Under the pieces are notes generated by a model that saw nothing but the letters and a program-made list of their open reading frames with translations, did not search any database and had not been told where the DNA came from. From contig QAYZ01000012.1 of assembly GCA_003054655.1 (NCBI GenBank), positions 1 to 64,000 of the forward strand: a DNA stretch of 64,000 nt, read 5' to 3'. The stretch is from Spartobacteria bacterium LR76 (GTDB taxonomy: Bacteria; Verrucomicrobiota; Verrucomicrobiia; Chthoniobacterales; Terrimicrobiaceae). A program made the position numbers and the translations under genes. Below are positions 1-64,000 of this stretch, piece by piece. How positions within the stretch are numbered: the stretch's first letter is position 1; every line of letters starts with the position of its first letter.

Positions 1-20
1 CGCCTGGCGCTTTTTTTTGC
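1..20 (+). terminator. Possible terminator tail cut by the window edge
   Basis: A GC-rich stretch (cgcctggcgc) runs straight into eight T residues, as at the 3' end of a plus-strand intrinsic terminator. The left arm of the stem would lie outside the window, so the hairpin cannot be confirmed. On the opposite strand it lies just past the stop codon of the NusG-like gene but shows no U-tract in that direction. Confidence 0.3.
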
Positions 21-21
21 C

Positions 22-552
22 CTACGACCGCGACATCGGATGCGGCAAATCCGGCAGAATCGCCGCCGCGGCTACCTCCACCTCCCGCTCCATCCCCAAT
101 ACCTCCAACAGAACGGCTACCCGTTCGCGAGCAGGAAGCACCCGGCTGACCACGGCGCGCAGCCCCTGAAATGGTCCGGCAACCACGTTAACCTCTTCAC
201 CGATTGCGATCTCCGGCTGGATCACGATGGTTTCCTCATCGCGAACCTCCCGACGCAACTCCTCCACGATGGAGTCCGGTACGATCGCAGGATTGTCGCC
301 GAATCCGACGATCGTGATGACTCCGCGGATCGACCGGAGATGCCGATGCTGAGTCGTGTAATCCATACGGGCAAAAATATAGCCCGGAAACATGGCTTCA
401 GTGACCCACGTGCGCCCCGTCCGCCGTGCCCTTTCGAAGCGGATGAATGGACAGAATACCGGCAGACCCACCTCGGTGCGAAGGAGCTGGCTGGTCAGCC
501 GTTCGTTCTTGGGCTTGGTACGGACACAATACCAGTGGGTGGAGTCTGTCAT
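22..552 (-). CDS. NusG-family transcription antiterminator (RfaH/UpxY-like)
   Basis: This is a NusG paralogue expected to ride on RNA polymerase and promote elongation through long operons, often polysaccharide operons in the RfaH/UpxY branch. The called protein is 176 aa. An NGN domain starts at once with the WYCVRTKPKNE motif and continues through MFPGYIFARMD. A C-terminal KOW-like segment contains VAGPFQGLRAVV. A longer in-frame start at 597 would add 15 residues of low-complexity sequence before the NGN motif. I prefer the ATG at 552, although neither start has a clear Shine-Dalgarno. It is probably not the housekeeping NusG, because the usual secE and rplK neighbours are absent. No polysaccharide genes adjoin it inside the window, so its target operon may lie to the left or be the distant island at 33-58 kb. 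Confidence 0.82.
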   Translation of the reverse strand: MTDSTHWYCVRTKPKNERLTSQLLRTEVGLPVFCPFIRFERARRTGRTWVTEAMFPGYIFARMDYTTQHRHLRSIRGVITIVGFGDNPAIVPDSIVEELRREVRDEETIVIQPEIAIGEEVNVVAGPFQGLRAVVSRVLPARERVAVLLEVLGMEREVEVAAAAILPDLPHPMSRS

Positions 553-700
553 AACGGGAGATGGGACGGGGAGAATATACAGGGTATGTACTGGCATTCG
601 AGTCCGATTGCGCCATTCCGATAAGGAGGAATCGTAACATTAACGACGTTGGCGCGCCGGGAGGGAGGGGAATATCCTGTGAATAAGTCTACCCTTTCCC

Positions 701-1504
701 ATGAATCATTACCGCACAGGTTGGATCTCTGACGTCCACCTCGGCACGCGAGGCAGCAAGGCGGGCGCGCTTCTCCAGTTTCTCAAGGATAGCGAGTTTG
801 AAACTCTCTACCTGGTCGGCGACCTGATCGATATCTGGGCGCTCCGACGGGGAATATACTGGCCCCAGTCGCATAATGACGTCATCCAAAAGCTTCTTCG
901 CCGGGCGCGCAAAGGCACGGAGATCGTCTACGTGGTGGGGAATCACGATGAGTTTCTCACCCGCTTTTTTGGTCAGTACGGAAACATCAGCCTTCAGAAA
1001 AATGCGCTGCACACGACTGCCGATGGTCGACGGCTGCTGGTGATGCACGGGCATGAGCTCGACACTGTGGTGCAGAATCTCGGCTGGCTCGCGCATGTGG
1101 GAGATGTGGGATACACGCTTCTCATGCGCTGCAACGGCGTGGTGAACTTCTTTCGCCGTGCGATGGGCCTCGGCTACTGGTCGCTCAGTGCCTACGTGAA
1201 GGCGGAGGTGAAGAACGTTGTGAGTTTCATCGGGCAGTTTGAAGAGGCCATCGTGCGCTATGCCCGGGATTTTGATGTCGACGGCGTGCTTTGCGGCCAC
1301 ATTCACACGGCTGCATTGCGCGAGGTCAACGGCGTGACGTACTACAACACCGGCGACTGGGTGGAGAGCTGCACCGCGATGGTTGAGCGCTTCGACGGCA
1401 CCATCGAGATGCTGAAATTCTCCCCGGAGCAAACCAGCGAAGCGCCTGATGATGATGCGCCGACGGACGCGATTCCAACGCCTCTGCTTGTATTGACTCG
1501 CTGA
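701..1504 (+). CDS. UDP-2,3-diacylglucosamine diphosphatase-like metallophosphoesterase (LpxH family)
   Basis: This calcineurin-like phosphoesterase of the LpxH/COG2908 group (267 aa) probably hydrolyses a pyrophosphate bond such as that of UDP-2,3-diacylglucosamine in lipid A synthesis. The metal-binding motifs appear in order: SDVHLG (residues 10-15), GDLID (40-44), GNHD (80-83), HGH (116-118) and CGHIH (198-202). The fold ends near residue 240 and is followed by a short acidic, Pro-rich tail. The gene stands alone and converges on the YyaL-type gene, with 21 bases between stop codons. LpxH orthologues and paralogues acting on other nucleotide-lipid substrates share these motifs, so substrate identity is inferred. 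Confidence 0.85.
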   Translation: MNHYRTGWISDVHLGTRGSKAGALLQFLKDSEFETLYLVGDLIDIWALRRGIYWPQSHNDVIQKLLRRARKGTEIVYVVGNHDEFLTRFFGQYGNISLQKNALHTTADGRRLLVMHGHELDTVVQNLGWLAHVGDVGYTLLMRCNGVVNFFRRAMGLGYWSLSAYVKAEVKNVVSFIGQFEEAIVRYARDFDVDGVLCGHIHTAALREVNGVTYYNTGDWVESCTAMVERFDGTIEMLKFSPEQTSEAPDDDAPTDAIPTPLLVLTR

Positions 1505-1525
1505 TTGCGGAAATTTTCTGCCACC

Positions 1526-3589
<2,064 letters not shown>

Positions 3590-3648
3590 GTGGAGAAAGC
3601 AGATTGGTCGCCGACCGGCTGATCAGGCGGCGACGGATTGTAGGGCGG

Positions 3649-4647
3649 CTATCCGATCACCGTGACCGGCAGCTCGACGCGGAAGGCGGCACCCTGGCCG
3701 GGCGTGGTTTCCACCCAGACGCGGCCGCCGAGGTGCTGGACGATGCGGTCGACGATGGCCAGGCCTAGTCCGACCGAGGACTCCCCGCCAGTGGGCCGGG
3801 AGGCGAGGCGAGCGAACTTCTTGAAGAGTTTTGCCTGATCCGCCTCGCTGAGCCCCGGTCCCTGGTCCCGTACGACCATCTGGAGGAACTTGCCTTCGAT
3901 GTCGATGCGGATAGTGACGGTGCTTTCGCGGGGCGAGTACTTGAGCGCGTTGGAGACGAGATTCTCCAGGATCCGCACGACGAGAGGTTTCTCGATGAGG
4001 ATGGAGCGGTCGGCATTGACCGACTCGATCACCATCGTGATGCGTTTGCGCAGGGCGTTGGCCCGGCTGATATCCGATGCTTCGGTCAGGAGGTCGGAAA
4101 TGCGGATGCTTTCCGTGGTCTGGCCGTCGGCGGTTCCGCCATCCAGGCGGTAAATATCGAGGATGTCGCGGATCATATCGAGCGTATCATCCGCGACATT
4201 GACGATCTCCCGGGCGAAAGAGTGGATTTCTCCGGGAGCCGTTTCGGATTCCTCGACGATGAGATCGGCTAGGCCTCGAATGCCCGACAGGGGAGAGCGA
4301 AGATCATGTGCGGCCAGGGCGAGGATCTCGTCCTTTTCCTGGCTGACTGCTTCGAGATTGCGATTGAGTCGCTCCACGTTGGAAAGGGCGGAGGAGAGAT
4401 CGAGCTTGGTGCGCTTGAGCTGGAGCTGGGTGGCATCGCTGATGCTCGTGAGCTTCATCATCTGCGCCAGCATCAAGCGGTAATGCTCGGCGAGCATTGC
4501 GCAGTAGTGCTCCAGCTCCTCCGGAGGCGGATGACGCGCGAAGGCTCCCTCGGCTTCCTTGAGGACAGACAGCTCCTTCGCGAACAAGGCCTGCATGGCC
4601 TCCTCACGGGAATGGCTGAATGACGGTCGTTTTCCCAGCACTGCCAT
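3649..4647 (-). CDS. Soluble sensor histidine kinase
   Basis: A cytosolic two-component histidine kinase (332 aa) with no predicted membrane segment. Residues ~15-105 are helical and coiled-coil-like. The HisKA H-box AAHDLRSPLSG puts the phospho-acceptor at His114. The HATPase domain shows the N-box ENLVSNALKYSP (228-239), G1 DQGPGLS (261-267) and G2 VGLGLAIV (292-299). It is the last gene of the Amt–SpoIIE/SiaB/SiaC operon, starting only three bases after the SiaC stop, so it is probably translated with it. No response regulator is encoded nearby. In SiaABCD loci this slot holds the diguanylate cyclase SiaD, so this kinase is a candidate effector or extra input of the switch; that is inference. 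Confidence 0.9.
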   Translation of the reverse strand: MAVLGKRPSFSHSREEAMQALFAKELSVLKEAEGAFARHPPPEELEHYCAMLAEHYRLMLAQMMKLTSISDATQLQLKRTKLDLSSALSNVERLNRNLEAVSQEKDEILALAAHDLRSPLSGIRGLADLIVEESETAPGEIHSFAREIVNVADDTLDMIRDILDIYRLDGGTADGQTTESIRISDLLTEASDISRANALRKRITMVIESVNADRSILIEKPLVVRILENLVSNALKYSPRESTVTIRIDIEGKFLQMVVRDQGPGLSEADQAKLFKKFARLASRPTGGESSVGLGLAIVDRIVQHLGGRVWVETTPGQGAAFRVELPVTVIG

Positions 4648-4650
4648 GGC

Positions 4651-5034
4651 TTAGGTTAATCTTCCGACAGGTTCTAGCAAGCGGGGAAGCGAGAAATCGT
4701 GGAGCAGCTCCTCCCCCGTCTCTTTCATGACCTCGAGATCGCATGGATAATACCAGATGACGGACACTTTTCCGCCCTGTTGGTGGTAGATTTCCAGGAT
4801 GGCCAGGAGGTCGAGCAGGGCCTTGGTCGAGCTGGTGTTCAGGTAGTCGAGGGAAAAAGCCAGTTTCAGAGGCTGTTTCTCGGCGATCCGTGAGCGTATC
4901 CACTCCATGATGGGTTGGAAGTAAGCACTGGCGTTCTCCGGATAGGCTTCGCCTTTGAACCAGATGACTCCGGTCTTTGAATCCTCGAAGACATGAGGAG
5001 TGTAGTCGGTGGCTGGAATCTCAAAGGTGCTCAT
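4651..5034 (-). CDS. SiaC-family regulatory phosphoprotein (DUF1987)
   Basis: A 127-residue protein of the SiaC/DUF1987 family. In Pseudomonas, SiaC is phosphorylated by SiaB, dephosphorylated by SiaA, and when unphosphorylated binds and activates a diguanylate cyclase. The conserved phospho-site region NTSSTKALLDLL begins at residue 66 and places a threonine (Thr67) at essentially the known site (Thr68 in Pseudomonas). The N-terminal FEIPATDYTPHV and FKGEAYPENA segments also fit the family. The chosen ATG forms an ATGA overlap with the SiaB stop, indicating translational coupling. Another in-frame ATG lies two codons upstream (5040). Its likely partners are the SiaB-like kinase and the Amt–SpoIIE phosphatase encoded just upstream. 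Confidence 0.88.
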   Translation of the reverse strand: MSTFEIPATDYTPHVFEDSKTGVIWFKGEAYPENASAYFQPIMEWIRSRIAEKQPLKLAFSLDYLNTSSTKALLDLLAILEIYHQQGGKVSVIWYYPCDLEVMKETGEELLHDFSLPRLLEPVGRLT

Positions 5035-5543
5035 GAGCATGCTTGTTTACGCAATGTTGCTGTAATCTCGACGAGTGATTCGTCGGCGGAAAGTGGACTG
5101 ATGGAGCAGGCAACCGGGGAGGCGGTCTTGCGCCGGATCTCGATCAACCCGATGCCTGCGCAGCCGGATTGCCGGGGCTTGTGCAGTTCGGTACGCCGGA
5201 TCCTTACGAGTCCGGTGCGGCTGAGTTGATCTGTATCCGAGACGATCTCGGCGACCTGTCTGGCGGCGGCCGGTGAGGCGGCGTTGCGGCTGTGGATCGT
5301 GAACGAATCGCCGGTGTCGGTGATGGAGATGGTGGCTGGAATGGCAGAGGTGTTTTGGGAGTGTTTCAGCACGTTTTGCGCCATCTCAACGAAAATGGTT
5401 TTCAGCAGATGTTTGAGCTGCCGTGGGGCGACCAGCGAGGTGATGAGCCGGGCCGTCGCGGCTGCTATTTGCGCCTGAGTCACCGGACCGCGGATTTCCA
5501 GCACGACGCGGGAGGCGGATGAAGTGCCTGGATGTGCTTTCAT
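5031..5543 (-). CDS. SiaB-family protein kinase (DUF6272, HATPase-like)
   Basis: A 170-residue protein with a GHKL-type ATP-binding fold similar to anti-sigma-factor kinases. The N-box is FVEMAQNVLKHS (51-62, Glu53 and Asn57) and the glycine lid is GCAGIGLIEIRRK (127-139). In the Sia pathway this kinase phosphorylates SiaC. Its order between the SpoIIE phosphatase gene and the SiaC gene matches siaABC. It overlaps both neighbours by ATGA at start and stop, so the three proteins are probably made in fixed ratio. The SiaB assignment rests on size, motif layout and the adjacent SiaC; sequence alone could also fit a generic serine kinase of the RsbW class. Confidence 0.85.
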   Translation of the reverse strand: MKAHPGTSSASRVVLEIRGPVTQAQIAAATARLITSLVAPRQLKHLLKTIFVEMAQNVLKHSQNTSAIPATISITDTGDSFTIHSRNAASPAAARQVAEIVSDTDQLSRTGLVRIRRTELHKPRQSGCAGIGLIEIRRKTASPVACSISPLSADESLVEITATLRKQACS

Positions 5544-7705
5544 GCTCCGGTGGAGACGTTTACACCGATCAGCGTGATGTCGTCCCGCTGGACGGCTCCG
5601 CCGCGGAAGGCGTCGAGTTGAGTGGAGATCTCGGCCCCCTGGCGCATCATTGGTGTGCCGTGGAGGCTGAGCGCAAGGTTGCGCAGGCCGGACTTGTCGA
5701 AGGGACGGCGGAGGTGATTGGGCTGATGAATGACGCCATCGCTGAAAAGATAGATCGAAAGATCCTTCGTACGAGGCACCTTGTGCTGGACGTACTGAAT
5801 TTTGGCCGGCAAATGAGCTCCCCCGCCCAGACCGTGCCGGTCGCCCCGGATCTCCCCGTATAGCGGCGTGCCGCTAGATCCATCGATCCAGATCAGTGGG
5901 AGGCCTGCTCCGGCGAAAACGATCTTGTCGGGGTCGATGCGGACGAGCGCGGCATCCATGCCGTCCTTGTTGTCGTTATTGGGGGAGTTCTGCCCCAGCG
6001 CGGCGCGGACTCTGATGTGAAGTCGCGACAGGATATCTGAGGGATCATTGGCTCCCCGCTCGATGACGATCTGCTGGAGCAGGACAAACGACATCATCGA
6101 CATGAACGCCCCCGGCACTCCATGGCCCGTACAGTCGATCACCGCGAGATAAAACGAGTCCTCCCGGGCGAGACACCAGTAAAAATCGCCGGAGACGATG
6201 TCGCGGGGCCGGTAGATGATGAAGTGATCCGGGATCATTCGCTCAAGGGTCTCAGGTCGGGGGAGGATGGACTCCTGGATGCGCCGGGCGTACTCGATGC
6301 TGCTGATGATCTTGCGCTGGCTGGCGTCGAGGGCCTCCCGCTCCTGCTCCAGACGGCGGGCAAAGATTTCCCGCATGTCCATCTCGTCGCTGACCTTGCC
6401 GATGACCTTGTTGTACTCGGCGGCGATCTGTCCCACCTCGGTGTGAGGCTGAAAATCCAGGCGCGTGGTGAACTCTCCCCGCGTGCTGTGCCGCGACATC
6501 TCGCTGAGCAGGTCGATGATCTCGGTGCTCGCCCCATGCTCCGCGACATTGAGGCCGATGCGCTCGCCCTCCTCGCTGATGCGGAGGGGAATCACGCGGT
6601 CGATGGCGGTAAGGAGCAGCCAGCCGATCCCGAACGCACAAACGAAAAAGACAACGGCACCGAGACACTGGACGCCGAGCTGCTGAGAGCGACCGAGGCC
6701 CGTGCCGAGCAGTGCAAGGTCGCCGAACAAGGCGACGGCCAGCGTCCCCCATACACCGGGCACCGCATGGGCTGCGCTCGCCCCGACCACGTCATCGATC
6801 TTCCAGCGCTCAAGCAAATGGACGGCGGCATAGCTAATGACGCCCCCCACGGCCCCGATGAAAACCGCCTCACCCGGAGAGACCGCGTGGCAGCTTGCGG
6901 TCACAGCGACGAGGCCGGCTACGCACCCATTCAGTGTTTCGGGCAGGAGCGGGAGTTTTTGAAAATACCACACCGCCCCCATCGCGCTCAGGCAGCCCGC
7001 GCAACCGGCGAGCACCGTATTGACAATGATCGCCCCGACACGGTGGTCGAGGGCCAGGGTGCTCCCGCCATTGAATCCCAGCCATGCGACGAAGAGGACC
7101 AGCACGCCCACAGTGGAGGTGACCAGACTGTGCGGGTTGGCGAGGGGCAGCTTGCTGTCAAATCTCCCCAGTCTTGGCCCGATGACCATGGCCGCCGCCA
7201 GGGCCATCCAGCCGCCCATGCTGTGTACGACCGCCGAGCCAGCGAAGTCCACAAAGCCCATTTGCTTCAGCCACCCAGCCGGGTTCCAAGCCCATCCGCC
7301 CGCGATGGGATAAAGCAGGCCGGAGATCAGCACAGTCACCAGCAGGTATCCGCCGAAGCGCATGCGCTCGGCCACCGCGCCGGAGACGATCGTTGCCGCC
7401 GTGGCGCAGAACATCATCTGAAACAGGAAAAACGCATTCTGGGCGTTGTTGGATCGTTCGCCCGGAGAAAAGAAAAAGTCCGTGGTGCCGATCCAGCCTG
7501 ATGACGCGCCAAACATCAGCCCGTAGGCGAAGGCCCAGAAAAGAAGCGATGCGATGACGAAGTCGATCAGGTTCTTGAGGGCGACATTGATCGTGTTCTT
7601 TGACCGGACGAGGCCCGACTCCAGCATGCAGAAACCGATCTGCATGCACATCACGAGTGCAGAGCAGGCGAATACCCAAAGCAGGTTCGTCGCTTCCATC
7701 CCCAT
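5540..7705 (-). CDS. Ammonium transporter (Amt) fused to SpoIIE/PP2C phosphatase
   Basis: A 721-residue fusion. Residues 1-~375 form an Amt/Rh ammonium channel with about 11 membrane segments. They retain channel residues: DFAGSAVVHS with Asp153 and His161, HAVPGVWG with the second pore histidine His313, QMMF (Phe99), and the Amt C-terminal signature ISEEGERIGLNVAEHG (376-391). A HAMP-like, coiled-coil linker (~400-470) leads into a SpoIIE-type Ser/Thr phosphatase with SGDFYW (Asp507), DCTGHGVPGAF (Asp524), LFSDGV (Asp656) and QRDDITL (Asp708, Asp709), so metal ligands appear intact. It probably senses or passes ammonium and sets phosphatase activity on the SiaC-like protein. The ORF is open to a TTG at 7759; I chose ATG 7705 because it precedes the Amt N-terminal helix. 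First gene of a four-gene operon and divergent from a purine permease. Confidence 0.92.
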   Translation of the reverse strand: MGMEATNLLWVFACSALVMCMQIGFCMLESGLVRSKNTINVALKNLIDFVIASLLFWAFAYGLMFGASSGWIGTTDFFFSPGERSNNAQNAFFLFQMMFCATAATIVSGAVAERMRFGGYLLVTVLISGLLYPIAGGWAWNPAGWLKQMGFVDFAGSAVVHSMGGWMALAAAMVIGPRLGRFDSKLPLANPHSLVTSTVGVLVLFVAWLGFNGGSTLALDHRVGAIIVNTVLAGCAGCLSAMGAVWYFQKLPLLPETLNGCVAGLVAVTASCHAVSPGEAVFIGAVGGVISYAAVHLLERWKIDDVVGASAAHAVPGVWGTLAVALFGDLALLGTGLGRSQQLGVQCLGAVVFFVCAFGIGWLLLTAIDRVIPLRISEEGERIGLNVAEHGASTEIIDLLSEMSRHSTRGEFTTRLDFQPHTEVGQIAAEYNKVIGKVSDEMDMREIFARRLEQEREALDASQRKIISSIEYARRIQESILPRPETLERMIPDHFIIYRPRDIVSGDFYWCLAREDSFYLAVIDCTGHGVPGAFMSMMSFVLLQQIVIERGANDPSDILSRLHIRVRAALGQNSPNNDNKDGMDAALVRIDPDKIVFAGAGLPLIWIDGSSGTPLYGEIRGDRHGLGGGAHLPAKIQYVQHKVPRTKDLSIYLFSDGVIHQPNHLRRPFDKSGLRNLALSLHGTPMMRQGAEISTQLDAFRGGAVQRDDITLIGVNVSTGA

Positions 7706-7782
7706 CAGTCGTCCCGGTTTTTTCCTGGACGTGCAAATGGTTTTTCCATTTTGGGGCAAAAAGGCGTGTGTGGCTTTAGGGG

Positions 7783-9138
7783 GTGAAGTATCACCGGGGG
7801 GTGTTTGAGCGAGTCTTTCGTTTGAAGGAGCACGGTACGACGGTGCGTCGGGAGATCGTGGCCGGGCTGACCACCTTTGCCGCCATGGCTTACATCCTGG
7901 CCGTCAACCCCGGGATTCTCAAAGCCGCCGGGATGCCGGGCGACGCTCTGGTCACTGCGACGGCGCTCGGGGCGGCCCTGGCGACGATATTGATGGCAGC
8001 GATGACCAACTATCCCCTCGCGCTCGCGCCCGGCATGGGGATCAATGCCTTCTTTGCCTACACGATCTGCGTGGGTATGGGCATCCCGTGGCAGAGCGCC
8101 CTCGGCCTTGTTTTCATCAATGGCTGCCTGTTTCTGTTGCTCTCGGTGACGGGAATCCGGCAGCGCATCCTGGCCTCCATCCCCCTCGATCTGAAGGTGG
8201 CCATCGCGGCGGGGATCGGACTTTTCATTGCCTTCATTGGGCTGAAGGACGGCGGCCTGGTGGTTTACAATGAAGCGACGCTCGTCGGGTTGGGAGACTT
8301 GTCCTCGCCCTCCGTCCTGCTGTTCGCGGGAGGCGTCCTGCTCACCTGTGTGCTGATCGCGCGGGGGGTGCCGGGGGCGATCATTCTCTCCATGCTCGTC
8401 CTGGCGGTGGCCGGATTATTCGTTCCAGCGCCGCAGGGAGGAATGATCACGCAGTGGCCGGGGAAGATCTTTTCCTGGCCCGCGTCAATCGAACCGCTCT
8501 TCCTCAAGCTCAACTTTGATTTCATCCTGACCGAGCACATCAAGGCCATTCCTGTCATTCTCACCCTGCTGCTGGTCGATCTTTTCGACAACCTCGGCAC
8601 GCTCATCGGCGTGACCCGACGCGCGGGCATCATGGACGAAGAGGGGGATGTTCCCAAGCTGGGCAACGCGCTCCTTGCGGATTCCACGGCGGCGATCCTG
8701 AGTTCCCTCCTCGGTACGTCGACAGTGGTGAGCTACATCGAAAGCGCGGCGGGCGTGCAGGCGGGCGGACGCACCGGACTCACCGCGATCACTGTGGCGG
8801 GGTGTTTCCTGGTGGCTCTCTTTGTGACGCCTGTGATCCTGATGATCCCGGCTGTGGCGGTGGCCCCGGCACTTGTCGCGGTGGGGCTCGTGATGTTTCA
8901 GAGCGTGACGGAGCTCAAGCTCGACCATTTCGACATCGCCGCCCCGGCGATGCTGACCATCCTCTTCATGCCATTGAGCTTCAGCATCAACTCGGGCATC
9001 GGCATCGGTCTGATCACGCTCGTAGTCCTGGGCCTCTTCGCGAAGCCGAGGCGATTTGACGTCGTGACGGCAGTGCTGGCGGTGTGCTTCCTTCTGCACT
9101 TCCTGGAGCCGGGACTCAGGAAGCTGACGGCTCCTTGA
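7783..9138 (+). CDS. NCS2-family purine (adenine/guanine/hypoxanthine) permease
   Basis: A 451-residue inner-membrane permease of the AzgA/PbuG branch of the NCS2 family, likely importing hypoxanthine, guanine or adenine with protons. Typical family segments are visible: REIVAGLTTFAAMAYILAVNP at residues 23-43, NYPLALAPGMGINAFFAY, LLLVDLFDNLGTLIGVT and GTSTVVSYIESAAGV. About 12-14 membrane helices span the length. The start is GTG, preceded by a GGGGG stretch; a second GTG six codons in is also possible. It is divergent from the Amt–SpoIIE operon across 77 bases and converges on cinA with a 23-base overlap of 3' ends. Placement beside an ammonium sensor suggests a nitrogen-scavenging theme. 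Confidence 0.92.
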   Translation: MKYHRGVFERVFRLKEHGTTVRREIVAGLTTFAAMAYILAVNPGILKAAGMPGDALVTATALGAALATILMAAMTNYPLALAPGMGINAFFAYTICVGMGIPWQSALGLVFINGCLFLLLSVTGIRQRILASIPLDLKVAIAAGIGLFIAFIGLKDGGLVVYNEATLVGLGDLSSPSVLLFAGGVLLTCVLIARGVPGAIILSMLVLAVAGLFVPAPQGGMITQWPGKIFSWPASIEPLFLKLNFDFILTEHIKAIPVILTLLLVDLFDNLGTLIGVTRRAGIMDEEGDVPKLGNALLADSTAAILSSLLGTSTVVSYIESAAGVQAGGRTGLTAITVAGCFLVALFVTPVILMIPAVAVAPALVAVGLVMFQSVTELKLDHFDIAAPAMLTILFMPLSFSINSGIGIGLITLVVLGLFAKPRRFDVVTAVLAVCFLLHFLEPGLRKLTAP

Positions 9139-10369
9139 GCAGTCGGCGACGGAGCAGATCCAGGGCGGTCTGGCTGGCGAGGCGCTTGAAGGTCTCGCGG
9201 TCGGTGGGGAATTTTTCGTGGAGGCAGACCGTCGGCTGATCCTCCTCCGCGAGAGCGATGAAGACGGTACCGACGGGTTTCTCGGGTGTGCCTCCGGTGG
9301 GGCCGGCGATGCCGGTGAGGCTGATGGCGAAACGGGTGTTTGCTCGTTCGCGAGCGCCTTCGGCCATGGCCCGGGCGACGGGTTCGCTCACCGCGCCGTG
9401 TGTCGCGATCAGGTCGGCGGGCACGCCGAGCGTGCGGGTTTTGGCGGCGTTGGAGTAGGTGACCATTCCCTCCATGAAAACCTCGGAGGAGCCGGAGACG
9501 TCGGTGAGCCTGCTGGCGACGAGACCGCCTGTACAGGATTCTGCCGTCGCGACGGTGGCATGCTGCTCGCGGAGGAGTCCGATGACGACTTCCTCCAGAT
9601 TGCGCCCGGATTGCGAGACGATGTGCGACCCGAGAGCGGAGAGTACGGCGGGTTCGACTTCGTCGAGGATGGCGGGAGCGCCGATGAGACGGAAATCGAC
9701 CTCGTTGGGCCGTGCGCAATAGCCGACCTCCAGGTCGCCCCGGGCATTCAGCTCCAACCCGATCACCTCCTCGACCGCGCTCTCACCCATGCCCACGACA
9801 TGGTAGATGCGGCACTCGGTCGAGGGATCGACGAGCTCTGGGATGGAATTCAGAATCGGCAGCACCGAGGCCTCAAACATCGGGCGCAGTTCGCGCGGGG
9901 GGCCGGGCAGGAGAAAAAGGTGCGGCGTGGTCAGTGCGCCGGTTTGCCGTGCGGGAAGGTAAAGACCGGGGGCGGTGCCGTTTTCATTAGGGAGCACGAC
10001 TGCGCCTTCAGGGGCCATGGCCTGCCGGGCCATGCGTTCGCGGAATGGGATGCCACGGCGTTCGAGCCGCTGGTGGATCGCGGCGGTGACCTCGGGCCGT
10101 TCGGTCAGGGGCAGTCCGAGCAGCTCTGCGGTGATTTCCCGCGTGATGTCGTCGGTCGTGGGGCCGAGGCCGCCGGTGACAATCAGGACGTCGCAGCGCG
10201 GGAAAGCCTCGACCAGCGCACCGCGAATGGCGTCGCCGTCAGGAACGGTCGTCTGCCGCTCGATGCGCAGACCGAGCGGAAAAAGCTGCTGGCCAAAGTA
10301 GGCCAGGTGCGTGTTGACGACGTTGCCGAGGAGGAGTTCCGAGCCGGTATTGAGGACCTCGACCTTCAT
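9116..10369 (-). CDS. cinA: CinA-family protein (NMN amidohydrolase / ADP-ribose pyrophosphatase-type)
   Basis: A 417-residue two-domain CinA. The N-terminal MoCF-like domain begins MKVEVLNTGSELLLG and contains VTGGLGPTTDD (about 75-85). The C-terminal CinA/PncC domain carries ATAESCTGGL, EGMVTYSNAAK and a GIAGPTGGTPEKPVG segment. Family members hydrolyse ADP-ribose or deamidate nicotinamide mononucleotide in pyridine-nucleotide recycling. Both domains look complete. The 3' end overlaps the 3' end of the convergent purine permease by 23 bases. The next gene upstream on this strand (SirB1-like) ends 27 bases before the start, so they may share a transcript. Confidence 0.93.
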   Translation of the reverse strand: MKVEVLNTGSELLLGNVVNTHLAYFGQQLFPLGLRIERQTTVPDGDAIRGALVEAFPRCDVLIVTGGLGPTTDDITREITAELLGLPLTERPEVTAAIHQRLERRGIPFRERMARQAMAPEGAVVLPNENGTAPGLYLPARQTGALTTPHLFLLPGPPRELRPMFEASVLPILNSIPELVDPSTECRIYHVVGMGESAVEEVIGLELNARGDLEVGYCARPNEVDFRLIGAPAILDEVEPAVLSALGSHIVSQSGRNLEEVVIGLLREQHATVATAESCTGGLVASRLTDVSGSSEVFMEGMVTYSNAAKTRTLGVPADLIATHGAVSEPVARAMAEGARERANTRFAISLTGIAGPTGGTPEKPVGTVFIALAEEDQPTVCLHEKFPTDRETFKRLASQTALDLLRRRLLKEPSAS

Positions 10370-10396
10370 CGGAGGGCCCTCCCGGCGTGCAGGGAG

Positions 10397-11299
10397 CTAT
10401 CGTTCGCGCGCCAGCGCCTTGATCCAGGTATCCGTGCGGGAGTGTTTGTCGGTGGCTTCCTGGAGATCGTAAACATAGAGAAGGTTGGCGAGGACCCGGA
10501 GCAGGATCTGGCGGGGCGTCGCGGGTTCCAGATGCGACGGGCGCAGCTTCAGGTTTTGCCGGGCCAGAATTTCCTCGCAGTCGGCCTTCGTCAAGATGCG
10601 TCCCCGATGGAAGGGGTCAAAATACACCTCGCCATGCCGCGCGATGAAGTGGCCGGGCAGGTTGATGCCCTCGACCTTCATGCCCGCGCGCGCCCCGACC
10701 ATGCGGTACAGGATCGTGAGCGTGATGGGGATGCCCATGCGCGAGTCGATCACGCAGGGGAGGAGCGAATTTCGCTCGCAATAATACTGGTCCGTGTTGC
10801 CGCGGAAGCAGAGTTCCCCAGCCATGAATTCCGCGAGCGCCTGCACGCGCTGGCGGTTGCTCACAATGCCCGAGATGCGGACGAGGAACTGGCGGCCCCA
10901 GTTGTTGATGCGGGTCTCGTACGGGCGGGTATCGATGTTCGGCTCCAGCGCATTGGCCAGCATCCAGCACGCCCGCTCCAGGTCGTTGTCGTTTTGGAAG
11001 AAATGGCAAAGGAGGGAAAAATCCTCATCCGCGCCGTGGCTGGTGATCTCCTCCAGGACATCCTGGATATGGCGGGAAACGCGGGCATTGTCGACAGAAG
11101 CGAGGTCCCTGAGATCGCCGAGGATTTCCTCACCGCGAAGGGCGAGGGATTCCTTTACCATTCGTACAGTCTCGGGGTCATCGTCCTGGAGGAGTCGGAC
11201 AATCGCGTTCTTTTGCGCGAACATGGCTAACTGCTCATTACGCCAATCCGGCGTGTTTCGCAAGCGGCTCAGCGGCAGGAAAACGGAATTTCCCGCCAC
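10397..11299 (-). CDS. SirB1-family transglutaminase-like protein
   Basis: A 300-residue protein of the SirB1/transglutaminase-like group. The family core is present: ERNSLLPCVIDSRMGIPITLT, followed by EGINLPGHFIARHGEVYFDPF, which supplies conserved Cys and His positions. The N-terminal ~110 residues are helical with a HEAT-like look (LLQDDDPETVRMVKESLALRG). The called start is GTG with a weak AAGAGA upstream; an ATG 25 codons in (11224) is the main alternative. Function is unknown in most members and catalysis should not be assumed. It shares the divergent intergenic region with the GntR operon and lies just upstream of cinA on the same strand. Confidence 0.8.
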   Translation of the reverse strand: MAGNSVFLPLSRLRNTPDWRNEQLAMFAQKNAIVRLLQDDDPETVRMVKESLALRGEEILGDLRDLASVDNARVSRHIQDVLEEITSHGADEDFSLLCHFFQNDNDLERACWMLANALEPNIDTRPYETRINNWGRQFLVRISGIVSNRQRVQALAEFMAGELCFRGNTDQYYCERNSLLPCVIDSRMGIPITLTILYRMVGARAGMKVEGINLPGHFIARHGEVYFDPFHRGRILTKADCEEILARQNLKLRPSHLEPATPRQILLRVLANLLYVYDLQEATDKHSRTDTWIKALARER

Positions 11300-11306
11300 A
11301 TTTCTC

Positions 11307-11342
11307 TTGCTGAAGTGTATTACACATATATAACACTAAATC
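11307..11342 (+). promoter_or_regulatory. Promoter with YtrA-type operator for the GntR–ABC operon
   Basis: An inverted repeat AGTGTA-N12-AACACT occupies 11314-11337 and closely resembles the operator of YtrA-subfamily GntR repressors (AGTGTA-N13-TACACT as I recall it). A plausible -35 TTGCTG (11307-11312) and -10 TATAAC (11329-11334), spaced by 16 bases, lie around and within it. Repressor binding would therefore block the promoter. The predicted transcription start falls at or next to the ATG at 11343, suggesting a leaderless mRNA; no ribosome binding site is seen. Confidence 0.6.
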
Positions 11343-11744
11343 ATGTTCATCGCGCTACATCCCTCAAGCGGGGTGCCGCTTTATCTCCAGTTGCTCAATC
11401 AACTGAAGGAGCGCATTGCCAGCGGGCAGGTGAAGCCGGGCGAGCAACTGCCCTCGGTGCGCGAACTTTCCGCCGACCTGAAGATCAACCCCCTCACGGT
11501 CGCCAAGGTCTACCAGATCCTTGAGCGCGAAGGGCTGGTCGAGACGCGGCGCGGCATGGGGACATTCGTCGCGCAGAAGGTTGATACCCTGCCTGTCGCG
11601 GCTCGCCGGCAGGCGCTCGATCCCGTCGTGCGCCAGCTCGTTGCGGAAGCCATCCATCTGCGCCTCAGCGAGGCGGAGGTGGTGGAACTCATCGCCCGCC
11701 ATTTCCAGCAGCTCAATCCCCGCAATTCCTCAAACGAACCATGA
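11343..11744 (+). CDS. GntR-family transcriptional regulator, YtrA subfamily
   Basis: A short (133 aa) GntR regulator with an N-terminal winged helix: GVPLYLQLLNQLKERIASGQ, PGEQLPSVRELSADL and NPLTVAKVYQILEREGLVETRRGMGTFV. The effector domain is reduced to ~50 residues, the hallmark of the YtrA subfamily, which usually represses an adjacent ABC transporter operon. Its stop codon overlaps the start of the ABC ATPase gene as ATGA. A matching inverted repeat lies directly upstream, so autoregulation is likely. Confidence 0.92.
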   Translation: MFIALHPSSGVPLYLQLLNQLKERIASGQVKPGEQLPSVRELSADLKINPLTVAKVYQILEREGLVETRRGMGTFVAQKVDTLPVAARRQALDPVVRQLVAEAIHLRLSEAEVVELIARHFQQLNPRNSSNEP

Positions 11745-12619
11745 ACGAAAACGCCATCACCATCCGCGACGTGACGCGATCGTACGGGAAGACGCCCGTA
11801 CTCGATCGTCTCGATCTCACCGTGAAGGCCGGGAGCATCTACGGCTTCCTGGGCCGCAACGGATCAGGCAAAACCACGACGATCAAGCTGCTGGCCGGAT
11901 TGGGGCGTCCCGAGACCGGCGAGATTTCCGTGCTGGGCAGGGACCCGTGGGCGTTTACCGCCGAGGATCGGCAGGGGGTCGGCTATCTCTCAGAGAAGCA
12001 AAACCTCCCGCCGCTCATGAAGGTGAAGAGCCTGCTCGATTTCTGCTCCCGGCTGTATCCGCAATGGGACCGGGAGCTTTGCGAGGGGCTTATTGCGCGC
12101 TTCCAGGTGCCGGTGAACAAGCGCGTCAGCGCGCTTTCCATGGGCAACCAGCGGCTGGTTGGCGTCATTCTCGCCCTCGCGCCAAGGCCCGCCGTGGTGC
12201 TCCTCGACGAACCTGCCGCGAATCTCGATCCGGTGGCGCGCCGCGAGTTTCTGGACGAAATCCTCGATCTGATCCGCGATGGCGACCGCACGGTATTCTT
12301 CTCCACCCACATCCTGAGCGATGTCGAGCGTGTGGCCGACGAGGTGGGCATCCTCGCCCAGGGAAAGCTGCGGGTGAGCGAGTCTCTGGACAGCCTGAAG
12401 GAGACGGTAAAGCGCGTGCGGTTCTTCGGCTTTCCCGGCAACGCGCCGGAGCGTCCGCCGCAGGCCTTCGGCTGGCGGGTGCGCGATGGCGAGGCGCTCG
12501 GAACTCTGAAGCTAGCCCACCCCGGCGAACCCGCCGCCCTGGCCGCGAATTGGAAGTGCCAATACGAAATCATCGACCTGTCCCTGGAGGACATCTTCGT
12601 CGACATCGCCCGCAACTGA
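11741..12619 (+). CDS. ABC transporter ATP-binding protein
   Basis: A 292-residue ABC ATPase of the CcmA/YtrB type. Walker A is GRNGSGKT (38-45), Walker B VVLLDEP (152-158), and the H-loop sits in FFSTHILSDVERV. The signature motif is degenerate, reading ALSMGNQR (131-138) where LSGGQ is typical, as occurs in YtrB-like proteins. The ~90-residue C-terminal extension is common in drug or antibiotic-peptide exporters. It is translationally coupled to the GntR gene and followed four bases later by its probable membrane subunit. The substrate is unknown; cell-envelope stress or peptide export is inferred from the YtrA context. Confidence 0.9.
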   Translation: MNENAITIRDVTRSYGKTPVLDRLDLTVKAGSIYGFLGRNGSGKTTTIKLLAGLGRPETGEISVLGRDPWAFTAEDRQGVGYLSEKQNLPPLMKVKSLLDFCSRLYPQWDRELCEGLIARFQVPVNKRVSALSMGNQRLVGVILALAPRPAVVLLDEPAANLDPVARREFLDEILDLIRDGDRTVFFSTHILSDVERVADEVGILAQGKLRVSESLDSLKETVKRVRFFGFPGNAPERPPQAFGWRVRDGEALGTLKLAHPGEPAALAANWKCQYEIIDLSLEDIFVDIARN

Positions 12620-12623
12620 TCCC

Positions 12624-13433
12624 ATGAAAACACCATCGCAATTCTGGACGCTGTTTCGCTTTCACGTTTTTGCCAGTCCGTGGATCTGGGTCATGCCGCT
12701 GGCGCTTAGTATCCAAGGATTTGTCGGACTCAATCGGTATTACGGCGATCTTTCGATGGTGTTTCTGCTTTTCGGACAGCAGATGTGGGTGCCACTGGTG
12801 ATCGCGGCTTGGATATTACTGCCGGAATTCTTTATGAGCAGCATGTGGATGACCGCGCAGACTCAACAGCAGGCGCAGGCGTTCGGAGGAGAGTTTCTCC
12901 TCACACGAGCTGTGGATCGGGAGAACGTCTTCCGCTGCCGCGGCGCTTTGTATTGGACCATTATCTGCGTCACGGTTGCGGTCTGGGTGATAGCAGCGGC
13001 GTTCAAGCCTGACATTACGCTTCAACTGAATTCGCAGGGCGGTGGCGCGGCCAAGGTTTCGTACTACCTGGACCATATTCCCGGGAGTTTTGTGGAAAAG
13101 ACGACCGATGGCGGCACGACGATCAAGGCTCCAACCGGAAATATCCAGATCAGGGTTCTTATGTCCGTGCTGATGGTCGTGATGTCCGGGGTGTGGCTGG
13201 TTTTTCTGCCGCTGATATCTCGGCTGCCGCAACGGAAGTGGATTCATTGGAGCATATTCATTCTCGGGATTGTGGCGCTGCCGCTTCTGTCGCTTCGGGT
13301 GAGAGCTTCGCTGGAGCCGTTGCTCGTTTTCGGCCTGGCCCATCTTCCAGCCATGGTGGTCCTTGCTATCGGCATCCTCCTGGCAGCCGAACGGTTCGCG
13401 GAGACCCGGCTCGCGAAGCTGGAGTTTATGTAA
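12624..13433 (+). CDS. ABC transporter membrane subunit (putative)
   Basis: A 269-residue integral membrane protein with about six hydrophobic segments (near residues 17-32, 43-70, 105-127, 175-198, 208-225 and 235-252). The region at ~130-170 between helices is soluble. No sequence motif names a family with certainty. Its position four bases after the ATPase gene and the lack of another permease make it the likely membrane partner. A Gln-rich stretch TQQQAQAF lies near residue 76. The gene ends immediately before the terminator shared with the convergent pta gene. Confidence 0.75.
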   Translation: MKTPSQFWTLFRFHVFASPWIWVMPLALSIQGFVGLNRYYGDLSMVFLLFGQQMWVPLVIAAWILLPEFFMSSMWMTAQTQQQAQAFGGEFLLTRAVDRENVFRCRGALYWTIICVTVAVWVIAAAFKPDITLQLNSQGGGAAKVSYYLDHIPGSFVEKTTDGGTTIKAPTGNIQIRVLMSVLMVVMSGVWLVFLPLISRLPQRKWIHWSIFILGIVALPLLSLRVRASLEPLLVFGLAHLPAMVVLAIGILLAAERFAETRLAKLEFM

Positions 13434-13471
13434 AAACGAGGGACGACCGGCGCGTGGCCAGCCGTCCCTCG
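13432..13471 (-). terminator. Intrinsic terminator for ackA-pta
   Basis: A nine-base-pair stem (13437-13445 with 13463-13471, cgagggacg/cgtccctcg) encloses a GC-rich loop. On the minus strand it is followed by five U residues (AAAAA at 13432-13436 on the plus strand). It lies just downstream of the pta stop codon. There is no T-tract in the plus direction, so it is mainly a minus-strand terminator. Confidence 0.75.
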
Positions 13472-13486
13472 TGGGAGACAATCTCG

Positions 13487-15580
13487 TTAGTTCTGGCCGG
13501 CCTGGATGGCGGTGATGGCGATGGTGTAGACGATGTCTTCCACCAGCGCGCCGCGCGAGAGGTCGTTGACCGGGCGCTTGAGGCCCTGGAGCATGGGGCC
13601 GATGCTGATGACATTGGCGCTGCGCTGCACGGCCTTGTAGGTGGTGTTGCCGGTGTTGAGATCCGGGAACACATACACCGTGGCCTTGCCGGCGACGGGG
13701 CTGTTGGGCGCCTTGGTGGCGGCGACATCGGCGATGGCGGCGGCATCGTACTGGAGCGGGCCGTCGAGCAGGAGGTCGGGGCGCTTTTCCTTCGCGATGC
13801 GGGTGGCTTCGCGCACTTTGTCGACATCCACGCCGGAGCCGGAGTGTCCGGTCGAGTAGCTGATCATGGCGACGCGGGCCGGAATGCCAAAGCGCTCGGC
13901 GGACTCGGCGCTCTGGAGCGCGATGTCGGCGAGAGTCTCGGCGTCGGGATCGGGGTTCACCGCGCAATCGCCGTAGACGAGCACCTGCTCGGGCAGGCAC
14001 ATAAAGAAGATCGACGAAACGGCCTTCGCCTCGGGCTTGGTCTTGATGATCTGGAGCGCGGGGCGGATCGTGTTGGCCGAGGAATGCACCGCGCCGGAAA
14101 CGAGTCCGTCGACCTCGCCGAGGGCGAGCATGACGGTGCCGAGCCACACGGTATCCTCGAGGAGTTCCGCGGCGTCCTTGGGCGTGAGACCCTTGTGCTT
14201 GCGCATCTCGACCAGGGGAGCGACGTAGTTACCGCGGATCGCGGCCGGGTCGACGAGCTCCAGACTCGAAGGGAGCTGAATCTCCTGGGCGTCGGCGATG
14301 CGTCGGATTTCATCCGGCGGACCGAGGAGGACGCACTTGGCAATGCCCCGTTGGGCGCAAAGCGATGCGGCCAGGATGGTGCGCGGCTCGGTGCCTTCCG
14401 GCAGGACAATGCGCTTCTCGAATTCGCGGGCGCGTTCCGTGATGCGGTAACAGAAGGCGGCCGGGGACATGCGGGACTCGACCGGCAGGGCGGCATGGGC
14501 GGCGAGCCAGTCGGCGTCGACGAAATGCGACACATGATCCATGACGAGCTGGACGCGCTCGAGGTCGTCGGCGGGCACCTCGCTGCTCATCTGCCCGAGG
14601 GCGGTGGCGGTGTTGTAGCTGTTGCTGCGGACGTGCAGGACGGGCAGTCCGGTTTCCCAGCCCGGCTCGCAGAATTTCATCATGTCGTCATCCAGATCGA
14701 GGTCGCCTGTGAGGATGAGGCCGCCGATCGGGGCCTTGAGGGCGGCAAGAGCGATGGCGGTGATGACATCGTAACGATCGCTCGGGGTGATGAGCATCGC
14801 GCCCGCCTGGAAGGTGTGGATGAGATTGGGCACCGTGCGGGCGAGCACGGTCATGTTCTTCACGCGGCGGCTCTCGATTTCCCCGGCATAGAGGACTTCG
14901 GCATTCAGGTGGCGGGCGATGTCGATGGCGCGCGGATGGGTGAGGGTCGGGTTGTCCGGGATCGCGCCGATGAGGGGAAACTCGCTATGGCCGAGGCGGC
15001 GGCTGCGCGAGGCGACATAGGAGGCGGCGTCCTGGAAGGTCTTGGCCTTCGCGTCGGGCACGCGATTGAGGATGCAGCCGATGACCGGGCCGGACTCCAC
15101 GCCGCCGTATTGCCGGGCGGTGAACTCCAGCCGGTCTTCAAACTCCTCCATCGTCAACCCGGCCAGCGAGCCGACGAGAATGACATCGGCGGACAGGGTG
15201 CGGACGAGGAGGCGGTTCAGCTCAGCGCCGCCGGGGAGGTCGGGCGTATAGACGAGGCCCTCGACCACGACGACATCGGCGTCGCCTGCGGAGCGGTGAA
15301 AGTTGCCCACGACCTTTTCCATGAGCTCGTCCATGCGGTCGGCCGAGATCAGGCGCTCGGCGTCCTCGAGCGCGATGGGTTCGACGGGATTCAGGTTTGT
15401 CCGCTCCCGGATGAAATGGGTGGAGCGCTCGGGACCCTCATCCTCCTTGGTGGGTTGTCCGATGGGCTTGCAGAAGGCGACTCGGATTCCGCGTTTGTCG
15501 AGCGCGCTGACGAGCCCGAGAGCGATGGAGGTGATTCCCGCGCCGGTGCTGCAGGGGGCGAGATAGAGGGTATGAGGCAT
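13487..15580 (-). CDS. pta: Phosphate acetyltransferase
   Basis: A 697-residue long-form Pta converting acetyl-CoA and phosphate to acetyl phosphate and CoA. The N-terminal P-loop-like domain begins LAPCSTGAGITSIALGL. The central DRTGG-type domain contains GALITPSDRYDVI and GLILTGDLDLD. The catalytic C-terminal ~320 residues carry RIVLPEGTEPRTILAA, GLVSGAVHSSANTIRPALQIIK and SYSTGHSGSG. Length matches the three-domain Pta of Proteobacteria. It follows ackA on the same strand with seven bases between the genes, forming the acetate overflow/assimilation operon. Confidence 0.95.
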   Translation of the reverse strand: MPHTLYLAPCSTGAGITSIALGLVSALDKRGIRVAFCKPIGQPTKEDEGPERSTHFIRERTNLNPVEPIALEDAERLISADRMDELMEKVVGNFHRSAGDADVVVVEGLVYTPDLPGGAELNRLLVRTLSADVILVGSLAGLTMEEFEDRLEFTARQYGGVESGPVIGCILNRVPDAKAKTFQDAASYVASRSRRLGHSEFPLIGAIPDNPTLTHPRAIDIARHLNAEVLYAGEIESRRVKNMTVLARTVPNLIHTFQAGAMLITPSDRYDVITAIALAALKAPIGGLILTGDLDLDDDMMKFCEPGWETGLPVLHVRSNSYNTATALGQMSSEVPADDLERVQLVMDHVSHFVDADWLAAHAALPVESRMSPAAFCYRITERAREFEKRIVLPEGTEPRTILAASLCAQRGIAKCVLLGPPDEIRRIADAQEIQLPSSLELVDPAAIRGNYVAPLVEMRKHKGLTPKDAAELLEDTVWLGTVMLALGEVDGLVSGAVHSSANTIRPALQIIKTKPEAKAVSSIFFMCLPEQVLVYGDCAVNPDPDAETLADIALQSAESAERFGIPARVAMISYSTGHSGSGVDVDKVREATRIAKEKRPDLLLDGPLQYDAAAIADVAATKAPNSPVAGKATVYVFPDLNTGNTTYKAVQRSANVISIGPMLQGLKRPVNDLSRGALVEDIVYTIAITAIQAGQN

Positions 15581-15587
15581 GGTTGGG

Positions 15588-16766
15588 TTATGAGGCTAGG
15601 GCAGGCACGAACCGCGCCGTCTCCCGGGCGATGACGAGCTCTTCGTTCGTCGGCACCACCATGGCGAGAATGGGGGAATCTGCGGTAGTGATGCGTCCAT
15701 TGGCCGGGCGGCCGTGCTGGTTGTTGAGTTCGCTGTCGACCTGCGGACGGAGCAGGGACAAGTACGAAAGGGTTTTCTCGCGCACGATGGCGGAGTTTTC
15801 ACCGATCCCGCCCGTGAAGATGAGGGCATCGATGCGGTCGAGCGAGGCGCTCATGCCGAGGATGTGCTTGGCCAGACGGAAGCAGAACATGTCGATGGCG
15901 AGCGCGGCGCGCTGGTGTCCGCTCGCCGCCGCCTCGGCCAGAGTGCGCATGTCGTTGCTGAGGCCGGAGATGCCGAGGAGGCCGCTCTCGCGGTTCACCA
16001 TCGCAGTGACCTCGGAAAGCGTACAGCCCGTGCGGCGGGTGAGATACTCGTGGAGGTTGGCATCGACGTCGCCGGAGCGCGTTCCCATGATCAGTCCTTC
16101 CAAAGGAGTAAGCCCCATCGAGGTATCGTAGCTCTTTCCATTGCGGATGGCGCAGGTGCTGGAGCCGTTGCCGAGGTGCATCGTGATGAGATGCAGGTCC
16201 TCCAGCGGCTTGCCCATGAGCTTGGCCGCCTCGCCCGCGACATAGCGGTGGCTGGTGCCGTGAAAGCCGTATTTCCGCACCTTCTCATTGGTATACATCG
16301 CGTAAGGCAATGCGTAGAGATAGGCGCGCTTGGGCATCGTCTGGTGAAACGCGGTGTCGAAGACGACGACATGCGGGAGGTCGGGGAACTTTCTGCGTGC
16401 GGCCTCGATGCCCATGACGTGGGCGGGATTGTGTAGCGGGGCGAGGTCGGAGGCGGCTCCGATCAACTCGACCACCTTGTCGTCCACCAACACGCTTTCC
16501 GTAAAGTACTCTCCGCCATGCACGATGCGGTGGCCCACGCCCACGATGTCGCCATCGATGTGGCTCAGGATCTTGTCCAGCGCGTCGCCATGCGTCGCAT
16601 TCGGGACCAGAAATTCCAGCTTTACCGGCTGACGGATATTGACGACAGCCTCGGGCGTGCCAAGCCTTTCGGCCAGCCCGTTAGCCACCGTTTTCCCGTC
16701 TTCGGGATTAATCAAGGTGAACTTGAGAGACGAACTCCCACAATTGACGACGAATATCAGACCCAT
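15588..16766 (-). CDS. ackA: Acetate kinase
   Basis: A 392-residue acetate kinase interconverting acetyl phosphate plus ADP with acetate plus ATP. ASKHA-family motifs are clear: FVVNCGSSSLKF at the start, HRIVHGGEYF, FDTAFHQTMP, HLGNGSSTCAI, GLIMGTRSGDVD and FTGGIGENS. Length is typical. It is the first gene of the ackA-pta pair; pta follows after seven bases. The upstream region (16767-16929) is AT-richer than its surroundings and is shared with a divergent gene, so it probably holds the promoter, but no convincing -35/-10 was found. Confidence 0.95.
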   Translation of the reverse strand: MGLIFVVNCGSSSLKFTLINPEDGKTVANGLAERLGTPEAVVNIRQPVKLEFLVPNATHGDALDKILSHIDGDIVGVGHRIVHGGEYFTESVLVDDKVVELIGAASDLAPLHNPAHVMGIEAARRKFPDLPHVVVFDTAFHQTMPKRAYLYALPYAMYTNEKVRKYGFHGTSHRYVAGEAAKLMGKPLEDLHLITMHLGNGSSTCAIRNGKSYDTSMGLTPLEGLIMGTRSGDVDANLHEYLTRRTGCTLSEVTAMVNRESGLLGISGLSNDMRTLAEAAASGHQRAALAIDMFCFRLAKHILGMSASLDRIDALIFTGGIGENSAIVREKTLSYLSLLRPQVDSELNNQHGRPANGRITTADSPILAMVVPTNEELVIARETARFVPALAS

Positions 16767-16929
16767 CTTTGCGTATGCCGGAGCGGCTCCTTATATCGCC
16801 ACGAATTCGCGAAAAGAGTAAGAAAGAACAGTCGGCCAACGTGAAAAAAACGTTTCCTCCCTCGGGAAAAAATCTTTTGCCAAGAAGCTTTGGCGCAAGG
16901 GAGATTCCAATTAGCTTCTGATTTTGACT

Positions 16930-17472
16930 ATGACCCGCAGCTTCTCCGCCACCTTGACCCCCGCGCTTGCGGTCCATGCCATCCGCGTTTTCCTGTGGCG
17001 TCAGGTCCGGGTGAGCGGATTGGCGATGCTGGCGATCGCCCTGGGCATGGGCGGGTACCTGATCGTGAGGACGCCATATGACTGGACGGGGGGCGTCATC
17101 ATCGCTCTCGTGGTCGCGCTGGCCGGGCTGTTCTGTGCGGATTACCTGCGCCGCCGTGCCGAGGCCATTTGCTGGCTGAAGACCTTTGGATCGCAGGAGT
17201 TGCAGTATGAGTTGACCGATGATTCGCTCACCGTGGTCGGTCCGGCCCGTCGCCTGACGATTTCTTGGAATGCGATTTTTGGTCTCTGGCGCAGCGAGCA
17301 TGTGTGGCTCGCCTTCACGGACCGCGCCTCCTTCCTGACGATCCCAGCCAAGGGACCGTCAGCGGATGATCTGGCGTTTATCTCGGGAAAGATCGCCCTG
17401 CACGATCGGCCGATTCCCTGGGCGCACAAGAGACTGCGGCCCGCGGTCGGCTGTGCGCCCAAGAAAAGCTAG
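16930..17472 (+). CDS. YcxB-like membrane protein
   Basis: A 180-residue protein with two adjacent membrane helices (about residues 30-47 and 54-72) followed by a soluble YcxB-like domain: YELTDDSLTVVGPARRLTISWNAIFGLW and AFTDRASFLTIPAKG. Such proteins are small inner-membrane proteins of unknown role, with the C-terminal domain resembling PH-like folds. I chose the ATG at 16930; a TTG two codons earlier is possible. The purine-rich AAGGGAG lies rather far upstream (about 25 bases). It is monocistronic and convergent with galK. Confidence 0.75.
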   Translation: MTRSFSATLTPALAVHAIRVFLWRQVRVSGLAMLAIALGMGGYLIVRTPYDWTGGVIIALVVALAGLFCADYLRRRAEAICWLKTFGSQELQYELTDDSLTVVGPARRLTISWNAIFGLWRSEHVWLAFTDRASFLTIPAKGPSADDLAFISGKIALHDRPIPWAHKRLRPAVGCAPKKS

Positions 17473-17478
17473 ACTCTC

Positions 17479-18558
17479 CTAAACGTACAGGATGGCACCG
17501 TCGCCGATCTCGCACCGGTAGGTCGCGGCGGTGTGGCCGGTGGCCTTTTTGTACTCCTCGGCAATGATCGGGGCCACGCGGTCGTAGGCATCGTTGTCGG
17601 CCAGCGCAACGACTGCTCCGCCGAATCCTCCGCCCGTCAGGCGGGCGCCGTAGATGCCCTTCTGGGCCTGGGCGATCGACACGATGGCGTCCAGCTCCGC
17701 GGTGCTGTTTTCAAAGTTCTCGATCGAGCTCCGGTGCGAGGCGCTCATGAGTCTGCCGAATCCGGCGGCATCTCCGGCGCGGAGGAAATTCAGGGCGGCG
17801 AAGACGCGTTCGTTTTCGCCGACGATGTGCCGGGCGCGGCGCTTTACGATGTCGGGCATCTTTGCGGCCTCGAGCTGTTCGCTCGTGACATCGCGGAGGG
17901 CGGGTACTCCCATGATGCGGGCGGCCTCGAAGCACTGGTCGCGGCGCTCATTGTATTCGCCGCCGGTGAGCGCATGCTTCACGCCGGAGTTGATGATGAT
18001 GAGGCCTACGCCCTTGGGGAAGGGGATCGTCTCGACGGATTCGGCGCGGCAATCGAGAAAGATCGCGTGCTCTTTTTTCCCGAAGACCGAGGAAACCTGG
18101 TCGAGAAGTCCGCAGCTCACGCCGACGAATTCGTTCTCTGCCTTGCGAGCCAGCTTGGCCAGGGGAAGAGCGTCGACCTGGAAATTGAACAACCGGGAAA
18201 GCAGGAGCGCGGTGCAGATCTCGAGAGCGGCCGAACTCGACAATCCGGCTCCCAGCGGAAGCGTGCTGGAGAAGTCGGCTTCGTAGCCCTGGACGGGGTA
18301 ACCCGCATCCTTGAGCACCTGGGTAACGCCCAGCGGATAATCTGACCAACTGTCGGCGGGCTTGAGATTCTCCAGGTCGGCGCAGCTCACTCCCTCGATG
18401 CCGTCCGAGGTGAGAACGACTTTGCCGTCCTCCCTTGTTTTCCCTTGAGCGGAGATTCCCAGATGGGTTGCGGCGGAGAGCACAACGCCACCATTGTAGT
18501 CGGTATGATTGCCAAGAAGCTCCACTCGGCCGGGCGCGAAAGATTTTGCGGACAACAT
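17479..18558 (-). CDS. galK: Galactokinase
   Basis: A GHMP-family sugar kinase (359 aa from the chosen start) phosphorylating galactose at C1 for the Leloir pathway. The galactokinase signature APGRVELLGNHTDYNGG sits at residues 7-23. The GHMP ATP-binding motif is LPLGAGLSSSAALEI and the third motif is LTGGGFGGAVVAL near the C-terminus. The ORF is open well upstream; an ATG at 18618 is an alternative start that would add 20 residues. Longer starts would overlap the divergent DUF883 gene. No galT or galE is adjacent. Confidence 0.92.
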   Translation of the reverse strand: MLSAKSFAPGRVELLGNHTDYNGGVVLSAATHLGISAQGKTREDGKVVLTSDGIEGVSCADLENLKPADSWSDYPLGVTQVLKDAGYPVQGYEADFSSTLPLGAGLSSSAALEICTALLLSRLFNFQVDALPLAKLARKAENEFVGVSCGLLDQVSSVFGKKEHAIFLDCRAESVETIPFPKGVGLIIINSGVKHALTGGEYNERRDQCFEAARIMGVPALRDVTSEQLEAAKMPDIVKRRARHIVGENERVFAALNFLRAGDAAGFGRLMSASHRSSIENFENSTAELDAIVSIAQAQKGIYGARLTGGGFGGAVVALADNDAYDRVAPIIAEEYKKATGHTAATYRCEIGDGAILYV

Positions 18559-18661
18559 CGATAGAACCCGTAGCAGAAAGTCAGGGTGCGCCGCAACATC
18601 GTGAGCTTGCCAAGGCATGCAACTGTGCGAGACTGAGAGCTGTAACCCAACATTGCGCAAT

Positions 18662-19075
18662 ATGTCTGAGACCAATCTGCCAGAAGGGGCGACAAACGTC
18701 GCAAACCAGAAGCTTGAAAGCGGCGCCGAGCACGCCAAGGCGGCACTGAACGCCGCAGCGGATGCCGGCAAAGCGGTTTCGGAAACCGTCAAGCAACATG
18801 CCCACTCGGTCTACGAGACCGGCCGTGAGCATCTTTCCGCCGCTGCCCGCGACATTTCCGAGGCTGGAAAGGCGAAGTATGACGAACTCCGCGGCCAGGC
18901 GACGAATATCGCCGGCCAGTACAAGTCCCGTGCCCAGTCGGCATTGTCCGATGCCCAGGCCAAAGCCCAGAGCTTCCAGGGTGACGCGGAGACATACGTG
19001 CGTGAAAACCCGCTTCGTGCGGTGGCCATCGCGCTCGGCATTGGTTTCGTCCTCGGTGCCCTTTTCCGCCGCTAG
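18662..19075 (+). CDS. DUF883/ElaB-YqjD-like membrane-anchored protein
   Basis: A 137-residue protein with a long amphipathic, Ala/Lys/Glu-rich helical region (coiled-coil-like, residues ~15-105) and one C-terminal membrane helix in the DUF883 pattern ENPLRAVAIALGIGFVLGAL followed by FRR. ElaB/YqjD proteins are C-tail-anchored in the inner membrane and bind ribosomes in stationary phase in E. coli. It is the first gene of a trio with YqjE-like and YqjK-like proteins, the same order as the E. coli yqjDEK set. Confidence 0.85.
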   Translation: MSETNLPEGATNVANQKLESGAEHAKAALNAAADAGKAVSETVKQHAHSVYETGREHLSAAARDISEAGKAKYDELRGQATNIAGQYKSRAQSALSDAQAKAQSFQGDAETYVRENPLRAVAIALGIGFVLGALFRR

Positions 19076-19093
19076 TCGGCATCATTCTCTGCG

Positions 19094-19507
19094 ATGAGCA
19101 CTGCCGCCGTACCGCCCCCAGAGGGGCGGGGGGAAACCCATGGCTTGATCGATGCGATCACGCACTTGTGCGGGTCGCTCGGTCGGCACATTCATGCCTT
19201 GTCCTCCCTTGCCGGGGTCGAGGCCAAGGAGGCGGCAGGTGTTTATCTGCGGGTCGCCATCGCGGTGGCAGCCGGGCTTTTGCTGGGGCTCTTTGCGTAC
19301 CTGCTGCTCCTTCTGTCAATAGCCTTCCTCCTGGCTTTGTCGGGCGTGAGCTGGCTGTGGATCACGCTGGGACTCGGGCTGCTTCATGTTGGCGGCGTCG
19401 CCGCGTGTTACGTGTTCATACGCGGGCAGGTCAGAAAACCCGTTTTTGCCACCACCCAGGAGGAGCTTCGCAAGGACTTCGCCTCGCTGAAATCTTTCCG
19501 TCTATGA
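19094..19507 (+). CDS. YqjE-like phage-holin-superfamily membrane protein
   Basis: A 137-residue protein with two hydrophobic helices (about 52-82 and 86-110) separated by a short turn, an amphipathic N-terminus and a charged C-terminus. This matches the holin-superfamily-III/YqjE pattern. No lysis function should be inferred; YqjE is an inner-membrane protein of unknown function encoded with YqjD. It starts 18 bases after the DUF883 gene and overlaps the next gene as ATGA. Confidence 0.8.
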   Translation: MSTAAVPPPEGRGETHGLIDAITHLCGSLGRHIHALSSLAGVEAKEAAGVYLRVAIAVAAGLLLGLFAYLLLLLSIAFLLALSGVSWLWITLGLGLLHVGGVAACYVFIRGQVRKPVFATTQEELRKDFASLKSFRL

Positions 19508-19884
19508 GCAAGGAGTTCCTTTTGAACGAACTGCGGCGTTCCCGTGAGGAACTGAGCCGCGACACCTCCGTGCTCCGGCGCGAGCTCGATTTTGAGGCCA
19601 AACTCAAGCAGAGCGTCCGCAAGCATTCCTTCGCCTGGCTGGGTTCCGCCGCCGCCCTCGGCTGGATGATCGCGGGACCGAAGAAAAAGACCCGCGTGGT
19701 GACAAAGCTGGTCGGGTCCAGGGGTGAGCCGATCAAGGAGGAGGCAAAGAAAGCCGCCGGTCGGGCTGGTGCGCTGGGGATCGCTGTCACGGCGGCCAGG
19801 TTTGCCTTCCCCTATCTCCGCCCCGTTCTTCTCCAGTACGCGGGGAGATTTGCGGGCGAACTCGCCCAGCGATTTGCGAAATAG
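19504..19884 (+). CDS. YqjK-like small membrane-associated protein
   Basis: A 126-residue basic protein. It begins MSKEFLLNELRRSREELSRD, giving a charged coiled-coil-like N-terminus, then one hydrophobic segment SFAWLGSAAALGWMIAG (residues 42-58) followed by a Lys-rich stretch. A second, weakly hydrophobic region lies at ~80-110. It is translationally coupled to the YqjE-like gene by ATGA. The YqjK assignment rests on gene order and the short helix-plus-basic-tail layout rather than on a strong motif. Confidence 0.65.
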   Translation: MSKEFLLNELRRSREELSRDTSVLRRELDFEAKLKQSVRKHSFAWLGSAAALGWMIAGPKKKTRVVTKLVGSRGEPIKEEAKKAAGRAGALGIAVTAARFAFPYLRPVLLQYAGRFAGELAQRFAK

Positions 19885-19893
19885 CACGCAACC

Positions 19894-19920
19894 AGACGAA
19901 ATTTGAAAATCGTCTTTTTC
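19894..19920 (+). terminator. Probable terminator after the yqjDEK-like trio
   Basis: A six-base-pair stem AGACGA/TCGTCT (19894-19899 with 19910-19915) with a 10-base loop is followed by TTTT, then a second T-run (19924-19929). It lies just past the stop codon of the third gene and before the PilT-like gene. Confidence 0.5.
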
Positions 19921-19958
19921 TGCTTTTTTCGGGGACGGGTGTAAGCATTATTCCGCAA

Positions 19959-21083
19959 GTGACCACCCCAACAGACGCGTCTTCCTCCCATATCGAAGTC
20001 GTGAACGAAATCCGCACCCTGGACCATGTCGACCAGTACTTGATGGTCGGCAAGGAATCCGATGCCTCGGATATTCACCTGAGCGTGAACTCCAAGCCGA
20101 TCTGGCGGCGTTTCGGCCAGCTTGAGGCGATCTGGCAGCAGGCTCCCGTATTGACCGCCGCGGACACGGAGCGGCTGACGATGGGCTTTCTCACGGATGC
20201 CCAGAAGCAAACCATGGCCGAGCGCGGCGATGTGGATTTTGCCTACGCCAACAGCTTTGGCCGCTTCCGCGCCTGCGTCGTCCGGCAGCGTCTCGGCTAT
20301 GATCTTACGTTCCGTATCATCAGCAGCCGCGTCCGCTCGATGGACGAACTCGGCCTGCCGCAGCAGCTCAAGCTGCTGACCCAGTACCAGAACGGGCTGG
20401 TCCTGGTCACGGGATCGGTCGGTTCCGGCAAGAGCACCACGCTGGCCGCACTGGTGGAGGAGATCAACGGAGCGCGTCACGATCACATCATCACGCTGGA
20501 GGACCCGATCGAGTACGTGATCCGGTCCAAGGGCTGTCACGTCACCCAGCGTGAAGTGCATACGCACACGAAGTCCTTTGCCGCCGCCCTGCGCGGCGCT
20601 CTCCGTGAAGACCCGGACGTCATCATGGTCGGTGAAATGCGCGACCTTGAGACGATCTCGCTGGCGATCACGGCCTCCGAGACCGGTCACCTCGTGCTCG
20701 GCACCCTGCACACCAGCAACGCGGCCCGCACGCTCGACCGTGTGCTCGACGTTTTCCCTACAGACCAGCGGGATCAGATCCGTATCATGGTCAGCGAATC
20801 GCTGCGCGGCATCATCAGCCAGCAGCTCGTTCCCCGGGCCGACGGCCGCGGGCGCTGCCTGGCGATGGAGATCCTGATGAACAACCCCGCCGTGGGCAAC
20901 CTCATCCGCGAAGGCAAGACCTTCATGCTGCCCGGCGTGATCCAGACCGGGCGCAAGCAGGGCATGCAGCTCATGGACGATGCGATCCTGAGCCTGTTCC
21001 AGCAGGGGCTCATCACCTCCGAGGAGGCGTACTACCGCGCGGAGAACAAGCAGATCATGCGGCAGGTCCTGGGGATTCACTGA
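19959..21083 (+). CDS. PilT-family type IV pilus retraction ATPase (first of two)
   Basis: A 374-residue hexameric secretion-type ATPase. The N-terminal PAS-like domain (~1-120) includes ESDASDIHLSVNSKP. Walker A is GSVGSGKST (152-160), the Asp box is THTKSFAAALRGALREDPDVIMVGEMRD, and the His box is TGHLVLGTLHTSNA. PilT proteins power pilus disassembly and twitching. The start is GTG at 19959 with no strong Shine-Dalgarno. It is three bases upstream of a second PilT-like gene. No pilin or assembly genes are in the window. Confidence 0.9.
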   Translation: MTTPTDASSSHIEVVNEIRTLDHVDQYLMVGKESDASDIHLSVNSKPIWRRFGQLEAIWQQAPVLTAADTERLTMGFLTDAQKQTMAERGDVDFAYANSFGRFRACVVRQRLGYDLTFRIISSRVRSMDELGLPQQLKLLTQYQNGLVLVTGSVGSGKSTTLAALVEEINGARHDHIITLEDPIEYVIRSKGCHVTQREVHTHTKSFAAALRGALREDPDVIMVGEMRDLETISLAITASETGHLVLGTLHTSNAARTLDRVLDVFPTDQRDQIRIMVSESLRGIISQQLVPRADGRGRCLAMEILMNNPAVGNLIREGKTFMLPGVIQTGRKQGMQLMDDAILSLFQQGLITSEEAYYRAENKQIMRQVLGIH

Positions 21084-21086
21084 GCC

Positions 21087-22223
21087 ATGGCATACATCGA
21101 TCAATTTTTTCAGGTTCTCATCCAGGCGGGCGGTTCCGATTTGCACCTGGGCGAGGGTGAGCCGCCAAAGATCCGCCGCCACGGCGAGATCCTCCCCATC
21201 CGCGAGGAGGTGCTCACCCACGAGGAGATGGCCTTCATGCTGAGCGAGATCTGCTCGCCGGCCCGCTGGCAGAGGTATGAGGAAACCGGCGATCTCGACT
21301 TTGCCTACGAGATGGATGAGGAAAGCCGCTTCCGCTGCAACTACCTGAAGCAGACGAATGGCTACGGCGCGGTTTTCCGTATCATCCCGACCAAGATCAA
21401 GTCGCTGGAGGAACTCGGCGTACCGCAGGTCATCAAGACCTTTGGCGAGATGCGCGGCGGCATCGTGCTGGTCACCGGCCCGACAGGCTCCGGCAAGAGC
21501 ACCACGCTGGCGGCCCTCATCGACTACATCAACTCCAACTTCTCGCGCCACGTCGTGACGATCGAGGAGCCGATCGAGTTCGTTCACCGCAACAAGAAGA
21601 GCATCATCACCCAGCGCGAGGTGCCAGAGCATGCCATCACCTTCCCGGCGGGATTGAAAGCCGCCCTGCGTGAGGATGCCGACATCGTGCTCGTGGGTGA
21701 AATGCGCGACTTGGAAACGATTTCGCTGGCCCTGACGGCGGCCGAGACCGGCCTGCTCGTTTTTGGCACGCTGCACACGAATAACGCCCGCAAAACCGTC
21801 GACCGTATGATCGACGTGTTCCCGGCCGACCAGCAGTCGCAGGTGCGCACCATGCTTGCCTCCTCGCTGCGCGGCGTCGTCGCCCAGCTCCTGCTCAAGA
21901 AGCAGGATGGCGGCGGTCGAGTGGCCGTGAACGAGATCCTCGTGGGCAACAGCGCCGTGTCGGCCATTGTCCGTGAAGGTGCCACGCAGAAGCTGCAGGA
22001 CGTCATCGTCGGCGGCAAGGGCGAGGGCATGCAGTTCATGGACGACGCCATCTGGGAGCAACTCGTCGGCGGAGCCGTATCGCCGCATGAGGCTTACATG
22101 AAGGCCATCGACAAGCAGCGGTTCCGCGTGTTCCTGCCGGACGACGAGGCCGATCTCGCCAACTCCGCCGGAGCCGGGGATGACCCGTCGACTCGCGGAG
22201 GGGACAAGGGCCGCCGCAAGTAG
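21087..22223 (+). CDS. PilT/PilU-family ATPase (second of two)
   Basis: A 378-residue PilT paralogue. Walker A is GPTGSGKST (131-139). It has AITFPAGLKAALREDADIVLVGEMRD and TGLLVFGTLHTNNARKTVDR. The C-terminal ~25 residues are an acidic then basic tail (DDEADLANS...DKGRRK) absent from the first copy. Tandem pilT–pilU-like pairs are common, with the second protein modulating retraction. Which copy plays the PilU role cannot be decided from sequence alone. coaX follows 31 bases later. Confidence 0.9.
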   Translation: MAYIDQFFQVLIQAGGSDLHLGEGEPPKIRRHGEILPIREEVLTHEEMAFMLSEICSPARWQRYEETGDLDFAYEMDEESRFRCNYLKQTNGYGAVFRIIPTKIKSLEELGVPQVIKTFGEMRGGIVLVTGPTGSGKSTTLAALIDYINSNFSRHVVTIEEPIEFVHRNKKSIITQREVPEHAITFPAGLKAALREDADIVLVGEMRDLETISLALTAAETGLLVFGTLHTNNARKTVDRMIDVFPADQQSQVRTMLASSLRGVVAQLLLKKQDGGGRVAVNEILVGNSAVSAIVREGATQKLQDVIVGGKGEGMQFMDDAIWEQLVGGAVSPHEAYMKAIDKQRFRVFLPDDEADLANSAGAGDDPSTRGGDKGRRK

Positions 22224-22254
22224 CTGATGAAGAGCAGCCCCCCATGCCCGTGAT

Positions 22255-23007
22255 ATGAGCAAGAGGGAATTCCTGCTCGTCGACATCAGCAACAGCTTTA
22301 CGAAGCTGGCCTTTTCTTCCCGGGAACGCATCGGGCGCATCGAGCGCATTCCGACGCCGCTTCTCTCCGTGCAAACGCTGCGTACTGTGCTCGCAGGACG
22401 CACCTTTGCCCATGCTGCGGTGGCTTCCGTCGTGCCGGGGAAAAACCTGGAGATCGAGAGAGCCATCGGCTCCGAGATCTGCTGGGTGGGTCCGGGCGTC
22501 GATCTCGGCATCGGCATCGACTACCCGCAGCCGAGAACCATCGGCGCGGATCGCCTCGCCAACGCGGTCGGGGCGAAGTTTCTGCACGGAGCTCCTGCCA
22601 TCGTGGTCGATTTCGGCACGGCGGTGACGTTCGATGTGCTCACTGAGGAGGGGAACTACGCCGGTGGTGTCATCGCTCCCGGCTTGAGTGCGATGACCGA
22701 TTATCTGCACAGCCGCACGGCCTTGCTGCCCAAGGTGAAACTGCGCGAACCGCGGCGAGCCATCGGACGAAGCACCAAGGAGGCGATGCAATCCGGTGCC
22801 GTTTATGGTTACCGGGGGCTGATCAAAGAGATCGTCCAGGAGATCGAAAGGGAAATCGGGGAGGCTCAGGGGGTGCGCTTGATTGCCACGGGCGGCGACG
22901 CCAAGCTGATTGCCGGGCAGACGAAACTCTTCGATGCCGTCGAGCCACAACTGACCCTGGAAGGCATCCGAATCATCGCAAGGCGGAATTTTCCAGCCGG
23001 ACGATAA
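22255..23007 (+). CDS. coaX: Type III pantothenate kinase
   Basis: A 250-residue ASKHA-fold pantothenate kinase catalysing the first step of CoA synthesis. Family motifs are GADRLANAVGAKF, IVVDFGTAVTFDV (catalytic Asp region) and the downstream PGLSAM segment. The phosphate-binding motif reads DISNSFTKLAF, a variant of the usual DIGNTxxK. Length is typical. It follows the second PilT-like gene by 31 bases and may be cotranscribed with it. Confidence 0.88.
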   Translation: MSKREFLLVDISNSFTKLAFSSRERIGRIERIPTPLLSVQTLRTVLAGRTFAHAAVASVVPGKNLEIERAIGSEICWVGPGVDLGIGIDYPQPRTIGADRLANAVGAKFLHGAPAIVVDFGTAVTFDVLTEEGNYAGGVIAPGLSAMTDYLHSRTALLPKVKLREPRRAIGRSTKEAMQSGAVYGYRGLIKEIVQEIEREIGEAQGVRLIATGGDAKLIAGQTKLFDAVEPQLTLEGIRIIARRNFPAGR

Positions 23008-23048
23008 GGTTCATCCGGCGCGCCTGCGTAAAATCGATGGTGATCTGA

Positions 23049-23234
23049 TTAGCCGGGTTCCACGTCGATCGTTTCCACTTCACCCGGGTGACACCGGATG
23101 GTGAGAGCCAGCGGTCGGCAGCACACTGCGCAGTCTTCGATCGTAGTGTAGGAACCCTCCTCGGTATCGACTTCGATGGCGAAGCTCTCGCCACAGAAGG
23201 GACACACTATCGTGGTGTCTTCGATGAGGTTCAT
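23049..23234 (-). CDS. CPXCG-motif cysteine-rich mini-protein
   Basis: A 61-residue protein beginning MNLIEDTTIVCPFCGESF, with a CPFCG knuckle at residues 11-15 and a second pair CAVCC at ~40-44, a likely small zinc ribbon. It belongs to the CPXCG-motif family of unknown function. The start is set by an excellent ribosome binding site, AAAGGAGGT, placed nine bases upstream. A longer open frame runs further upstream but lacks such a site. It is convergent with coaX and divergent from ahpC. Confidence 0.8.
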   Translation of the reverse strand: MNLIEDTTIVCPFCGESFAIEVDTEEGSYTTIEDCAVCCRPLALTIRCHPGEVETIDVEPG

Positions 23235-23433
23235 ACTTTGTATACCTCCTTTCCCGGCGAAAAGCGTACGCCCGGAAGGACGAGGGTGCAACCCGATTTG
23301 GCCTCCGCATCGCATGGAATAGCAGGTCGCAAGGGGGCACGTGGGTAACATTCCCTTTGCAATTCCCCAAAACATTCTAGATTCCAAGCCGCCGGAAACG
23401 GCCAAAACCTCAACAATCAGAGACAGAGACAAT

Positions 23434-23961
23434 ATGCTGACAGTAGGAGATCTATTCCCGGCCTTTCATTCCAAGGCATGCAACGGGCTCACCAGTGACG
23501 ACATCATCGAAATCGACAACTCCACCTACAAGGGCAAGTGGACCTTCTTTTTGTTTTACCCGAAGGACTTCACCTTCGTCTGCCCGACCGAGCTCGTGGA
23601 GTTTGGCAAGCGCAATGGCGACTTCAAGGACCGCGACGTGCAGTTGATCGGCGGTTCCACCGACAACGAATTCTCGCATCTCGCGTGGCGCCAGTCGCAT
23701 GCCGACCTGAAGAGCCTGCCGTACCCGCTCATCGCCGCCCAGAAGCTGGCCGGTGACCTCGGCATCCTCGATCCCAAGGAAAACGTCTGTCTGCGCGCAA
23801 GCTTCCTCGTCGACCAGCATGGCGTGATCCAATGGGCCACGGTGAACAACCTCTCCGTGGGCCGCAGCGTGGAGGAGGCCCTCCGCGTCGTCGACGCCGT
23901 CCAGTCCGACGAACTTTGCCCGTGTAACTGGAAGAAGGGCGACGCAACTCTCAAGGTCTAA
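23434..23961 (+). CDS. ahpC: Peroxiredoxin, AhpC type
   Basis: A 175-residue peroxiredoxin reducing hydrogen peroxide and organic hydroperoxides. The peroxidatic cysteine is Cys50 in FYPKDFTFVCPTE. The C-terminus has two candidate resolving cysteines, Cys162 and Cys164, in DELCPCNWKKGD. The start ATG at 23434 gives the standard N-terminus MLTVGDLFPAF; upstream codons in frame are non-conserved. It is followed by an AhpD-like gene, the probable reductant adaptor, with a hairpin between them. Confidence 0.93.
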   Translation: MLTVGDLFPAFHSKACNGLTSDDIIEIDNSTYKGKWTFFLFYPKDFTFVCPTELVEFGKRNGDFKDRDVQLIGGSTDNEFSHLAWRQSHADLKSLPYPLIAAQKLAGDLGILDPKENVCLRASFLVDQHGVIQWATVNNLSVGRSVEEALRVVDAVQSDELCPCNWKKGDATLKV

Positions 23962-23974
23962 CGACATTCCCACA

Positions 23975-24007
23975 GCGCCCGGTTGGCAACGACCGGGCGC
24001 ACTTTTT
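23975..24007 (+). terminator. Hairpin with T-tract between ahpC and ahpD
   Basis: A nine-base-pair stem gcgcccggt/accgggcgc (23975-23983 with 23992-24000) and eight-base loop is followed by ACTTTTT. The ATG of the ahpD-like gene begins at 24009, so the hairpin occupies the place of its ribosome binding site. It probably acts as a partial terminator or lowers translation of the second gene. Confidence 0.6.
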
Positions 24008-24008
24008 C

Positions 24009-24536
24009 ATGTCCGCTCTCGAATCGCTCCGCGATAAACTTCCCGAGGCCGCCAAGGACCTCAAACTCAACCTTCAGGCCATCCTCCGGCCGGAAAATCT
24101 CACCCAGGACCAGGTCTGGGGCTGCGTGCTCGCCAGCGCCTTTTTCCTCGGCGACGAAGCCCTCACCCTCGCTCTCGTCGAGGAAGGCCGCGCCAATGGC
24201 GTGACCGAGGAACTCCTCGACGACGCCCGCGCTGCCGCGTCGATCATGGGAATGAATACGGTGTACTACCGCTTCCGCCATCTGGTGGAAAAGGAGTCGT
24301 ACAATGCCATCCCGCCGCGCCTGCGCATGATGCGCATGAGCCAGCTCAAGACCGACAAGGCCACGTTTGAGCTCATGTCGATGTCCTGCGCCGCGCTCGC
24401 CGGCTGCGGCATGTGCCTCAAGGCGCATGAGGCCACCCTGCTCCAGCACGGCATCACCGAGGCGGGAGTCAATGACTCGATCCGCATCGCTGCCGTCCTC
24501 AGCGGCGTGAAAATCGCCCTGAGCATCCCCGCTTAA
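24009..24536 (+). CDS. ahpD: AhpD-like alkylhydroperoxidase (carboxymuconolactone decarboxylase family)
   Basis: A 175-residue all-helical protein with the AhpD redox motif AGCGMCLKAHE (Cys133, Cys136, His140). In mycobacteria AhpD relays electrons from lipoylated carriers to AhpC; a similar role is likely here given the upstream ahpC. Length and the second helical layer (residues 1-100) match AhpD. The ATG follows directly after a hairpin with no visible Shine-Dalgarno. Confidence 0.88.
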   Translation: MSALESLRDKLPEAAKDLKLNLQAILRPENLTQDQVWGCVLASAFFLGDEALTLALVEEGRANGVTEELLDDARAAASIMGMNTVYYRFRHLVEKESYNAIPPRLRMMRMSQLKTDKATFELMSMSCAALAGCGMCLKAHEATLLQHGITEAGVNDSIRIAAVLSGVKIALSIPA

Positions 24537-24560
24537 CCCGCGAGGAAATTCCTTCCGCGT

Positions 24561-24588
24561 CTTCCCGGTTTCTCTCGAAGCCGGGAGG
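24561..24588. terminator. Hairpin between convergent genes
   Basis: An 11-base-pair stem including GU pairs (24561-24571 with 24578-24588) and a six-base loop lies between the convergent ahpD and antitoxin genes. No T-tract follows on either strand, so termination is weakly supported. Confidence 0.35.
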
Positions 24589-24617
24589 GCGATAGGATCG
24601 AATCTTTAAAAGTGACG

Positions 24618-24977
24618 TTAAGCTGCCTTGATCGCAGCCCTTCGGGATTTCGTTTTGAGTGCAGGTGTCAAACGGCTTGCAACCTTGACCGTATGAAGGG
24701 CTTTTAAAACGGTTTTCGGGCTCTGAGCAGCAACCATCAAAAGCGCTTTTGCTGCACCTTCCGGTTCGCGTCGTTTCTGCTCCCAGTTTTGAATTGTGCG
24801 AGCACTCACCCCAATCATAAGGGCAAACTCCGACTGGCTTAACCCAAGTCCATCCCGGATTTTCTGAACGTCAGGAACAACGATTTTGGTGACCCTTGCG
24901 GCCTTGCGATTGCCTCGTCGGATCTCTCCAGCCTGTTTGATGCTGGCTACCAGTTCCGCAAAGTCTTCCGTCTTCAT
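24618..24977 (-). CDS. HTH-domain antitoxin of a RelE/HigB-type module
   Basis: A 119-residue protein with a central XRE-type helix-turn-helix: VQKIRDGLGLSQSEFALMIG followed by VSARTIQNWEQKRREPEGAA (about residues 38-77). The C-terminal ~35 residues are basic (LKTKSRRAAIKAA). It is translated by ATGA overlap with the upstream toxin gene, the toxin-first order of HigBA-like modules. The antitoxin likely binds the inverted repeat upstream of the toxin gene to autoregulate. Confidence 0.85.
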   Translation of the reverse strand: MKTEDFAELVASIKQAGEIRRGNRKAARVTKIVVPDVQKIRDGLGLSQSEFALMIGVSARTIQNWEQKRREPEGAAKALLMVAAQSPKTVLKALHTVKVASRLTPALKTKSRRAAIKAA

Positions 24978-25288
24978 GATAGTTCCTCTTTAATGAGGGC
25001 TCGGAGCACCCTCAATTGTTCGTTCGATAGATCCTCTTGTTTGTTCTTTGGGTAGGCGAAGAGAAGGTAAATGCCGTCTTCTTGCAAGATGTAGTAGATG
25101 ACGCGTATTCCTCCTCGCTTTCCCCGTCCTTGTGCCGACCATCGAATTTTCCGCAATCCCCCGCCGCCTCGGATAACGTCTCCAGCCTCGGGATTGAGAG
25201 TCAGGATCATTTGAAAGCGCCGATATTCGGCATCCTCAAGTAACTCGATGATCTGTTTGGTGAAGATCGGAGTTTCGATGAACTGCAC
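24974..25288 (-). CDS. RelE/ParE-superfamily toxin
   Basis: A 104-residue toxin of the RelE-like group (COG4737 type). It shows MQFIETPIFTKQIIELL, GGGGLRKIRWSAQGRGKRGGIRVIYYI and the C-terminal LLFAYPKNKQEDLSNEQ. Such proteins are usually ribosome-dependent mRNA endonucleases; the basic R/K patch in GRGKRGGIRV fits. The start is GTG. The operator-like repeat sits 12 bases upstream. The gene overlaps its antitoxin as ATGA. Confidence 0.85.
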   Translation of the reverse strand: MQFIETPIFTKQIIELLEDAEYRRFQMILTLNPEAGDVIRGGGGLRKIRWSAQGRGKRGGIRVIYYILQEDGIYLLFAYPKNKQEDLSNEQLRVLRALIKEELS

Positions 25289-25299
25289 ACAAATATCCT

Positions 25300-25316
25300 A
25301 TACGCCAATGGCGTAT
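25300..25316 (-). promoter_or_regulatory. Toxin–antitoxin operator (perfect inverted repeat)
   Basis: A perfect palindrome ATACGCC-aat-GGCGTAT (7+3+7) lies 12 bases upstream of the toxin GTG. On the minus strand it runs into TAGGATATTT, a possible -10 region, so antitoxin binding would cover the promoter. This is the normal place for an HTH antitoxin operator. Confidence 0.65.
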
Positions 25317-25362
25317 GAATGCAAGCCGAATTAGGTGCTTGTCTGTAGAATCAGATCCGCCG

Positions 25363-25713
25363 CTAACCCTCGACCTCGAGGCGTTTGGCGTCGCTCCAGA
25401 GATTTTCCAGACCGTAAAACTCGCGCTTGTCGTTGTGGAAGAGGTGAACGATCACGTCGCCGTAATCGAGGACGATCCACTGGCTGATCGGGAAGCCGTC
25501 CTCGGAGGCGGGCTTGCGGTCGAGTTGTTCGCGGCATTGCTCCCGGATGGACGAGGCGATGGCCTTGAGCTGCGGCTCGGAGGAGCCGGAGCAGATCACG
25601 AAATAGTCCGTGAAGGTCGAGATTCCCTGCATATCGAGGACGGTGATGTCCTCGGCCTTCTTGTCTGCCGCTGCGGCGGCGCAGGCGCGAGCCAGCTTTT
25701 CGCCGTCAGTCAT
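25363..25713 (-). CDS. rsfS: Ribosome silencing factor RsfS
   Basis: A 116-residue RsfS/Iojap protein that binds ribosomal protein uL14 and blocks subunit joining during starvation. Typical segments are DITVLDMQGISTFTDYFVICSGSS and WIVLDYGDVIVHLFHNDKREFYGLENLWSDA. Its start overlaps the end of nadD by eight bases, the widespread nadD–rsfS pairing. Confidence 0.93.
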   Translation of the reverse strand: MTDGEKLARACAAAAADKKAEDITVLDMQGISTFTDYFVICSGSSEPQLKAIASSIREQCREQLDRKPASEDGFPISQWIVLDYGDVIVHLFHNDKREFYGLENLWSDAKRLEVEG

Positions 25714-26281
25714 TGCAGTAGAGTCGGTGTTTCTTGATTACGTCACAGGTGGCCACGGGGACCATATACCTGATGGAGCTGCCCCGGGCAACGCGATTGC
25801 GAATCTCGGTGGAGGAAAGTTCGATATTTCGCGAGATGATCGGCAGGCCGGAGAGAAACGGGACGCCCGCACGGGTAAGGACCACGAATTGAACGAGTTC
25901 CTTGAGCTGGTCGACTTCGCGCCATGTATTCAACTCCTCCAGATTGTCGTCACCGACGAGGTAGTACAACTGGGCCTCGGGGAATTTCTCCCGGTACAAA
26001 CGAGCGGTATCGACGGCGTACGAGGGGCCTTCGCGCTCGACCTCGCAGCGATCGAGTTCGAAATATTTCTCTCCCTCGATGGCGGCCTGAATCATTTCGC
26101 AGCGTACCTCCGCAGGGGCTGGGGGCTTGCGGAGCTTGTGCGGAGAAAGGTTGGCGGGGATGAAGGCGATCTTCGACAGCTTCAATCGCTCAAGAGCATC
26201 GCGCGCCAGGAGCAGATGACCGTTGTGGATGGGATCAAACGTTCCGCCGTAAAGGCCGATCTTGAGCGGGGAGGGATTCAT
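25706..26281 (-). CDS. nadD: Nicotinate-nucleotide adenylyltransferase
   Basis: A 191-residue NadD forming deamido-NAD from nicotinate mononucleotide and ATP. The nucleotidyltransferase motif GLYGGTFDPIHNGHLLLA is at residues 9-26. The SxTxxR-type motif near the C-terminus reads LSSTEIRNRVARG. It is operonic with rsfS and divergent from the NagZ-like gene across 20 bases. Confidence 0.94.
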   Translation of the reverse strand: MNPSPLKIGLYGGTFDPIHNGHLLLARDALERLKLSKIAFIPANLSPHKLRKPPAPAEVRCEMIQAAIEGEKYFELDRCEVEREGPSYAVDTARLYREKFPEAQLYYLVGDDNLEELNTWREVDQLKELVQFVVLTRAGVPFLSGLPIISRNIELSSTEIRNRVARGSSIRYMVPVATCDVIKKHRLYCND

Positions 26282-26301
26282 TCGACAGATGAGGGCAGTT
26301 T

Positions 26302-27420
26302 ATGATCTTTGAAGGCAATATGCCATCCCAAGATGTGGGCCAGTTGCTGCTCGTCGGAGTCCCCGGTGCGGAGCTCGATGCCGAGACGGCCAGATTTTAC
26401 AAAGACCTTCAGCCCGGGGGATTCATCCTCTTTGGGCGCAACATTCAGACTCCGATCCAGCTCCGCAAGCTCATCGACGACCTGCGCGACCTGAGCGATA
26501 TCGAGCCGGTCGTGACCATCGACCAGGAGGGCGGGCGGGTCTCGCGCCTCAAGCTCATCGGCAACGAACCGCCGAACGCTCAGCAGCTCCGCGACCGCAA
26601 TGATCTCGGTTTGATACGCAAGCATGGCGACATCACGGGACGGCTTTTGCGGCTCTTCGGGTTCAATCTCGACCTTTGCCCCGTGCTCGATATTTCGTTC
26701 GACGACGAGGCGGATAATTCCCTGCGCGGGCGCTGCTATGGCCGCACGGTGGCCGAGGTGATCGAGAAGGCGGGTGCCTTCAATGAAGCTCTCCGCGAGG
26801 CGGGCATCCTGAGCTGCGGCAAGCATTTCCCCGGCTATTCCTCAGCCGGGCTCGACCCACACCACGAACTCCCATCGATCGAGCGTTCCCGCGAGCTGAT
26901 GGAGGAGTACGAACTCGCCGTCTTCCGCGCTTTTGCCGGCAAGGTCGACAGCATGATGATCGGCCACATCACGATCTCCGGTCTGGAAGCGGGCGGCCCG
27001 CCGGCCTCCCTCTCTCCCGCGATGATCAACGGCCTGCTGCGAGAGGACATGGGATTCAACGGCCTCGTCATGACCGACGATCTCGACATGGGCGCGATCC
27101 TGAACCACTACGGCTTCGACGAGACGATGCGCCGGGGCATTGCCGCCGGAAACGACATGCTCATGATTTGCCATCGCGTTGAGCTGGCTGCCCAGGCGAA
27201 GAAAGTTCTCGCCGAGCTTCCCGTTGGGGAAACCGAGGCGGCGCTGGGCCGCATGGCGTCCTTCAAGGCCAGGCTCTCTCCACCCACGCCCTTTACGGAG
27301 GAAGCCTTCCGCAGCGTCGATTCCGAAATCTGGGATCTCCGCGTCGCCACCCTCGGCGAGGAGCTGGCTGGCCAGCGCAGCGCCGAGGACGGCAAACGCT
27401 CCCCGGTCGAGCTGTACTAG
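26302..27420 (+). CDS. nagZ: GH3 beta-N-acetylhexosaminidase (NagZ-like)
   Basis: A 372-residue family 3 glycoside hydrolase that probably removes N-acetylglucosamine from recycled muropeptides. Motifs are VVTIDQEGGRVSRL, the His/Asp loop CGKHFPGYSSAGLDPHHELP and the nucleophile segment FNGLVMTDDLDMGAI. No signal peptide is visible, as in cytosolic NagZ. The ATG at 26302 has GAGGG eight bases upstream; an ATG at 26320 is an alternative. The C-terminal ~40 residues extend beyond the single-domain core. Confidence 0.9.
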   Translation: MIFEGNMPSQDVGQLLLVGVPGAELDAETARFYKDLQPGGFILFGRNIQTPIQLRKLIDDLRDLSDIEPVVTIDQEGGRVSRLKLIGNEPPNAQQLRDRNDLGLIRKHGDITGRLLRLFGFNLDLCPVLDISFDDEADNSLRGRCYGRTVAEVIEKAGAFNEALREAGILSCGKHFPGYSSAGLDPHHELPSIERSRELMEEYELAVFRAFAGKVDSMMIGHITISGLEAGGPPASLSPAMINGLLREDMGFNGLVMTDDLDMGAILNHYGFDETMRRGIAAGNDMLMICHRVELAAQAKKVLAELPVGETEAALGRMASFKARLSPPTPFTEEAFRSVDSEIWDLRVATLGEELAGQRSAEDGKRSPVELY

Positions 27421-27422
27421 TT

Positions 27423-27548
27423 TTACGGCTCTCCGATCACCGGATTGGCAATGACGATGGCCTGGGCGCGAACCGCACGGGTCAGCACTTCCTTGCCCGA
27501 AAAATACCGCTCCTCCGGGGCCAGAAAGCTCGCGTTGCAGGAGCTCAA
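27423..27548 (-). pseudogene. Short coding-like remnant
   Basis: A 41-codon open frame on the minus strand ending in PVIGEP. Third positions are G/C-rich (about three quarters), like real genes here, but an in-frame stop lies two codons upstream of the TTG at 27548. It has no ribosome binding site and no recognised similarity. It may be the 3' relic of a decayed gene, or chance. Confidence 0.25.
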
Positions 27549-27844
27549 GCGACTTCAGTGATCAAATATTTCATTTTCTCGTGAAATTTCTCTTGCGAAG
27601 CCAAAAATTCCGGGCATAGTGGGAATCGTTCTGGGGGGAACAGCAGGCCACCGTGGCATTCGTCGCGGTGGCCTGCATCATTTCCAGGTACTTTCGTCGC
27701 CTGTCTTTTTCCCCCGCCCTTCGTGTCCGCCTGGAGAATGGGCGATTTTCTTCTTGATGGTGTCTCGAATAATCTTAGGGGCCAAGTAATAAGCCGCCTA
27801 ATTACTCATTGACTTAACCATCAATCGTATTAAATCTTCCCGAC
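27549..27844. other. AT-richer intergenic region upstream of the MarR operon
   Basis: With 27421-27548 this is the longest gene-free stretch (424 bases). It is AT-rich compared with its flanks and contains a strong hairpin at 27643-27676. It ends with an AT-rich promoter-like segment (TTGACT at 27809-27814, TTAAAT at 27830-27835, spacer 15) before the MarR start. No gene was found in it. Confidence 0.5.
27643..27676. repeat. Strong inverted repeat (hairpin)
   Basis: An 11-base-pair perfect stem gcaggccaccg/cggtggcctgc with a 12-base loop. No T-tract follows, so it is not a standard terminator. It could be a structured RNA element or a protein-binding repeat in the MarR-operon leader. Confidence 0.6.
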
Positions 27845-28387
27845 ATGTCGATTTTCCTGCTCAAGGAACTTCCCCGGTATGAATGCCTGGAGGAAGCGGC
27901 GGCGGATATTCCCGGTGCGGATGCCTCAATTTGTGAGGTGTACATGAATCTGCTGCACACCGGGGAGGTGATCGCTCGTGCGGAAGCGGCGTTTCTCTCC
28001 CGATTTGGCCTGAATCAGGCCCGGATGGTGTTGCTTTTTATCCTCGACGGCTCTCCGACAGGAAGCATGAGGTCGTCGGAGATCGCCGAAAAGTCGAGTG
28101 TGAGCCGGGCGACGATCACGGGCATCCTCGATACGCTGGAAAAGGCGGGCCTCGTGGCCCGTGCCTCGGACCCCAATGATCGCCGGGCTTCCAACGTAAA
28201 AATCACCCCCGCAGGCGAAAAGCTGCTCGCCAAGGTACGGCCGGAGTTCATGCGCTGGTCGGCTGGAACGGTCGGAACTTTATCCCCCCAGGAACGTAAA
28301 CAACTCGTCGAATTGCTTCGCAAGACCCGGCAATCCTTCGAGGAACCATCTAGCGGGTCGGCATCAAGGAATGGCTGCCATGATTAA
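27845..28387 (+). CDS. MarR-family transcriptional regulator
   Basis: A 180-residue winged-helix regulator. The DNA-binding region reads MRSSEIAEKSSVSRATITGILDTLEKAGLVARASDPNDRRASNVKITPAGEKLL in continuous frame (about residues 77-130; key residues S92-R94 in the recognition helix, DRR in the wing). Helices before and after form the dimer. The gene overlaps the start of the RND adaptor gene by 17 bases. MarR proteins commonly repress an adjoining efflux operon and respond to phenolic or drug-like ligands; that role is inferred here from context. Confidence 0.92.
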   Translation: MSIFLLKELPRYECLEEAAADIPGADASICEVYMNLLHTGEVIARAEAAFLSRFGLNQARMVLLFILDGSPTGSMRSSEIAEKSSVSRATITGILDTLEKAGLVARASDPNDRRASNVKITPAGEKLLAKVRPEFMRWSAGTVGTLSPQERKQLVELLRKTRQSFEEPSSGSASRNGCHD

Positions 28388-29516
28388 AAAAGTTATCACG
28401 ATAGTGCTCGCCGTTGCAGCGGCAGCCGGGGTCTGGGTCTTGCTCGGAGGAGTCAAGGCTCTTCAGATCAAGGGGATGATGGAAAAGTTTGCCCACATGA
28501 AGATGCCGCCGGAGGCGGTGACTGCCATGCAGGCACCGGAGGAGGACTGGGTGCCCGCCATCCGCGCCGTCGGCTCGACTTCGGCGGTGCAGGGTGTCGT
28601 CGTGAGCACGGACCAGCCGGGCATCGTGGAGAAAATCGCCTTCGAGTCGGGGCAGAATGTGAAGCAGGGCGACCTGCTCGTGCAGCTCGATGTGAGCCAG
28701 GAGCAGGCGCAGTTGCGCTCGGCCCAGGCGCAGTTGAAACTCGCGGAGACGAGCCTGCAGCGGCAGAAAAACCTGCTGCAAAATCGCGTGAGCTCGCAGG
28801 CGGATTTCGATTCGGCGCAGGCCCAGTACGACCAGGCTGAGGCGCGGGTGCAGGAGGTTTCCTCGTTGATCAATAAAAAGACCATCCGTGCGCCATTCAC
28901 GGGCATGCTGGGTATTCGCATGGTGAACCTCGGCCAGTATCTCCAGAGCGGAGCGCAGGTGGCGCCGCTGCAATCGCTGGATCCGATCTACGTGAACTTC
29001 TACCTCCCGCAGCAGTCAATCGGCTCGATCAAGGCCGGACAGGATGTCCTCGTAAAGGCGGACGGTCTGGACGACAGGATTTTCCAAGGCAAGATCAACG
29101 CGGTGGATTCTGTCGTCGACGAGGCCACTCGCAACGTCCTGGTGCAGGCCACGTTGGCTAATCCGGATGGATTGCTCCGCCCGGGCATGTTTGTCGGTGC
29201 CGAGGTGCCGCTGCCCAACAGCGAGAAGCGTGTCATGGTTCCCGCGACAGCGGTGCAGTTCGCCCCCTATGGCGACACGGTCTACATCGTCGAGCAGATG
29301 ACCGACAAAGACGGCGAGTCCTATACCGGCGTGCGCCAGCAGGTCGTGAAGGTGGGGGAATCCAAGGGCGATCTCGTGTCGATCCTCAGCGGCGTGAAAC
29401 CGGGCGAGCAGGTTGTCACCTCGGGCGTCTTCAAGCTGCGACAGGGCTCCCACGTTCAGGTCAACAATACGATCGAACCCGCCAGCAGCGAAAAGCCCAA
29501 GCCCGAGGACTCCTGA
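28371..29516 (+). CDS. RND efflux periplasmic adaptor subunit
   Basis: A 381-residue membrane-fusion protein (HlyD/MexE-like). One N-terminal membrane helix (about 5-25) anchors it. The lipoyl half-motifs are GIVEKIAFESGQNVKQGDLLVQLD and TIRAPFTGMLGIRMVNLGQYL, flanking a coiled-coil hairpin (~105-165). The beta-barrel and membrane-proximal domains follow. An ATG three codons later (28380) is equally possible. It bridges the RND pump encoded next to an outer-membrane channel, which is not encoded here. Confidence 0.92.
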   Translation: MAAMIKKVITIVLAVAAAAGVWVLLGGVKALQIKGMMEKFAHMKMPPEAVTAMQAPEEDWVPAIRAVGSTSAVQGVVVSTDQPGIVEKIAFESGQNVKQGDLLVQLDVSQEQAQLRSAQAQLKLAETSLQRQKNLLQNRVSSQADFDSAQAQYDQAEARVQEVSSLINKKTIRAPFTGMLGIRMVNLGQYLQSGAQVAPLQSLDPIYVNFYLPQQSIGSIKAGQDVLVKADGLDDRIFQGKINAVDSVVDEATRNVLVQATLANPDGLLRPGMFVGAEVPLPNSEKRVMVPATAVQFAPYGDTVYIVEQMTDKDGESYTGVRQQVVKVGESKGDLVSILSGVKPGEQVVTSGVFKLRQGSHVQVNNTIEPASSEKPKPEDS

Positions 29517-29547
29517 TCCACCGGGCCACCTCAACAGCCAACAGGCT

Positions 29548-32500
29548 ATGAAATTTACGGATATCTTCATCAAGCGCCCGATCCTCGCGATCGTGGTGAA
29601 CCTGCTGATCCTGATCGCGGGTCTGGTCTCGATCAATACGCTGAGCGTGCGTCAATACCCGCGCAGCGATATCGCGGTCGTCACCGTGACCACTGCTTTT
29701 GTCGGTGCCAACGCCGACCTCGTGCGCGGTTACATCACCACGCCGCTCGAGCGGGTCATCGCGAGCGCGGACGGTATTGACTACATGGAAAGCTCCAGCG
29801 CGCAGGGAGTGAGCACGATCACCGTGCACCTGAAGCTTAACTACGATACCAACGCGGCCCTCACCCAGATCCAGGCCAAGGTGGCGCAGGTGCGCAACGA
29901 CCTGCCGCCCGAGGCGGAGGCCCCGGTGATCGAGGTGGAGTCCAAGGACTCCGAGTTTGCCGCAGTCTATCTGAGCTTCTACTCCAAGGATCTCGACCAG
30001 AACCAGATCACCGACTACCTCACCCGCGTCGTCCAGCCGAAGCTCTCGGCCATCCCTGGCGTGCAAAAGGCGGACATCCTGGGCGCCCGCACCTTTGCCA
30101 TGCGCATCTGGCTGAAGCCCGACAAGCTCGCCGCCCTCAACATCGCGGGTACGCAGGTGCAGCAGGCTCTCCAGGCCAACAACTACCTCTCTGCCGTCGG
30201 AAAAACCAAGGGCAGCATGATCGCCGTCAACCTCGTCGCCAATACCGATCTGCGCTCGGAGGAGGAGTTCCGCAATCTCGTCATCAGCGAGAAAAACGGG
30301 TCCATCGTGCGCCTCGGCGACGTGGCCGACATCTCGCTCGGTGCGGAATCCTACGATGAGGACGTGCGTTTCTCCGGGCAGAAGGCGACCTTCATGGGTG
30401 TGTGGCCGCTGCCGCAGGCCAACACGCTCGACGTCGTGCGCCTCGTGCGGGAGGCTCTGCCCGACATCGAGTCCCGCCTGCCCGCCGGCATGCACGCCGA
30501 CGTGGCCTACGACTCGACGATCTACATCGACAGCGCGATCCATGACGTGATCAAGACGCTCATCGAGACGCTGCTCATCGTCATCGTAGTGATCTTCCTT
30601 TTCATGGGTTCCGTACGCTCGGTGGTCATCCCTGTCATAGCCATCCCGATCTCGCTGATCGGGGCGGTGTTTCTGATGATGATCGCGGGCTTCACCATCA
30701 ACCTCCTCACGCTGCTGGCCATCGTGCTCGCGGTGGGTATCGTGGTGGACGATGCCATCGTCGTGGTGGAAAACGTGGAGCGGCGTCTCCAGGAGGGAGA
30801 GACGCCCTTCCAGGCAGCCATCAATGGCGCGCGCGAACTGATCGGCCCGGTCATTGCCATGACCATCACGCTGGCAGCAGTCTATACGCCCATCGGCATC
30901 CAGGGCGGCCTCACGGGAGCGCTCTTCCGGGAGTTTGCCTTCACCCTGGCGGGGGCGGTCATCGTGTCGGGTATCGTGGCATTGACTCTCTCCCCGATGA
31001 TGTCGTCGCGCATGCTGCGCGAGGGCGATGCGGAGCGAGGATACGCCGGGTGGGTGAACCGCCGGTTTGACGCGATTCGCAGATGGTACTCGGCAGTCCT
31101 GTCAAAGACCATGGGCTATCGTGCGGCGGTGATCGTTTTCAGCGCCTTCATCGCGCTGCTCATTGTACCGCTCGCCATGTTCTCGACCAATGAACTGGCG
31201 CCCAACGAAGACCAGGGCTTCATCTTCGGCATCATCAACGCGCCAGCCAACGCCACGCTCGACCAGGTGACGCTGTTCTCCGATGAGATCAACAAGGCGT
31301 TCATGTCCGCGCCGGAGGTTTCCAACACCTTCCAGATCAACATGCCGACGGGCGGATTTGGCGGTCTTGTAACCAAGCCATGGGATCAACGGGAGCGCTC
31401 CACCGAGGAGATAGCGGCCGAGTTGTTCCCCAAGACCGGTTCCATCGCGGGTCTGCAGGTGATCCCGGTGACGCCGCCGCCGCTGCCGGGTGGCAGCAAC
31501 TTCCCGATCGAGATCGTGATTGCCTCGACGGCTGAGCCGAAGGAGCTCCTCGACATCGCCAACAAACTGGTGGCCAAGGCCTTTCAGAGCGGCCTCTTCA
31601 TGTTCGCCGACACGGATCTGAAGTACGACCAGCCGCAGACCGAGATCGTCTTCGATCGGGACAAGGTGGCCGCCCTCGGGCTGAACCTCCAGCAGGTCGG
31701 TGCGGACTTGTCGGCACTCATCGGCGGCAACTACGTCAACCGCTTTCAGGTGCAGGGGCGCAGCTACAAGGTGATCCCGCAAATCAAACGGACCGAGCGG
31801 CTTTCCGCCGACCAGCTCAAGGAGATCTACGTGAGCGGGCCGGGAGGCAGGCTCGTCCAGCTCTCCACCTTTGCGACGCTGAAAAACTCCGTCGAACCGC
31901 GCGAGCTCAAGCGCTTCCAGCAGCTCAACTCGGCCACGGTCCATGGCGCACTGCCGCCCGGCGTGTCGAAGGATCAGGCTCTCCGCGTGCTTGAGGAGGA
32001 GGCGGCGAAGCTGCTGCCGGCGGGATTTGTCATCGACTACGCGGGTGAGTCGCGGCAGCTCCGGAAGGAAGGCAATACGCTCGTCACCACGATGGTGCTG
32101 TCGTTTGTTCTGATCTTTCTGGTGCTCGCGGCGCAGTTCGAGAGCTTCCGCGACCCGTTCATCATTCTCTTCGGATCGGTGCCGCTCGCCCTCTCGGGCG
32201 CGCTGGTTTTCTCCTTCCTCGGCTTCACCTCGCTCAACATCTACAGCCAGGTGGGATTGATCACACTCGTCGGACTCGTTGCGAAAAACGGCATTCTCAT
32301 CGTGGAATTTGCCAATCACCTGCAACAGAGCGGCTTGTCGCGTGTCGAGGCGGCCGTGCAAGCTTCAGTCACCCGGTTGCGTGCGATCCTAATGACCACT
32401 GCCGCGACGGTGGTAGGGCATACGCCGCTGGTCTTCGCCAGCGGACCGGGTGCAGCCGCTCGTAATAGCATCGGCATCGTCCTGGTGACCGGAATGCTAA

Positions 32501-32625
32501 TCGGAACGGCGTTCACCCTGTTCGTCGTCCCGGTGATCTACAGCCTCATCGCCACCGATCGCAGTAAAAATCGCAAGGGGAAGGAGCATCCGGCTCCAAC
32601 GGTCAAAGACGCCCTCGCCGTCTAG
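29548..32625 (+). CDS. RND multidrug efflux permease (HAE1/AcrB-MexF type)
   Basis: A 1025-residue proton-driven RND pump. It starts MKFTDIFIKRPILAIVVNLL, the standard first helix, and shows two six-helix bundles with two large periplasmic loops. The proton-relay motif GIVVDDAIVVVENVER lies near residue 400. The C-terminal half has GLVAKNGILIVEFAN. Length is full. The annotated ATG is chosen because longer in-frame starts overlap the adaptor gene. Third gene of the marR–adaptor–pump operon; TolC-like partner absent from the window. Confidence 0.95.
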   Translation: MKFTDIFIKRPILAIVVNLLILIAGLVSINTLSVRQYPRSDIAVVTVTTAFVGANADLVRGYITTPLERVIASADGIDYMESSSAQGVSTITVHLKLNYDTNAALTQIQAKVAQVRNDLPPEAEAPVIEVESKDSEFAAVYLSFYSKDLDQNQITDYLTRVVQPKLSAIPGVQKADILGARTFAMRIWLKPDKLAALNIAGTQVQQALQANNYLSAVGKTKGSMIAVNLVANTDLRSEEEFRNLVISEKNGSIVRLGDVADISLGAESYDEDVRFSGQKATFMGVWPLPQANTLDVVRLVREALPDIESRLPAGMHADVAYDSTIYIDSAIHDVIKTLIETLLIVIVVIFLFMGSVRSVVIPVIAIPISLIGAVFLMMIAGFTINLLTLLAIVLAVGIVVDDAIVVVENVERRLQEGETPFQAAINGARELIGPVIAMTITLAAVYTPIGIQGGLTGALFREFAFTLAGAVIVSGIVALTLSPMMSSRMLREGDAERGYAGWVNRRFDAIRRWYSAVLSKTMGYRAAVIVFSAFIALLIVPLAMFSTNELAPNEDQGFIFGIINAPANATLDQVTLFSDEINKAFMSAPEVSNTFQINMPTGGFGGLVTKPWDQRERSTEEIAAELFPKTGSIAGLQVIPVTPPPLPGGSNFPIEIVIASTAEPKELLDIANKLVAKAFQSGLFMFADTDLKYDQPQTEIVFDRDKVAALGLNLQQVGADLSALIGGNYVNRFQVQGRSYKVIPQIKRTERLSADQLKEIYVSGPGGRLVQLSTFATLKNSVEPRELKRFQQLNSATVHGALPPGVSKDQALRVLEEEAAKLLPAGFVIDYAGESRQLRKEGNTLVTTMVLSFVLIFLVLAAQFESFRDPFIILFGSVPLALSGALVFSFLGFTSLNIYSQVGLITLVGLVAKNGILIVEFANHLQQSGLSRVEAAVQASVTRLRAILMTTAATVVGHTPLVFASGPGAAARNSIGIVLVTGMLIGTAFTLFVVPVIYSLIATDRSKNRKGKEHPAPTVKDALAV

Positions 32626-32646
32626 GGCAATCCTAACACCATTCCT

Positions 32647-32689
32647 AACGCCCGTGTGGTCTTGTTATGACTGCACGGGCGTTTTTTTT
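32647..32689 (+). terminator. Intrinsic terminator of the efflux operon
   Basis: A ten-base-pair stem aacgcccgtg/cacgggcgtt (32647-32656 with 32674-32683) with a 17-base loop runs into an uninterrupted T-tract (eight Ts from 32682). It sits 22 bases after the RND pump stop and cleanly separates the efflux operon from the exopolysaccharide island. Confidence 0.9.
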
Positions 32690-32705
32690 AATCTTTTTCT
32701 TGGCA

Positions 32706-32722
32706 CTGGCACGGCTGCTGCT
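32706..32722 (+). promoter_or_regulatory. Sigma-54 (RpoN) promoter for the exopolysaccharide island
   Basis: The sequence CTGGCACGGCTGCTGCT matches the sigma-54 consensus YTGGCACGrNNNTTGCW at every defined position except one (C for the first T of the -12 element), with correct GG/GC spacing. Transcription would start near 32733, giving an ~150-base leader before the first gene at 32884. It lies directly after the efflux-operon terminator. A sigma-54-dependent activator would be required; none is encoded in the window. Confidence 0.7.
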
Positions 32723-32883
32723 ACTCATTTCGCAGATTTCTGGTTGGCGCAGCGAAGTTGGGACTTTTTAAAACGACGAGGTGCCGCAGGGAACAAAGGG
32801 ACTGTAACCAAATTGTAAAAAACGAGCTCTTGTCGCTGTGGGAACGGCGACTAGAAGCGAGTGCGAACTTGACCAAATACGGA

Positions 32884-33552
32884 ATGAAAAAGGGCAAATT
32901 GTTAAAGGTTTTAACGGCGAGTTTGATACTGGTGGCCGCGAATGTGACCGCTGTTCAGGCGCAGAATCAGAGTCCGGCGGTGGCATCCGCCCTGGCGCAG
33001 GCGAAGGCGAATCCCTCGCAGGCGGCGGCCATTGCGGCTGCTGCGGCGAAGGCGAATCCCTCGCAGGCGGCCGCCATTGCCGCGGCCGTGGCGGCGGCCT
33101 TTCCTGCGGCGGCGGCGTCCATCGCATCGAGCGTGGCGGCGGCGGTTCCATCGGCGGCGGCGTCTGTCGCCGGGTCGGTGGCGGCGGCAGTACCTTCCGC
33201 AGCAGCCGCGGTGGCAGGCGCTGTGGCGACAGCCGTGCCGTCATCTGCGGCTGGTGTTGCCGGAGCGGTAGCGGCCGCTGTACCCGCCGCGGCATCAGCG
33301 GTGCAGTCAGCCGTCGTGTCCGCTGTTCCGTCTGCGGCCGCCGCGATCGCTTCGGCCATCGCGGGAGCCGTCTCCGGCGGCAGCGGAGGGGGGCCGGGAG
33401 GTGCGCCAGGATCAGGCTCCACCACGTCCAATCCTTCCAATTTCAGTTCCAGTGCTTCGCCGACGCCGACCCCGCGACCGTCAGCAAGCCCAACTCCAAC
33501 TCCGGTCCCGACGCCTACCCCCACGCCGACGCCTGCTTCGCCCTCTTTCTAG
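32884..33552 (+). CDS. Secreted Ala-rich protein of nine 15-residue repeats with Pro/Thr tail
   Basis: A 222-residue protein of unknown function. A signal peptide (MKKGKLLKVLTASLILVAAN...) likely ends at AVQA-Q near residue 26. Residues 32-166 form nine tandem 15-residue units of the type AAxVAxAVAxAVPSA; most end in a Pro-Ser/Ala turn, the first two in ANPSQ. The unit predicts short Ala/Val helices separated by Pro turns. A Gly/Ser-rich stretch (~167-190) and a Thr-Pro-rich tail (SPTPTPRPSASPTPTPVP...) follow. The ATG at 32884 is chosen because it begins the signal peptide; the open frame extends upstream without conserved features. First gene after the sigma-54 promoter, so probably an extracellular or matrix component of the polysaccharide system (inference). 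Confidence 0.75.
   Translation: MKKGKLLKVLTASLILVAANVTAVQAQNQSPAVASALAQAKANPSQAAAIAAAAAKANPSQAAAIAAAVAAAFPAAAASIASSVAAAVPSAAASVAGSVAAAVPSAAAAVAGAVATAVPSSAAGVAGAVAAAVPAAASAVQSAVVSAVPSAAAAIASAIAGAVSGGSGGGPGGAPGSGSTTSNPSNFSSSASPTPTPRPSASPTPTPVPTPTPTPTPASPSF
32977..33381 (+). repeat. Nine-copy 45-bp degenerate tandem repeat (protein-coding)
   Basis: The DNA encoding residues 32-166 of the Ala-rich protein consists of nine in-frame 45-base units. The units are diverged at DNA level (GCG, GCC, GTG and GTA codons vary), but the residue pattern is kept, so selection on protein structure rather than very recent slippage is likely. The first two units are the most alike, sharing AKANPSQ. Confidence 0.8.
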
Positions 33553-33582
33553 GGCGTACATGTTGAAACGAGGGAATAAGCG

Positions 33583-35061
33583 ATGAACCATATCAATCGT
33601 ACGGAGGGCGATCACGCTCTCCCGAATCCGCTTGAGGTAGAGAAAGCACCCGGCATAGGTGCGGGCTTGCGCGGGCAGATCCTGACGACAGGGCTGGCCC
33701 TTGGGCTGATTGCCGCTGTCACGGGCACTGTCAGCCTGTCGTTTGCCCAAACGATCAATCCGACCCAGCCCGGAGCCACGACGGATCCGATCCCGAGCGC
33801 ACAGACGCGTGATCTTTTTCGTCCGCTGGCACCGTCGACTCCCGGCGAGAACCTGGGTAATGAAGCGGCCGCAGCGGCGGTAGCGCCCCTGCAGCCGACG
33901 CCGGAGGCAGTGCCTGACACCGAGACGGGAGTGGGGGCCGATATTGACGCATCCGCTCCGCCGGTGGAGATCGACGGGAAAGCCGCGGCCGAGGCCCAGC
34001 GGCGCCTCTGGCGCATCCGGCCCAAGGCTGGTGCGGCCATGGTCTACGACGACAATATCTTCATCAGCAACACGAATCGCGTGGCCGATGTGATCTGGAG
34101 CGTCACGGCGGGGCTAGCCTTCGAGTTGGGCGATTACCGCAACCTGAAGGAAAACTTCCTCATCGCCGAGTGGTACGGCACGGGTTACTTTTACACGCAG
34201 AACCCCCAGCAGAATGCCTTCAATCAGGCGGCTGCTCTTCTCGGGCAGTATCGCTGGAGCAAGCTGACCGGACAGGTGGAGAGCCGATACCAGTACCTGA
34301 CTGGTCCGGATCGCGAGGTCGGAGCGTTCACGGACCGCCAGTTGTTCGTAAACGCGCTCCGTTTCAACTACGACTACAGCGACAAGACCACGTTTGACGC
34401 CGAGTTTCTGCAGAATACGCAGGTCTTCAAATCCTACCTGAACCAATACGATTATCGCCTGAAGCTCGGCGGTGACTACCGCATCCTGCCCAAGGTGAAG
34501 CTGGGCGGGGAGGGAGTCGCGGGCATCCTCAATGTCGAAGACAGTCCCCTGCAGTATTACCAGCAGCTCCGGGCGCGCCTCCGCTACGAGGCCACCGGGA
34601 AGCTGGCATTCAAGGTCAGCGGCGGTATCGAGTTTCGTCAGTTCCAGGGAATGTCGGAGGTGAAGCTCGAGCCGGTCTTTTCCTTGGGTCTGGAGTATAA
34701 GCCCTTTGACGGAACCTTGATCAGCCTCACGGGATATCGCGATGTGATCGGGTCCAACTCCCTTGAGGGGCAAAACTATGTCGCGACGGGCGTGCAATTC
34801 TCCATCCAGCAGCGAGTGCTTCAGAAGTTCTTCGTCGGCGTCGCTATTGGATACGAAAACGACACCTACTTTGCGACCGAGTCGAATATCGATTCCAGCC
34901 GCGTGGACAACTACATCTTCGCCCGTCCTTCGATCAGCTACAATGTGGCCGAGTGGGCCAAGACCGGGGTCTTTTACGAGTATCGCAACAACGACTCAAA
35001 TGAAAGCAGCAGCAGCTTCTATGACAATCGTATCGGCGTGGAACTGAACCTCACATTCTAG
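33583..35061 (+). CDS. Outer-membrane beta-barrel protein of the polysaccharide export system
   Basis: A 492-residue protein. After an atypical long N-terminus, a hydrophobic signal-like segment GQILTTGLALGLIAAVTGTV lies at about residues 31-50, followed by SLSFA-Q. A Pro/Ala-rich linker (~60-135) precedes a barrel region from KAGAAMVYDDNIF onward, rich in alternating aromatic strands. The protein ends in VELNLTF, the C-terminal Phe typical of BamA-inserted barrels. Such BBP2-like barrels accompany exopolysaccharide operons. GAGGGA eight bases before the ATG supports the start. It lies between the repeat protein and the Wza-like gene and probably forms or lines the export pore. Confidence 0.8.
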   Translation: MNHINRTEGDHALPNPLEVEKAPGIGAGLRGQILTTGLALGLIAAVTGTVSLSFAQTINPTQPGATTDPIPSAQTRDLFRPLAPSTPGENLGNEAAAAAVAPLQPTPEAVPDTETGVGADIDASAPPVEIDGKAAAEAQRRLWRIRPKAGAAMVYDDNIFISNTNRVADVIWSVTAGLAFELGDYRNLKENFLIAEWYGTGYFYTQNPQQNAFNQAAALLGQYRWSKLTGQVESRYQYLTGPDREVGAFTDRQLFVNALRFNYDYSDKTTFDAEFLQNTQVFKSYLNQYDYRLKLGGDYRILPKVKLGGEGVAGILNVEDSPLQYYQQLRARLRYEATGKLAFKVSGGIEFRQFQGMSEVKLEPVFSLGLEYKPFDGTLISLTGYRDVIGSNSLEGQNYVATGVQFSIQQRVLQKFFVGVAIGYENDTYFATESNIDSSRVDNYIFARPSISYNVAEWAKTGVFYEYRNNDSNESSSSFYDNRIGVELNLTF

Positions 35062-35103
35062 GCTTTGGGCAGGTTGTAATCCGTAAAGTTGTAACGACAT
35101 TCC

Positions 35104-35694
35104 ATGAAAAGTCTTACCGGTGTACTGATGGTGGCGAGCCTCCTTGTCGGCGGCCTGGCGAGCGCCCCGGCGCAATCGAGCGAGGATTCGTCGAACTACA
35201 GGCTTACCGCCAACGACCTGCTGGACTTCCGTGTATTTCAGGAACCCGAACTCGACGCGGTGATCCGTTTGTCGGGCGACGGGACTGCCTCCTTTCCCCT
35301 GGTCGGAAATGTGACGATCGGCGGAAAGACTGTCAGCGAGGCCGTGGATATCCTCAAGGCCCGCTACAGGGACGGCTATCTCGTCAGTCCGCAGGTAAGT
35401 CTCACCGTTCGCACCTATGCCAAGCAGCGGTTTACCGTGCTCGGGCAGGTGCAAAAACCCGGAGCCTATGAAATGCAGGGCACCGAGGCAGTCAGCCTGC
35501 TTCAGGCTATCGGTCTGGCCGGAGGCTATACCCGCATCGCCGATCCGTCGAATATCACGGTGAAGCGGCGGGAAAGTGACGGAAAGGAGCGGGTGATCCG
35601 ATTTAACGCCAAGCGTATGGCCAAGGGAGGGGACGACGCATCCTTCATGTTAAAGGCTGGAGACGTCGTATCGGTTGGGGAGTCGTTATTTTGA
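35104..35694 (+). CDS. Polysaccharide export protein (Wza-like, SLBB domain)
   Basis: A 196-residue periplasmic protein. The signal peptide (~1-24) ends near ASAPAQ. A Poly_export domain follows with YRLTANDLLDFRVFQEPELD and GDGTASFPLVGNVTIGGKT, then one SLBB domain with FTVLGQVQKPGAYEMQG and LLQAIGLAGGYTRIADPSNI. It is far shorter than E. coli Wza (~380 aa) and lacks its C-terminal helical barrel, so the outer-membrane pore is probably supplied by the beta-barrel protein encoded just upstream. No lipobox cysteine is seen. Confidence 0.9.
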   Translation: MKSLTGVLMVASLLVGGLASAPAQSSEDSSNYRLTANDLLDFRVFQEPELDAVIRLSGDGTASFPLVGNVTIGGKTVSEAVDILKARYRDGYLVSPQVSLTVRTYAKQRFTVLGQVQKPGAYEMQGTEAVSLLQAIGLAGGYTRIADPSNITVKRRESDGKERVIRFNAKRMAKGGDDASFMLKAGDVVSVGESLF

Positions 35695-35755
35695 GTTTCA
35701 TCCATCCGGGTAGAACCAAATTCTGCTGATTCTCTCAGACAAAGGGACTTGATGT

Positions 35756-38053
35756 ATGGTTAACAAAGGTGCTGAGAATAAGGACAGGAAGTCAGCGGCT
35801 CAGGTGACGCTTTTGCGCGAGCTCAGCGGGGAGGTAATTGATTTTGAAAGGCTGCTCAATCTTCTCCGAGCCAGGGCGTGGCTGGTCATCGTCGTTGCGG
35901 TCATCTTTTTTGCGGCGGCATTTGCGTACGCCCTGAGATCACCGAAGATCTACGAGTCGAGGGCTCTCATCCAGGTGGAGCAGGCGAGTCAGAACGTGGT
36001 GGACATCGATGACATTGCGCGGGAGAACCCGCAGACCACGGACTTTGTCAATACGGTCGTGCAGGCCCTGACCAGCCGAAAGCTGATGCTGCGGGTGGTG
36101 AAGGCGACCGGCCTGGATCACAATCCGGAGTTTGCCCCTCCGCGTTCAAATGGCGGGAAATACACGGATATCGAGCTGGCGGATCGTCTCGCGTCGAAGG
36201 TCTCGGCCAAGCTGCGCCGCGGCACGCGATTGATCGAGCTGACGGTTGAGGACAAGAACCCGGAGCTGGCCCAGAAAATCGCATTTTCCATCGTGCGGGA
36301 GTTCCTGCGCGAGAACTTCGACCAGAAGCTGGCTCTTTCCCGGGTCGCCAATGAATTCCTGCAGGAGGAGTCGGAGAAGCTCAAGGCGAAGCTGGAGACA
36401 TCGGAGCGAAAGCTCCAGGCCTACCGCGAGCAGAACAAGGCGGTTTCGCTGGAGGAAAGGCAGAATATCATCGTCGAAAAGCTGCGTGAACTGAACACGA
36501 AGGTCACCGAGGCCAAGAGCAAGCGGCTGCAGCTCGAGGCCGACATCGAGCAGCTCAAGCGAGTGGAAAAGGCCAATGTGGATGAACTTTTGTCCATCAA
36601 CAGCGTAAGCCAGCTCCCGCATGTGGCGGTGATCCGCGAGCAGCTCGTCAGCGCCGAGGCCGAGCTGGCAGCCTTGAAGGATCGCTATCTGCCAAAGCAT
36701 CCCAAGTACATTGCCGGAGTGACCCGCATCGCCAATCTCAAGCAGGCGCTGGATAGTGAAGTCAAACAGGCGGGCGAGACGCTCAGCCGGCTCTACGAGG
36801 CCTCCCGGGAATCGGAGATGAAGCTGGAGACCGCGCTGCAGGAGCAGGAAGAAAGGGCTCTGGAACTCGACAAGGTCGCCATTCCCTACAACGTTCTCCA
36901 GCGTGATGTGGAGTCGGACCGTGCCCTTTACGAGTCTGTCACGAAGCGGCTCAAGGAGACCGCGATCACGCAGGGAGTCGAGCAGCCTCCGTTCCGGATC
37001 ATCGAGGAGCCGATGGTTCCGAGCGCTCCGGCGAAGCCCCGGGTAAAGGTGATCCTGGCCGCCGGGCTGTTGCTTGGCGTGATGGCCGGGGTCGGACTCG
37101 TTTTTGTCCTGGATCTGCTCGATCATTCGTTGCGCACGGTCGACGAGGCGGAGAGTTTTCTCGACCTGCCCGCCCTGGCAGCCATTCCGGAGAAAAGGAT
37201 CGAGACGGTCTTGAATCAGGTCGGCGAGGCGATCCGGGAGAAGAAGCTTTCAAAAATTCCCCAGGAGATCGCGGGCAAAGGCGTCGTTGAACCCGTGCGC
37301 AAATTTCTTAATGCCCGGGAAGCCACCGCACAGGCCAAGCGCCACCCTCTCGTCTTCATCGATGATCCCGCCTCGCTGCAGGCCGAGGCCATTCGCACGC
37401 TGCGGACCTCCCTTTCCCTGCTGGGAAAACAGGAGACGCGCCGGACCTTCCTCTTTGCCAGCTCCATCCCCGAGGAAGGAAAGACCTTTACCTCGCTCAA
37501 CTTCGCGCATTCCCTCGCCCAGCAGGGATTGCGCACGGTCATCATCGACGCCGACCTGCGAAAGCCGCGTCTGAAAGCCGACCTGCTCCCGGAGGAAGGC
37601 GATATCTCCGGACTGACCAACTACCTGAGCGGCACGGCGACACTGACGGAGGTGGTGAAAAAGACGCCGTACGAAAACCTGTTTCTCCTTCCCGGGGGCC
37701 ATCGGGCGCCCAACCCGGCGGAGCTGCTGAACGAGGACGATTTCCAAAAGATGCTGGATGAGTTGCTGAAATCCTATGATCGGATCGTGGTGGATACCGC
37801 GCCGGTGAATGCGGTGAGCGATGTGCTGCTGATCGCAAACTGCATCCAGACGACCTGCCTGGTCGTGCACGCCGGGAGGACGCCGAAAAAGGCGGTGCTC
37901 CGAGCCGTTCGGCAACTGCAGAAGACGGGCGCGCGGCTGGGCGGCTTCGTTTTCAATCGGCTGCCCGTCGGGGGGCAAAGCGCAGGCTACTACTACTATT
38001 ACTACGGAGGAGATTACGCGAAGAACGGCGTCTATGGAGCCAAGGCCGGCTGA
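35756..38053 (+). CDS. Polysaccharide co-polymerase / tyrosine autokinase (Wzc-like)
   Basis: A 765-residue bacterial tyrosine kinase with a Wzz domain. First membrane helix ~40-62, long periplasmic coiled coil (~170-400), second helix ~425-450, then a cytosolic BY-kinase. Walker A is ASSIPEEGKTFTS, Walker A' VIIDADLRKPRL, and Walker B RIVVDTAPV. The C-terminal tail has a tyrosine cluster of six consecutive Tyr (745-750) plus Tyr754 and Tyr760, the autophosphorylation sites typical of Wzc. It controls chain length and export with the Wza-like protein. No Wzb-type phosphatase is encoded nearby. Confidence 0.93.
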   Translation: MVNKGAENKDRKSAAQVTLLRELSGEVIDFERLLNLLRARAWLVIVVAVIFFAAAFAYALRSPKIYESRALIQVEQASQNVVDIDDIARENPQTTDFVNTVVQALTSRKLMLRVVKATGLDHNPEFAPPRSNGGKYTDIELADRLASKVSAKLRRGTRLIELTVEDKNPELAQKIAFSIVREFLRENFDQKLALSRVANEFLQEESEKLKAKLETSERKLQAYREQNKAVSLEERQNIIVEKLRELNTKVTEAKSKRLQLEADIEQLKRVEKANVDELLSINSVSQLPHVAVIREQLVSAEAELAALKDRYLPKHPKYIAGVTRIANLKQALDSEVKQAGETLSRLYEASRESEMKLETALQEQEERALELDKVAIPYNVLQRDVESDRALYESVTKRLKETAITQGVEQPPFRIIEEPMVPSAPAKPRVKVILAAGLLLGVMAGVGLVFVLDLLDHSLRTVDEAESFLDLPALAAIPEKRIETVLNQVGEAIREKKLSKIPQEIAGKGVVEPVRKFLNAREATAQAKRHPLVFIDDPASLQAEAIRTLRTSLSLLGKQETRRTFLFASSIPEEGKTFTSLNFAHSLAQQGLRTVIIDADLRKPRLKADLLPEEGDISGLTNYLSGTATLTEVVKKTPYENLFLLPGGHRAPNPAELLNEDDFQKMLDELLKSYDRIVVDTAPVNAVSDVLLIANCIQTTCLVVHAGRTPKKAVLRAVRQLQKTGARLGGFVFNRLPVGGQSAGYYYYYYGGDYAKNGVYGAKAG

Positions 38054-38298
38054 TCCGGCGTGCACAAGCATCCTTTGCGGAGAAGACAATACGATATGCC
38101 CAGATTGGGAGAAGAGCTTTACCTGCATGGTCTGGAACATGGTTCCAGGCCAGGGGCGGCAGCGTGTCCTGGCGAGCAAGATGGACGAGGAAGAGATTTC
38201 CTTCAGCCCTTAGGACGGAGCATAGACATGTTTTTACCCCTTTTTGCAACCGGTGGCTCAAGCCGAAAACAGAAAGCATCAACGAGTGGGAGGGTAGA

Positions 38299-39810
38299 AT
38301 GAGCGGATCCACTTTGACAGGCGAACCGAAGCCTGAGGTCCGGGAAAAAGAGACCGAGGTTTACTCGCGATTTGTGCCGCGGGAGACCCGGCATCGCTAT
38401 GAGGAGATATGTCGCTTCAGCCTGGTTCTGACCGACGCGATCTCGATCATTGGCGGTCTCGTGGCGGCCTTTTACCTCCGGTTCCTCCTCCCGCAGAACG
38501 TCTTTCCCGAGGGCTGGCTGTTCGCGCCGGATGAGGCCGTGACCATCAAGTATTACCTCCAGAGCATGGTGCTCGGCGGGAGCCTGCTGGTTGCGCTGTT
38601 TCTCTTCGGGCGTGCGTATCAAGGCAATACGCTTTTGCGATTTCGGCGGTCCTTTCCGATCATAGTGAAGGCGCTGCTGATCTGGCTGATTGTATTTCCC
38701 GGCATCACGCTGGTGCTGGAGTTTGACGATCGAATCAGCCGGGTCTACGTGGTGGTTTCCTTTTTCAGCCTGATGACGACGGTGCTGCTGGGCCGGTTCA
38801 TCGTGCAGCGGCTGCTGAGCGCCTTTGGCTACACTGCGGCGTTCCGGCAGAGGCTGTTGTTTGTGGACTGGACAAAGAACTCGGAACGGCTCGCCGAAGC
38901 CATTTCGAGAGACCCATGGCATCCCTACGATGTGATCGGCTGTGCTCCGTCCTCGGCGAATCGATTTACTCAAAACCCGCCGCCACAGCTCCAGACCCTG
39001 GGGAGCTACAGCGAAGTGTCGGTTCTCGCCGAGCTTGGTCTGCTGGACATCGTCGTCCTGGCGGATGGGAATCGCAGCGAGCAGGATGTCATGGCGCTGG
39101 CCCGGGAGTGCGAGAAGAACATGGTGCAGTTCATGGTCATCCCGTCTGGATTTCAAATCCTGCTGTCTGGCCTGCAGCTCACGACGGTGAGCAGTGTGCC
39201 GCTGCTCGGGGTGACCCAGCTCCCGCTGGACTATCCCGTGAATGCGACGATGAAGCGCATCGTCGACATCTGCGGTGCGTTGTTTGGGTGCATGGTCAGC
39301 TTCCCCATCATCGCCGTCTTTGCCCTCCTCGTTTATTTGGAATCTCCCGGCCCGGTGTTTTATCGGCAGGTGCGCGTGGGACGCCGCGGGCGGAATTTCG
39401 AGATCATCAAGATCCGCAGCATGAAGCTCGATGCGGAAAAGGAGTCTGGTGCGCGCTGGGCCTCAAAAAGCGATGACCGACGATTGAAAATCGGCACGTT
39501 CATGCGCCGTTGGAATATTGATGAGCTGCCGCAATTCTGGAATGTGCTCAAGGGTGACCTCAGCCTCGTGGGTCCGCGCCCCGAGCGCCCGGAGTTGATC
39601 AAGCAGTTCCGCGAGACCGTTCCGTTTTACAATGCCCGCCATAATATCGTGCCGGGCATGACGGGCTGGGCTGCGGTAAACGGCTTCCGCGGCGACACGG
39701 ACCTGAACGAGCGCATCCGCTGCGATATCTACTACATCGAGAACTGGAGTCCGATCCTGGATCTCCAGATCATGCTCATGACGTTCTTTCGCTGGGAGGG
39801 TGCGGCATGA
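38299..39810 (+). CDS. Undecaprenyl-phosphate glycosyl-1-phosphate transferase (WbaP/WcaJ-like)
   Basis: A 503-residue priming transferase that puts the first sugar phosphate on undecaprenyl phosphate. About four or five N-terminal membrane helices precede a CoA-binding-like soluble domain, a further helix at ~320-345, and the bacterial sugar transferase domain: KRIVDICGALFGC, ESPGPVFYRQVRVGRRGR, KIRSM and LPQFWNVLKGDLSLVGPRPERPE. The ATG at 38299 has GGGAGGG seven bases upstream; longer in-frame starts look non-coding. The 245-base gap after wzc holds nothing else recognisable. Confidence 0.92.
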   Translation: MSGSTLTGEPKPEVREKETEVYSRFVPRETRHRYEEICRFSLVLTDAISIIGGLVAAFYLRFLLPQNVFPEGWLFAPDEAVTIKYYLQSMVLGGSLLVALFLFGRAYQGNTLLRFRRSFPIIVKALLIWLIVFPGITLVLEFDDRISRVYVVVSFFSLMTTVLLGRFIVQRLLSAFGYTAAFRQRLLFVDWTKNSERLAEAISRDPWHPYDVIGCAPSSANRFTQNPPPQLQTLGSYSEVSVLAELGLLDIVVLADGNRSEQDVMALARECEKNMVQFMVIPSGFQILLSGLQLTTVSSVPLLGVTQLPLDYPVNATMKRIVDICGALFGCMVSFPIIAVFALLVYLESPGPVFYRQVRVGRRGRNFEIIKIRSMKLDAEKESGARWASKSDDRRLKIGTFMRRWNIDELPQFWNVLKGDLSLVGPRPERPELIKQFRETVPFYNARHNIVPGMTGWAAVNGFRGDTDLNERIRCDIYYIENWSPILDLQIMLMTFFRWEGAA

Positions 39811-39894
39811 TGGCATCTGACTTGCTCTCCGAGGCGACGCATGGAGAGGGGCAGGCCGTGGGGCTTTAGGGATTTTGGTTGGGGAACATAAGAG

Positions 39895-40662
39895 ATGAAT
39901 ATCACCTCATTGGGGCAAACCGGGTTTCTTATCGAGTCGGGAACGACTCGTGTGCTGGTGGACCCGTATCTTTACGACTCTGTGGCGGATACCTATGGCT
40001 CCGTCTTTGCCCGCATGGTGCCTGCTCCCCTGCCTCCCGAGGAGCTGACCGGCATCGATTGGATTCTCCTCACTCACGCCCATCTGGATCACACCGATCC
40101 GCAATCCCTGACGGCACTTCTCGCCGTTAATCCGCAGGTCAGGGTGATGGCTCCGCCGGAGTCGCGCGCCATCCTCGCGGATCTCGGCATCGCCGGGGTG
40201 ACGCCTCCCCCGATCGAGGCGACGCCACTCTCGGATGATCTTTGCGTGCGGAGCGTGCCTGCGGCGCATACGGAACTGCGCCGGGCGGAAAACGGGGAGG
40301 TGCAGGATTGCGGCTATCTGCTGAAAAGCAGCGACGGCCGGTCGGTCTATCACGCAGGCGATACGATCCCGCACGTCGAGATCTTTGCCAGCCTGGAGGG
40401 AGAGACAATCGATCTCGCCCTTTTGCCGGTCAACGAGCGCAATTTCTTCCGGGATGAGGCCGGCATCATTGGCAACATGTCCGTGCGCGAAGCCTTTCAA
40501 ATGGCGGACCGGTTGCAGGCCCGAGCTGTCACCCCGACGCATTGGGAGCTTTTTGCCGCCAACTCCACGCCACGCGAGGAGATCGAGATGGGCTATCGTA
40601 TTGCCTCGCCCTCGAGCCGCCTGGAGGTGATTGCGTCCGGGGAAACTCTTCAACTGACATAA
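39895..40662 (+). CDS. Metallo-beta-lactamase-fold hydrolase (UlaG-like)
   Basis: A 255-residue MBL-fold enzyme. It starts MNITSLGQTGFLIESG and has the metal motif THAHLDHTDP (His61, His63, Asp65, His66), AAHTELR, and HAGDTIPH. This resembles UlaG, a lactonase for L-ascorbate-6-phosphate, though substrates vary widely. No signal peptide, so cytosolic. One base separates it from the cytidylyltransferase gene; the pair probably acts in synthesis or housekeeping of an unusual activated sugar (inference). Confidence 0.8.
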   Translation: MNITSLGQTGFLIESGTTRVLVDPYLYDSVADTYGSVFARMVPAPLPPEELTGIDWILLTHAHLDHTDPQSLTALLAVNPQVRVMAPPESRAILADLGIAGVTPPPIEATPLSDDLCVRSVPAAHTELRRAENGEVQDCGYLLKSSDGRSVYHAGDTIPHVEIFASLEGETIDLALLPVNERNFFRDEAGIIGNMSVREAFQMADRLQARAVTPTHWELFAANSTPREEIEMGYRIASPSSRLEVIASGETLQLT

Positions 40663-40663
40663 A

Positions 40664-41338
40664 ATGATCGCACTCCTTCCGATGAAAGCGCACAGCGCGC
40701 GAGTCTCCGGCAAAAACTTCCGACCATTTGCGGGCAAACCGCTCTTCCGGTGGATTCTCGACACCCTCGTCAGTCTGCCCGAGATCGAGAAAGTCGTCAT
40801 CAATACGGACGCACGCGAGATCCTCGCCCAAAACGGGCTGACGGATGGCGGCAAGATCCTCATCCGGGATCGCAAGCCGGAGATCTGCGGTGATTTTGTC
40901 AGCATGAACCTGGTGCTCCAGGACGACATCGAAGCCATCGAGTCCGATGCCTACCTGATGACGCACACGACCAACCCGCTGCTGGGTGCTCCGACCATCG
41001 AGGGAGCCATCAGCGCCTTTCGCGACGCGCAGGCGGCAGGCGCGGCGGACAGTCTCTTCACGGTGAACAAGTTCCAGACCCGGTTTTACCGCGCGGATGC
41101 GAGTCCGGTGAATCACGATCCGAAGAACCTCATCCGCACCCAGGATCTGGAGCCCTGGTTCGAAGAGAATTCCAATCTCTACATTTTCACCCGGGAGAGC
41201 TTTGCAAAGACGCAGGCTCGCATCGGGGAACGTCCGCTGCTCTTCGAGACGCCGCGAGCCGAGTCGGCTGATATCGACGATCAAGAGGGCTGGGACATCG
41301 CCGAAATCATGGCGCTGGCGACGCTCAAGAAAGGATAG
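40664..41338 (+). CDS. Acylneuraminate-type cytidylyltransferase (CMP-sugar synthetase)
   Basis: A 224-residue nucleotidyltransferase of the CMP-NeuAc/CMP-Kdo synthetase family. The activation motif reads LLPMKAHSARVSGKNFRPFAGKPL (residues 4-27), a variant of the usual PARGGSKRIPxKN. HTTNPLL follows at about residue 105. It would make a CMP-activated sugar from CTP. No NeuB, NeuC or KdsA-like gene is in the window, so the sugar cannot be named. It begins one base after the MBL gene stop and is followed by a GT2 gene five bases on. Confidence 0.82.
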   Translation: MIALLPMKAHSARVSGKNFRPFAGKPLFRWILDTLVSLPEIEKVVINTDAREILAQNGLTDGGKILIRDRKPEICGDFVSMNLVLQDDIEAIESDAYLMTHTTNPLLGAPTIEGAISAFRDAQAAGAADSLFTVNKFQTRFYRADASPVNHDPKNLIRTQDLEPWFEENSNLYIFTRESFAKTQARIGERPLLFETPRAESADIDDQEGWDIAEIMALATLKKG

Positions 41339-41343
41339 GACAT

Positions 41344-42288
41344 ATGATGCTCGCGCAGGATTCCGCAGCTCTTACGCCTCGCCGCCCGGGATTCGCCGGG
41401 CCCATCCCCCTGGTGAGCATTATCATCCGAACATATAATGAATCGAAGCATCTCGGCGCGGCCTTGCGGGCCGTGGGCGTCCAGGCGATGGCCGGGCGTC
41501 CGCCGGTGGAGGTCATCGTGGTTGATTCCGGGTCGACTGATGGCACCCGGGAGATCGCACTCGCGGCGGGAGCCCGCGTGATCGGGATCGACAAGAGCGA
41601 GTTTACCTTTGGGCGTTCGCTCAACCGGGGCTGCGAAGCAGCGCGCGGGGAGTTCCTCGTCTTTATCAGCGGACACTGCATTCCGGTCGAAGAAAACTGG
41701 CTGGAGCAGATGATCGCTCCTTTTGCCGATCCCGGCATTGTGATGACCTACGGGCGGCAGGTCGGAGCCGAGACGACCAAGTTCAGCGAAGCCCGGGTCT
41801 ACGAGAAGTACTACCCGAATGGCCCGGCGAGCCAGTCCGAAATTTTTTGCAATAATGCCAACTGCGCCGTCCGCCGGTCGGTCTGGAGGAGGTTTCGCTT
41901 CGATGAAACCCTCACCGGACTCGAGGACATGGACCTGGGGCGCAAAGTCGTGGACGCTGGATTCCATATTGCCTATTCCCCCGGCGCGCCGGTGATTCAC
42001 ATTCACGACGAGACCTGGCCCCAGGTGCGGCGCCGCTACGAGAGGGAGGCCATCGCGCTGCGCCGGATTGCTCCGGAGTTTCACCTCAGCCCGATTGATG
42101 CGATCGGCTGCTTTCTGACGGGTGTCCTTCAGGACATGCTGGCGGCGCTCAAGAGTCCGGCTGCGTGGGGGCACATGGGTTCGATCGTGCTCTACCGCTT
42201 CAATCAATATCTGGGCAGTTGGCTGGGGGGACGTCCCCACCGCGAGCTCAGCCGCAAGGAAAAACTCCGTTACTTCTACCCTGTCTGA
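41344..42288 (+). CDS. Family 2 glycosyltransferase
   Basis: A 314-residue GT-A-fold transferase. It shows PLVSIIIRTYNESKHLGAAL, the nucleotide-binding VEVIVVDSGSTDGTREIA, a degenerate DxD region reading FISGHCIPVEENW, and the acceptor-side FDETLTGLEDMDLGRKVVDAG. A hydrophobic patch near ~240 suggests membrane association. GGATAGGA just upstream of the ATG is a good ribosome binding site. It lies in the middle of the CMP-sugar-like sub-cluster, nine bases before the dehydrogenase gene. Confidence 0.9.
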   Translation: MMLAQDSAALTPRRPGFAGPIPLVSIIIRTYNESKHLGAALRAVGVQAMAGRPPVEVIVVDSGSTDGTREIALAAGARVIGIDKSEFTFGRSLNRGCEAARGEFLVFISGHCIPVEENWLEQMIAPFADPGIVMTYGRQVGAETTKFSEARVYEKYYPNGPASQSEIFCNNANCAVRRSVWRRFRFDETLTGLEDMDLGRKVVDAGFHIAYSPGAPVIHIHDETWPQVRRRYEREAIALRRIAPEFHLSPIDAIGCFLTGVLQDMLAALKSPAAWGHMGSIVLYRFNQYLGSWLGGRPHRELSRKEKLRYFYPV

Positions 42289-42296
42289 CACCCTTC

Positions 42297-43226
42297 ATGA
42301 CCAAGATACTCTGTACCTGCCCTCCGATGATCCGCGCCATCGACTCGTTGCAAGACGAGTTCAGCCAACGCGACGCCGAGGTGTTTTGCCCCACCTTTCG
42401 CCAGGTAATGACGGAAGACGAACTCGTCGGCCTGGTGTCGGAATACGACGGCTGGATCATCGGCGATGATCCAGCGAGTGCACGGGTGCTCGAAGCCGGC
42501 CGGGCCGGGCGGCTGCGTGCCGCCGTGCGATGGGGCATCGGCACGGACAATGTGGATTTTGAGGCAGCGCGCGCGCTCGGTTTCGACATCACAAACACGC
42601 CAGGGATGTTCAACGAGGAGGTTTCCGATGTTGCACTCGGGTACGTGATCGGAGTGGCGAGGGATTTGTTCCTGATCGACCGCGGCGTGCGCGCCGGGGC
42701 GTGGCCCAAGCCGCCCGGCCTGTCGCTTTACGGCAAGACGGTGGCTCTGGCCGGATTTGGAAATATCGGTCGGTCTACGGCTCGCAAGCTTCTGGCGTTT
42801 GGAATGAAGGTCATCGCCTATGATCCTTTTTACAACCCGGTGGCGGACTTGCCCGTGGAGAATGCCGCCTGGCCCGAGCGTATCGAGGAGGCGGACTTTA
42901 TCGTCCTGACCTGTGCGCTGACCGAGTCGAGCCGGCACATGCTCGATGCGTCTGTCCTCGAGAAGGCCAAACCCGGCGTGCTGGTGGTGAATGTGGGCCG
43001 GGGTCCGCTGATCGACGAGCGGGCTTTGGGCGCGGCATTGGAATCCGGCAAGGTCGCCGCGGCGGCCCTGGATGTCTTCGAAGAGGAGCCGCTCCCGGAA
43101 GCATCGCCGTTGCGCGGCTTCGAACGCTGTATTTTCGGGTCGCACAATAGCTCGAACACCATCGAGGGAGTCCGGCGGACTTCGCAGCGCGCCATCGAAC
43201 TGCTCTTCGAGAGGCTCGGAGTCTGA
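42297..43226 (+). CDS. D-2-hydroxyacid dehydrogenase (phosphoglycerate-dehydrogenase-like)
   Basis: A 309-residue NAD-dependent dehydrogenase. The Rossmann motif is GFGNIGRSTARKL, the conserved Arg lies in RWGIGTDNVDFEAA, and the catalytic His region reads FGSHNSSNTIEG near the C-terminus. It lacks the ACT domain of housekeeping SerA. In this setting it may oxidise or reduce a hydroxyacid precursor of the activated sugar or a decorating acid; that is inference. The ATG at 42297 gives the conserved MTKILCTCPPM start. The SDR gene follows after two bases. Confidence 0.88.
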   Translation: MTKILCTCPPMIRAIDSLQDEFSQRDAEVFCPTFRQVMTEDELVGLVSEYDGWIIGDDPASARVLEAGRAGRLRAAVRWGIGTDNVDFEAARALGFDITNTPGMFNEEVSDVALGYVIGVARDLFLIDRGVRAGAWPKPPGLSLYGKTVALAGFGNIGRSTARKLLAFGMKVIAYDPFYNPVADLPVENAAWPERIEEADFIVLTCALTESSRHMLDASVLEKAKPGVLVVNVGRGPLIDERALGAALESGKVAAAALDVFEEEPLPEASPLRGFERCIFGSHNSSNTIEGVRRTSQRAIELLFERLGV

Positions 43227-43228
43227 TT

Positions 43229-43972
43229 ATGAAAGAAGCTGTCATCATCACAGGAGCCTTGGGCGGCATTGGGCGCGCCCTTTGCGAGGAGTTTCACGCT
43301 CATGGATTTTATGTCGTGGCCCTGGATCGCTCGGCTGGCTCCGTGGCTGCTCACGATGTGCGTCAATGCGATATCCGGGAGCTGGCGGTCGACGCTGGGA
43401 AGCGTCTGCGACTGGCCGAGGACATCGGAGCGTTGCTTGATGCGGAGGGCTGCGCGCTCGCGGGCCTGATCAACAATGCCGCGATCCAGATCCTCGGCGG
43501 AGTGACCACTTTGAGCGAGCGGCAGTGGAGGGAAACGCTGGAGACCAACCTGCTGGCGCCGTTCTTCCTCGCGCAGGCCTTCCTTCCCCGCCTGGAAGCC
43601 TCCCATGGTGCCGTCATCAACATATCGAGCATCCATGAGAAACTGACCAAGACCGGCTTCGTGGCATATGCCACCTCCAAGTCCGCATTGTCTGGACTCA
43701 CCCGAGCCATGGCTGTCGACCTCGGTTCTCGAGTGAGGGTGAATGCGATCTGCCCGGCAGCGATTCATACCCCGATGCTTGAGGCCGGATTTGCGGAAAA
43801 ACCGGAGGCGTTCACGGCCTTGCATGAGGCGCACCCCTCTGGTCGGATAGGCACTCCGGATGAGGTGGCTCAACTGGCGCGGTATCTGGTCTCGGACGCT
43901 CCCCCGTTCCTTACAGGCTCGTGCCTGGGGCTGGATGGCGGTATCGCGGGACGTCTCCACGACCCGGTGTAG
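43229..43972 (+). CDS. Short-chain dehydrogenase/reductase
   Basis: A 247-residue classical SDR. The cofactor motif is TGALGGIGRAL (residues 8-18), with INNAAIQ near 80, the Ser region in INISSIHEKL, and the catalytic YATSKSAL. The C-terminus reads FLTGSCLGLDGGIAG. It probably interconverts a ketone and hydroxyl on a sugar or acid intermediate, paired with the dehydrogenase two bases upstream. The 70 bases before the flippase gene hold nothing else convincing. Confidence 0.9.
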   Translation: MKEAVIITGALGGIGRALCEEFHAHGFYVVALDRSAGSVAAHDVRQCDIRELAVDAGKRLRLAEDIGALLDAEGCALAGLINNAAIQILGGVTTLSERQWRETLETNLLAPFFLAQAFLPRLEASHGAVINISSIHEKLTKTGFVAYATSKSALSGLTRAMAVDLGSRVRVNAICPAAIHTPMLEAGFAEKPEAFTALHEAHPSGRIGTPDEVAQLARYLVSDAPPFLTGSCLGLDGGIAGRLHDPV

Positions 43973-44042
43973 CCATGCCTGATGGCGTGCCTTTTGCGCG
44001 CCTGACCGTCCGCATCAAGACAGAAACCAAGATCGCCCAGCC

Positions 44043-45485
44043 TTGAAACGCCTGCTGCACTCCGCCACTGCGATGACCTGGTTGAGCCAGGGTTCGCGGA
44101 TGTTTGCGGTCTTTGGTGTGATGCCTCTTCTGGTCACGCGCCTGGCCGATCAGGAGGTGGCTGTCTGGTATCTCTTCACGAGCGCCATCGCATTTACCGG
44201 ATTGCTCGACACGGGCATCACCCCGACGCTCCAGCGGTTTATCGCCTACGGCATGGGTGGAGTGAACCGGGCCGAAGACTGCGTGCGCAAGGGCCGCGGA
44301 CCCGTGCAGAAGGGTTCGGGGGTTCCAGAGTGGGCCTTTGTCGACACGGTGTACGGGAGCGTTTGCGTGATGAACCGCTGGCTGACGGCTGTGACCGTCC
44401 TGCTGCTCGGGGTGATCGGCACGCTCGCCCTGGTGCGTCCGGTGAGCCAGACCAGCGACCCGACGATGACATGGCTCAGTTGGGCATTCATCATTCTTTC
44501 GCAGACCATTCTTTTCCTGTCCCGGCCATACTCCGCCGTGCTGGCGGGGACCAATCACGTGGCGCTCGAGGCTCGCTGGGCCAGTGTGATGAACCTCCTG
44601 GGCACCACGGCGCAGATCGTCGTTCTGCTGGCTGGCGGTGGTCTGGTCGGTCTGGCGATTACGAGCGTGGGTACGGCGATTGTCGCATTTTTCAGACTGC
44701 GGTTTCTTGTCTTTCGGATTGAAGGAGGGCGTTTCCGCTCGGTCCGGGCGCATTTGGATCGCTCGGTGCTGCGCGTGGCATGGGAGCCCTGCTGGAAGTC
44801 CGCCGTGGTTTGCGTGTCTTCGACAGGGATGATCCAACTGAGCGGGTTTGTGTATGCTCAGATCGGGACCGGCAGTTCGCTTGCGGCCTACTTGTTCTCG
44901 GTGCGCCTCCTCACGATCTTGCAGACGATCTCCACGACACCCTTTTACGCAAAGGTGCCGTATTTTGTCCGTCTCTTCGCCTCCGCGCAATTTGACGAAC
45001 TGGCCCGGAAGGCCGGGCGGTCCGCCGCCATTTCCCTCTGGCTGTTCGCCCTCGGAGTGCTCGGTATCGGCTTCCTCGGCCCGGTGGCCCTGGAGCTTAT
45101 CCACTCCAACGTTTCCTTGCTGCCTGCCTCCTCCTGGTTCCTTCTCGGGTTTGTCTGGCTCTATGAAAGGAACAACGGCATGCATGGCCAGATCATCACC
45201 TGGACCAATGACATTTATGCCTTCTGGGTGGTGCCGATCTTTGGAGCGGTCTATTTGCTGCTTCAGTTCTTCCTGGGAGCGCGCTTTGGTTCCACCGGCC
45301 TGATCTGGGCCTATGTGATTTCATTCATCCCCATCTACTGCGGGTGGGTGCAGAAAAAGGCATGCTCCGTGCTTCATCAATCCCTGAGGACTTTCACTCT
45401 CCGATACACGGTGGCTCCCGTGGCGCTGGTCGGAGCGGTGACGGCCGCGGGCCAGTGCGGGCTGTATAAGCTGTTCCTCCGATGA
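44043..45485 (+). CDS. Wzx-like polysaccharide flippase (putative)
   Basis: A 480-residue membrane protein with about 12-14 hydrophobic helices, typical of the MATE/PST flippase fold. No short diagnostic motif is available; the call rests on topology, length and position among glycosyltransferase genes. An unusual charged loop CVRKGRGPVQKGSGVPEW lies near residues 79-96. The frame opens with TTG at 44043, and an ATG at 44073 is possible. It would move lipid-linked repeat units across the inner membrane. Confidence 0.75.
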   Translation: MKRLLHSATAMTWLSQGSRMFAVFGVMPLLVTRLADQEVAVWYLFTSAIAFTGLLDTGITPTLQRFIAYGMGGVNRAEDCVRKGRGPVQKGSGVPEWAFVDTVYGSVCVMNRWLTAVTVLLLGVIGTLALVRPVSQTSDPTMTWLSWAFIILSQTILFLSRPYSAVLAGTNHVALEARWASVMNLLGTTAQIVVLLAGGGLVGLAITSVGTAIVAFFRLRFLVFRIEGGRFRSVRAHLDRSVLRVAWEPCWKSAVVCVSSTGMIQLSGFVYAQIGTGSSLAAYLFSVRLLTILQTISTTPFYAKVPYFVRLFASAQFDELARKAGRSAAISLWLFALGVLGIGFLGPVALELIHSNVSLLPASSWFLLGFVWLYERNNGMHGQIITWTNDIYAFWVVPIFGAVYLLLQFFLGARFGSTGLIWAYVISFIPIYCGWVQKKACSVLHQSLRTFTLRYTVAPVALVGAVTAAGQCGLYKLFLR

Positions 45486-45522
45486 ACGCCGCTCTTGATC
45501 ATTCAACCACCTCATTCCTGCC

Positions 45523-46725
45523 ATGAAATCCGATTCATCGTCATCCGCCGGAGGCTCCCGGTTCACTGAAGGAATGTCCGCAGGGGAAGGCCTGCGAGGG
45601 AGCATTTCTGTCCTGCTGGCCCGGTTGTCCGGATGGCTTGCTCCCGTGCCGGCCTGGTTCGCCATCCCGCAGAAGATCGGCAAGGACGTGCAGGCGGAGT
45701 TTGAGCGCCGGGCGGCGAATTATTTCCAATCGCTGGCTCAGGCGCAGGTGATTTACCGGGACGAGGATGGCACCTATGGAAATATCGAGCTGCAGTACGG
45801 CAAGGTGACCGGGCGCAGGCCGGGCAGTGCGCTGCGCATGCTGCTGCACCTGTGTCTCGGCCGTATCCTGAGCTTTCGGCTGCGCGGGCGGCTGCAGCAG
45901 CTCTTTCCGCAAAAGTTTTACGTGATCGCATGGGATGATGCGTATCGGTTCGGTGCCTGGCGGTTTGCGGCCGCTGGAGCGGTGCGTCCCTACGACGGTT
46001 CGTTCCGCGAGACGCCGTCCGGCGGAGACTCGGTGGTGCTGCTGGGAACCGGTCCCAGCGCCGAGAACGTGTTTGACGATGCCTACTCCGATCTGCCGAT
46101 CATCGCCTGCAACACGTCGATCAAATCCAGGCGGCTGCTGGAACGAAACATCTTCGCCTTATGCGTGCTCGATGCGGCGTTTTTCATGGGGTCCAGCAAA
46201 TACTCCGAGGCATTTCGCGGGGCGTTGCGTGAGGCATTTCAGATCAGGAAATTCCGGATCTATTTCGATGCGGAGCACTCCGGCATCATTCGCGGCACGC
46301 TGCGCGGACTCGATTGCGAGGAGTGGCTGCGGCCGATCTGGGTGGCTTCCCATTTTCGCCTCGCCGAGACGTTCCGGCATGGCCGCTTTCAGAACGCCGC
46401 CGCCGGAAACATCTTCACCCAGGCCATGCTGCCCGTGGGGGCGACGCATTTCCGGAAGCTCAAGCTGATCGGCTTCGACGGAAAATCCAAGGACGTGAAC
46501 TATTTCTGGAAGCACAGTGACGAGTTTCAGTTTCAGGACCTGCTGCCCACCGTGCGTGAGTGTGAGCCGGGGTTCTTTGCGAAGGTCGATTATGATGCCT
46601 ACTCCACCAAGCACAACGATGTGCTCAAGACGGAGCTTTCCGCCATCGAGGCGGCGGGCGTAGAGATTGAGATGACGCACCGGACGTTCATCCCGGAGCT
46701 TGCGCTCCGGTATAAAGGCGAATGA
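45523..46725 (+). CDS. GT42/MptE-like putative transferase, first copy
   Basis: A 400-residue protein not firmly assigned. The central region has VVLLGTGPSAENVFDDAYSD (about residues 169-188) and LPIIACNTSI, followed further on by GNIFTQAML and HFRKLKLIGFDGKSKDVNYF. The GxGPS turn with a downstream G-x-D loop resembles GT42 sialyltransferases (CstII) and DUF115/MptE-like Rossmann proteins. A cytidylyltransferase ~4 kb upstream makes a CMP-sugar transferase plausible but unproven. The N-terminal 160 residues have no recognised domain. It overlaps the next gene as ATGA. Confidence 0.55.
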   Translation: MKSDSSSSAGGSRFTEGMSAGEGLRGSISVLLARLSGWLAPVPAWFAIPQKIGKDVQAEFERRAANYFQSLAQAQVIYRDEDGTYGNIELQYGKVTGRRPGSALRMLLHLCLGRILSFRLRGRLQQLFPQKFYVIAWDDAYRFGAWRFAAAGAVRPYDGSFRETPSGGDSVVLLGTGPSAENVFDDAYSDLPIIACNTSIKSRRLLERNIFALCVLDAAFFMGSSKYSEAFRGALREAFQIRKFRIYFDAEHSGIIRGTLRGLDCEEWLRPIWVASHFRLAETFRHGRFQNAAAGNIFTQAMLPVGATHFRKLKLIGFDGKSKDVNYFWKHSDEFQFQDLLPTVRECEPGFFAKVDYDAYSTKHNDVLKTELSAIEAAGVEIEMTHRTFIPELALRYKGE

Positions 46726-47933
46726 CCGGCGCGATTCCAGAGGCTCGTTCTCATTCGGCGCGAGCGGCACGGCCTGAGCACCGGTATCGGGTGCTGTTTG
46801 TCTCGCGCAAGCTGCCCTTTGCCGATGGCGGCGGGAATGGAGCATACGCCAACGATCTCCTCCAGTGGCTGGTGGCGCGGGGTGCCGCGGTCGACTGCCT
46901 GCTGTTGACCGAGCTCGACGACTCCACGATTCCGCCGCTCTGGTCCATCCCGCAAAAAGGGATGTCGGGCATTCGTGTCATTAATCCCGGCGCATTTCGG
47001 GTGGGAGACCGCTATTTGCACCCTTGGAGGTTCGTACGGAGAAAACCCGATCCCGCTCGCGCTGTCCGGACGACGGCGCCCTCGGTCGCGGCCGAACGCG
47101 TCGCGGTGAAGCAAGCCGTGTCCCGGGGAAAATACGACGCCATCCTGATGAACTACCTCTGGCTCGCGCCCGCCTGCGCCGGGCACGGTGTGACGACGCT
47201 TGCCTTGACGCATGACGTGTGGAGCGACCGGGCTGCCGGGGCGGAGTACGTTTACACGGCCGACGAGGAGGCAGCGCTGCTCAACTCGGCGGATCACGTT
47301 CTCGCCATCTCGCCCTACGATGCCACGCGTTTCGAGCAGATGGGCGTGAGCAAACCGGTGCACGTGCTCTACAAGGCGCTCGCGGCCGCGCCACCGGAAG
47401 ATTCATCCCCACCCTCCGCACGGTGTTTGTTTGTCGGATCAGGCTATGGACCGAATGCAGAGGGTCTGGCGTGGTTTTTGGAAAAGGTCTGGCCCATCGT
47501 GCTCGAGGAGCTTCCCTCCGCTCACCTCGACGTCTGTGGTGCAGTCTGTGGATCGGTAAAGGAGGCTCCGCTCAATGTTCACCTGCACGGGCGCGTTGCG
47601 GATCTGGGGGAATTCTACCACCGTGCCGCGGTGGCGATCGTACCGCTATTGCGAGGCACCGGGCTCAAGATCAAGCTGGTCGAGGCGGTTTCCTATCGCA
47701 AGCCCGTGGTATCCACGTCCATCGGGCTCCAGGGGATCGAGCAGCTCATAGGGCATGGTGTTGACCGAGCCGATGCTGCCCGGGATTTTGCGACGAATGT
47801 CCTCAGGCATCTCTCCGATCCGGCATCTGCGGGTCGCGAAGGCTTGCTGGCCAGACGTGAGGCGGAGAGGTTTCTATCGAGCGACACCGCCTATGCGCCA
47901 GTGTGGGAAATCATGAGCACCTCGGCGAAATGA
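46722..47933 (+). CDS. Family 4-like glycosyltransferase
   Basis: A 403-residue GT-B-fold transferase. The N-terminal donor half starts YRVLFVSRKLPFADGGGNGAYANDL. The C-terminal half has LFVGSGYGPNAEGLAWFLEKVWP and the E-x7-E type nucleotide-binding region GTGLKIKLVEAVSYRKPVVST. Overlaps both neighbours as ATGA (46722-46725 and 47930-47933), so the block is translationally coupled. Sugar donor unknown. Confidence 0.88.
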   Translation: MTGAIPEARSHSARAARPEHRYRVLFVSRKLPFADGGGNGAYANDLLQWLVARGAAVDCLLLTELDDSTIPPLWSIPQKGMSGIRVINPGAFRVGDRYLHPWRFVRRKPDPARAVRTTAPSVAAERVAVKQAVSRGKYDAILMNYLWLAPACAGHGVTTLALTHDVWSDRAAGAEYVYTADEEAALLNSADHVLAISPYDATRFEQMGVSKPVHVLYKALAAAPPEDSSPPSARCLFVGSGYGPNAEGLAWFLEKVWPIVLEELPSAHLDVCGAVCGSVKEAPLNVHLHGRVADLGEFYHRAAVAIVPLLRGTGLKIKLVEAVSYRKPVVSTSIGLQGIEQLIGHGVDRADAARDFATNVLRHLSDPASAGREGLLARREAERFLSSDTAYAPVWEIMSTSAK

Positions 47934-48919
47934 TCTCGATCATCATCAATAATTACAATTACGAGCGATTCGTCGGCATGGCGGTGGAGTCGGCTCTTTC
48001 CGTCTCTGATGCCGAGGTGATCGTGGTGGATGATGGCTCCCGGGATGGCTCGCTTGATGTGCTGGAGCGCTACCGGGACCGGGCGATCATTATCGCCAAG
48101 GAAAACGGAGGACAGGCTTCCGCCTACAATGCGGGCTTCGCTGCGTCGCGGGGTGATGTCGTGGTGTTTCTCGACGCAGACGATTGCATCGGAGCGGATT
48201 GGGCCGCGGTGCTGAAGAGCCAATACTCTCCTTCTGCAACGATCTATCAATGGCAGTTGCGATGCATCGGAGAGGATGGCCAGCCGTTCCAGCCCGATCG
48301 CCTCGATCCCGAAAGGCTGACGCCCGGCCCGGTGAAGGAAGCCCTGCTTGACGAGGCCTGGTATGTTCACCCCCCGGCCAGCGGCAACGCATATAGCCGC
48401 TCGTTTTTGCAGAAGGTCATGCCGATGCCGGAGGAGGACTACCGTTATTTTGCCGATATCCATCTGATCAACTCGGCGCCCTTGTTTGGAGACCGGGTTG
48501 TGCTCCCCGGTGTGCTGGGTCTCTATCGCAGGCATGGGGCGAATCACTCCACGCGGTCGTCGCGGTTCGAGCGGCGCAACGTGCAGCATCGCGTGCAGGC
48601 TCATCAACGCCGGGTGCATGCCCTGCGCAGCGGCGCGGAACGAGCCGGGGTGTCGCTTCCTGCAAAGATTGATTTGCGAGCTCCCTTTGCCGCGCTCGAT
48701 CGACTGATCCTGGCCTGGCACGATCCGGCAAGCCTGGCTTCGCCCGGCGAGATTCCCGGCATCGCCGGAGACGGAATCCGCTCTGCCTGGCGCTCGTCCC
48801 GGGCTGGCGGGCTGTCCAAGCGAATTGTATTGACCGCTCTTTTCCTGATTCTCTCCTGCATCCTGCTCACTCAACACCTATGGCTCAAAACGTGCAGACC
48901 AAACCTGAAACAGCTCTGA
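47930..48919 (+). CDS. Family 2 glycosyltransferase
   Basis: A 329-residue GT-A transferase. MISIIINNYNYERFVGMAVES opens the protein, VIVVDDGSRDGSLDVL and the DxD motif FLDADDCIGADW follow, and YFADIHLINSAPLFG is in the acceptor region. A hydrophobic C-terminal segment (IVLTALFLILSCILL, about 302-316) may anchor it to the membrane. The start at 47930 is fixed by the ATGA overlap. Its 3' end overlaps the next gene by 40 bases. Confidence 0.88.
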   Translation: MISIIINNYNYERFVGMAVESALSVSDAEVIVVDDGSRDGSLDVLERYRDRAIIIAKENGGQASAYNAGFAASRGDVVVFLDADDCIGADWAAVLKSQYSPSATIYQWQLRCIGEDGQPFQPDRLDPERLTPGPVKEALLDEAWYVHPPASGNAYSRSFLQKVMPMPEEDYRYFADIHLINSAPLFGDRVVLPGVLGLYRRHGANHSTRSSRFERRNVQHRVQAHQRRVHALRSGAERAGVSLPAKIDLRAPFAALDRLILAWHDPASLASPGEIPGIAGDGIRSAWRSSRAGGLSKRIVLTALFLILSCILLTQHLWLKTCRPNLKQL

Positions 48920-49611
48920 TCATTGGCAACGGTCCGTCGGTCGATCGACTCAACCCGTCCCTGCTTCCGCATTTCTGGACCTATGGGTGCAACCATATCG
49001 GCAAGAAATTCAGCGACTGGGGCCGCCCCACCGACAACATCGTGATCACGGACTTTAAACGTACGTCGGAGATCGGAACGGCCTACAAGGACTATGCGGG
49101 TTCCGTCTATGTCGGCAATGAGCGGAGGACGTTCCCCAATGTCGCGTGGACGGAGTCCGTCATGGGACGGCCGGTCACTCCGTTGCGGCAGTTGGTCAAG
49201 CCCAAGCTGGCTCGTTATGAGTTCCTCGACAAACTGGAGTTTCACTATTTCCTGCATCCGCTGATCTTCGACAAGCTGAGGTTCACCTTCGACCTGAGGA
49301 AGGGGCTCAACTTTGGCTACAGCGTGGTGACCTCCGCCATCCAGCTTGCGGTCATCGAGGGATTCAAGCGCATCGTGCTTACCGGAGTCGATGCGAGCTA
49401 TCCCACGGAGAAGGCGTACTTCAAGGGAATGGAACAGGACGTCCAATGGGTGAATACCCCTTTTATTGAAAACCCGCGCTTGTGGATGGAGCCGGTGCTG
49501 GTCTGCATGCAGATCGCTCTTGAGGGTTCGGGGGTGGAGATCATCGACTGCACACCGGGAGGCAAGCTCCAGTTCATCAAAAAGGGGACGCTCGAGGACT
49601 ATGTGAAGTAG
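48880..49611 (+). CDS. GT42/MptE-like putative transferase, second copy
   Basis: A 243-residue protein with the same core pattern as the 45.5 kb gene: TALIIGNGPSVDRLNPSLLP (about residues 11-30), YGCNHIGKKF, then NFGYSVVTSAIQLAVIEGFKRIVLTGVDASYP. This is close to the GNGPS...ALxxGYKxIYLxGxD pattern of GT42 sialyltransferases and of DUF115/MptE-like proteins. Size matches the small bacterial GT42 enzymes. The transferase role is inferred from pattern and context. It overlaps the upstream GT2 gene by 40 bases. Confidence 0.55.
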   Translation: MAQNVQTKPETALIIGNGPSVDRLNPSLLPHFWTYGCNHIGKKFSDWGRPTDNIVITDFKRTSEIGTAYKDYAGSVYVGNERRTFPNVAWTESVMGRPVTPLRQLVKPKLARYEFLDKLEFHYFLHPLIFDKLRFTFDLRKGLNFGYSVVTSAIQLAVIEGFKRIVLTGVDASYPTEKAYFKGMEQDVQWVNTPFIENPRLWMEPVLVCMQIALEGSGVEIIDCTPGGKLQFIKKGTLEDYVK

Positions 49612-49629
49612 CACCCGCCGAGAGGCGCC

Positions 49630-50886
49630 ATGGAGTACTTTCCCTTATCAATAGCCGGGCTGGTCATGACGATCAGCGCGCTCATTCTCGTCAGCCGCCG
49701 CGCCGTCTTGTCGCCGCTGTTTCTGACGATTATCTGCTTTCTTATCTGCGGGGTTCTCACCGTCTGGCCGCAGATGATTTATTCGGGGAACAGGAATTAC
49801 CCGATCTCGACCACGACGCAGGTTTATTTGTTGTTTGCCTCCTTTCCCTTTCTGGCGGCGGCGATTCTGACGAGACGCCCGTATCTCCTGGCGGTTACGC
49901 CGGACTATGGGTGGCGATTCTTTCCGCAGCGCGTCTGGCTGATGATTTTCTGCGGGATCTGCGTCCTCGATCCGATGCTCTCCATCGCCCTGCACGGCCG
50001 GGTGGGTCTGGCCCAGGGCAACCAGGGGCTGGGCGAGGGGGGCGGCGCCCATAGTGCGGTATTCACGCCGATTACCTTCATCGCCTGGGCGGCTGCTGCG
50101 GCGGCCTGCTACATGGTGATGCTGGCGATGATCTCCCGTCGGCTCACGCTCTGGGAGTATTGTCGCCTTTACCCCAGACAGGCCGGCATGGCTTTTGTCG
50201 CATTGGCGGCGAGCTCGTTGAGCGGGAACCGATTCCTGTTTCTTTCCCAGGGCGTGGTGTTCGTGTGTTCGATGGCCCTGGTGGGCAAGCTGAAGATGCG
50301 GCTCCTGGTGGCGGGAGCGGTGGCGGGAATGATGCTGTTCGTCGTTCTGGGAAACTTCCGGTTTGGGAAGGTCGACATCCGGGATAACATCGAGACCCTC
50401 ACAAACGTCGGATTCATCGATTCGACCAAGGGTTGGGTCGTCTCCTATTTTGAACCCAATATCCCCAACCTGGACAATTTCATGAGCAGGCATCCGAGCC
50501 CGACCTTTGGGGTTGGTTGGGTGACTTCCCTGCTGCCCAGCGGTTTGGTTGACCTGCTGCACCTGGTGCGAACGAATGCGATTCAGTGGATGGGCGACAA
50601 TGGATTGCTGGCCCATCGGGGGATGACTTTCCGGACCTGGTACCCGGATCTGATCATGGATTTCGGGGTCTTCTTGTCCCAGGTGGTTGCCGGGGCGGCG
50701 CTGGTGTTTTGCGCGCTCACATACAATTCCGCATTGCGGTCCCCGCGCAGGCTGGTCTTGTTCATGGTCTGTACGCCGCTGCTGCTGTTTTCGCCGCTCC
50801 TCACGGCCTTTTACTCGTTGCAGCACGTCGCCCCATTTCTATTGCTCTGGCTTATCCGTGAGAGGTCGGCGGAGGAGGAAGAATGA
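49630..50886 (+). CDS. Polysaccharide polymerase-like membrane protein (Wzy-type)
   Basis: A 418-residue integral membrane protein with about 10-12 helices and a larger external loop at ~250-340 (RFGKVDIRDNIETL... and FGVGWVTSLLPSGL). This layout and its position among glycosyltransferases fit an O-antigen/repeat-unit polymerase. Sequence conservation in Wzy proteins is low, so the call is topological. GAGAGG upstream supports the ATG. It overlaps the following GT4 gene as ATGA. Confidence 0.7.
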   Translation: MEYFPLSIAGLVMTISALILVSRRAVLSPLFLTIICFLICGVLTVWPQMIYSGNRNYPISTTTQVYLLFASFPFLAAAILTRRPYLLAVTPDYGWRFFPQRVWLMIFCGICVLDPMLSIALHGRVGLAQGNQGLGEGGGAHSAVFTPITFIAWAAAAAACYMVMLAMISRRLTLWEYCRLYPRQAGMAFVALAASSLSGNRFLFLSQGVVFVCSMALVGKLKMRLLVAGAVAGMMLFVVLGNFRFGKVDIRDNIETLTNVGFIDSTKGWVVSYFEPNIPNLDNFMSRHPSPTFGVGWVTSLLPSGLVDLLHLVRTNAIQWMGDNGLLAHRGMTFRTWYPDLIMDFGVFLSQVVAGAALVFCALTYNSALRSPRRLVLFMVCTPLLLFSPLLTAFYSLQHVAPFLLLWLIRERSAEEEE

Positions 50887-52085
50887 AAATCCTGCAAATC
50901 CATAACTACTGCCTCACGCGGGGCGGACACGACAATGTGATGGCCTCCGAGGCCAGGCTGCTCGCGGAGCATGGCCACGAGGTATTGACCTATACCGAGG
51001 ACAATAACAGCATCGATCAAAGGGGCGCGGCGCGGACGGTCGTGGATTCGTTTTGGAACATGGCGGCGTACCGGGAGATCAGAAAGCTCATCCGAGAGAC
51101 CCGGCCGGATGTCGCGCATGTGCACAATACCTTTCCCATTGTCTCGCCCTCGGCCTACTACGCCTGCCGGGCGGAAAAAGTGCCGGTCGTTCATACGCTG
51201 CACGACTTCCGGTTGATCTGTACGAATGCGCTGCTGTATCGCGAAGGAGCTCCATGCAAGGAATGCCTGGGCACCGTGTGGTCCGGACCGGCGCTGCGGC
51301 ATCGGTGTTACAAGAACTCTCTGGCTCACACCGCGATCAGCGCAGGCATCCTGGGTGTTCACCGCTTGTTGAAAAGCTACCATCTGGTGCAGCGGTATGT
51401 TGCTCTCACCGAAGGGGGCAGACGGATGTTTCAAGAGGGCCTGCTGCCGGCGGATCGCCTCGTGGTGAAGCCGAACTTCGTGCATGGTCCGCCGGAGTCG
51501 GGAGCAGGCGATGGCGGGTACGCGCTTTTTGTCGGGCGGCTGGTGGCGGAGAAGGGCATCGCGACTTTGCTGGAGACCTGGGACAAGAACCGCGACCTCA
51601 TCCCATTGAAGATCGTCGGTGACGGGGCGATGCGCGATGTCGTCCAGGAGGCCGCGAAGCGAAATCCAAACATCGAGTGGGTCGGGGGCCGCGCGCCCGA
51701 CGAGATCCTGCCTTTTATGATGCGGGCGGCGCTGGTGCTGGTTCCGTCGGAGTGGATGGAGGGCGGTTTCCCGCTGGTCGGCATGGAGGCGCTCTCCTGC
51801 GGGACGCCGGTTATCTGCTCCCGGCTGGGCGCGATGGAGGAGGCTGTGGCGGACGGAGTGACCGGGATGCGATTCCGTGCGGGCGATAGCGCGGATCTCG
51901 CGCGGGCGGTACGGGCGCTGATCGGAGACGGCACGGATCTCGCCGCGATGCGGGAGAACTGCCGGGCGGAATGGGAGACGAAATATTCCCCGGCGGTCGG
52001 TTATCGCAACCTGATGACACTCTACCGGGAGGCCTCGGAACTCGCGGCGAAGGATTACCATGGGACGCTTTGCCATGCACAATGA
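50883..52085 (+). CDS. Family 4 glycosyltransferase
   Basis: A 400-residue GT-B transferase. MKILQIHNYCLTRGGHDNVMASEA opens the protein, HVHNTFPIVSPSAYYACRA and HDFRLICTNALLYREGAPC follow in the acceptor half, and the donor half has LFVGRLVAEKGIATLLETW and SEWMEGGFPLVGMEALSCGTPVI. A four-Cys-like segment (CTN...CKEC...CYKN) near residues 110-140 is common in this subgroup. It overlaps the next GT gene by 26 bases. Confidence 0.9.
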   Translation: MKILQIHNYCLTRGGHDNVMASEARLLAEHGHEVLTYTEDNNSIDQRGAARTVVDSFWNMAAYREIRKLIRETRPDVAHVHNTFPIVSPSAYYACRAEKVPVVHTLHDFRLICTNALLYREGAPCKECLGTVWSGPALRHRCYKNSLAHTAISAGILGVHRLLKSYHLVQRYVALTEGGRRMFQEGLLPADRLVVKPNFVHGPPESGAGDGGYALFVGRLVAEKGIATLLETWDKNRDLIPLKIVGDGAMRDVVQEAAKRNPNIEWVGGRAPDEILPFMMRAALVLVPSEWMEGGFPLVGMEALSCGTPVICSRLGAMEEAVADGVTGMRFRAGDSADLARAVRALIGDGTDLAAMRENCRAEWETKYSPAVGYRNLMTLYREASELAAKDYHGTLCHAQ

Positions 52086-53262
52086 GCGCGTTGCAGGGCG
52101 GATGACGCCGAGCGTCCTGCTTGTCTCGGAACCCGGGATCGACGGGGTGTTCCGGCATGTCGAGGGGCTGAGCCGGTATCTGGTCTCGCGCGGCTGCGTG
52201 CCGCATCTCGCCTACTCGTCCCGCCGGGGCAGCGAGGGCCTGCGTGTGCTGGTGGCGGAGCTTGAGGCTGCCGGTGCGCGCACGATCGACCTCGAAGTGT
52301 CCAATAGCCCTGCTCTGGCGGATGCAAAGGCCTGGGCCCGGTTGATTGCGTTGGTGCGCAAAGTGCAGCCCGATATCATTCATGCGCACAGCTCCAAGGC
52401 CGGAGCATTGGTGCGTCCCATCGCGCCCTTGTTTCCCCGGAGCCGTATTTTCTACACGGCTCATGCCTATTTCGGCATGGGCAAGTCGCGCTCACCTAAA
52501 GTGACGTTTTTCAACGGAATCGAAAAAGCGCTCGGCGGCATCGGCACCACCATCAACATTTCCCCGGATGAGGCCCGCTTTGCCCGGGAGATCCTGGGCG
52601 TGCGAGAGGAAAGGCAACGCATCCATCACAATCCGGTGAACGCTGACTTCTTTCGCCCGGCCGCCCCGGATGCCCGGAGAGCGGCGCGGCGCAAGCTGGG
52701 TCTCCCCGAAAATGCACGGATCCTCGGAACGGTCGGGCGCTTCGTGCCGCAGAAAGACCCGCTTACCTTGTACCGGGCGGTCGCGCCCTGTCTGCGCGAC
52801 ACGGCGGATCTCCATCTCTTTCACATCGGCTGGGGCGCGCTGGAGCAAACTGTCGATGAACTTTGCGCCGAGCTGGGGATTGCTGGAAAAATCCGGCGAG
52901 GTTCCTACATGGAGGACACCCGATCCTTGTATCACGCTCTGGATGCGCTGGTCGTGACATCGACCTATGAGGCTGGCTGGCCGATCGTGATCCTGGAGGC
53001 CATGGCCTGCGGGTTGCCGATCATCACGACGACTGCTCCGGGGATGAGCGATATCGGAGCCTCGGGGCTGTCTCATTGCTGGACGGTGGCGGTAGGGGAT
53101 GTCGCAGGCGTAACGAACGGCATTCGGGGATGGCTCGCCGCTGACCGGACGACGGCAACGAACCATCGGGAGATCGTGTTGAGCCGCTTCAGCGTGGAAA
53201 GATGCTTCGGCGGCGTCTGGAGCGAGTACATGGCTGCATCGCCGGCTGTCGCGCCTGTTTGA
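52060..53262 (+). CDS. Family 4 glycosyltransferase
   Basis: A 400-residue GT-B enzyme. PSVLLVSEPGIDGVFRHVEGL, IIHAHSSKAGALVRP and FYTAHAYFGMGKS form the N-terminal half. ILGTVGRFVPQKDPLTLYRAV and TYEAGWPIVILEAMACGLPII mark the donor-binding half. In-frame ATGs at 52075 and 52102 are alternative starts that would shorten the overlap with the previous gene. Donor and acceptor are unknown. Confidence 0.88.
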   Translation: MGRFAMHNERVAGRMTPSVLLVSEPGIDGVFRHVEGLSRYLVSRGCVPHLAYSSRRGSEGLRVLVAELEAAGARTIDLEVSNSPALADAKAWARLIALVRKVQPDIIHAHSSKAGALVRPIAPLFPRSRIFYTAHAYFGMGKSRSPKVTFFNGIEKALGGIGTTINISPDEARFAREILGVREERQRIHHNPVNADFFRPAAPDARRAARRKLGLPENARILGTVGRFVPQKDPLTLYRAVAPCLRDTADLHLFHIGWGALEQTVDELCAELGIAGKIRRGSYMEDTRSLYHALDALVVTSTYEAGWPIVILEAMACGLPIITTTAPGMSDIGASGLSHCWTVAVGDVAGVTNGIRGWLAADRTTATNHREIVLSRFSVERCFGGVWSEYMAASPAVAPV

Positions 53263-53265
53263 CCC

Positions 53266-54555
53266 TTGGAAGGATCAGGCAAAACTGGTTCCCGGTTGGT
53301 CCTGGCGGGGCTGTGCGCGGTGATCTGCGGTGTCTCTGCTTCGGCAGGGTTCGCAGAACAAAAAGAGGCTCCGAGGAACCTGTCCGACTTCGTCCTGGGC
53401 TTCAACGCCCATAGCATTCAGGAACGGGATGCCCCCTTTCTCAAAGCCATCGGAATCCATCGGCTGAGACTGGATCTTGGCTGGAGATATGTCTCAGATG
53501 AAGGCGGAGTGGTCGACCCGGGCCATCGCGGTCTGCAATCCATCGTTGACGCCCCGGCCTGGATCGATGACCCGCTTGTCATACTGGGTTACGGGCACCC
53601 GGCATTTCAAAACGGCGGCCGTCCCTCAACTCCGGAGGCCAGGAGAGCCTACGTCGCATACGCGCTCGCCAGTGCAGAGAAGCTCCACTCCAAGACGAAG
53701 CTCTTCGAGGTATGGAACGAGTGGAACGTCGCGGGCATGGGACGCACGCCCATGGAGGAGGGTGTCGGCAAGCCCGAGGATTACGCAGCTCTGCTGGCGG
53801 AAACCTACGCCGCCTTGAAGGCACGCTTTCCCGATCTCGTTGTGCTCGGCGGTGCCATGGGCGGGATCGGAGCGGATGACGATTACCTGCCCAGAGCCAT
53901 AAAGGCCGGCATGCTCCGATCGCTGGATGGACTGTCGATCCATCCCTATTTTTATGGAGCGAAAGATCCGCTGCGGCTTCCCGAGATAGCGATTCCCGCG
54001 AGGATGTCGCAGCTCGCGGAGTGGTTGCAGGCTGCGCCGGGAGGAGCGGACACCCCTCTTTATGTGACGGAGTTGGGCTGGCCGACCTATGGGGAGGGAT
54101 TCGGAGTGACCCCCGACGAGCAGGCAGATTTCATGGTGCGCTCCGTCCTGTTGCTGGCGTGCTATCGGCAGGTCAGGGGCGTGTGGCTCTACGAATTCCG
54201 CGATAGCGGCCAGGCACCTGGTGAGCGAGAGCACCATTTTGGCATCGTCGCATCGGATGGGACGCCCAAACCGGCGTATCATCTCTTGGGAGAGGCGGCT
54301 TCCCTGTTGTCTCAGGCCCTCTCGATCGAGCGGATATCCAATCCCTCAGGAGATCGAGTCGTGACCATGCGATGCGCGATGAAGGATGGCTCGGAGGCAT
54401 GGATATGCTGGACCACCTATCCGGGAGAAACAGCGAGGGTTTCGCTCCGATCTGGAAGGGATGCATCCACCTGGCTGGAAAAGAATGCCGGAAATCGCCC
54501 AGTGATTCTCCGCGGCTCAAGCGGCGGGCTGATTGTCGTGGGAGAGAAATCATGA
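53266..54555 (+). CDS. Secreted GH39-like glycoside hydrolase (PslG type)
   Basis: A 429-residue protein with a signal peptide (VLAGLCAVICGVSASAGFA, ending near residue 30) and a TIM-barrel core. LFEVWNEWNV supplies the likely acid/base Glu152, and YVTELGWPTYGEGFG the likely nucleophile Glu269, as in clan-A endoglycosidases such as PslG. In Psl clusters such an enzyme trims or releases polysaccharide. The start is TTG, with no better in-frame option before the signal peptide. It lies among the biosynthesis genes, directly before the beta-helix gene. Confidence 0.8.
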   Translation: MEGSGKTGSRLVLAGLCAVICGVSASAGFAEQKEAPRNLSDFVLGFNAHSIQERDAPFLKAIGIHRLRLDLGWRYVSDEGGVVDPGHRGLQSIVDAPAWIDDPLVILGYGHPAFQNGGRPSTPEARRAYVAYALASAEKLHSKTKLFEVWNEWNVAGMGRTPMEEGVGKPEDYAALLAETYAALKARFPDLVVLGGAMGGIGADDDYLPRAIKAGMLRSLDGLSIHPYFYGAKDPLRLPEIAIPARMSQLAEWLQAAPGGADTPLYVTELGWPTYGEGFGVTPDEQADFMVRSVLLLACYRQVRGVWLYEFRDSGQAPGEREHHFGIVASDGTPKPAYHLLGEAASLLSQALSIERISNPSGDRVVTMRCAMKDGSEAWICWTTYPGETARVSLRSGRDASTWLEKNAGNRPVILRGSSGGLIVVGEKS

Positions 54556-54568
54556 CAGGGTCCTTCTG

Positions 54569-56536
54569 ATGACTGTTTCCCGCGCGAATGGCGGTTTTTC
54601 GAAGCCGCTCGATTGGTTGGTCCTGGTGGTTGCCATGGCGGTTTTGCCGTTCATCACGGAAGCTCACGCCAGGCCTCCAGGGAACGCGGCCTATCCGCCC
54701 CAGGTTGCCGCCTGGACGGAGGAGGAAATACAGCGTCAGCGTGCTTCTGCCAGTCAGTTGATCCTCGATATCGCCGCCGCGGTTGCCGCAGGGGAAAGGC
54801 GGTTTGTTGTTCCTCCCGGACAATATCGCTTCGGCCCGGGTGGCGCGGCAAATCTGCTCCTGAAAGGGGTCAGGGACTTTGAGCTCGATGCCGACGGGGC
54901 CACCTTCTGGCTTTACCCCTTTCAGCGTGTTGACGGCGTGGAGCTCCAGGACTGCGAGGACGTCACGATCAAGGGACTCACCATTGACTATTCCCCCATG
55001 CCCTGCTCCCAGGGAACGGTCACCGAGATCAACGCCGAAGCCGGGTACATCGAGTTCACCGTCGATACTGGTTTTCCGTTGCCGCTGGAGATCCGCAGCG
55101 GATCGGTCAATGCAAAGATCGTGCACTTTACGGAAAAAGGGAGCCTCCTGGCTTCACGGCTCGACTGGGTCAGGAAGGTCTCGGACTGTGGAAACGGAAG
55201 ATACCGGGTCTTTCCGAAGCATGGCTGGGTTTACAAAATCCCGGGCGACATCCGGCCTGGGACGCGCATCGCCCTGGCGGATCGCGCGATGCGGATGGCG
55301 GTCAACTTGTCGAACAGCTCACACTGCCGCCTTCAGGACATCACGATCTATGCGACGCCTCACATGGCGTTTACGGAATTCCTCGGGAAGGGCGGGCATG
55401 TCTACCAGGGGTGCCGGGTGATCCGGCGACCGGACACAAAACGATTGCTCGCGAGCAACGCCGATGTCTTCCACTCCGTCGGTGTCGAGGTCGGACCCAC
55501 GATTGAGCATTGCGAGTTCTCTTTTGCGGCGGACGATCTCGTGAACATCCACGGCCTCCTTGGGGTGACGCTGGAAAAGGCCGGCGCCGATCAGGCGGAG
55601 ATTGTCTCCCAGGCGGGTAAAGCTCCCGGCGTGGGAGAGGAGCTGCGATTTTATGATCGCGAGACATTTGCCCTCAAGGCGTCGGCAAAGATTGTCGAAA
55701 TCGGAAAGGTCGATGATGAAAGCCGCAGGAAGGCCGCCCAGGATATGATGGCAGGCGATCGCGTGGCGTTTATTCATCCCGCCGTAGTCTCGCGGGTGAT
55801 TCTGGATCGTCCGGTCGATGTCTCGCGACGGGATTATGTGGTGAGCGATGAACGGGTCGCGAGAGGTACGGTGATCCGGAATAATAATTTCCATGACTGC
55901 TACACGCGCGGGATACTTTTGAAATGCGCCGACGGGCGCATCGAGCGCAATCGGATCGACAACATGGGGATCAGCTCGATCGGAGTCGCGCTGGACGCCC
56001 ATTTTATGGAAGCTCCGTCTCCATCGGATATCGTCATATCCGGAAATCTCATCACCCGGAACGGGTTTTGTAATTTTGTCAGCGGCACCGGGTGGAACTA
56101 CCTGATCGGTGCGATATCGGTAACGAACGAGCTGGGTTCCGGACTGCCGCAGGGGCCAGTCATGGAAAATATCCGTATTTCCGGAAACACCATTCGCAAT
56201 ACAGCGACCATCGGCATCCTTTTGACCAATGTCGCTGGCGGCGAGATCGTCGACAATACGATCGAAGGCTTTTTGGATTCGACTGCGCAGGAGTTTTCCG
56301 GCGTTTTTGGCGGGCGAATGAAACTTTCAGAGCCCTTTCATGCCATTGTCATCGCACGGAGCGAGCATATCCGGCTGGAACGCAACACGATCAAGTTCCC
56401 GGGTCGGCGTGCTCTGGGAGCGATAGCGTTTCACGGGAATGTTTCGGCGGGTCCGCAAAAGCCCGATATCTGGAGAGAGCGCCCTCTCCCCGGGAAGATC
56501 CCTCCATCATCAAGCGGTGAGAAAGGCACACCGTAG
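54569..56536 (+). CDS. Secreted right-handed parallel beta-helix protein
   Basis: A 655-residue protein with an N-terminal signal (LDWLVLVVAMAVLPFITEAHA) and an extended parallel beta-helix of short repeats, for example NLLLKGVRDFELDADGATFWL, VIRNNNFHDCYTRGILLK, NIRISGNTIRNTATIGILL and EIVDNTIEGF. Such proteins act as polysaccharide lyases, epimerases (AlgG-like) or surface adhesins; no catalytic residue set could be assigned. The ATG at 54569 lies 13 bases after the hydrolase stop. It overlaps no neighbour and precedes the ligase-like gene by four bases. Confidence 0.8.
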   Translation: MTVSRANGGFSKPLDWLVLVVAMAVLPFITEAHARPPGNAAYPPQVAAWTEEEIQRQRASASQLILDIAAAVAAGERRFVVPPGQYRFGPGGAANLLLKGVRDFELDADGATFWLYPFQRVDGVELQDCEDVTIKGLTIDYSPMPCSQGTVTEINAEAGYIEFTVDTGFPLPLEIRSGSVNAKIVHFTEKGSLLASRLDWVRKVSDCGNGRYRVFPKHGWVYKIPGDIRPGTRIALADRAMRMAVNLSNSSHCRLQDITIYATPHMAFTEFLGKGGHVYQGCRVIRRPDTKRLLASNADVFHSVGVEVGPTIEHCEFSFAADDLVNIHGLLGVTLEKAGADQAEIVSQAGKAPGVGEELRFYDRETFALKASAKIVEIGKVDDESRRKAAQDMMAGDRVAFIHPAVVSRVILDRPVDVSRRDYVVSDERVARGTVIRNNNFHDCYTRGILLKCADGRIERNRIDNMGISSIGVALDAHFMEAPSPSDIVISGNLITRNGFCNFVSGTGWNYLIGAISVTNELGSGLPQGPVMENIRISGNTIRNTATIGILLTNVAGGEIVDNTIEGFLDSTAQEFSGVFGGRMKLSEPFHAIVIARSEHIRLERNTIKFPGRRALGAIAFHGNVSAGPQKPDIWRERPLPGKIPPSSSGEKGTP

Positions 56537-56540
56537 AGTC

Positions 56541-57977
56541 ATGGATCGTCTGGTCATGCCTCCCGTGCGCGATTTCCCGCGGTGGTTTCTTCTCGGAGTC
56601 CTGATCTGCGCCCCATGGGCATATGGCAGTACACGGCCATGGACCTTGGATGTGCTCAGGATCCTGCTGCTCGTCCTTGCGGTGGTATTCGTTCTCTCCC
56701 TGGTGATAGATCGTCGATTGCCGCACGTCCCGCGGATGGCGGCAGGTCTTGTCATCGGTCTCCTGGGACTCGGCTGGTGGATGACCTTCAACGCCCGGGC
56801 GGCCTTTGACCCTGTAGGGCCACAGTTTCATGAGATTGGAGCGTTCGTTTCCTGGTTGCCGGGTGCCATGGACCAAAAAAGAAGCCTCTCCTCCATGCTG
56901 CTCGTCACGGGAATGATGGGAGCCTTTGCCACGGCAGCAGATATGCTGGGCAGCGCCAAATGGCGCAATCGACTCTGGCTGGCCGTTGCGCTCATCGGCC
57001 TGAGTCTGGTTGTTTTTGGCGTGATCCAGCGGGTGAGTGGAGCGAAATCCATTTTCTGGGTATGGGGTGATCGCACCGGAAGCACCTTCTTTGCGACATT
57101 CCGGTATCACGCGAATGCCGGGGCTTTCATGAATCTGGTGATCCCCTTCATCCTGGGCCGGACTCTCTGGGTTCTCAGGCAGGATGCCGGGCAGATCAGC
57201 AAGGCGTTTTGGTGCCTGGCTAGCTTCATTGCCGTGGCCGCGGCGTTCATGAACATCTCCCGTGCCGCCATGGCGATTACGGTCGCGTTGCTGGGTGTGT
57301 TTGCTCTGTGGTGCGTGGTTTTCGAGAGGAAAGGCTCTCCCCATGAGTCCCGGCACCGCTTCTGGTGGCTGAAGGGCCTGGGCATTCTTTTGGCGATAGC
57401 GGTGCTCTCCTGCGCCTTTGGCCTGGATCAATCGCTGGCGAAATGGCTCAGTCCTTCCAGAAACGACACCCTGGTCAGCAACCTGCGGTATCAGGTCTAC
57501 GACATCATCTGGCAGAAGACCCTTCCCTTTGTCGGCTGGGGTGGCAGCGGACCGGGGACTTTTGAAATGGTGTTCCCGCTATCCATCAAGGAGGCGGGCA
57601 ACGATGCGGTCGGGCGGTGGTATTGGGTAAACGCACACCAGGACTATCTGCAAACCCTGACGGAGTGGGGCGTGCCGGGAGGCATCCTCTGGGGTGGATT
57701 GATCCTGGGCGGACTGGGCGGCGGGATCTGGCGGCTCCTGAAACGCCGAAGCCAGGGCCGATCCGAGACCCGCTATCTCCTGCTCGCGGGATGTCTGGCC
57801 CTGATGGGGGTTTCCTTGCATGCGCTGGTGGACTTCCCTCTGCAGATCGGCTCGCTGCAACTCTATACCGCGATGGCGTGCGCTGTCGCCTGGACGGTCG
57901 GCAACGAGGACGGCGACATTTCGATCAGAAGGAAGAGACGACGAGCGATGCCGCAGGAAAGGGAAGAACCGGCTTGA
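56541..57977 (+). CDS. O-antigen ligase/polymerase-like membrane protein
   Basis: A 478-residue membrane protein with about 11-12 helices and a periplasmic loop carrying FRYHANAGAFMNLVIP and, later, GWGGSGPGTFEMVFP with WVNAHQDYLQTLTEWG, the Wzy_C/O-antigen-ligase pattern with a conserved HxDxLQxLxExG motif. This family either ligates or polymerises polysaccharide. It is the second such protein in the island (the other is at 49.6 kb), so one may polymerise and the other attach or terminate chains. The ATG at 56541 is the first after the beta-helix gene. Confidence 0.85.
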   Translation: MDRLVMPPVRDFPRWFLLGVLICAPWAYGSTRPWTLDVLRILLLVLAVVFVLSLVIDRRLPHVPRMAAGLVIGLLGLGWWMTFNARAAFDPVGPQFHEIGAFVSWLPGAMDQKRSLSSMLLVTGMMGAFATAADMLGSAKWRNRLWLAVALIGLSLVVFGVIQRVSGAKSIFWVWGDRTGSTFFATFRYHANAGAFMNLVIPFILGRTLWVLRQDAGQISKAFWCLASFIAVAAAFMNISRAAMAITVALLGVFALWCVVFERKGSPHESRHRFWWLKGLGILLAIAVLSCAFGLDQSLAKWLSPSRNDTLVSNLRYQVYDIIWQKTLPFVGWGGSGPGTFEMVFPLSIKEAGNDAVGRWYWVNAHQDYLQTLTEWGVPGGILWGGLILGGLGGGIWRLLKRRSQGRSETRYLLLAGCLALMGVSLHALVDFPLQIGSLQLYTAMACAVAWTVGNEDGDISIRRKRRRAMPQEREEPA

Positions 57978-58050
57978 TCGCCGGGGTGATTGCCACTAGA
58001 CGTGGCCCGGAAAGTGCTACGGACTTTCTCCGGGAGGAGGGACGACAGGG

Positions 58051-58422
58051 ATGGGAACGAAAAAATTACGAGAAGTCTCTTTGAGAATTGGCGGCAGGCG
58101 GGTAGACCGCTGCGCGATGCAATGGTTTCAAAAGGGATTTGCGGGTATGGGGATTCTTGTTCTGGCGGGATGCGCCTCGACCTCCGCAAAGATATCCCGG
58201 CAGGATCCCTTTGAGGCTCAGCTTCTTGGCTTGGAGCAGCAGGCGCTGAACAAGCGCATCCCGCAGGTGCTCGCGGAGCAGGAGGCGCGGCTGGCGCGAC
58301 TGCCGGATTACTACCTGCCGCAGCCGGATCTGCAGGCTACTCCGGACGTCATCACGCCGGTTTCCTCCGAGGTGATGACATCGCGGCGGCAGGCCGGGCC
58401 GATCGGGCGGGTTTCCAACTAG
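58051..58422 (+). CDS. Small lipoprotein of unknown function
   Basis: A 123-residue protein with a lipobox LAGC at residues 38-41 (cysteine at 41) after the hydrophobic FAGMGILVL. The mature part is short, rich in Gln/Ala/Leu (LLGLEQQALNKRIPQVLAEQEARLARLPDYYLPQP) and helical. The ATG at 58051 has GGAGGAGGG upstream; an ATG at 58117 would give a more standard-length signal peptide. It may close the polysaccharide transcript. Confidence 0.6.
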   Translation: MGTKKLREVSLRIGGRRVDRCAMQWFQKGFAGMGILVLAGCASTSAKISRQDPFEAQLLGLEQQALNKRIPQVLAEQEARLARLPDYYLPQPDLQATPDVITPVSSEVMTSRRQAGPIGRVSN

Positions 58423-58478
58423 GCGGCTGTGCTCCCGCTGAGTGCTGCCAAGTGTTTGTTTGGTCGTATATCTGTAAA

Positions 58479-59135
58479 ATGCGAATGTGGAAGGTAGCCA
58501 AGATTTTGTGTGCCGCGTCGCTGGCGGTACTGACGGGCTGTGCGAGCACGGAGCCAGCGGTCAACGCCAAGGCCGAGATCGGCGATCCCATGGTCGCTCG
58601 CGGTTCGGTTGCCGTGGTTCCCGACGTGAGCATGGCGGACGCGGCGGAGGCGAGCCACCTTGTCGCTCTCGTCTCCCAGGCGCTCAAAGACGCGGATTTC
58701 CGGGTAAAAACTTCACCGGACGAAGCCGATGTGATTGCGATTCCCTCCCTGGCCTTTTCCACGCCGACCGTGGATGCAGCGGAGACGACCGGCTTTTCGC
58801 GGGATGGCTTTCAACCCCCGACCGTCGGGAACCAGTCCGGGATGACTTACAGCACGTTTTCGTTTTCTTCGCTGGATGAAATCCGGACTCCCGCTCCCTC
58901 GGTGGCTCCCCAAAAGTGCGGCTTGCGGATCACAGCGGTGACCAGGAAGGATTGGTTCGATACCGACAAGACCCGTAATGTCGAGCGAGTCTGGCGGGTC
59001 ATCGTGGTGACTCCGACGGATGCGCGTTCGCAGGATGAAATCGTGGCTGCGCTCATGCAGGCGGCGACGGCGAAACTCCGCGCCATTCAGGCTGTGGCCG
59101 ATGGGGACGCACCTGCTCCGGGCGTGTCGCGGTAG
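58479..59135 (+). CDS. Lipoprotein of unknown function
   Basis: A 218-residue lipoprotein. The signal KVAKILCAASLAVLTGCAS has a lipobox LTGC. The mature region includes GSVAVVPDVSMADAAEASHLVALVSQALKDADFRV (an alpha/beta start like DUF4136-type envelope proteins) and ends with VWRVIVVTPTDARSQDEIVAALMQAATAKL. No family was recognised with certainty. The gene is monocistronic and convergent with the 59.2 kb lipoprotein gene. Confidence 0.65.
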   Translation: MRMWKVAKILCAASLAVLTGCASTEPAVNAKAEIGDPMVARGSVAVVPDVSMADAAEASHLVALVSQALKDADFRVKTSPDEADVIAIPSLAFSTPTVDAAETTGFSRDGFQPPTVGNQSGMTYSTFSFSSLDEIRTPAPSVAPQKCGLRITAVTRKDWFDTDKTRNVERVWRVIVVTPTDARSQDEIVAALMQAATAKLRAIQAVADGDAPAPGVSR

Positions 59136-59154
59136 CGTATTTCCAGCCGACGCC

Positions 59155-59925
59155 TCAGGGTTCGATCACAAAGGGTTTTTCGCCGATGCGCGCGGCTGGC
59201 GAGACATCGGCGGGCGGATCTTGATTCGCCCCGATGAAGGAGCGTTTCTGGAAACCTTCCGGAGTCGCTTCGAGGATATCCGTCCATCCGTCGGGCCAGA
59301 TGCACTCGACGCTCTTGCCCTTTTGCTTCCAGGTGCCTTCGGTGCCGCCGTTGACGGAGCTGAAGGCGCGACCATTGGACTGAATGGCGAGGTACTGGTA
59401 CTCGCCATCCGGCTCCTTGTTGAGCCGCCATACGCCGACAGTGCCTGCGATGGTTTTGGGAAGTCTCTGGGCCGGTTCGGTTGTGGCCGGAGGTTTGTCC
59501 AGCGCTGATCCGGGCGGGTATCCATGATGGGCGATGCCGTCGGCGGTTTTTTCGAGGGAGTCGGTCCAGCCGTCCTCGAGAAAAATGAGGATTCGATTGT
59601 TCTCCAGACGCCAAAAGCCGAGTTCACCCCGGGCACCGTGTTTTCCCTTGGTCCAGGTGGTGACGACCTGGCCGTCGGGGAAGATGAGCAGATCGAAAAG
59701 CTGACCCTGTTCGTCGATGGTCGACCAGGCACCGATAAACTCGGCAGCTTCGGATTTCGGCGCGGAGTCCTTGACGATGGCGATCGGTGCCGGCGTGGGG
59801 GCGGGGGACTGCGTCGGCGTGGCGGATGGAGAGGGCTCGGCAGAGGGCGTGGAGGCGTCGGGAGCCTTCTTTGCCGGACAGGCCGTGAGCGACAGGCAAA
59901 TGAGGAGGGCTAGGGAGGAACGCAC
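59155..59925 (-). CDS. Lipoprotein with two tandem copies of a small domain
   Basis: A 256-residue probable lipoprotein: SSLALLICLSLTAC is a signal with lipobox LTAC, then a Pro/Ser/Thr-rich linker (STPSAEPSPSATPTQSPAPTP). The rest is two ~80-residue copies of one domain: GAWSTIDEQGQLFDLLIFPDG...GFWRLENNRILIFLEDGWTDSLE and GVWRLNKEPDGEYQYLAIQSNG...GTWKQKGKSVECIWPDGWTDILE. The shared DGWTD(S/I)LE hallmark and GxW strands suggest a lipocalin-like beta fold. The GTG at 59925 is preferred over a TTG at 59961 that would overlap the divergent gene. Function unknown. Confidence 0.65.
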   Translation of the reverse strand: MRSSLALLICLSLTACPAKKAPDASTPSAEPSPSATPTQSPAPTPAPIAIVKDSAPKSEAAEFIGAWSTIDEQGQLFDLLIFPDGQVVTTWTKGKHGARGELGFWRLENNRILIFLEDGWTDSLEKTADGIAHHGYPPGSALDKPPATTEPAQRLPKTIAGTVGVWRLNKEPDGEYQYLAIQSNGRAFSSVNGGTEGTWKQKGKSVECIWPDGWTDILEATPEGFQKRSFIGANQDPPADVSPAARIGEKPFVIEP

Positions 59926-60020
59926 GTCGGGGATGTTTTCGGGACGGGGATAACTTGGCAACTTTTTTCCCCTTTGCCACCGGGATGCGAGTTTGGGCTT
60001 GTGAAACGGTACCGTTTGGG

Positions 60021-61001
60021 ATGTCGATGGGGCTTGTGAGAAGGGTGTCGTCGCAGGAGGCAGCGGGGCATACGGACTACCGTCTGCTCTCCCAACGGCT
60101 GGGCTCTGATCTGCTGCGCAAACGCATTTCCGCCCAGGCCGGCATCTGGGCGCGCAAGACTCACCAGGGAAAGGGTGTTTTTCGCATCGAGAGAGTGATT
60201 CCCGTGAATGCCGTGTTGCGTTCCGTGCTCTGGCTTTTGTGTGTCGAGGAGCTTGGGCGGCGCAACTGCCTGGATATCGAGCTGGTCGAGCGCGACGTGG
60301 TCCTGCCCAACCTGCCCGAGGCTTTCGAAGGCGTCCGGCTCCTGCACCTGACCGACCTGCATTGCGACCTCCAGCCGGAGCTGATCGACGTGCTCATCGA
60401 GTTGCTCGGCGATATCCGTTACGATGCCGTCGTCCTGACGGGTGATTACCACAATCGCATCGGGGACGATTACGATATCTCGCTCGACCTGATGGCCCGC
60501 TTGATCCGGACTTTGCAGGGACCGAAGTTCGGGGTCCTCGGAAATCACGATTTTATCGAGAAAGTGAGTTTTCTCGAGTCCGCCGGCCTGCCCATGCTGC
60601 TCAATGAATCCGCCTCCCTTGAGCGGGAGGGGCAGAGACTCTGGTTTTGCGGGATCGATGATCCGAGCTTTTTTGAAGCGCATGATCTTCGTAAAGCACG
60701 TGAAGACGTGCCGGAGGGAGAGATATCGATCCTGCTCAGCCACAGTCCCGAGCCATACCGGGAGGCCGCTGCCGCCGGATATGATCTGATGCTTTGCGGG
60801 CACACCCATGGCGGCCAGATCTGCCTGCCGGGCGGGCGGGCGATCCTGCATAATTACTCCGGGCCGCGCTGGCTGGTCGCTGGCGGCTGGACCCAGGGCA
60901 GGCTGCAGGGATACACGTCGCGGGGGACCGGGAGCTGCGGCGTGGCGGCGCGGTATTATTGTCGGCCAGAGATCACGGTTCACACGCTCCGCAGGGCATA
61001 G
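60021..61001 (+). CDS. Metallophosphoesterase (YkuE-like)
   Basis: A 326-residue calcineurin-like phosphoesterase. RLLHLTDLHCD, VVLTGDYHNR, FGVLGNHDF and MLCGHTHGGQICLPGGR supply the metal ligands in order. The N-terminal ~90 residues include one weakly hydrophobic stretch. Several in-frame starts exist (59985, 60021 and 60027, plus TTG 59955); 60021 avoids overlap with the divergent lipoprotein gene. YkuE-like enzymes remove phosphate or pyrophosphate from lipid or cell-wall substrates, but the substrate here is unknown. The gene before the secreted hypothetical follows 61 bases on. Confidence 0.8.
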   Translation: MSMGLVRRVSSQEAAGHTDYRLLSQRLGSDLLRKRISAQAGIWARKTHQGKGVFRIERVIPVNAVLRSVLWLLCVEELGRRNCLDIELVERDVVLPNLPEAFEGVRLLHLTDLHCDLQPELIDVLIELLGDIRYDAVVLTGDYHNRIGDDYDISLDLMARLIRTLQGPKFGVLGNHDFIEKVSFLESAGLPMLLNESASLEREGQRLWFCGIDDPSFFEAHDLRKAREDVPEGEISILLSHSPEPYREAAAAGYDLMLCGHTHGGQICLPGGRAILHNYSGPRWLVAGGWTQGRLQGYTSRGTGSCGVAARYYCRPEITVHTLRRA

Positions 61002-61062
61002 GCTGCGGCGGTACAGCAATAATGCTCGACCGGACGGGCGTCGGCGCGAATATTTCCCCTCG

Positions 61063-62082
61063 ATGAAACCCCTGTTCCTCCCCGGCTTCCTCGCGGTCGG
61101 CTTGATGCTCACTCCCATCGCGCACGCCCAGGACGCCCCGCCGGTCAATGCCGATGCCATCCTCCGCGAGCTCGACACGATCGAGCAGCGACAGAAGCAA
61201 ACGCTCGCCTCTGCGCGGCAAATGGCGATCTCGCAACTGCGATCAGCCGCCGTATCGCCCTCGGCCGCTGCCGCCTTGTATGCCGACGCGGTTGAGGCGG
61301 TGGATTTTGAGGGCAAGCCCAACAAGGGTGCCGCTTTTGCGGACTGGAAGTCCGGCATGGGCGACGCTTTGCGCTCCTCGGACTTTCAGACCGTCATCCT
61401 CCTGCATCTGCGCTACCTCGTGCTGTCGCTGGAGCGTGCCGGCTCGGACAAGCCAGAGCTGTTTATTTCCCCCTCGCTGGCCTATGCCAATGACCTGATC
61501 CAGACGGAAAACAGCTTCCTCGATTTGAAGAAGAAGCAGGCCGAAAAGCCTGCCAACGAGCGCGCCCAGCGAGATAAGGAGATCACCCAGAAGGTGCTCA
61601 ATGCCAAGAAGGACCTCCTCGATAAATCCATCTCCGATGGCGTCTTCACTCGCTGGCTCCGTCTCCAGCAGTGGCTCCCCAAGGGCGACACCTGGGAGCT
61701 CACGCCCGGCAACCTCGCAGGCATCCTGGAGAAGAATGTCCGCACCGTCATGCGCACCGTGAAAGACCCGGGGCTTGTTCAGACCTGGGATCTTGAAATG
61801 AAGGTGCTGGCTGATCGCGCGACCTCGGGACGGCTCGACTTTCTGGCCGCCGATTTCAATACCATGGTGCGCCCCAAGATGATCTTCTCGCGAGCCAACG
61901 ACATGATCCTGCTCGGGCAGACGAACCGGGCCGCGAACGATATCTACATCCTGGTGAAGACCTATCCGCAGCACCCGGACTTCTCGAAATGGGTCGTCAA
62001 GTTGCGGGAAATCCTCAAGCCTGCCGCACCTGCCGAGGCCGCAGCGCCGCAGAGTGTATCTACTCCGGGTACAAATCCTTGA
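61063..62082 (+). CDS. Secreted hypothetical protein
   Basis: A 339-residue protein with a signal peptide (LFLPGFLAVGLMLTPIAHAQ, cleavage after AHA at about residue 22). The mature part is mostly helical, with ILRELDTIEQRQKQTLASARQ at the start and a low-complexity Ala/Pro C-terminus (PAAPAEAAAPQS). No family was recognised. The longer open frame (from 60808) overlaps the phosphoesterase gene and was rejected. Its 3' end overlaps that of the acyl-CoA synthetase by 23 bases. Confidence 0.65.
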   Translation: MKPLFLPGFLAVGLMLTPIAHAQDAPPVNADAILRELDTIEQRQKQTLASARQMAISQLRSAAVSPSAAAALYADAVEAVDFEGKPNKGAAFADWKSGMGDALRSSDFQTVILLHLRYLVLSLERAGSDKPELFISPSLAYANDLIQTENSFLDLKKKQAEKPANERAQRDKEITQKVLNAKKDLLDKSISDGVFTRWLRLQQWLPKGDTWELTPGNLAGILEKNVRTVMRTVKDPGLVQTWDLEMKVLADRATSGRLDFLAADFNTMVRPKMIFSRANDMILLGQTNRAANDIYILVKTYPQHPDFSKWVVKLREILKPAAPAEAAAPQSVSTPGTNP

Positions 62083-63973
62083 TCAGGCCGCCGTACATCT
62101 CGGTGATGACGTGGCGTTTCAGCTTGTAGGTGCCCGTCAGCTCCCGACCGACCTCAAATGGGCGCGTCACGAAGCGAAAGTCCGTGATGCGCTCGAAGTT
62201 TTTGAATCCCGTGGCCTTGCTGACGAGTCCGCGTAGTTCCTGATCCATCAGGTCGCGGGCCTCGGGGTCTTTCGCGATATCCTCGAGGCTTGAAGCCTGG
62301 ATGCCCGACGAGCGGAAGCCGAGCAGGCTCGGGACGATGAGCGCGGCTAGGGCCTTCTGGTCCTGGCCGACGACCATGCAGTTGTCGATCAGCGGAGAGT
62401 GAACGAGGCGGCACTCGATCGGCACCGGCTCGACATTTTCCCCGCTGAGCAGGACGATCGTGTCCTTGGACCGGCCGAGGATTTTCAGGCAGTCGTTGAA
62501 GGTGACCATGCCGATGTCTCCCGTATTCAGCCAGCCATCATGCAGCACGCTGGCGGTGCCAGCCGGGTTCTTGTAGTAGCCCTTCATCACCTGGGGACCC
62601 TTGATGTGGATCTCACCGCGCAGCCCGCGCCCATGACCGCGCAGCGACTTGTTGGGGTACAGGATGTCACCGGTATTGAGGTCGAGGATACGCAGTTCGG
62701 TCTGCGGATACAGCGGGCCTACGGTGCCGATGACGAGGTTGTCCCAGGTGCGAACGGCAAGGACGGGCGAGGACTCCGTCAGGCCGTAACCTTCCAGCAC
62801 CGGAATGCCGATGAAGTTGAAAAACTCATCGACATGCGGCTGGAGCGCGCCGCCGCCAGAGATGGTGCCGCGGAATTCCGAGCACCCCACCGCCTCGCGG
62901 ATCTTGGACAGAACGATCGTGTCGAGGATGCGGTGGGGGAGGTAATACAAGAGCCAGTTGGCGGCGTGGCCGAGGCCGAGCTGGAGGTTTTCCTTGGCCG
63001 AGCGGCCGGTGAGATCGAGCTGCTGGCCCCGGAAGAAGCGCTCGGCGCGCTTGACCGCGCAGGTGCTGTGCTGGGCCATGTGAAAGAGCCGCCGCTTGAA
63101 TGGCGCTCCCTCCTCCACGCGATGCATAAGTTTTTGGTAGAGATTCTCCCAAAGGCGCGGAGCCGAGCACATCACGTTGGGCTTCACGGTCTTCAGATCC
63201 TCCGCAATCGAGCGGATCGACGTGTAGTACGTGCAGGCACCCATGCTGATGGCGACCATTTCAAAGACGCGTTCGTAGCTGTGCCAGATGGGCAGGATGG
63301 ATAGCGTGCGCTCCCCGGGCATCAGATCAAAGGGCAGGTTGCGCACTTGCGACGCCATGTTGGAGTGGGTGAGCTGGACGCCCTTCGGAGTGCCCGTCGT
63401 CCCCGACGTGTAGATGATGGTGAAGAGATCCTCTGGCTGGATGGCAGCGCTACGCTCCTCGGCGCGGCGATCCCCGGCGGTGCGGAGTTCAGCGCCCCGG
63501 GCCAGCAGATCCTGCAATCTCAGGACGCCATCGCGCGGCGCGGCCTTGGGGTCCATGAGGATGATCGTTTCGAGCTGGTTGAGCTGCCCCTGCACGCGGC
63601 CGAGCTTTTCCAGCGTGGCGAGATTCTCGACGAAGGTCACCCGGATGTCCGCATGGTCGAGGATATAGGCGATCTCTCCCTCCGTAATATCCGTGCCGCG
63701 CGGGACGTCGGCGCACCCGGCGAGCTGTACGCCTGCGTCGCAGATGATCCACTCGAGGCGATTATCCGCCAGGAGGCCGATGTGTTCGCGCGGCTTTACG
63801 CCGAGGTCGATCAGCGCAGTGGCGAGGGCGAGACCCTGCTCATAGAGCGAGCGATAGCTGGTGGGGCGGTACTGGCCCTCGGCGTTCTTCGAGGCAAATG
63901 CCGGGCGGTTCTCATACGCCTCGGCGGCGTTGCGATACAACTCGGCCAAGGTGGAGACTTGGAGACGTGCCAT
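62060..63973 (-). CDS. Long-chain fatty-acid–CoA ligase (FAA1/FadD-type)
   Basis: A 637-residue AMP-forming acyl-CoA synthetase of the COG1022 group. AMP-binding motifs are FTIIYTSGTTGTPKGVQLTHSN, GYGLTESSPVLAV, GEIHIKGPQVMKGYYKNP and DGWLNTGDIGM, with KDTIVLLSGENVEPVPIE in the C-terminal lid. The protein looks complete, with the ATG at 63973 close to the window edge. It activates fatty acids for degradation or phospholipid synthesis. No other fatty-acid gene is in the window. Confidence 0.93.
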   Translation of the reverse strand: MARLQVSTLAELYRNAAEAYENRPAFASKNAEGQYRPTSYRSLYEQGLALATALIDLGVKPREHIGLLADNRLEWIICDAGVQLAGCADVPRGTDITEGEIAYILDHADIRVTFVENLATLEKLGRVQGQLNQLETIILMDPKAAPRDGVLRLQDLLARGAELRTAGDRRAEERSAAIQPEDLFTIIYTSGTTGTPKGVQLTHSNMASQVRNLPFDLMPGERTLSILPIWHSYERVFEMVAISMGACTYYTSIRSIAEDLKTVKPNVMCSAPRLWENLYQKLMHRVEEGAPFKRRLFHMAQHSTCAVKRAERFFRGQQLDLTGRSAKENLQLGLGHAANWLLYYLPHRILDTIVLSKIREAVGCSEFRGTISGGGALQPHVDEFFNFIGIPVLEGYGLTESSPVLAVRTWDNLVIGTVGPLYPQTELRILDLNTGDILYPNKSLRGHGRGLRGEIHIKGPQVMKGYYKNPAGTASVLHDGWLNTGDIGMVTFNDCLKILGRSKDTIVLLSGENVEPVPIECRLVHSPLIDNCMVVGQDQKALAALIVPSLLGFRSSGIQASSLEDIAKDPEARDLMDQELRGLVSKATGFKNFERITDFRFVTRPFEVGRELTGTYKLKRHVITEMYGGLIKDLYPE

Positions 63974-64000
63974 TAGTGGAAAATACGGGTCGCTTAGCGG

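Follow-up and report, generated by a model that had tools for sequence, protein, structure and literature searches.

The window analysed here, a 64,000-nucleotide stretch of contig QAYZ01000012.1 from Spartobacteria bacterium LR76, carries a polysaccharide locus whose first gene encodes a secreted protein built largely of 15-residue repeats (Table 1). A probable terminator closes the RND efflux operon on its upstream side, so that the repeat gene would open a new transcription unit. In this unit the putative export barrel begins 30 bases past the stop codon of the repeat gene, the gene for the short OPX protein follows the barrel after 42 bases, and that for the Wzc-type regulator follows after a further 61. 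Glycosyltransferases and an O-antigen-ligase-type (Wzy_C) protein lie beyond the sugar-phosphate transferase. A metallo-beta-lactamase-fold protein, a cytidylyltransferase, a 2-hydroxyacid dehydrogenase and an SDR are clustered at window positions 39895-43972 and may make a CMP-activated acidic sugar; beside the Wzy_C gene, positions 54533-56536 encode a protein of the right-handed beta-helix type (Beta_helix/NosD) that may be a polymer-modifying or lyase-like enzyme.

Table 1. Features of the repeat gene and of the export locus that it opens, with positions counted in the window.
Feature	Position	Strand	Basis
Inverted repeat and T-run, probable terminator of the upstream RND efflux operon	32648..32689	+	Sequence; second arm and T-run conserved in both same-genus genomes
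Sigma-54-type -24/-12 site TGGCACGGCTGCTGCT (GG-N10-GC)	32707..32722	+	Same place in three same-genus genomes
Gene of 222-aa secreted helical-repeat protein	32884..33552	+	ATG 32884 to stop 33552; selection, orthologues
Sec-type signal peptide, likely cleavage VQA/QN (between A and Q), without lipobox cysteine	32884..32961	+	Read from sequence only
Nine 15-residue repeats (residues 32-166)	32977..33381	+	Sequence; AlphaFold (nine 14-residue helices, one-residue breaks)
Gly/Ser linker, predicted disordered	33373..33429	+	Sequence; AlphaFold pLDDT about 40
Tail NPSNFSS...Thr-Pro...ASPSF	33430..33549	+	Resembles NPAN(I/V)S...(V/I)SPE tails upstream of homologous barrels
Outer-membrane beta-barrel (BBP2_2 / TIGR03016-like), putative EPS export pore	33583..35061	+	PF10082 E 2e-5, above cut-off; TIGR03016 E 3.7e-13, below cut-off
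Short OPX, 196 aa, Poly_export (PF02563) and one SLBB ending at residue 191, D1D2 type like EpsY	35104..35694	+	
Wzc-type chain-length regulator (PCP) / tyrosine autokinase	35756..38053	+	
Initiating sugar-phosphate transferase (Bac_transf)	38164..39810	+	

The original prediction had placed the repeat gene just upstream of an export barrel, as the gene spacing bears out, and had made it the first gene after a sigma-54 promoter. The latter claim stands within the genus: the site is conserved there, and rpoN is present in the window genome. Over the order, sigma-54-type sites upstream of homologous barrels were not enriched (23 found at 84 loci versus 20.6 expected), so we regard sigma-54 control as a genus-level feature and have dropped the promoter as a property of the order. 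The Rfam search of the 5' region gave nothing near a gathering score.

Residues 32-166 of the protein divide exactly into nine 15-mers, with proline at positions 44, 59, 74, 89, 104, 119, 134 and 149; the ninth repeat ends in SGG and lacks the proline. Across the 27 repeats of three genomes, columns 1 and 11 are alanine throughout, column 13 is proline in 24, and columns 4, 8 and 12 are mostly isoleucine or valine. Half of the repeat residues are alanine (68 of 135); there is a single phenylalanine, no tryptophan or tyrosine, and only two charged residues among the 135. The signal sequence, MKKGKLLKVLTASLILVAANVTAVQA, is the only hydrophobic segment of the protein, and its tail reads NPSNFSSSASPTPTPRPSASPTPTPVPTPTPTPTPASPSF. 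The description given in the original prediction (a secreted protein of nine 15-residue Ala/Val repeats, followed by a Gly/Ser region and a Thr-Pro tail, of no recognised family) thus holds in each of its parts, the last because Pfam (up to E 1) and NCBIfam returned no match to the protein, including FecR (PF04773), TPR/HEAT and other repeat families. Comparison of the protein with genome contigs and plasmids found no relatives. Direct searches against relatives gave many weak matches from Thr-Pro or Ala-rich stretches alone, which were disregarded unless the architecture agreed, and designed toroids, internalin K and spidroin, which matched by profile, were set aside as compositional similarity.

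Long spurious frames on both strands compete with the repeat frame, and a different translated frame would have undone the reading from which we started. Both same-genus genomes carry an orthologue (88% and 85% identity) with nine repeats each. The codon changes relative to these two congeners fall mostly at third positions (21/9/69 and 26/15/86 at positions 1/2/3), and dN/dS is 0.13-0.14 over the whole gene, 0.10-0.11 in the repeats and 0.12-0.14 in the tail, all of which upholds the annotated frame. In the public metagenome-assembled genome of Verrucomicrobia bacterium SCN18 (JAFKMU01; G001 in our labelling, in which G denotes a genome, L a locus, g a genus and f a family), the barrel is 85% identical and the open frame starts just seven codons ahead of the conserved ATG, making ATG 32884 the likely start. 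At the DNA level each repeat resembles its orthologous repeat in a congener (identity 0.79-0.81) more than the other repeats (about 0.55), which indicates that the array is old, with its number fixed at nine and no re-making by duplication. The full-length repeat gene is present as a single copy in its genome. Judged by these patterns of substitution, 32884-33552 is a real, conserved and translated gene.

The repeats are predicted to form a short-helix alpha-solenoid, or rod, of nine Ala-rich helices. The structure prediction that had been proposed for the protein, an AlphaFold run with 17 related rows, placed short helices at residues 31-42, 44-57, 59-72, 74-87, 89-102, 104-117, 119-132, 134-147 and 149-163 with pLDDT 93-97, and left the linker and tail disordered. 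A relative from family f8, of ordinary charged composition, was modeled likewise as a short-helix stack, mostly at pLDDT >95, with a disordered tail. For neither protein did Foldseek report anything in the PDB at E 0.001 or better, and VIA-align returned mainly designed helical repeats, with Z scores of 8.1-10.8 for the window protein and up to 13.4 for the f8 relative, a range common for helical repeats; on both counts the solenoid remains a prediction. In its short helices and single-residue breaks the predicted fold resembles alpha-solenoids (TPR, HEAT) and designed repeats (DHR54, DHR4, 8cws), but its unit is a single 15-residue helix, whereas that of TPR and HEAT proteins is a hairpin of 34-40 residues.

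Does the protein have counterparts elsewhere? Homologues had been expected at other polysaccharide loci, and a survey of gene neighborhoods found related proteins in the equivalent position in further genera and families. Across five families of the order, and in one case outside it, a small secreted protein is encoded directly before a homologous barrel. Among the 84 barrel loci surveyed in the order, 24 have a tail-bearing upstream protein by a count that was made by eye and is subjective; about 60 have none, some because contig ends cut the locus and many truly so, and the protein is therefore not essential to all such translocons. In the sister genus g2 (G019, G014, G007), a signal, a FecR domain (Pfam E 2.8e-7 to 3.4e-10), many 15-residue repeats and a Thr-Pro tail ending VSPSA, VSPSF or VSPSR make up one protein upstream of a homologous barrel, OPX and Wzc. 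The f13 proteins (L081, L151, L162) share the 15-residue repeat of the window protein and have SPHF or VSRSY at their C-terminus. Families f4 and f8 place a secreted protein of 193-257 residues with short helical repeats before the barrel, most with tails of the form NPAN(I/V)S...(V/I)SPE or near it (L082, L084, L087, L088, L089, L132, L136, L146), with the variants NPANVS...VVSQFK at L091 and SPANTS...NSPE at L128. At L082, L084, L087, L088, L089 and L091 a gene for a probable FecR-like lipoprotein lies directly before this protein; its FecR match is weak in Pfam (E 4.5e-4 to 0.011 in the three tested) and reaches 91.7% (E 7.7e-7) by profile comparison. The f6 upstream protein has the tail and lacks the Ala repeats; at L174, L176, L177 and L179 it is FecR-like by profile comparison (87.4%, E 3.7e-6), and Pfam did not report FecR in the f6 proteins of L174, L176 or L170.

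Proteins of related layout also occur in other settings. In g2, FecR-repeat paralogues are found away from polysaccharide loci; at L040:9276-11335, L042:9203-11190 and L046:9237-11368 each precedes a conserved secreted protein of roughly 175 residues (..ADPVEFxVGAFxFxRPxGWxW..) without a Pfam match, and the two may form a conserved pair. The only FecR-domain gene of the window genome (L207:1063-2912; G000 C2 near 96150) encodes a Pro-rich tail and adjoins another outer-membrane barrel-like gene, an arrangement like that in the polysaccharide loci of relatives; ahead of the export barrel itself, the window genus keeps just the repeat body. In genus g5, L038 (G006:C24 near 24076-24654) encodes a signal, a helical protein, a Gly/Ser region and a Thr-Pro tail in a similar layout; G006 has no homologous barrel locus at the cut-off used. 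At L039:9954-12446 and L041:10510-12921, the sister-genus barrel frame is lengthened at its N-terminus by a conserved stretch of some 330-380 residues ahead of a hydrophobic segment; this stretch may represent either a fused domain or a distinct gene that is read through. A similar open stretch precedes the barrel in L078.

Profile comparison connects the window protein to f13 (93.5%, E 2.4e-7) and f13 to f4/f8 (85%, E 5.9e-6), and the direct link between the window protein and f4/f8 is weak (15%, E 0.0017), so that the bridge goes via f13. All three links exceeded locally shuffled controls in 60 of 60 trials, a control by column shuffling that leaves room for convergence of two unrelated 15-residue amphipathic helical repeats. 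For this reason we consider the repeat bodies probably homologous among the window protein, f13 and g2, and possibly so in f4/f8. Searched over 286 genomes of the class irrespective of position, the f4/f8 profile recovered, beyond its two training loci, a second copy in G028 and a protein in G032, each followed by a TPR-bearing Wzy_C protein and then a barrel (L200, L201; the L201 barrel by profile, E 6.6e-13, that of L200 by appearance only and without a Pfam match). Its other finds were a protein encoded immediately ahead of a barrel and Wzc in a different family of the class (L203), a credible match near a contig end (L202) and two further matches that are probably noise.

The window protein shares with its counterparts across the order secretion, a place directly upstream of the barrel and a C-terminal NP-x-N...SP-[E/S/H] motif, which was defined by eye and partly on the same set. 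This tail pattern occurs in 13 of 77 upstream-adjacent frames versus 21 of 1811 frames overall (the 13 included), an enrichment that is biased and shows consistency only, because the pattern is degenerate and was picked by eye after part of the data had been seen. Both halves of the tail are found in just one of the 285 window frames of at least 100 residues, the repeat gene itself. The final SPSF stands in a low-complexity Thr-Pro context; NPSNF does not, and is invariant in three congeners.

Which known systems does the locus resemble? To our knowledge, no helical-repeat partner has been associated with the EpsX/EpsY or VpsM/VpsN systems. Composite OPX/beta-barrel translocons are established export systems, exemplified by EpsX/EpsY of Myxococcus xanthus and VpsM/VpsN of Vibrio cholerae (PMC9601211, PMC9603273), and the window's barrel, short OPX with one SLBB and Wzc-type PCP match what the former report describes for EpsX/EpsY. 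The OPX protein falls in the short class (<=280 aa, Poly_export plus SLBB) and, by sequence reading, lacks a C-terminal outer-membrane helix, and the barrel gene is closely coupled to it. PMC9603273 makes no mention of Verrucomicrobi-, FecR, alanine-rich or conserved hypothetical, and neither the repeat nor FecR at such loci turned up in our literature search. FecR-domain secreted proteins (PF04773; Leptospira LipL45/Lsa33 type) offer a second comparison, since the same-place proteins of the sister genus fuse FecR to similar repeats and tail, but the window protein has no FecR domain. Likewise, the window barrel matches TIGR03016, below the cut-off, as in PEP-CTERM/exosortase-linked EPS systems, but the repeat protein ends ...ASPSF and has neither a PEP-CTERM tail nor a C-terminal hydrophobic segment.

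What the families have in common, then, is a signal, a tail and a position immediately ahead of the export barrel; the body varies between a short-helix solenoid, a FecR-type domain and a combination of the two. This constancy of place, signal and tail around a varying body makes a periplasmic, tail-docking translocon accessory the best explanation, and the finding of FecR and repeats fused or adjacent supports a joint function of the two modules. We propose, with about even confidence, that the window protein is a periplasmic accessory, a scaffold or spacer, of a composite OPX/barrel translocon on which it docks by its tail. The protein would be kept in the periplasm, with the solenoid standing next to the OPX ring and barrel as a rigid spacer or scaffold, and the extended Thr-Pro linker could let the terminal NP-x-N...SP-x-x motif dock on the barrel or the OPX protein. 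FecR-type domains, fused or encoded next door in relatives, may be an alternative or additional envelope-facing module of the accessory. In the window genus, the sigma-54-type promoter suggests that the accessory and the export machine are probably co-expressed.

Three roles had been entertained at the outset: a structural matrix protein, a surface fibre and a periplasmic spacer. The spacer fits best, since the conserved setting is a barrel/OPX pair and FecR-type modules replace the repeat or are fused to it; for matrix protein and surface fibre we found no positive evidence beyond the signal peptide. An exported structural protein, made together with the polymer, whose Ala/Val helices self-associate and whose Thr-Pro tail forms a glycosylated or matrix-binding stalk, would account for the signal, the nearly uncharged repeats, the tail and the shared operon with EPS genes, and the composition is silk-like, down to a weak match to an aciniform spidroin profile (E 0.028) that probably reflects composition only. 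Such a protein would need to cross the outer membrane, however, and no route is visible, neither a sorting tail nor a secretion-system partner; its f4/f8 relatives are charged and not fibre-like, and in the sister genus the repeats follow a FecR domain within one fused protein. Repeat number tends to be variable in fibre proteins, whereas all three species here have nine. As a signal peptide alone does not decide location, we grant a matrix or surface role a minor but real share of probability. Less probable still is a periplasmic polymer-handling factor, in which the solenoid would bind or shield nascent polysaccharide between the inner membrane and the OPX protein as the TPR helices of synthase-dependent systems do: the predicted helical-repeat fold and the TPR-bearing Wzy_C proteins that sit between repeat protein and barrel at L200 and L201 speak for it, but the Ala-dominated repeats, with so few aromatic or charged residues, offer none of the usual sugar-binding groove residues, and Foldseek gave no significant structural relative.

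The FecR domains in the equivalent proteins of relatives, together with the sigma-54-type promoter in the window genus, could also point to an envelope-stress or assembly sensor, a remnant of a FecR-type signaling protein that reports the state of the translocon to a sigma-54 activator. We think this very unlikely, as the window protein itself has neither FecR nor a hydrophobic segment besides the signal, and the promoter is not conserved in the order. The suspicion that the frame is a low-complexity or mis-called open reading frame without function arises naturally in Ala-rich, GC-rich sequence, which yields long spurious frames on both strands, and is the least credible of all: purifying selection specific to the frame leads us to reject it, and repeat number, promoter and tail are conserved in three species.

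What would a periplasmic translocon accessory mean beyond the window? The relatives found at the same place in many Verrucomicrobia suggest a so far undescribed helper of the export machine. More tentatively, and below even confidence, we propose that they constitute an undescribed class of accessories in Verrucomicrobia, with a conserved docking tail and an interchangeable body (a solenoid of single 15-residue helices, a FecR-type domain, or both fused), which would set the distance within, or the assembly of, the OPX/barrel translocon. Export systems that pair a barrel with a short OPX protein have been described only recently, and we know of no settled account of how the periplasmic partners keep hold of the barrel. 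A genetically linked, conserved protein whose tail is shared and whose body can be exchanged would be a concrete candidate for this function. In addition, a naturally occurring repeat whose unit is one 15-residue helix, and whose best matches to date are designed proteins, may provide a useful minimal model of an alpha-solenoid.
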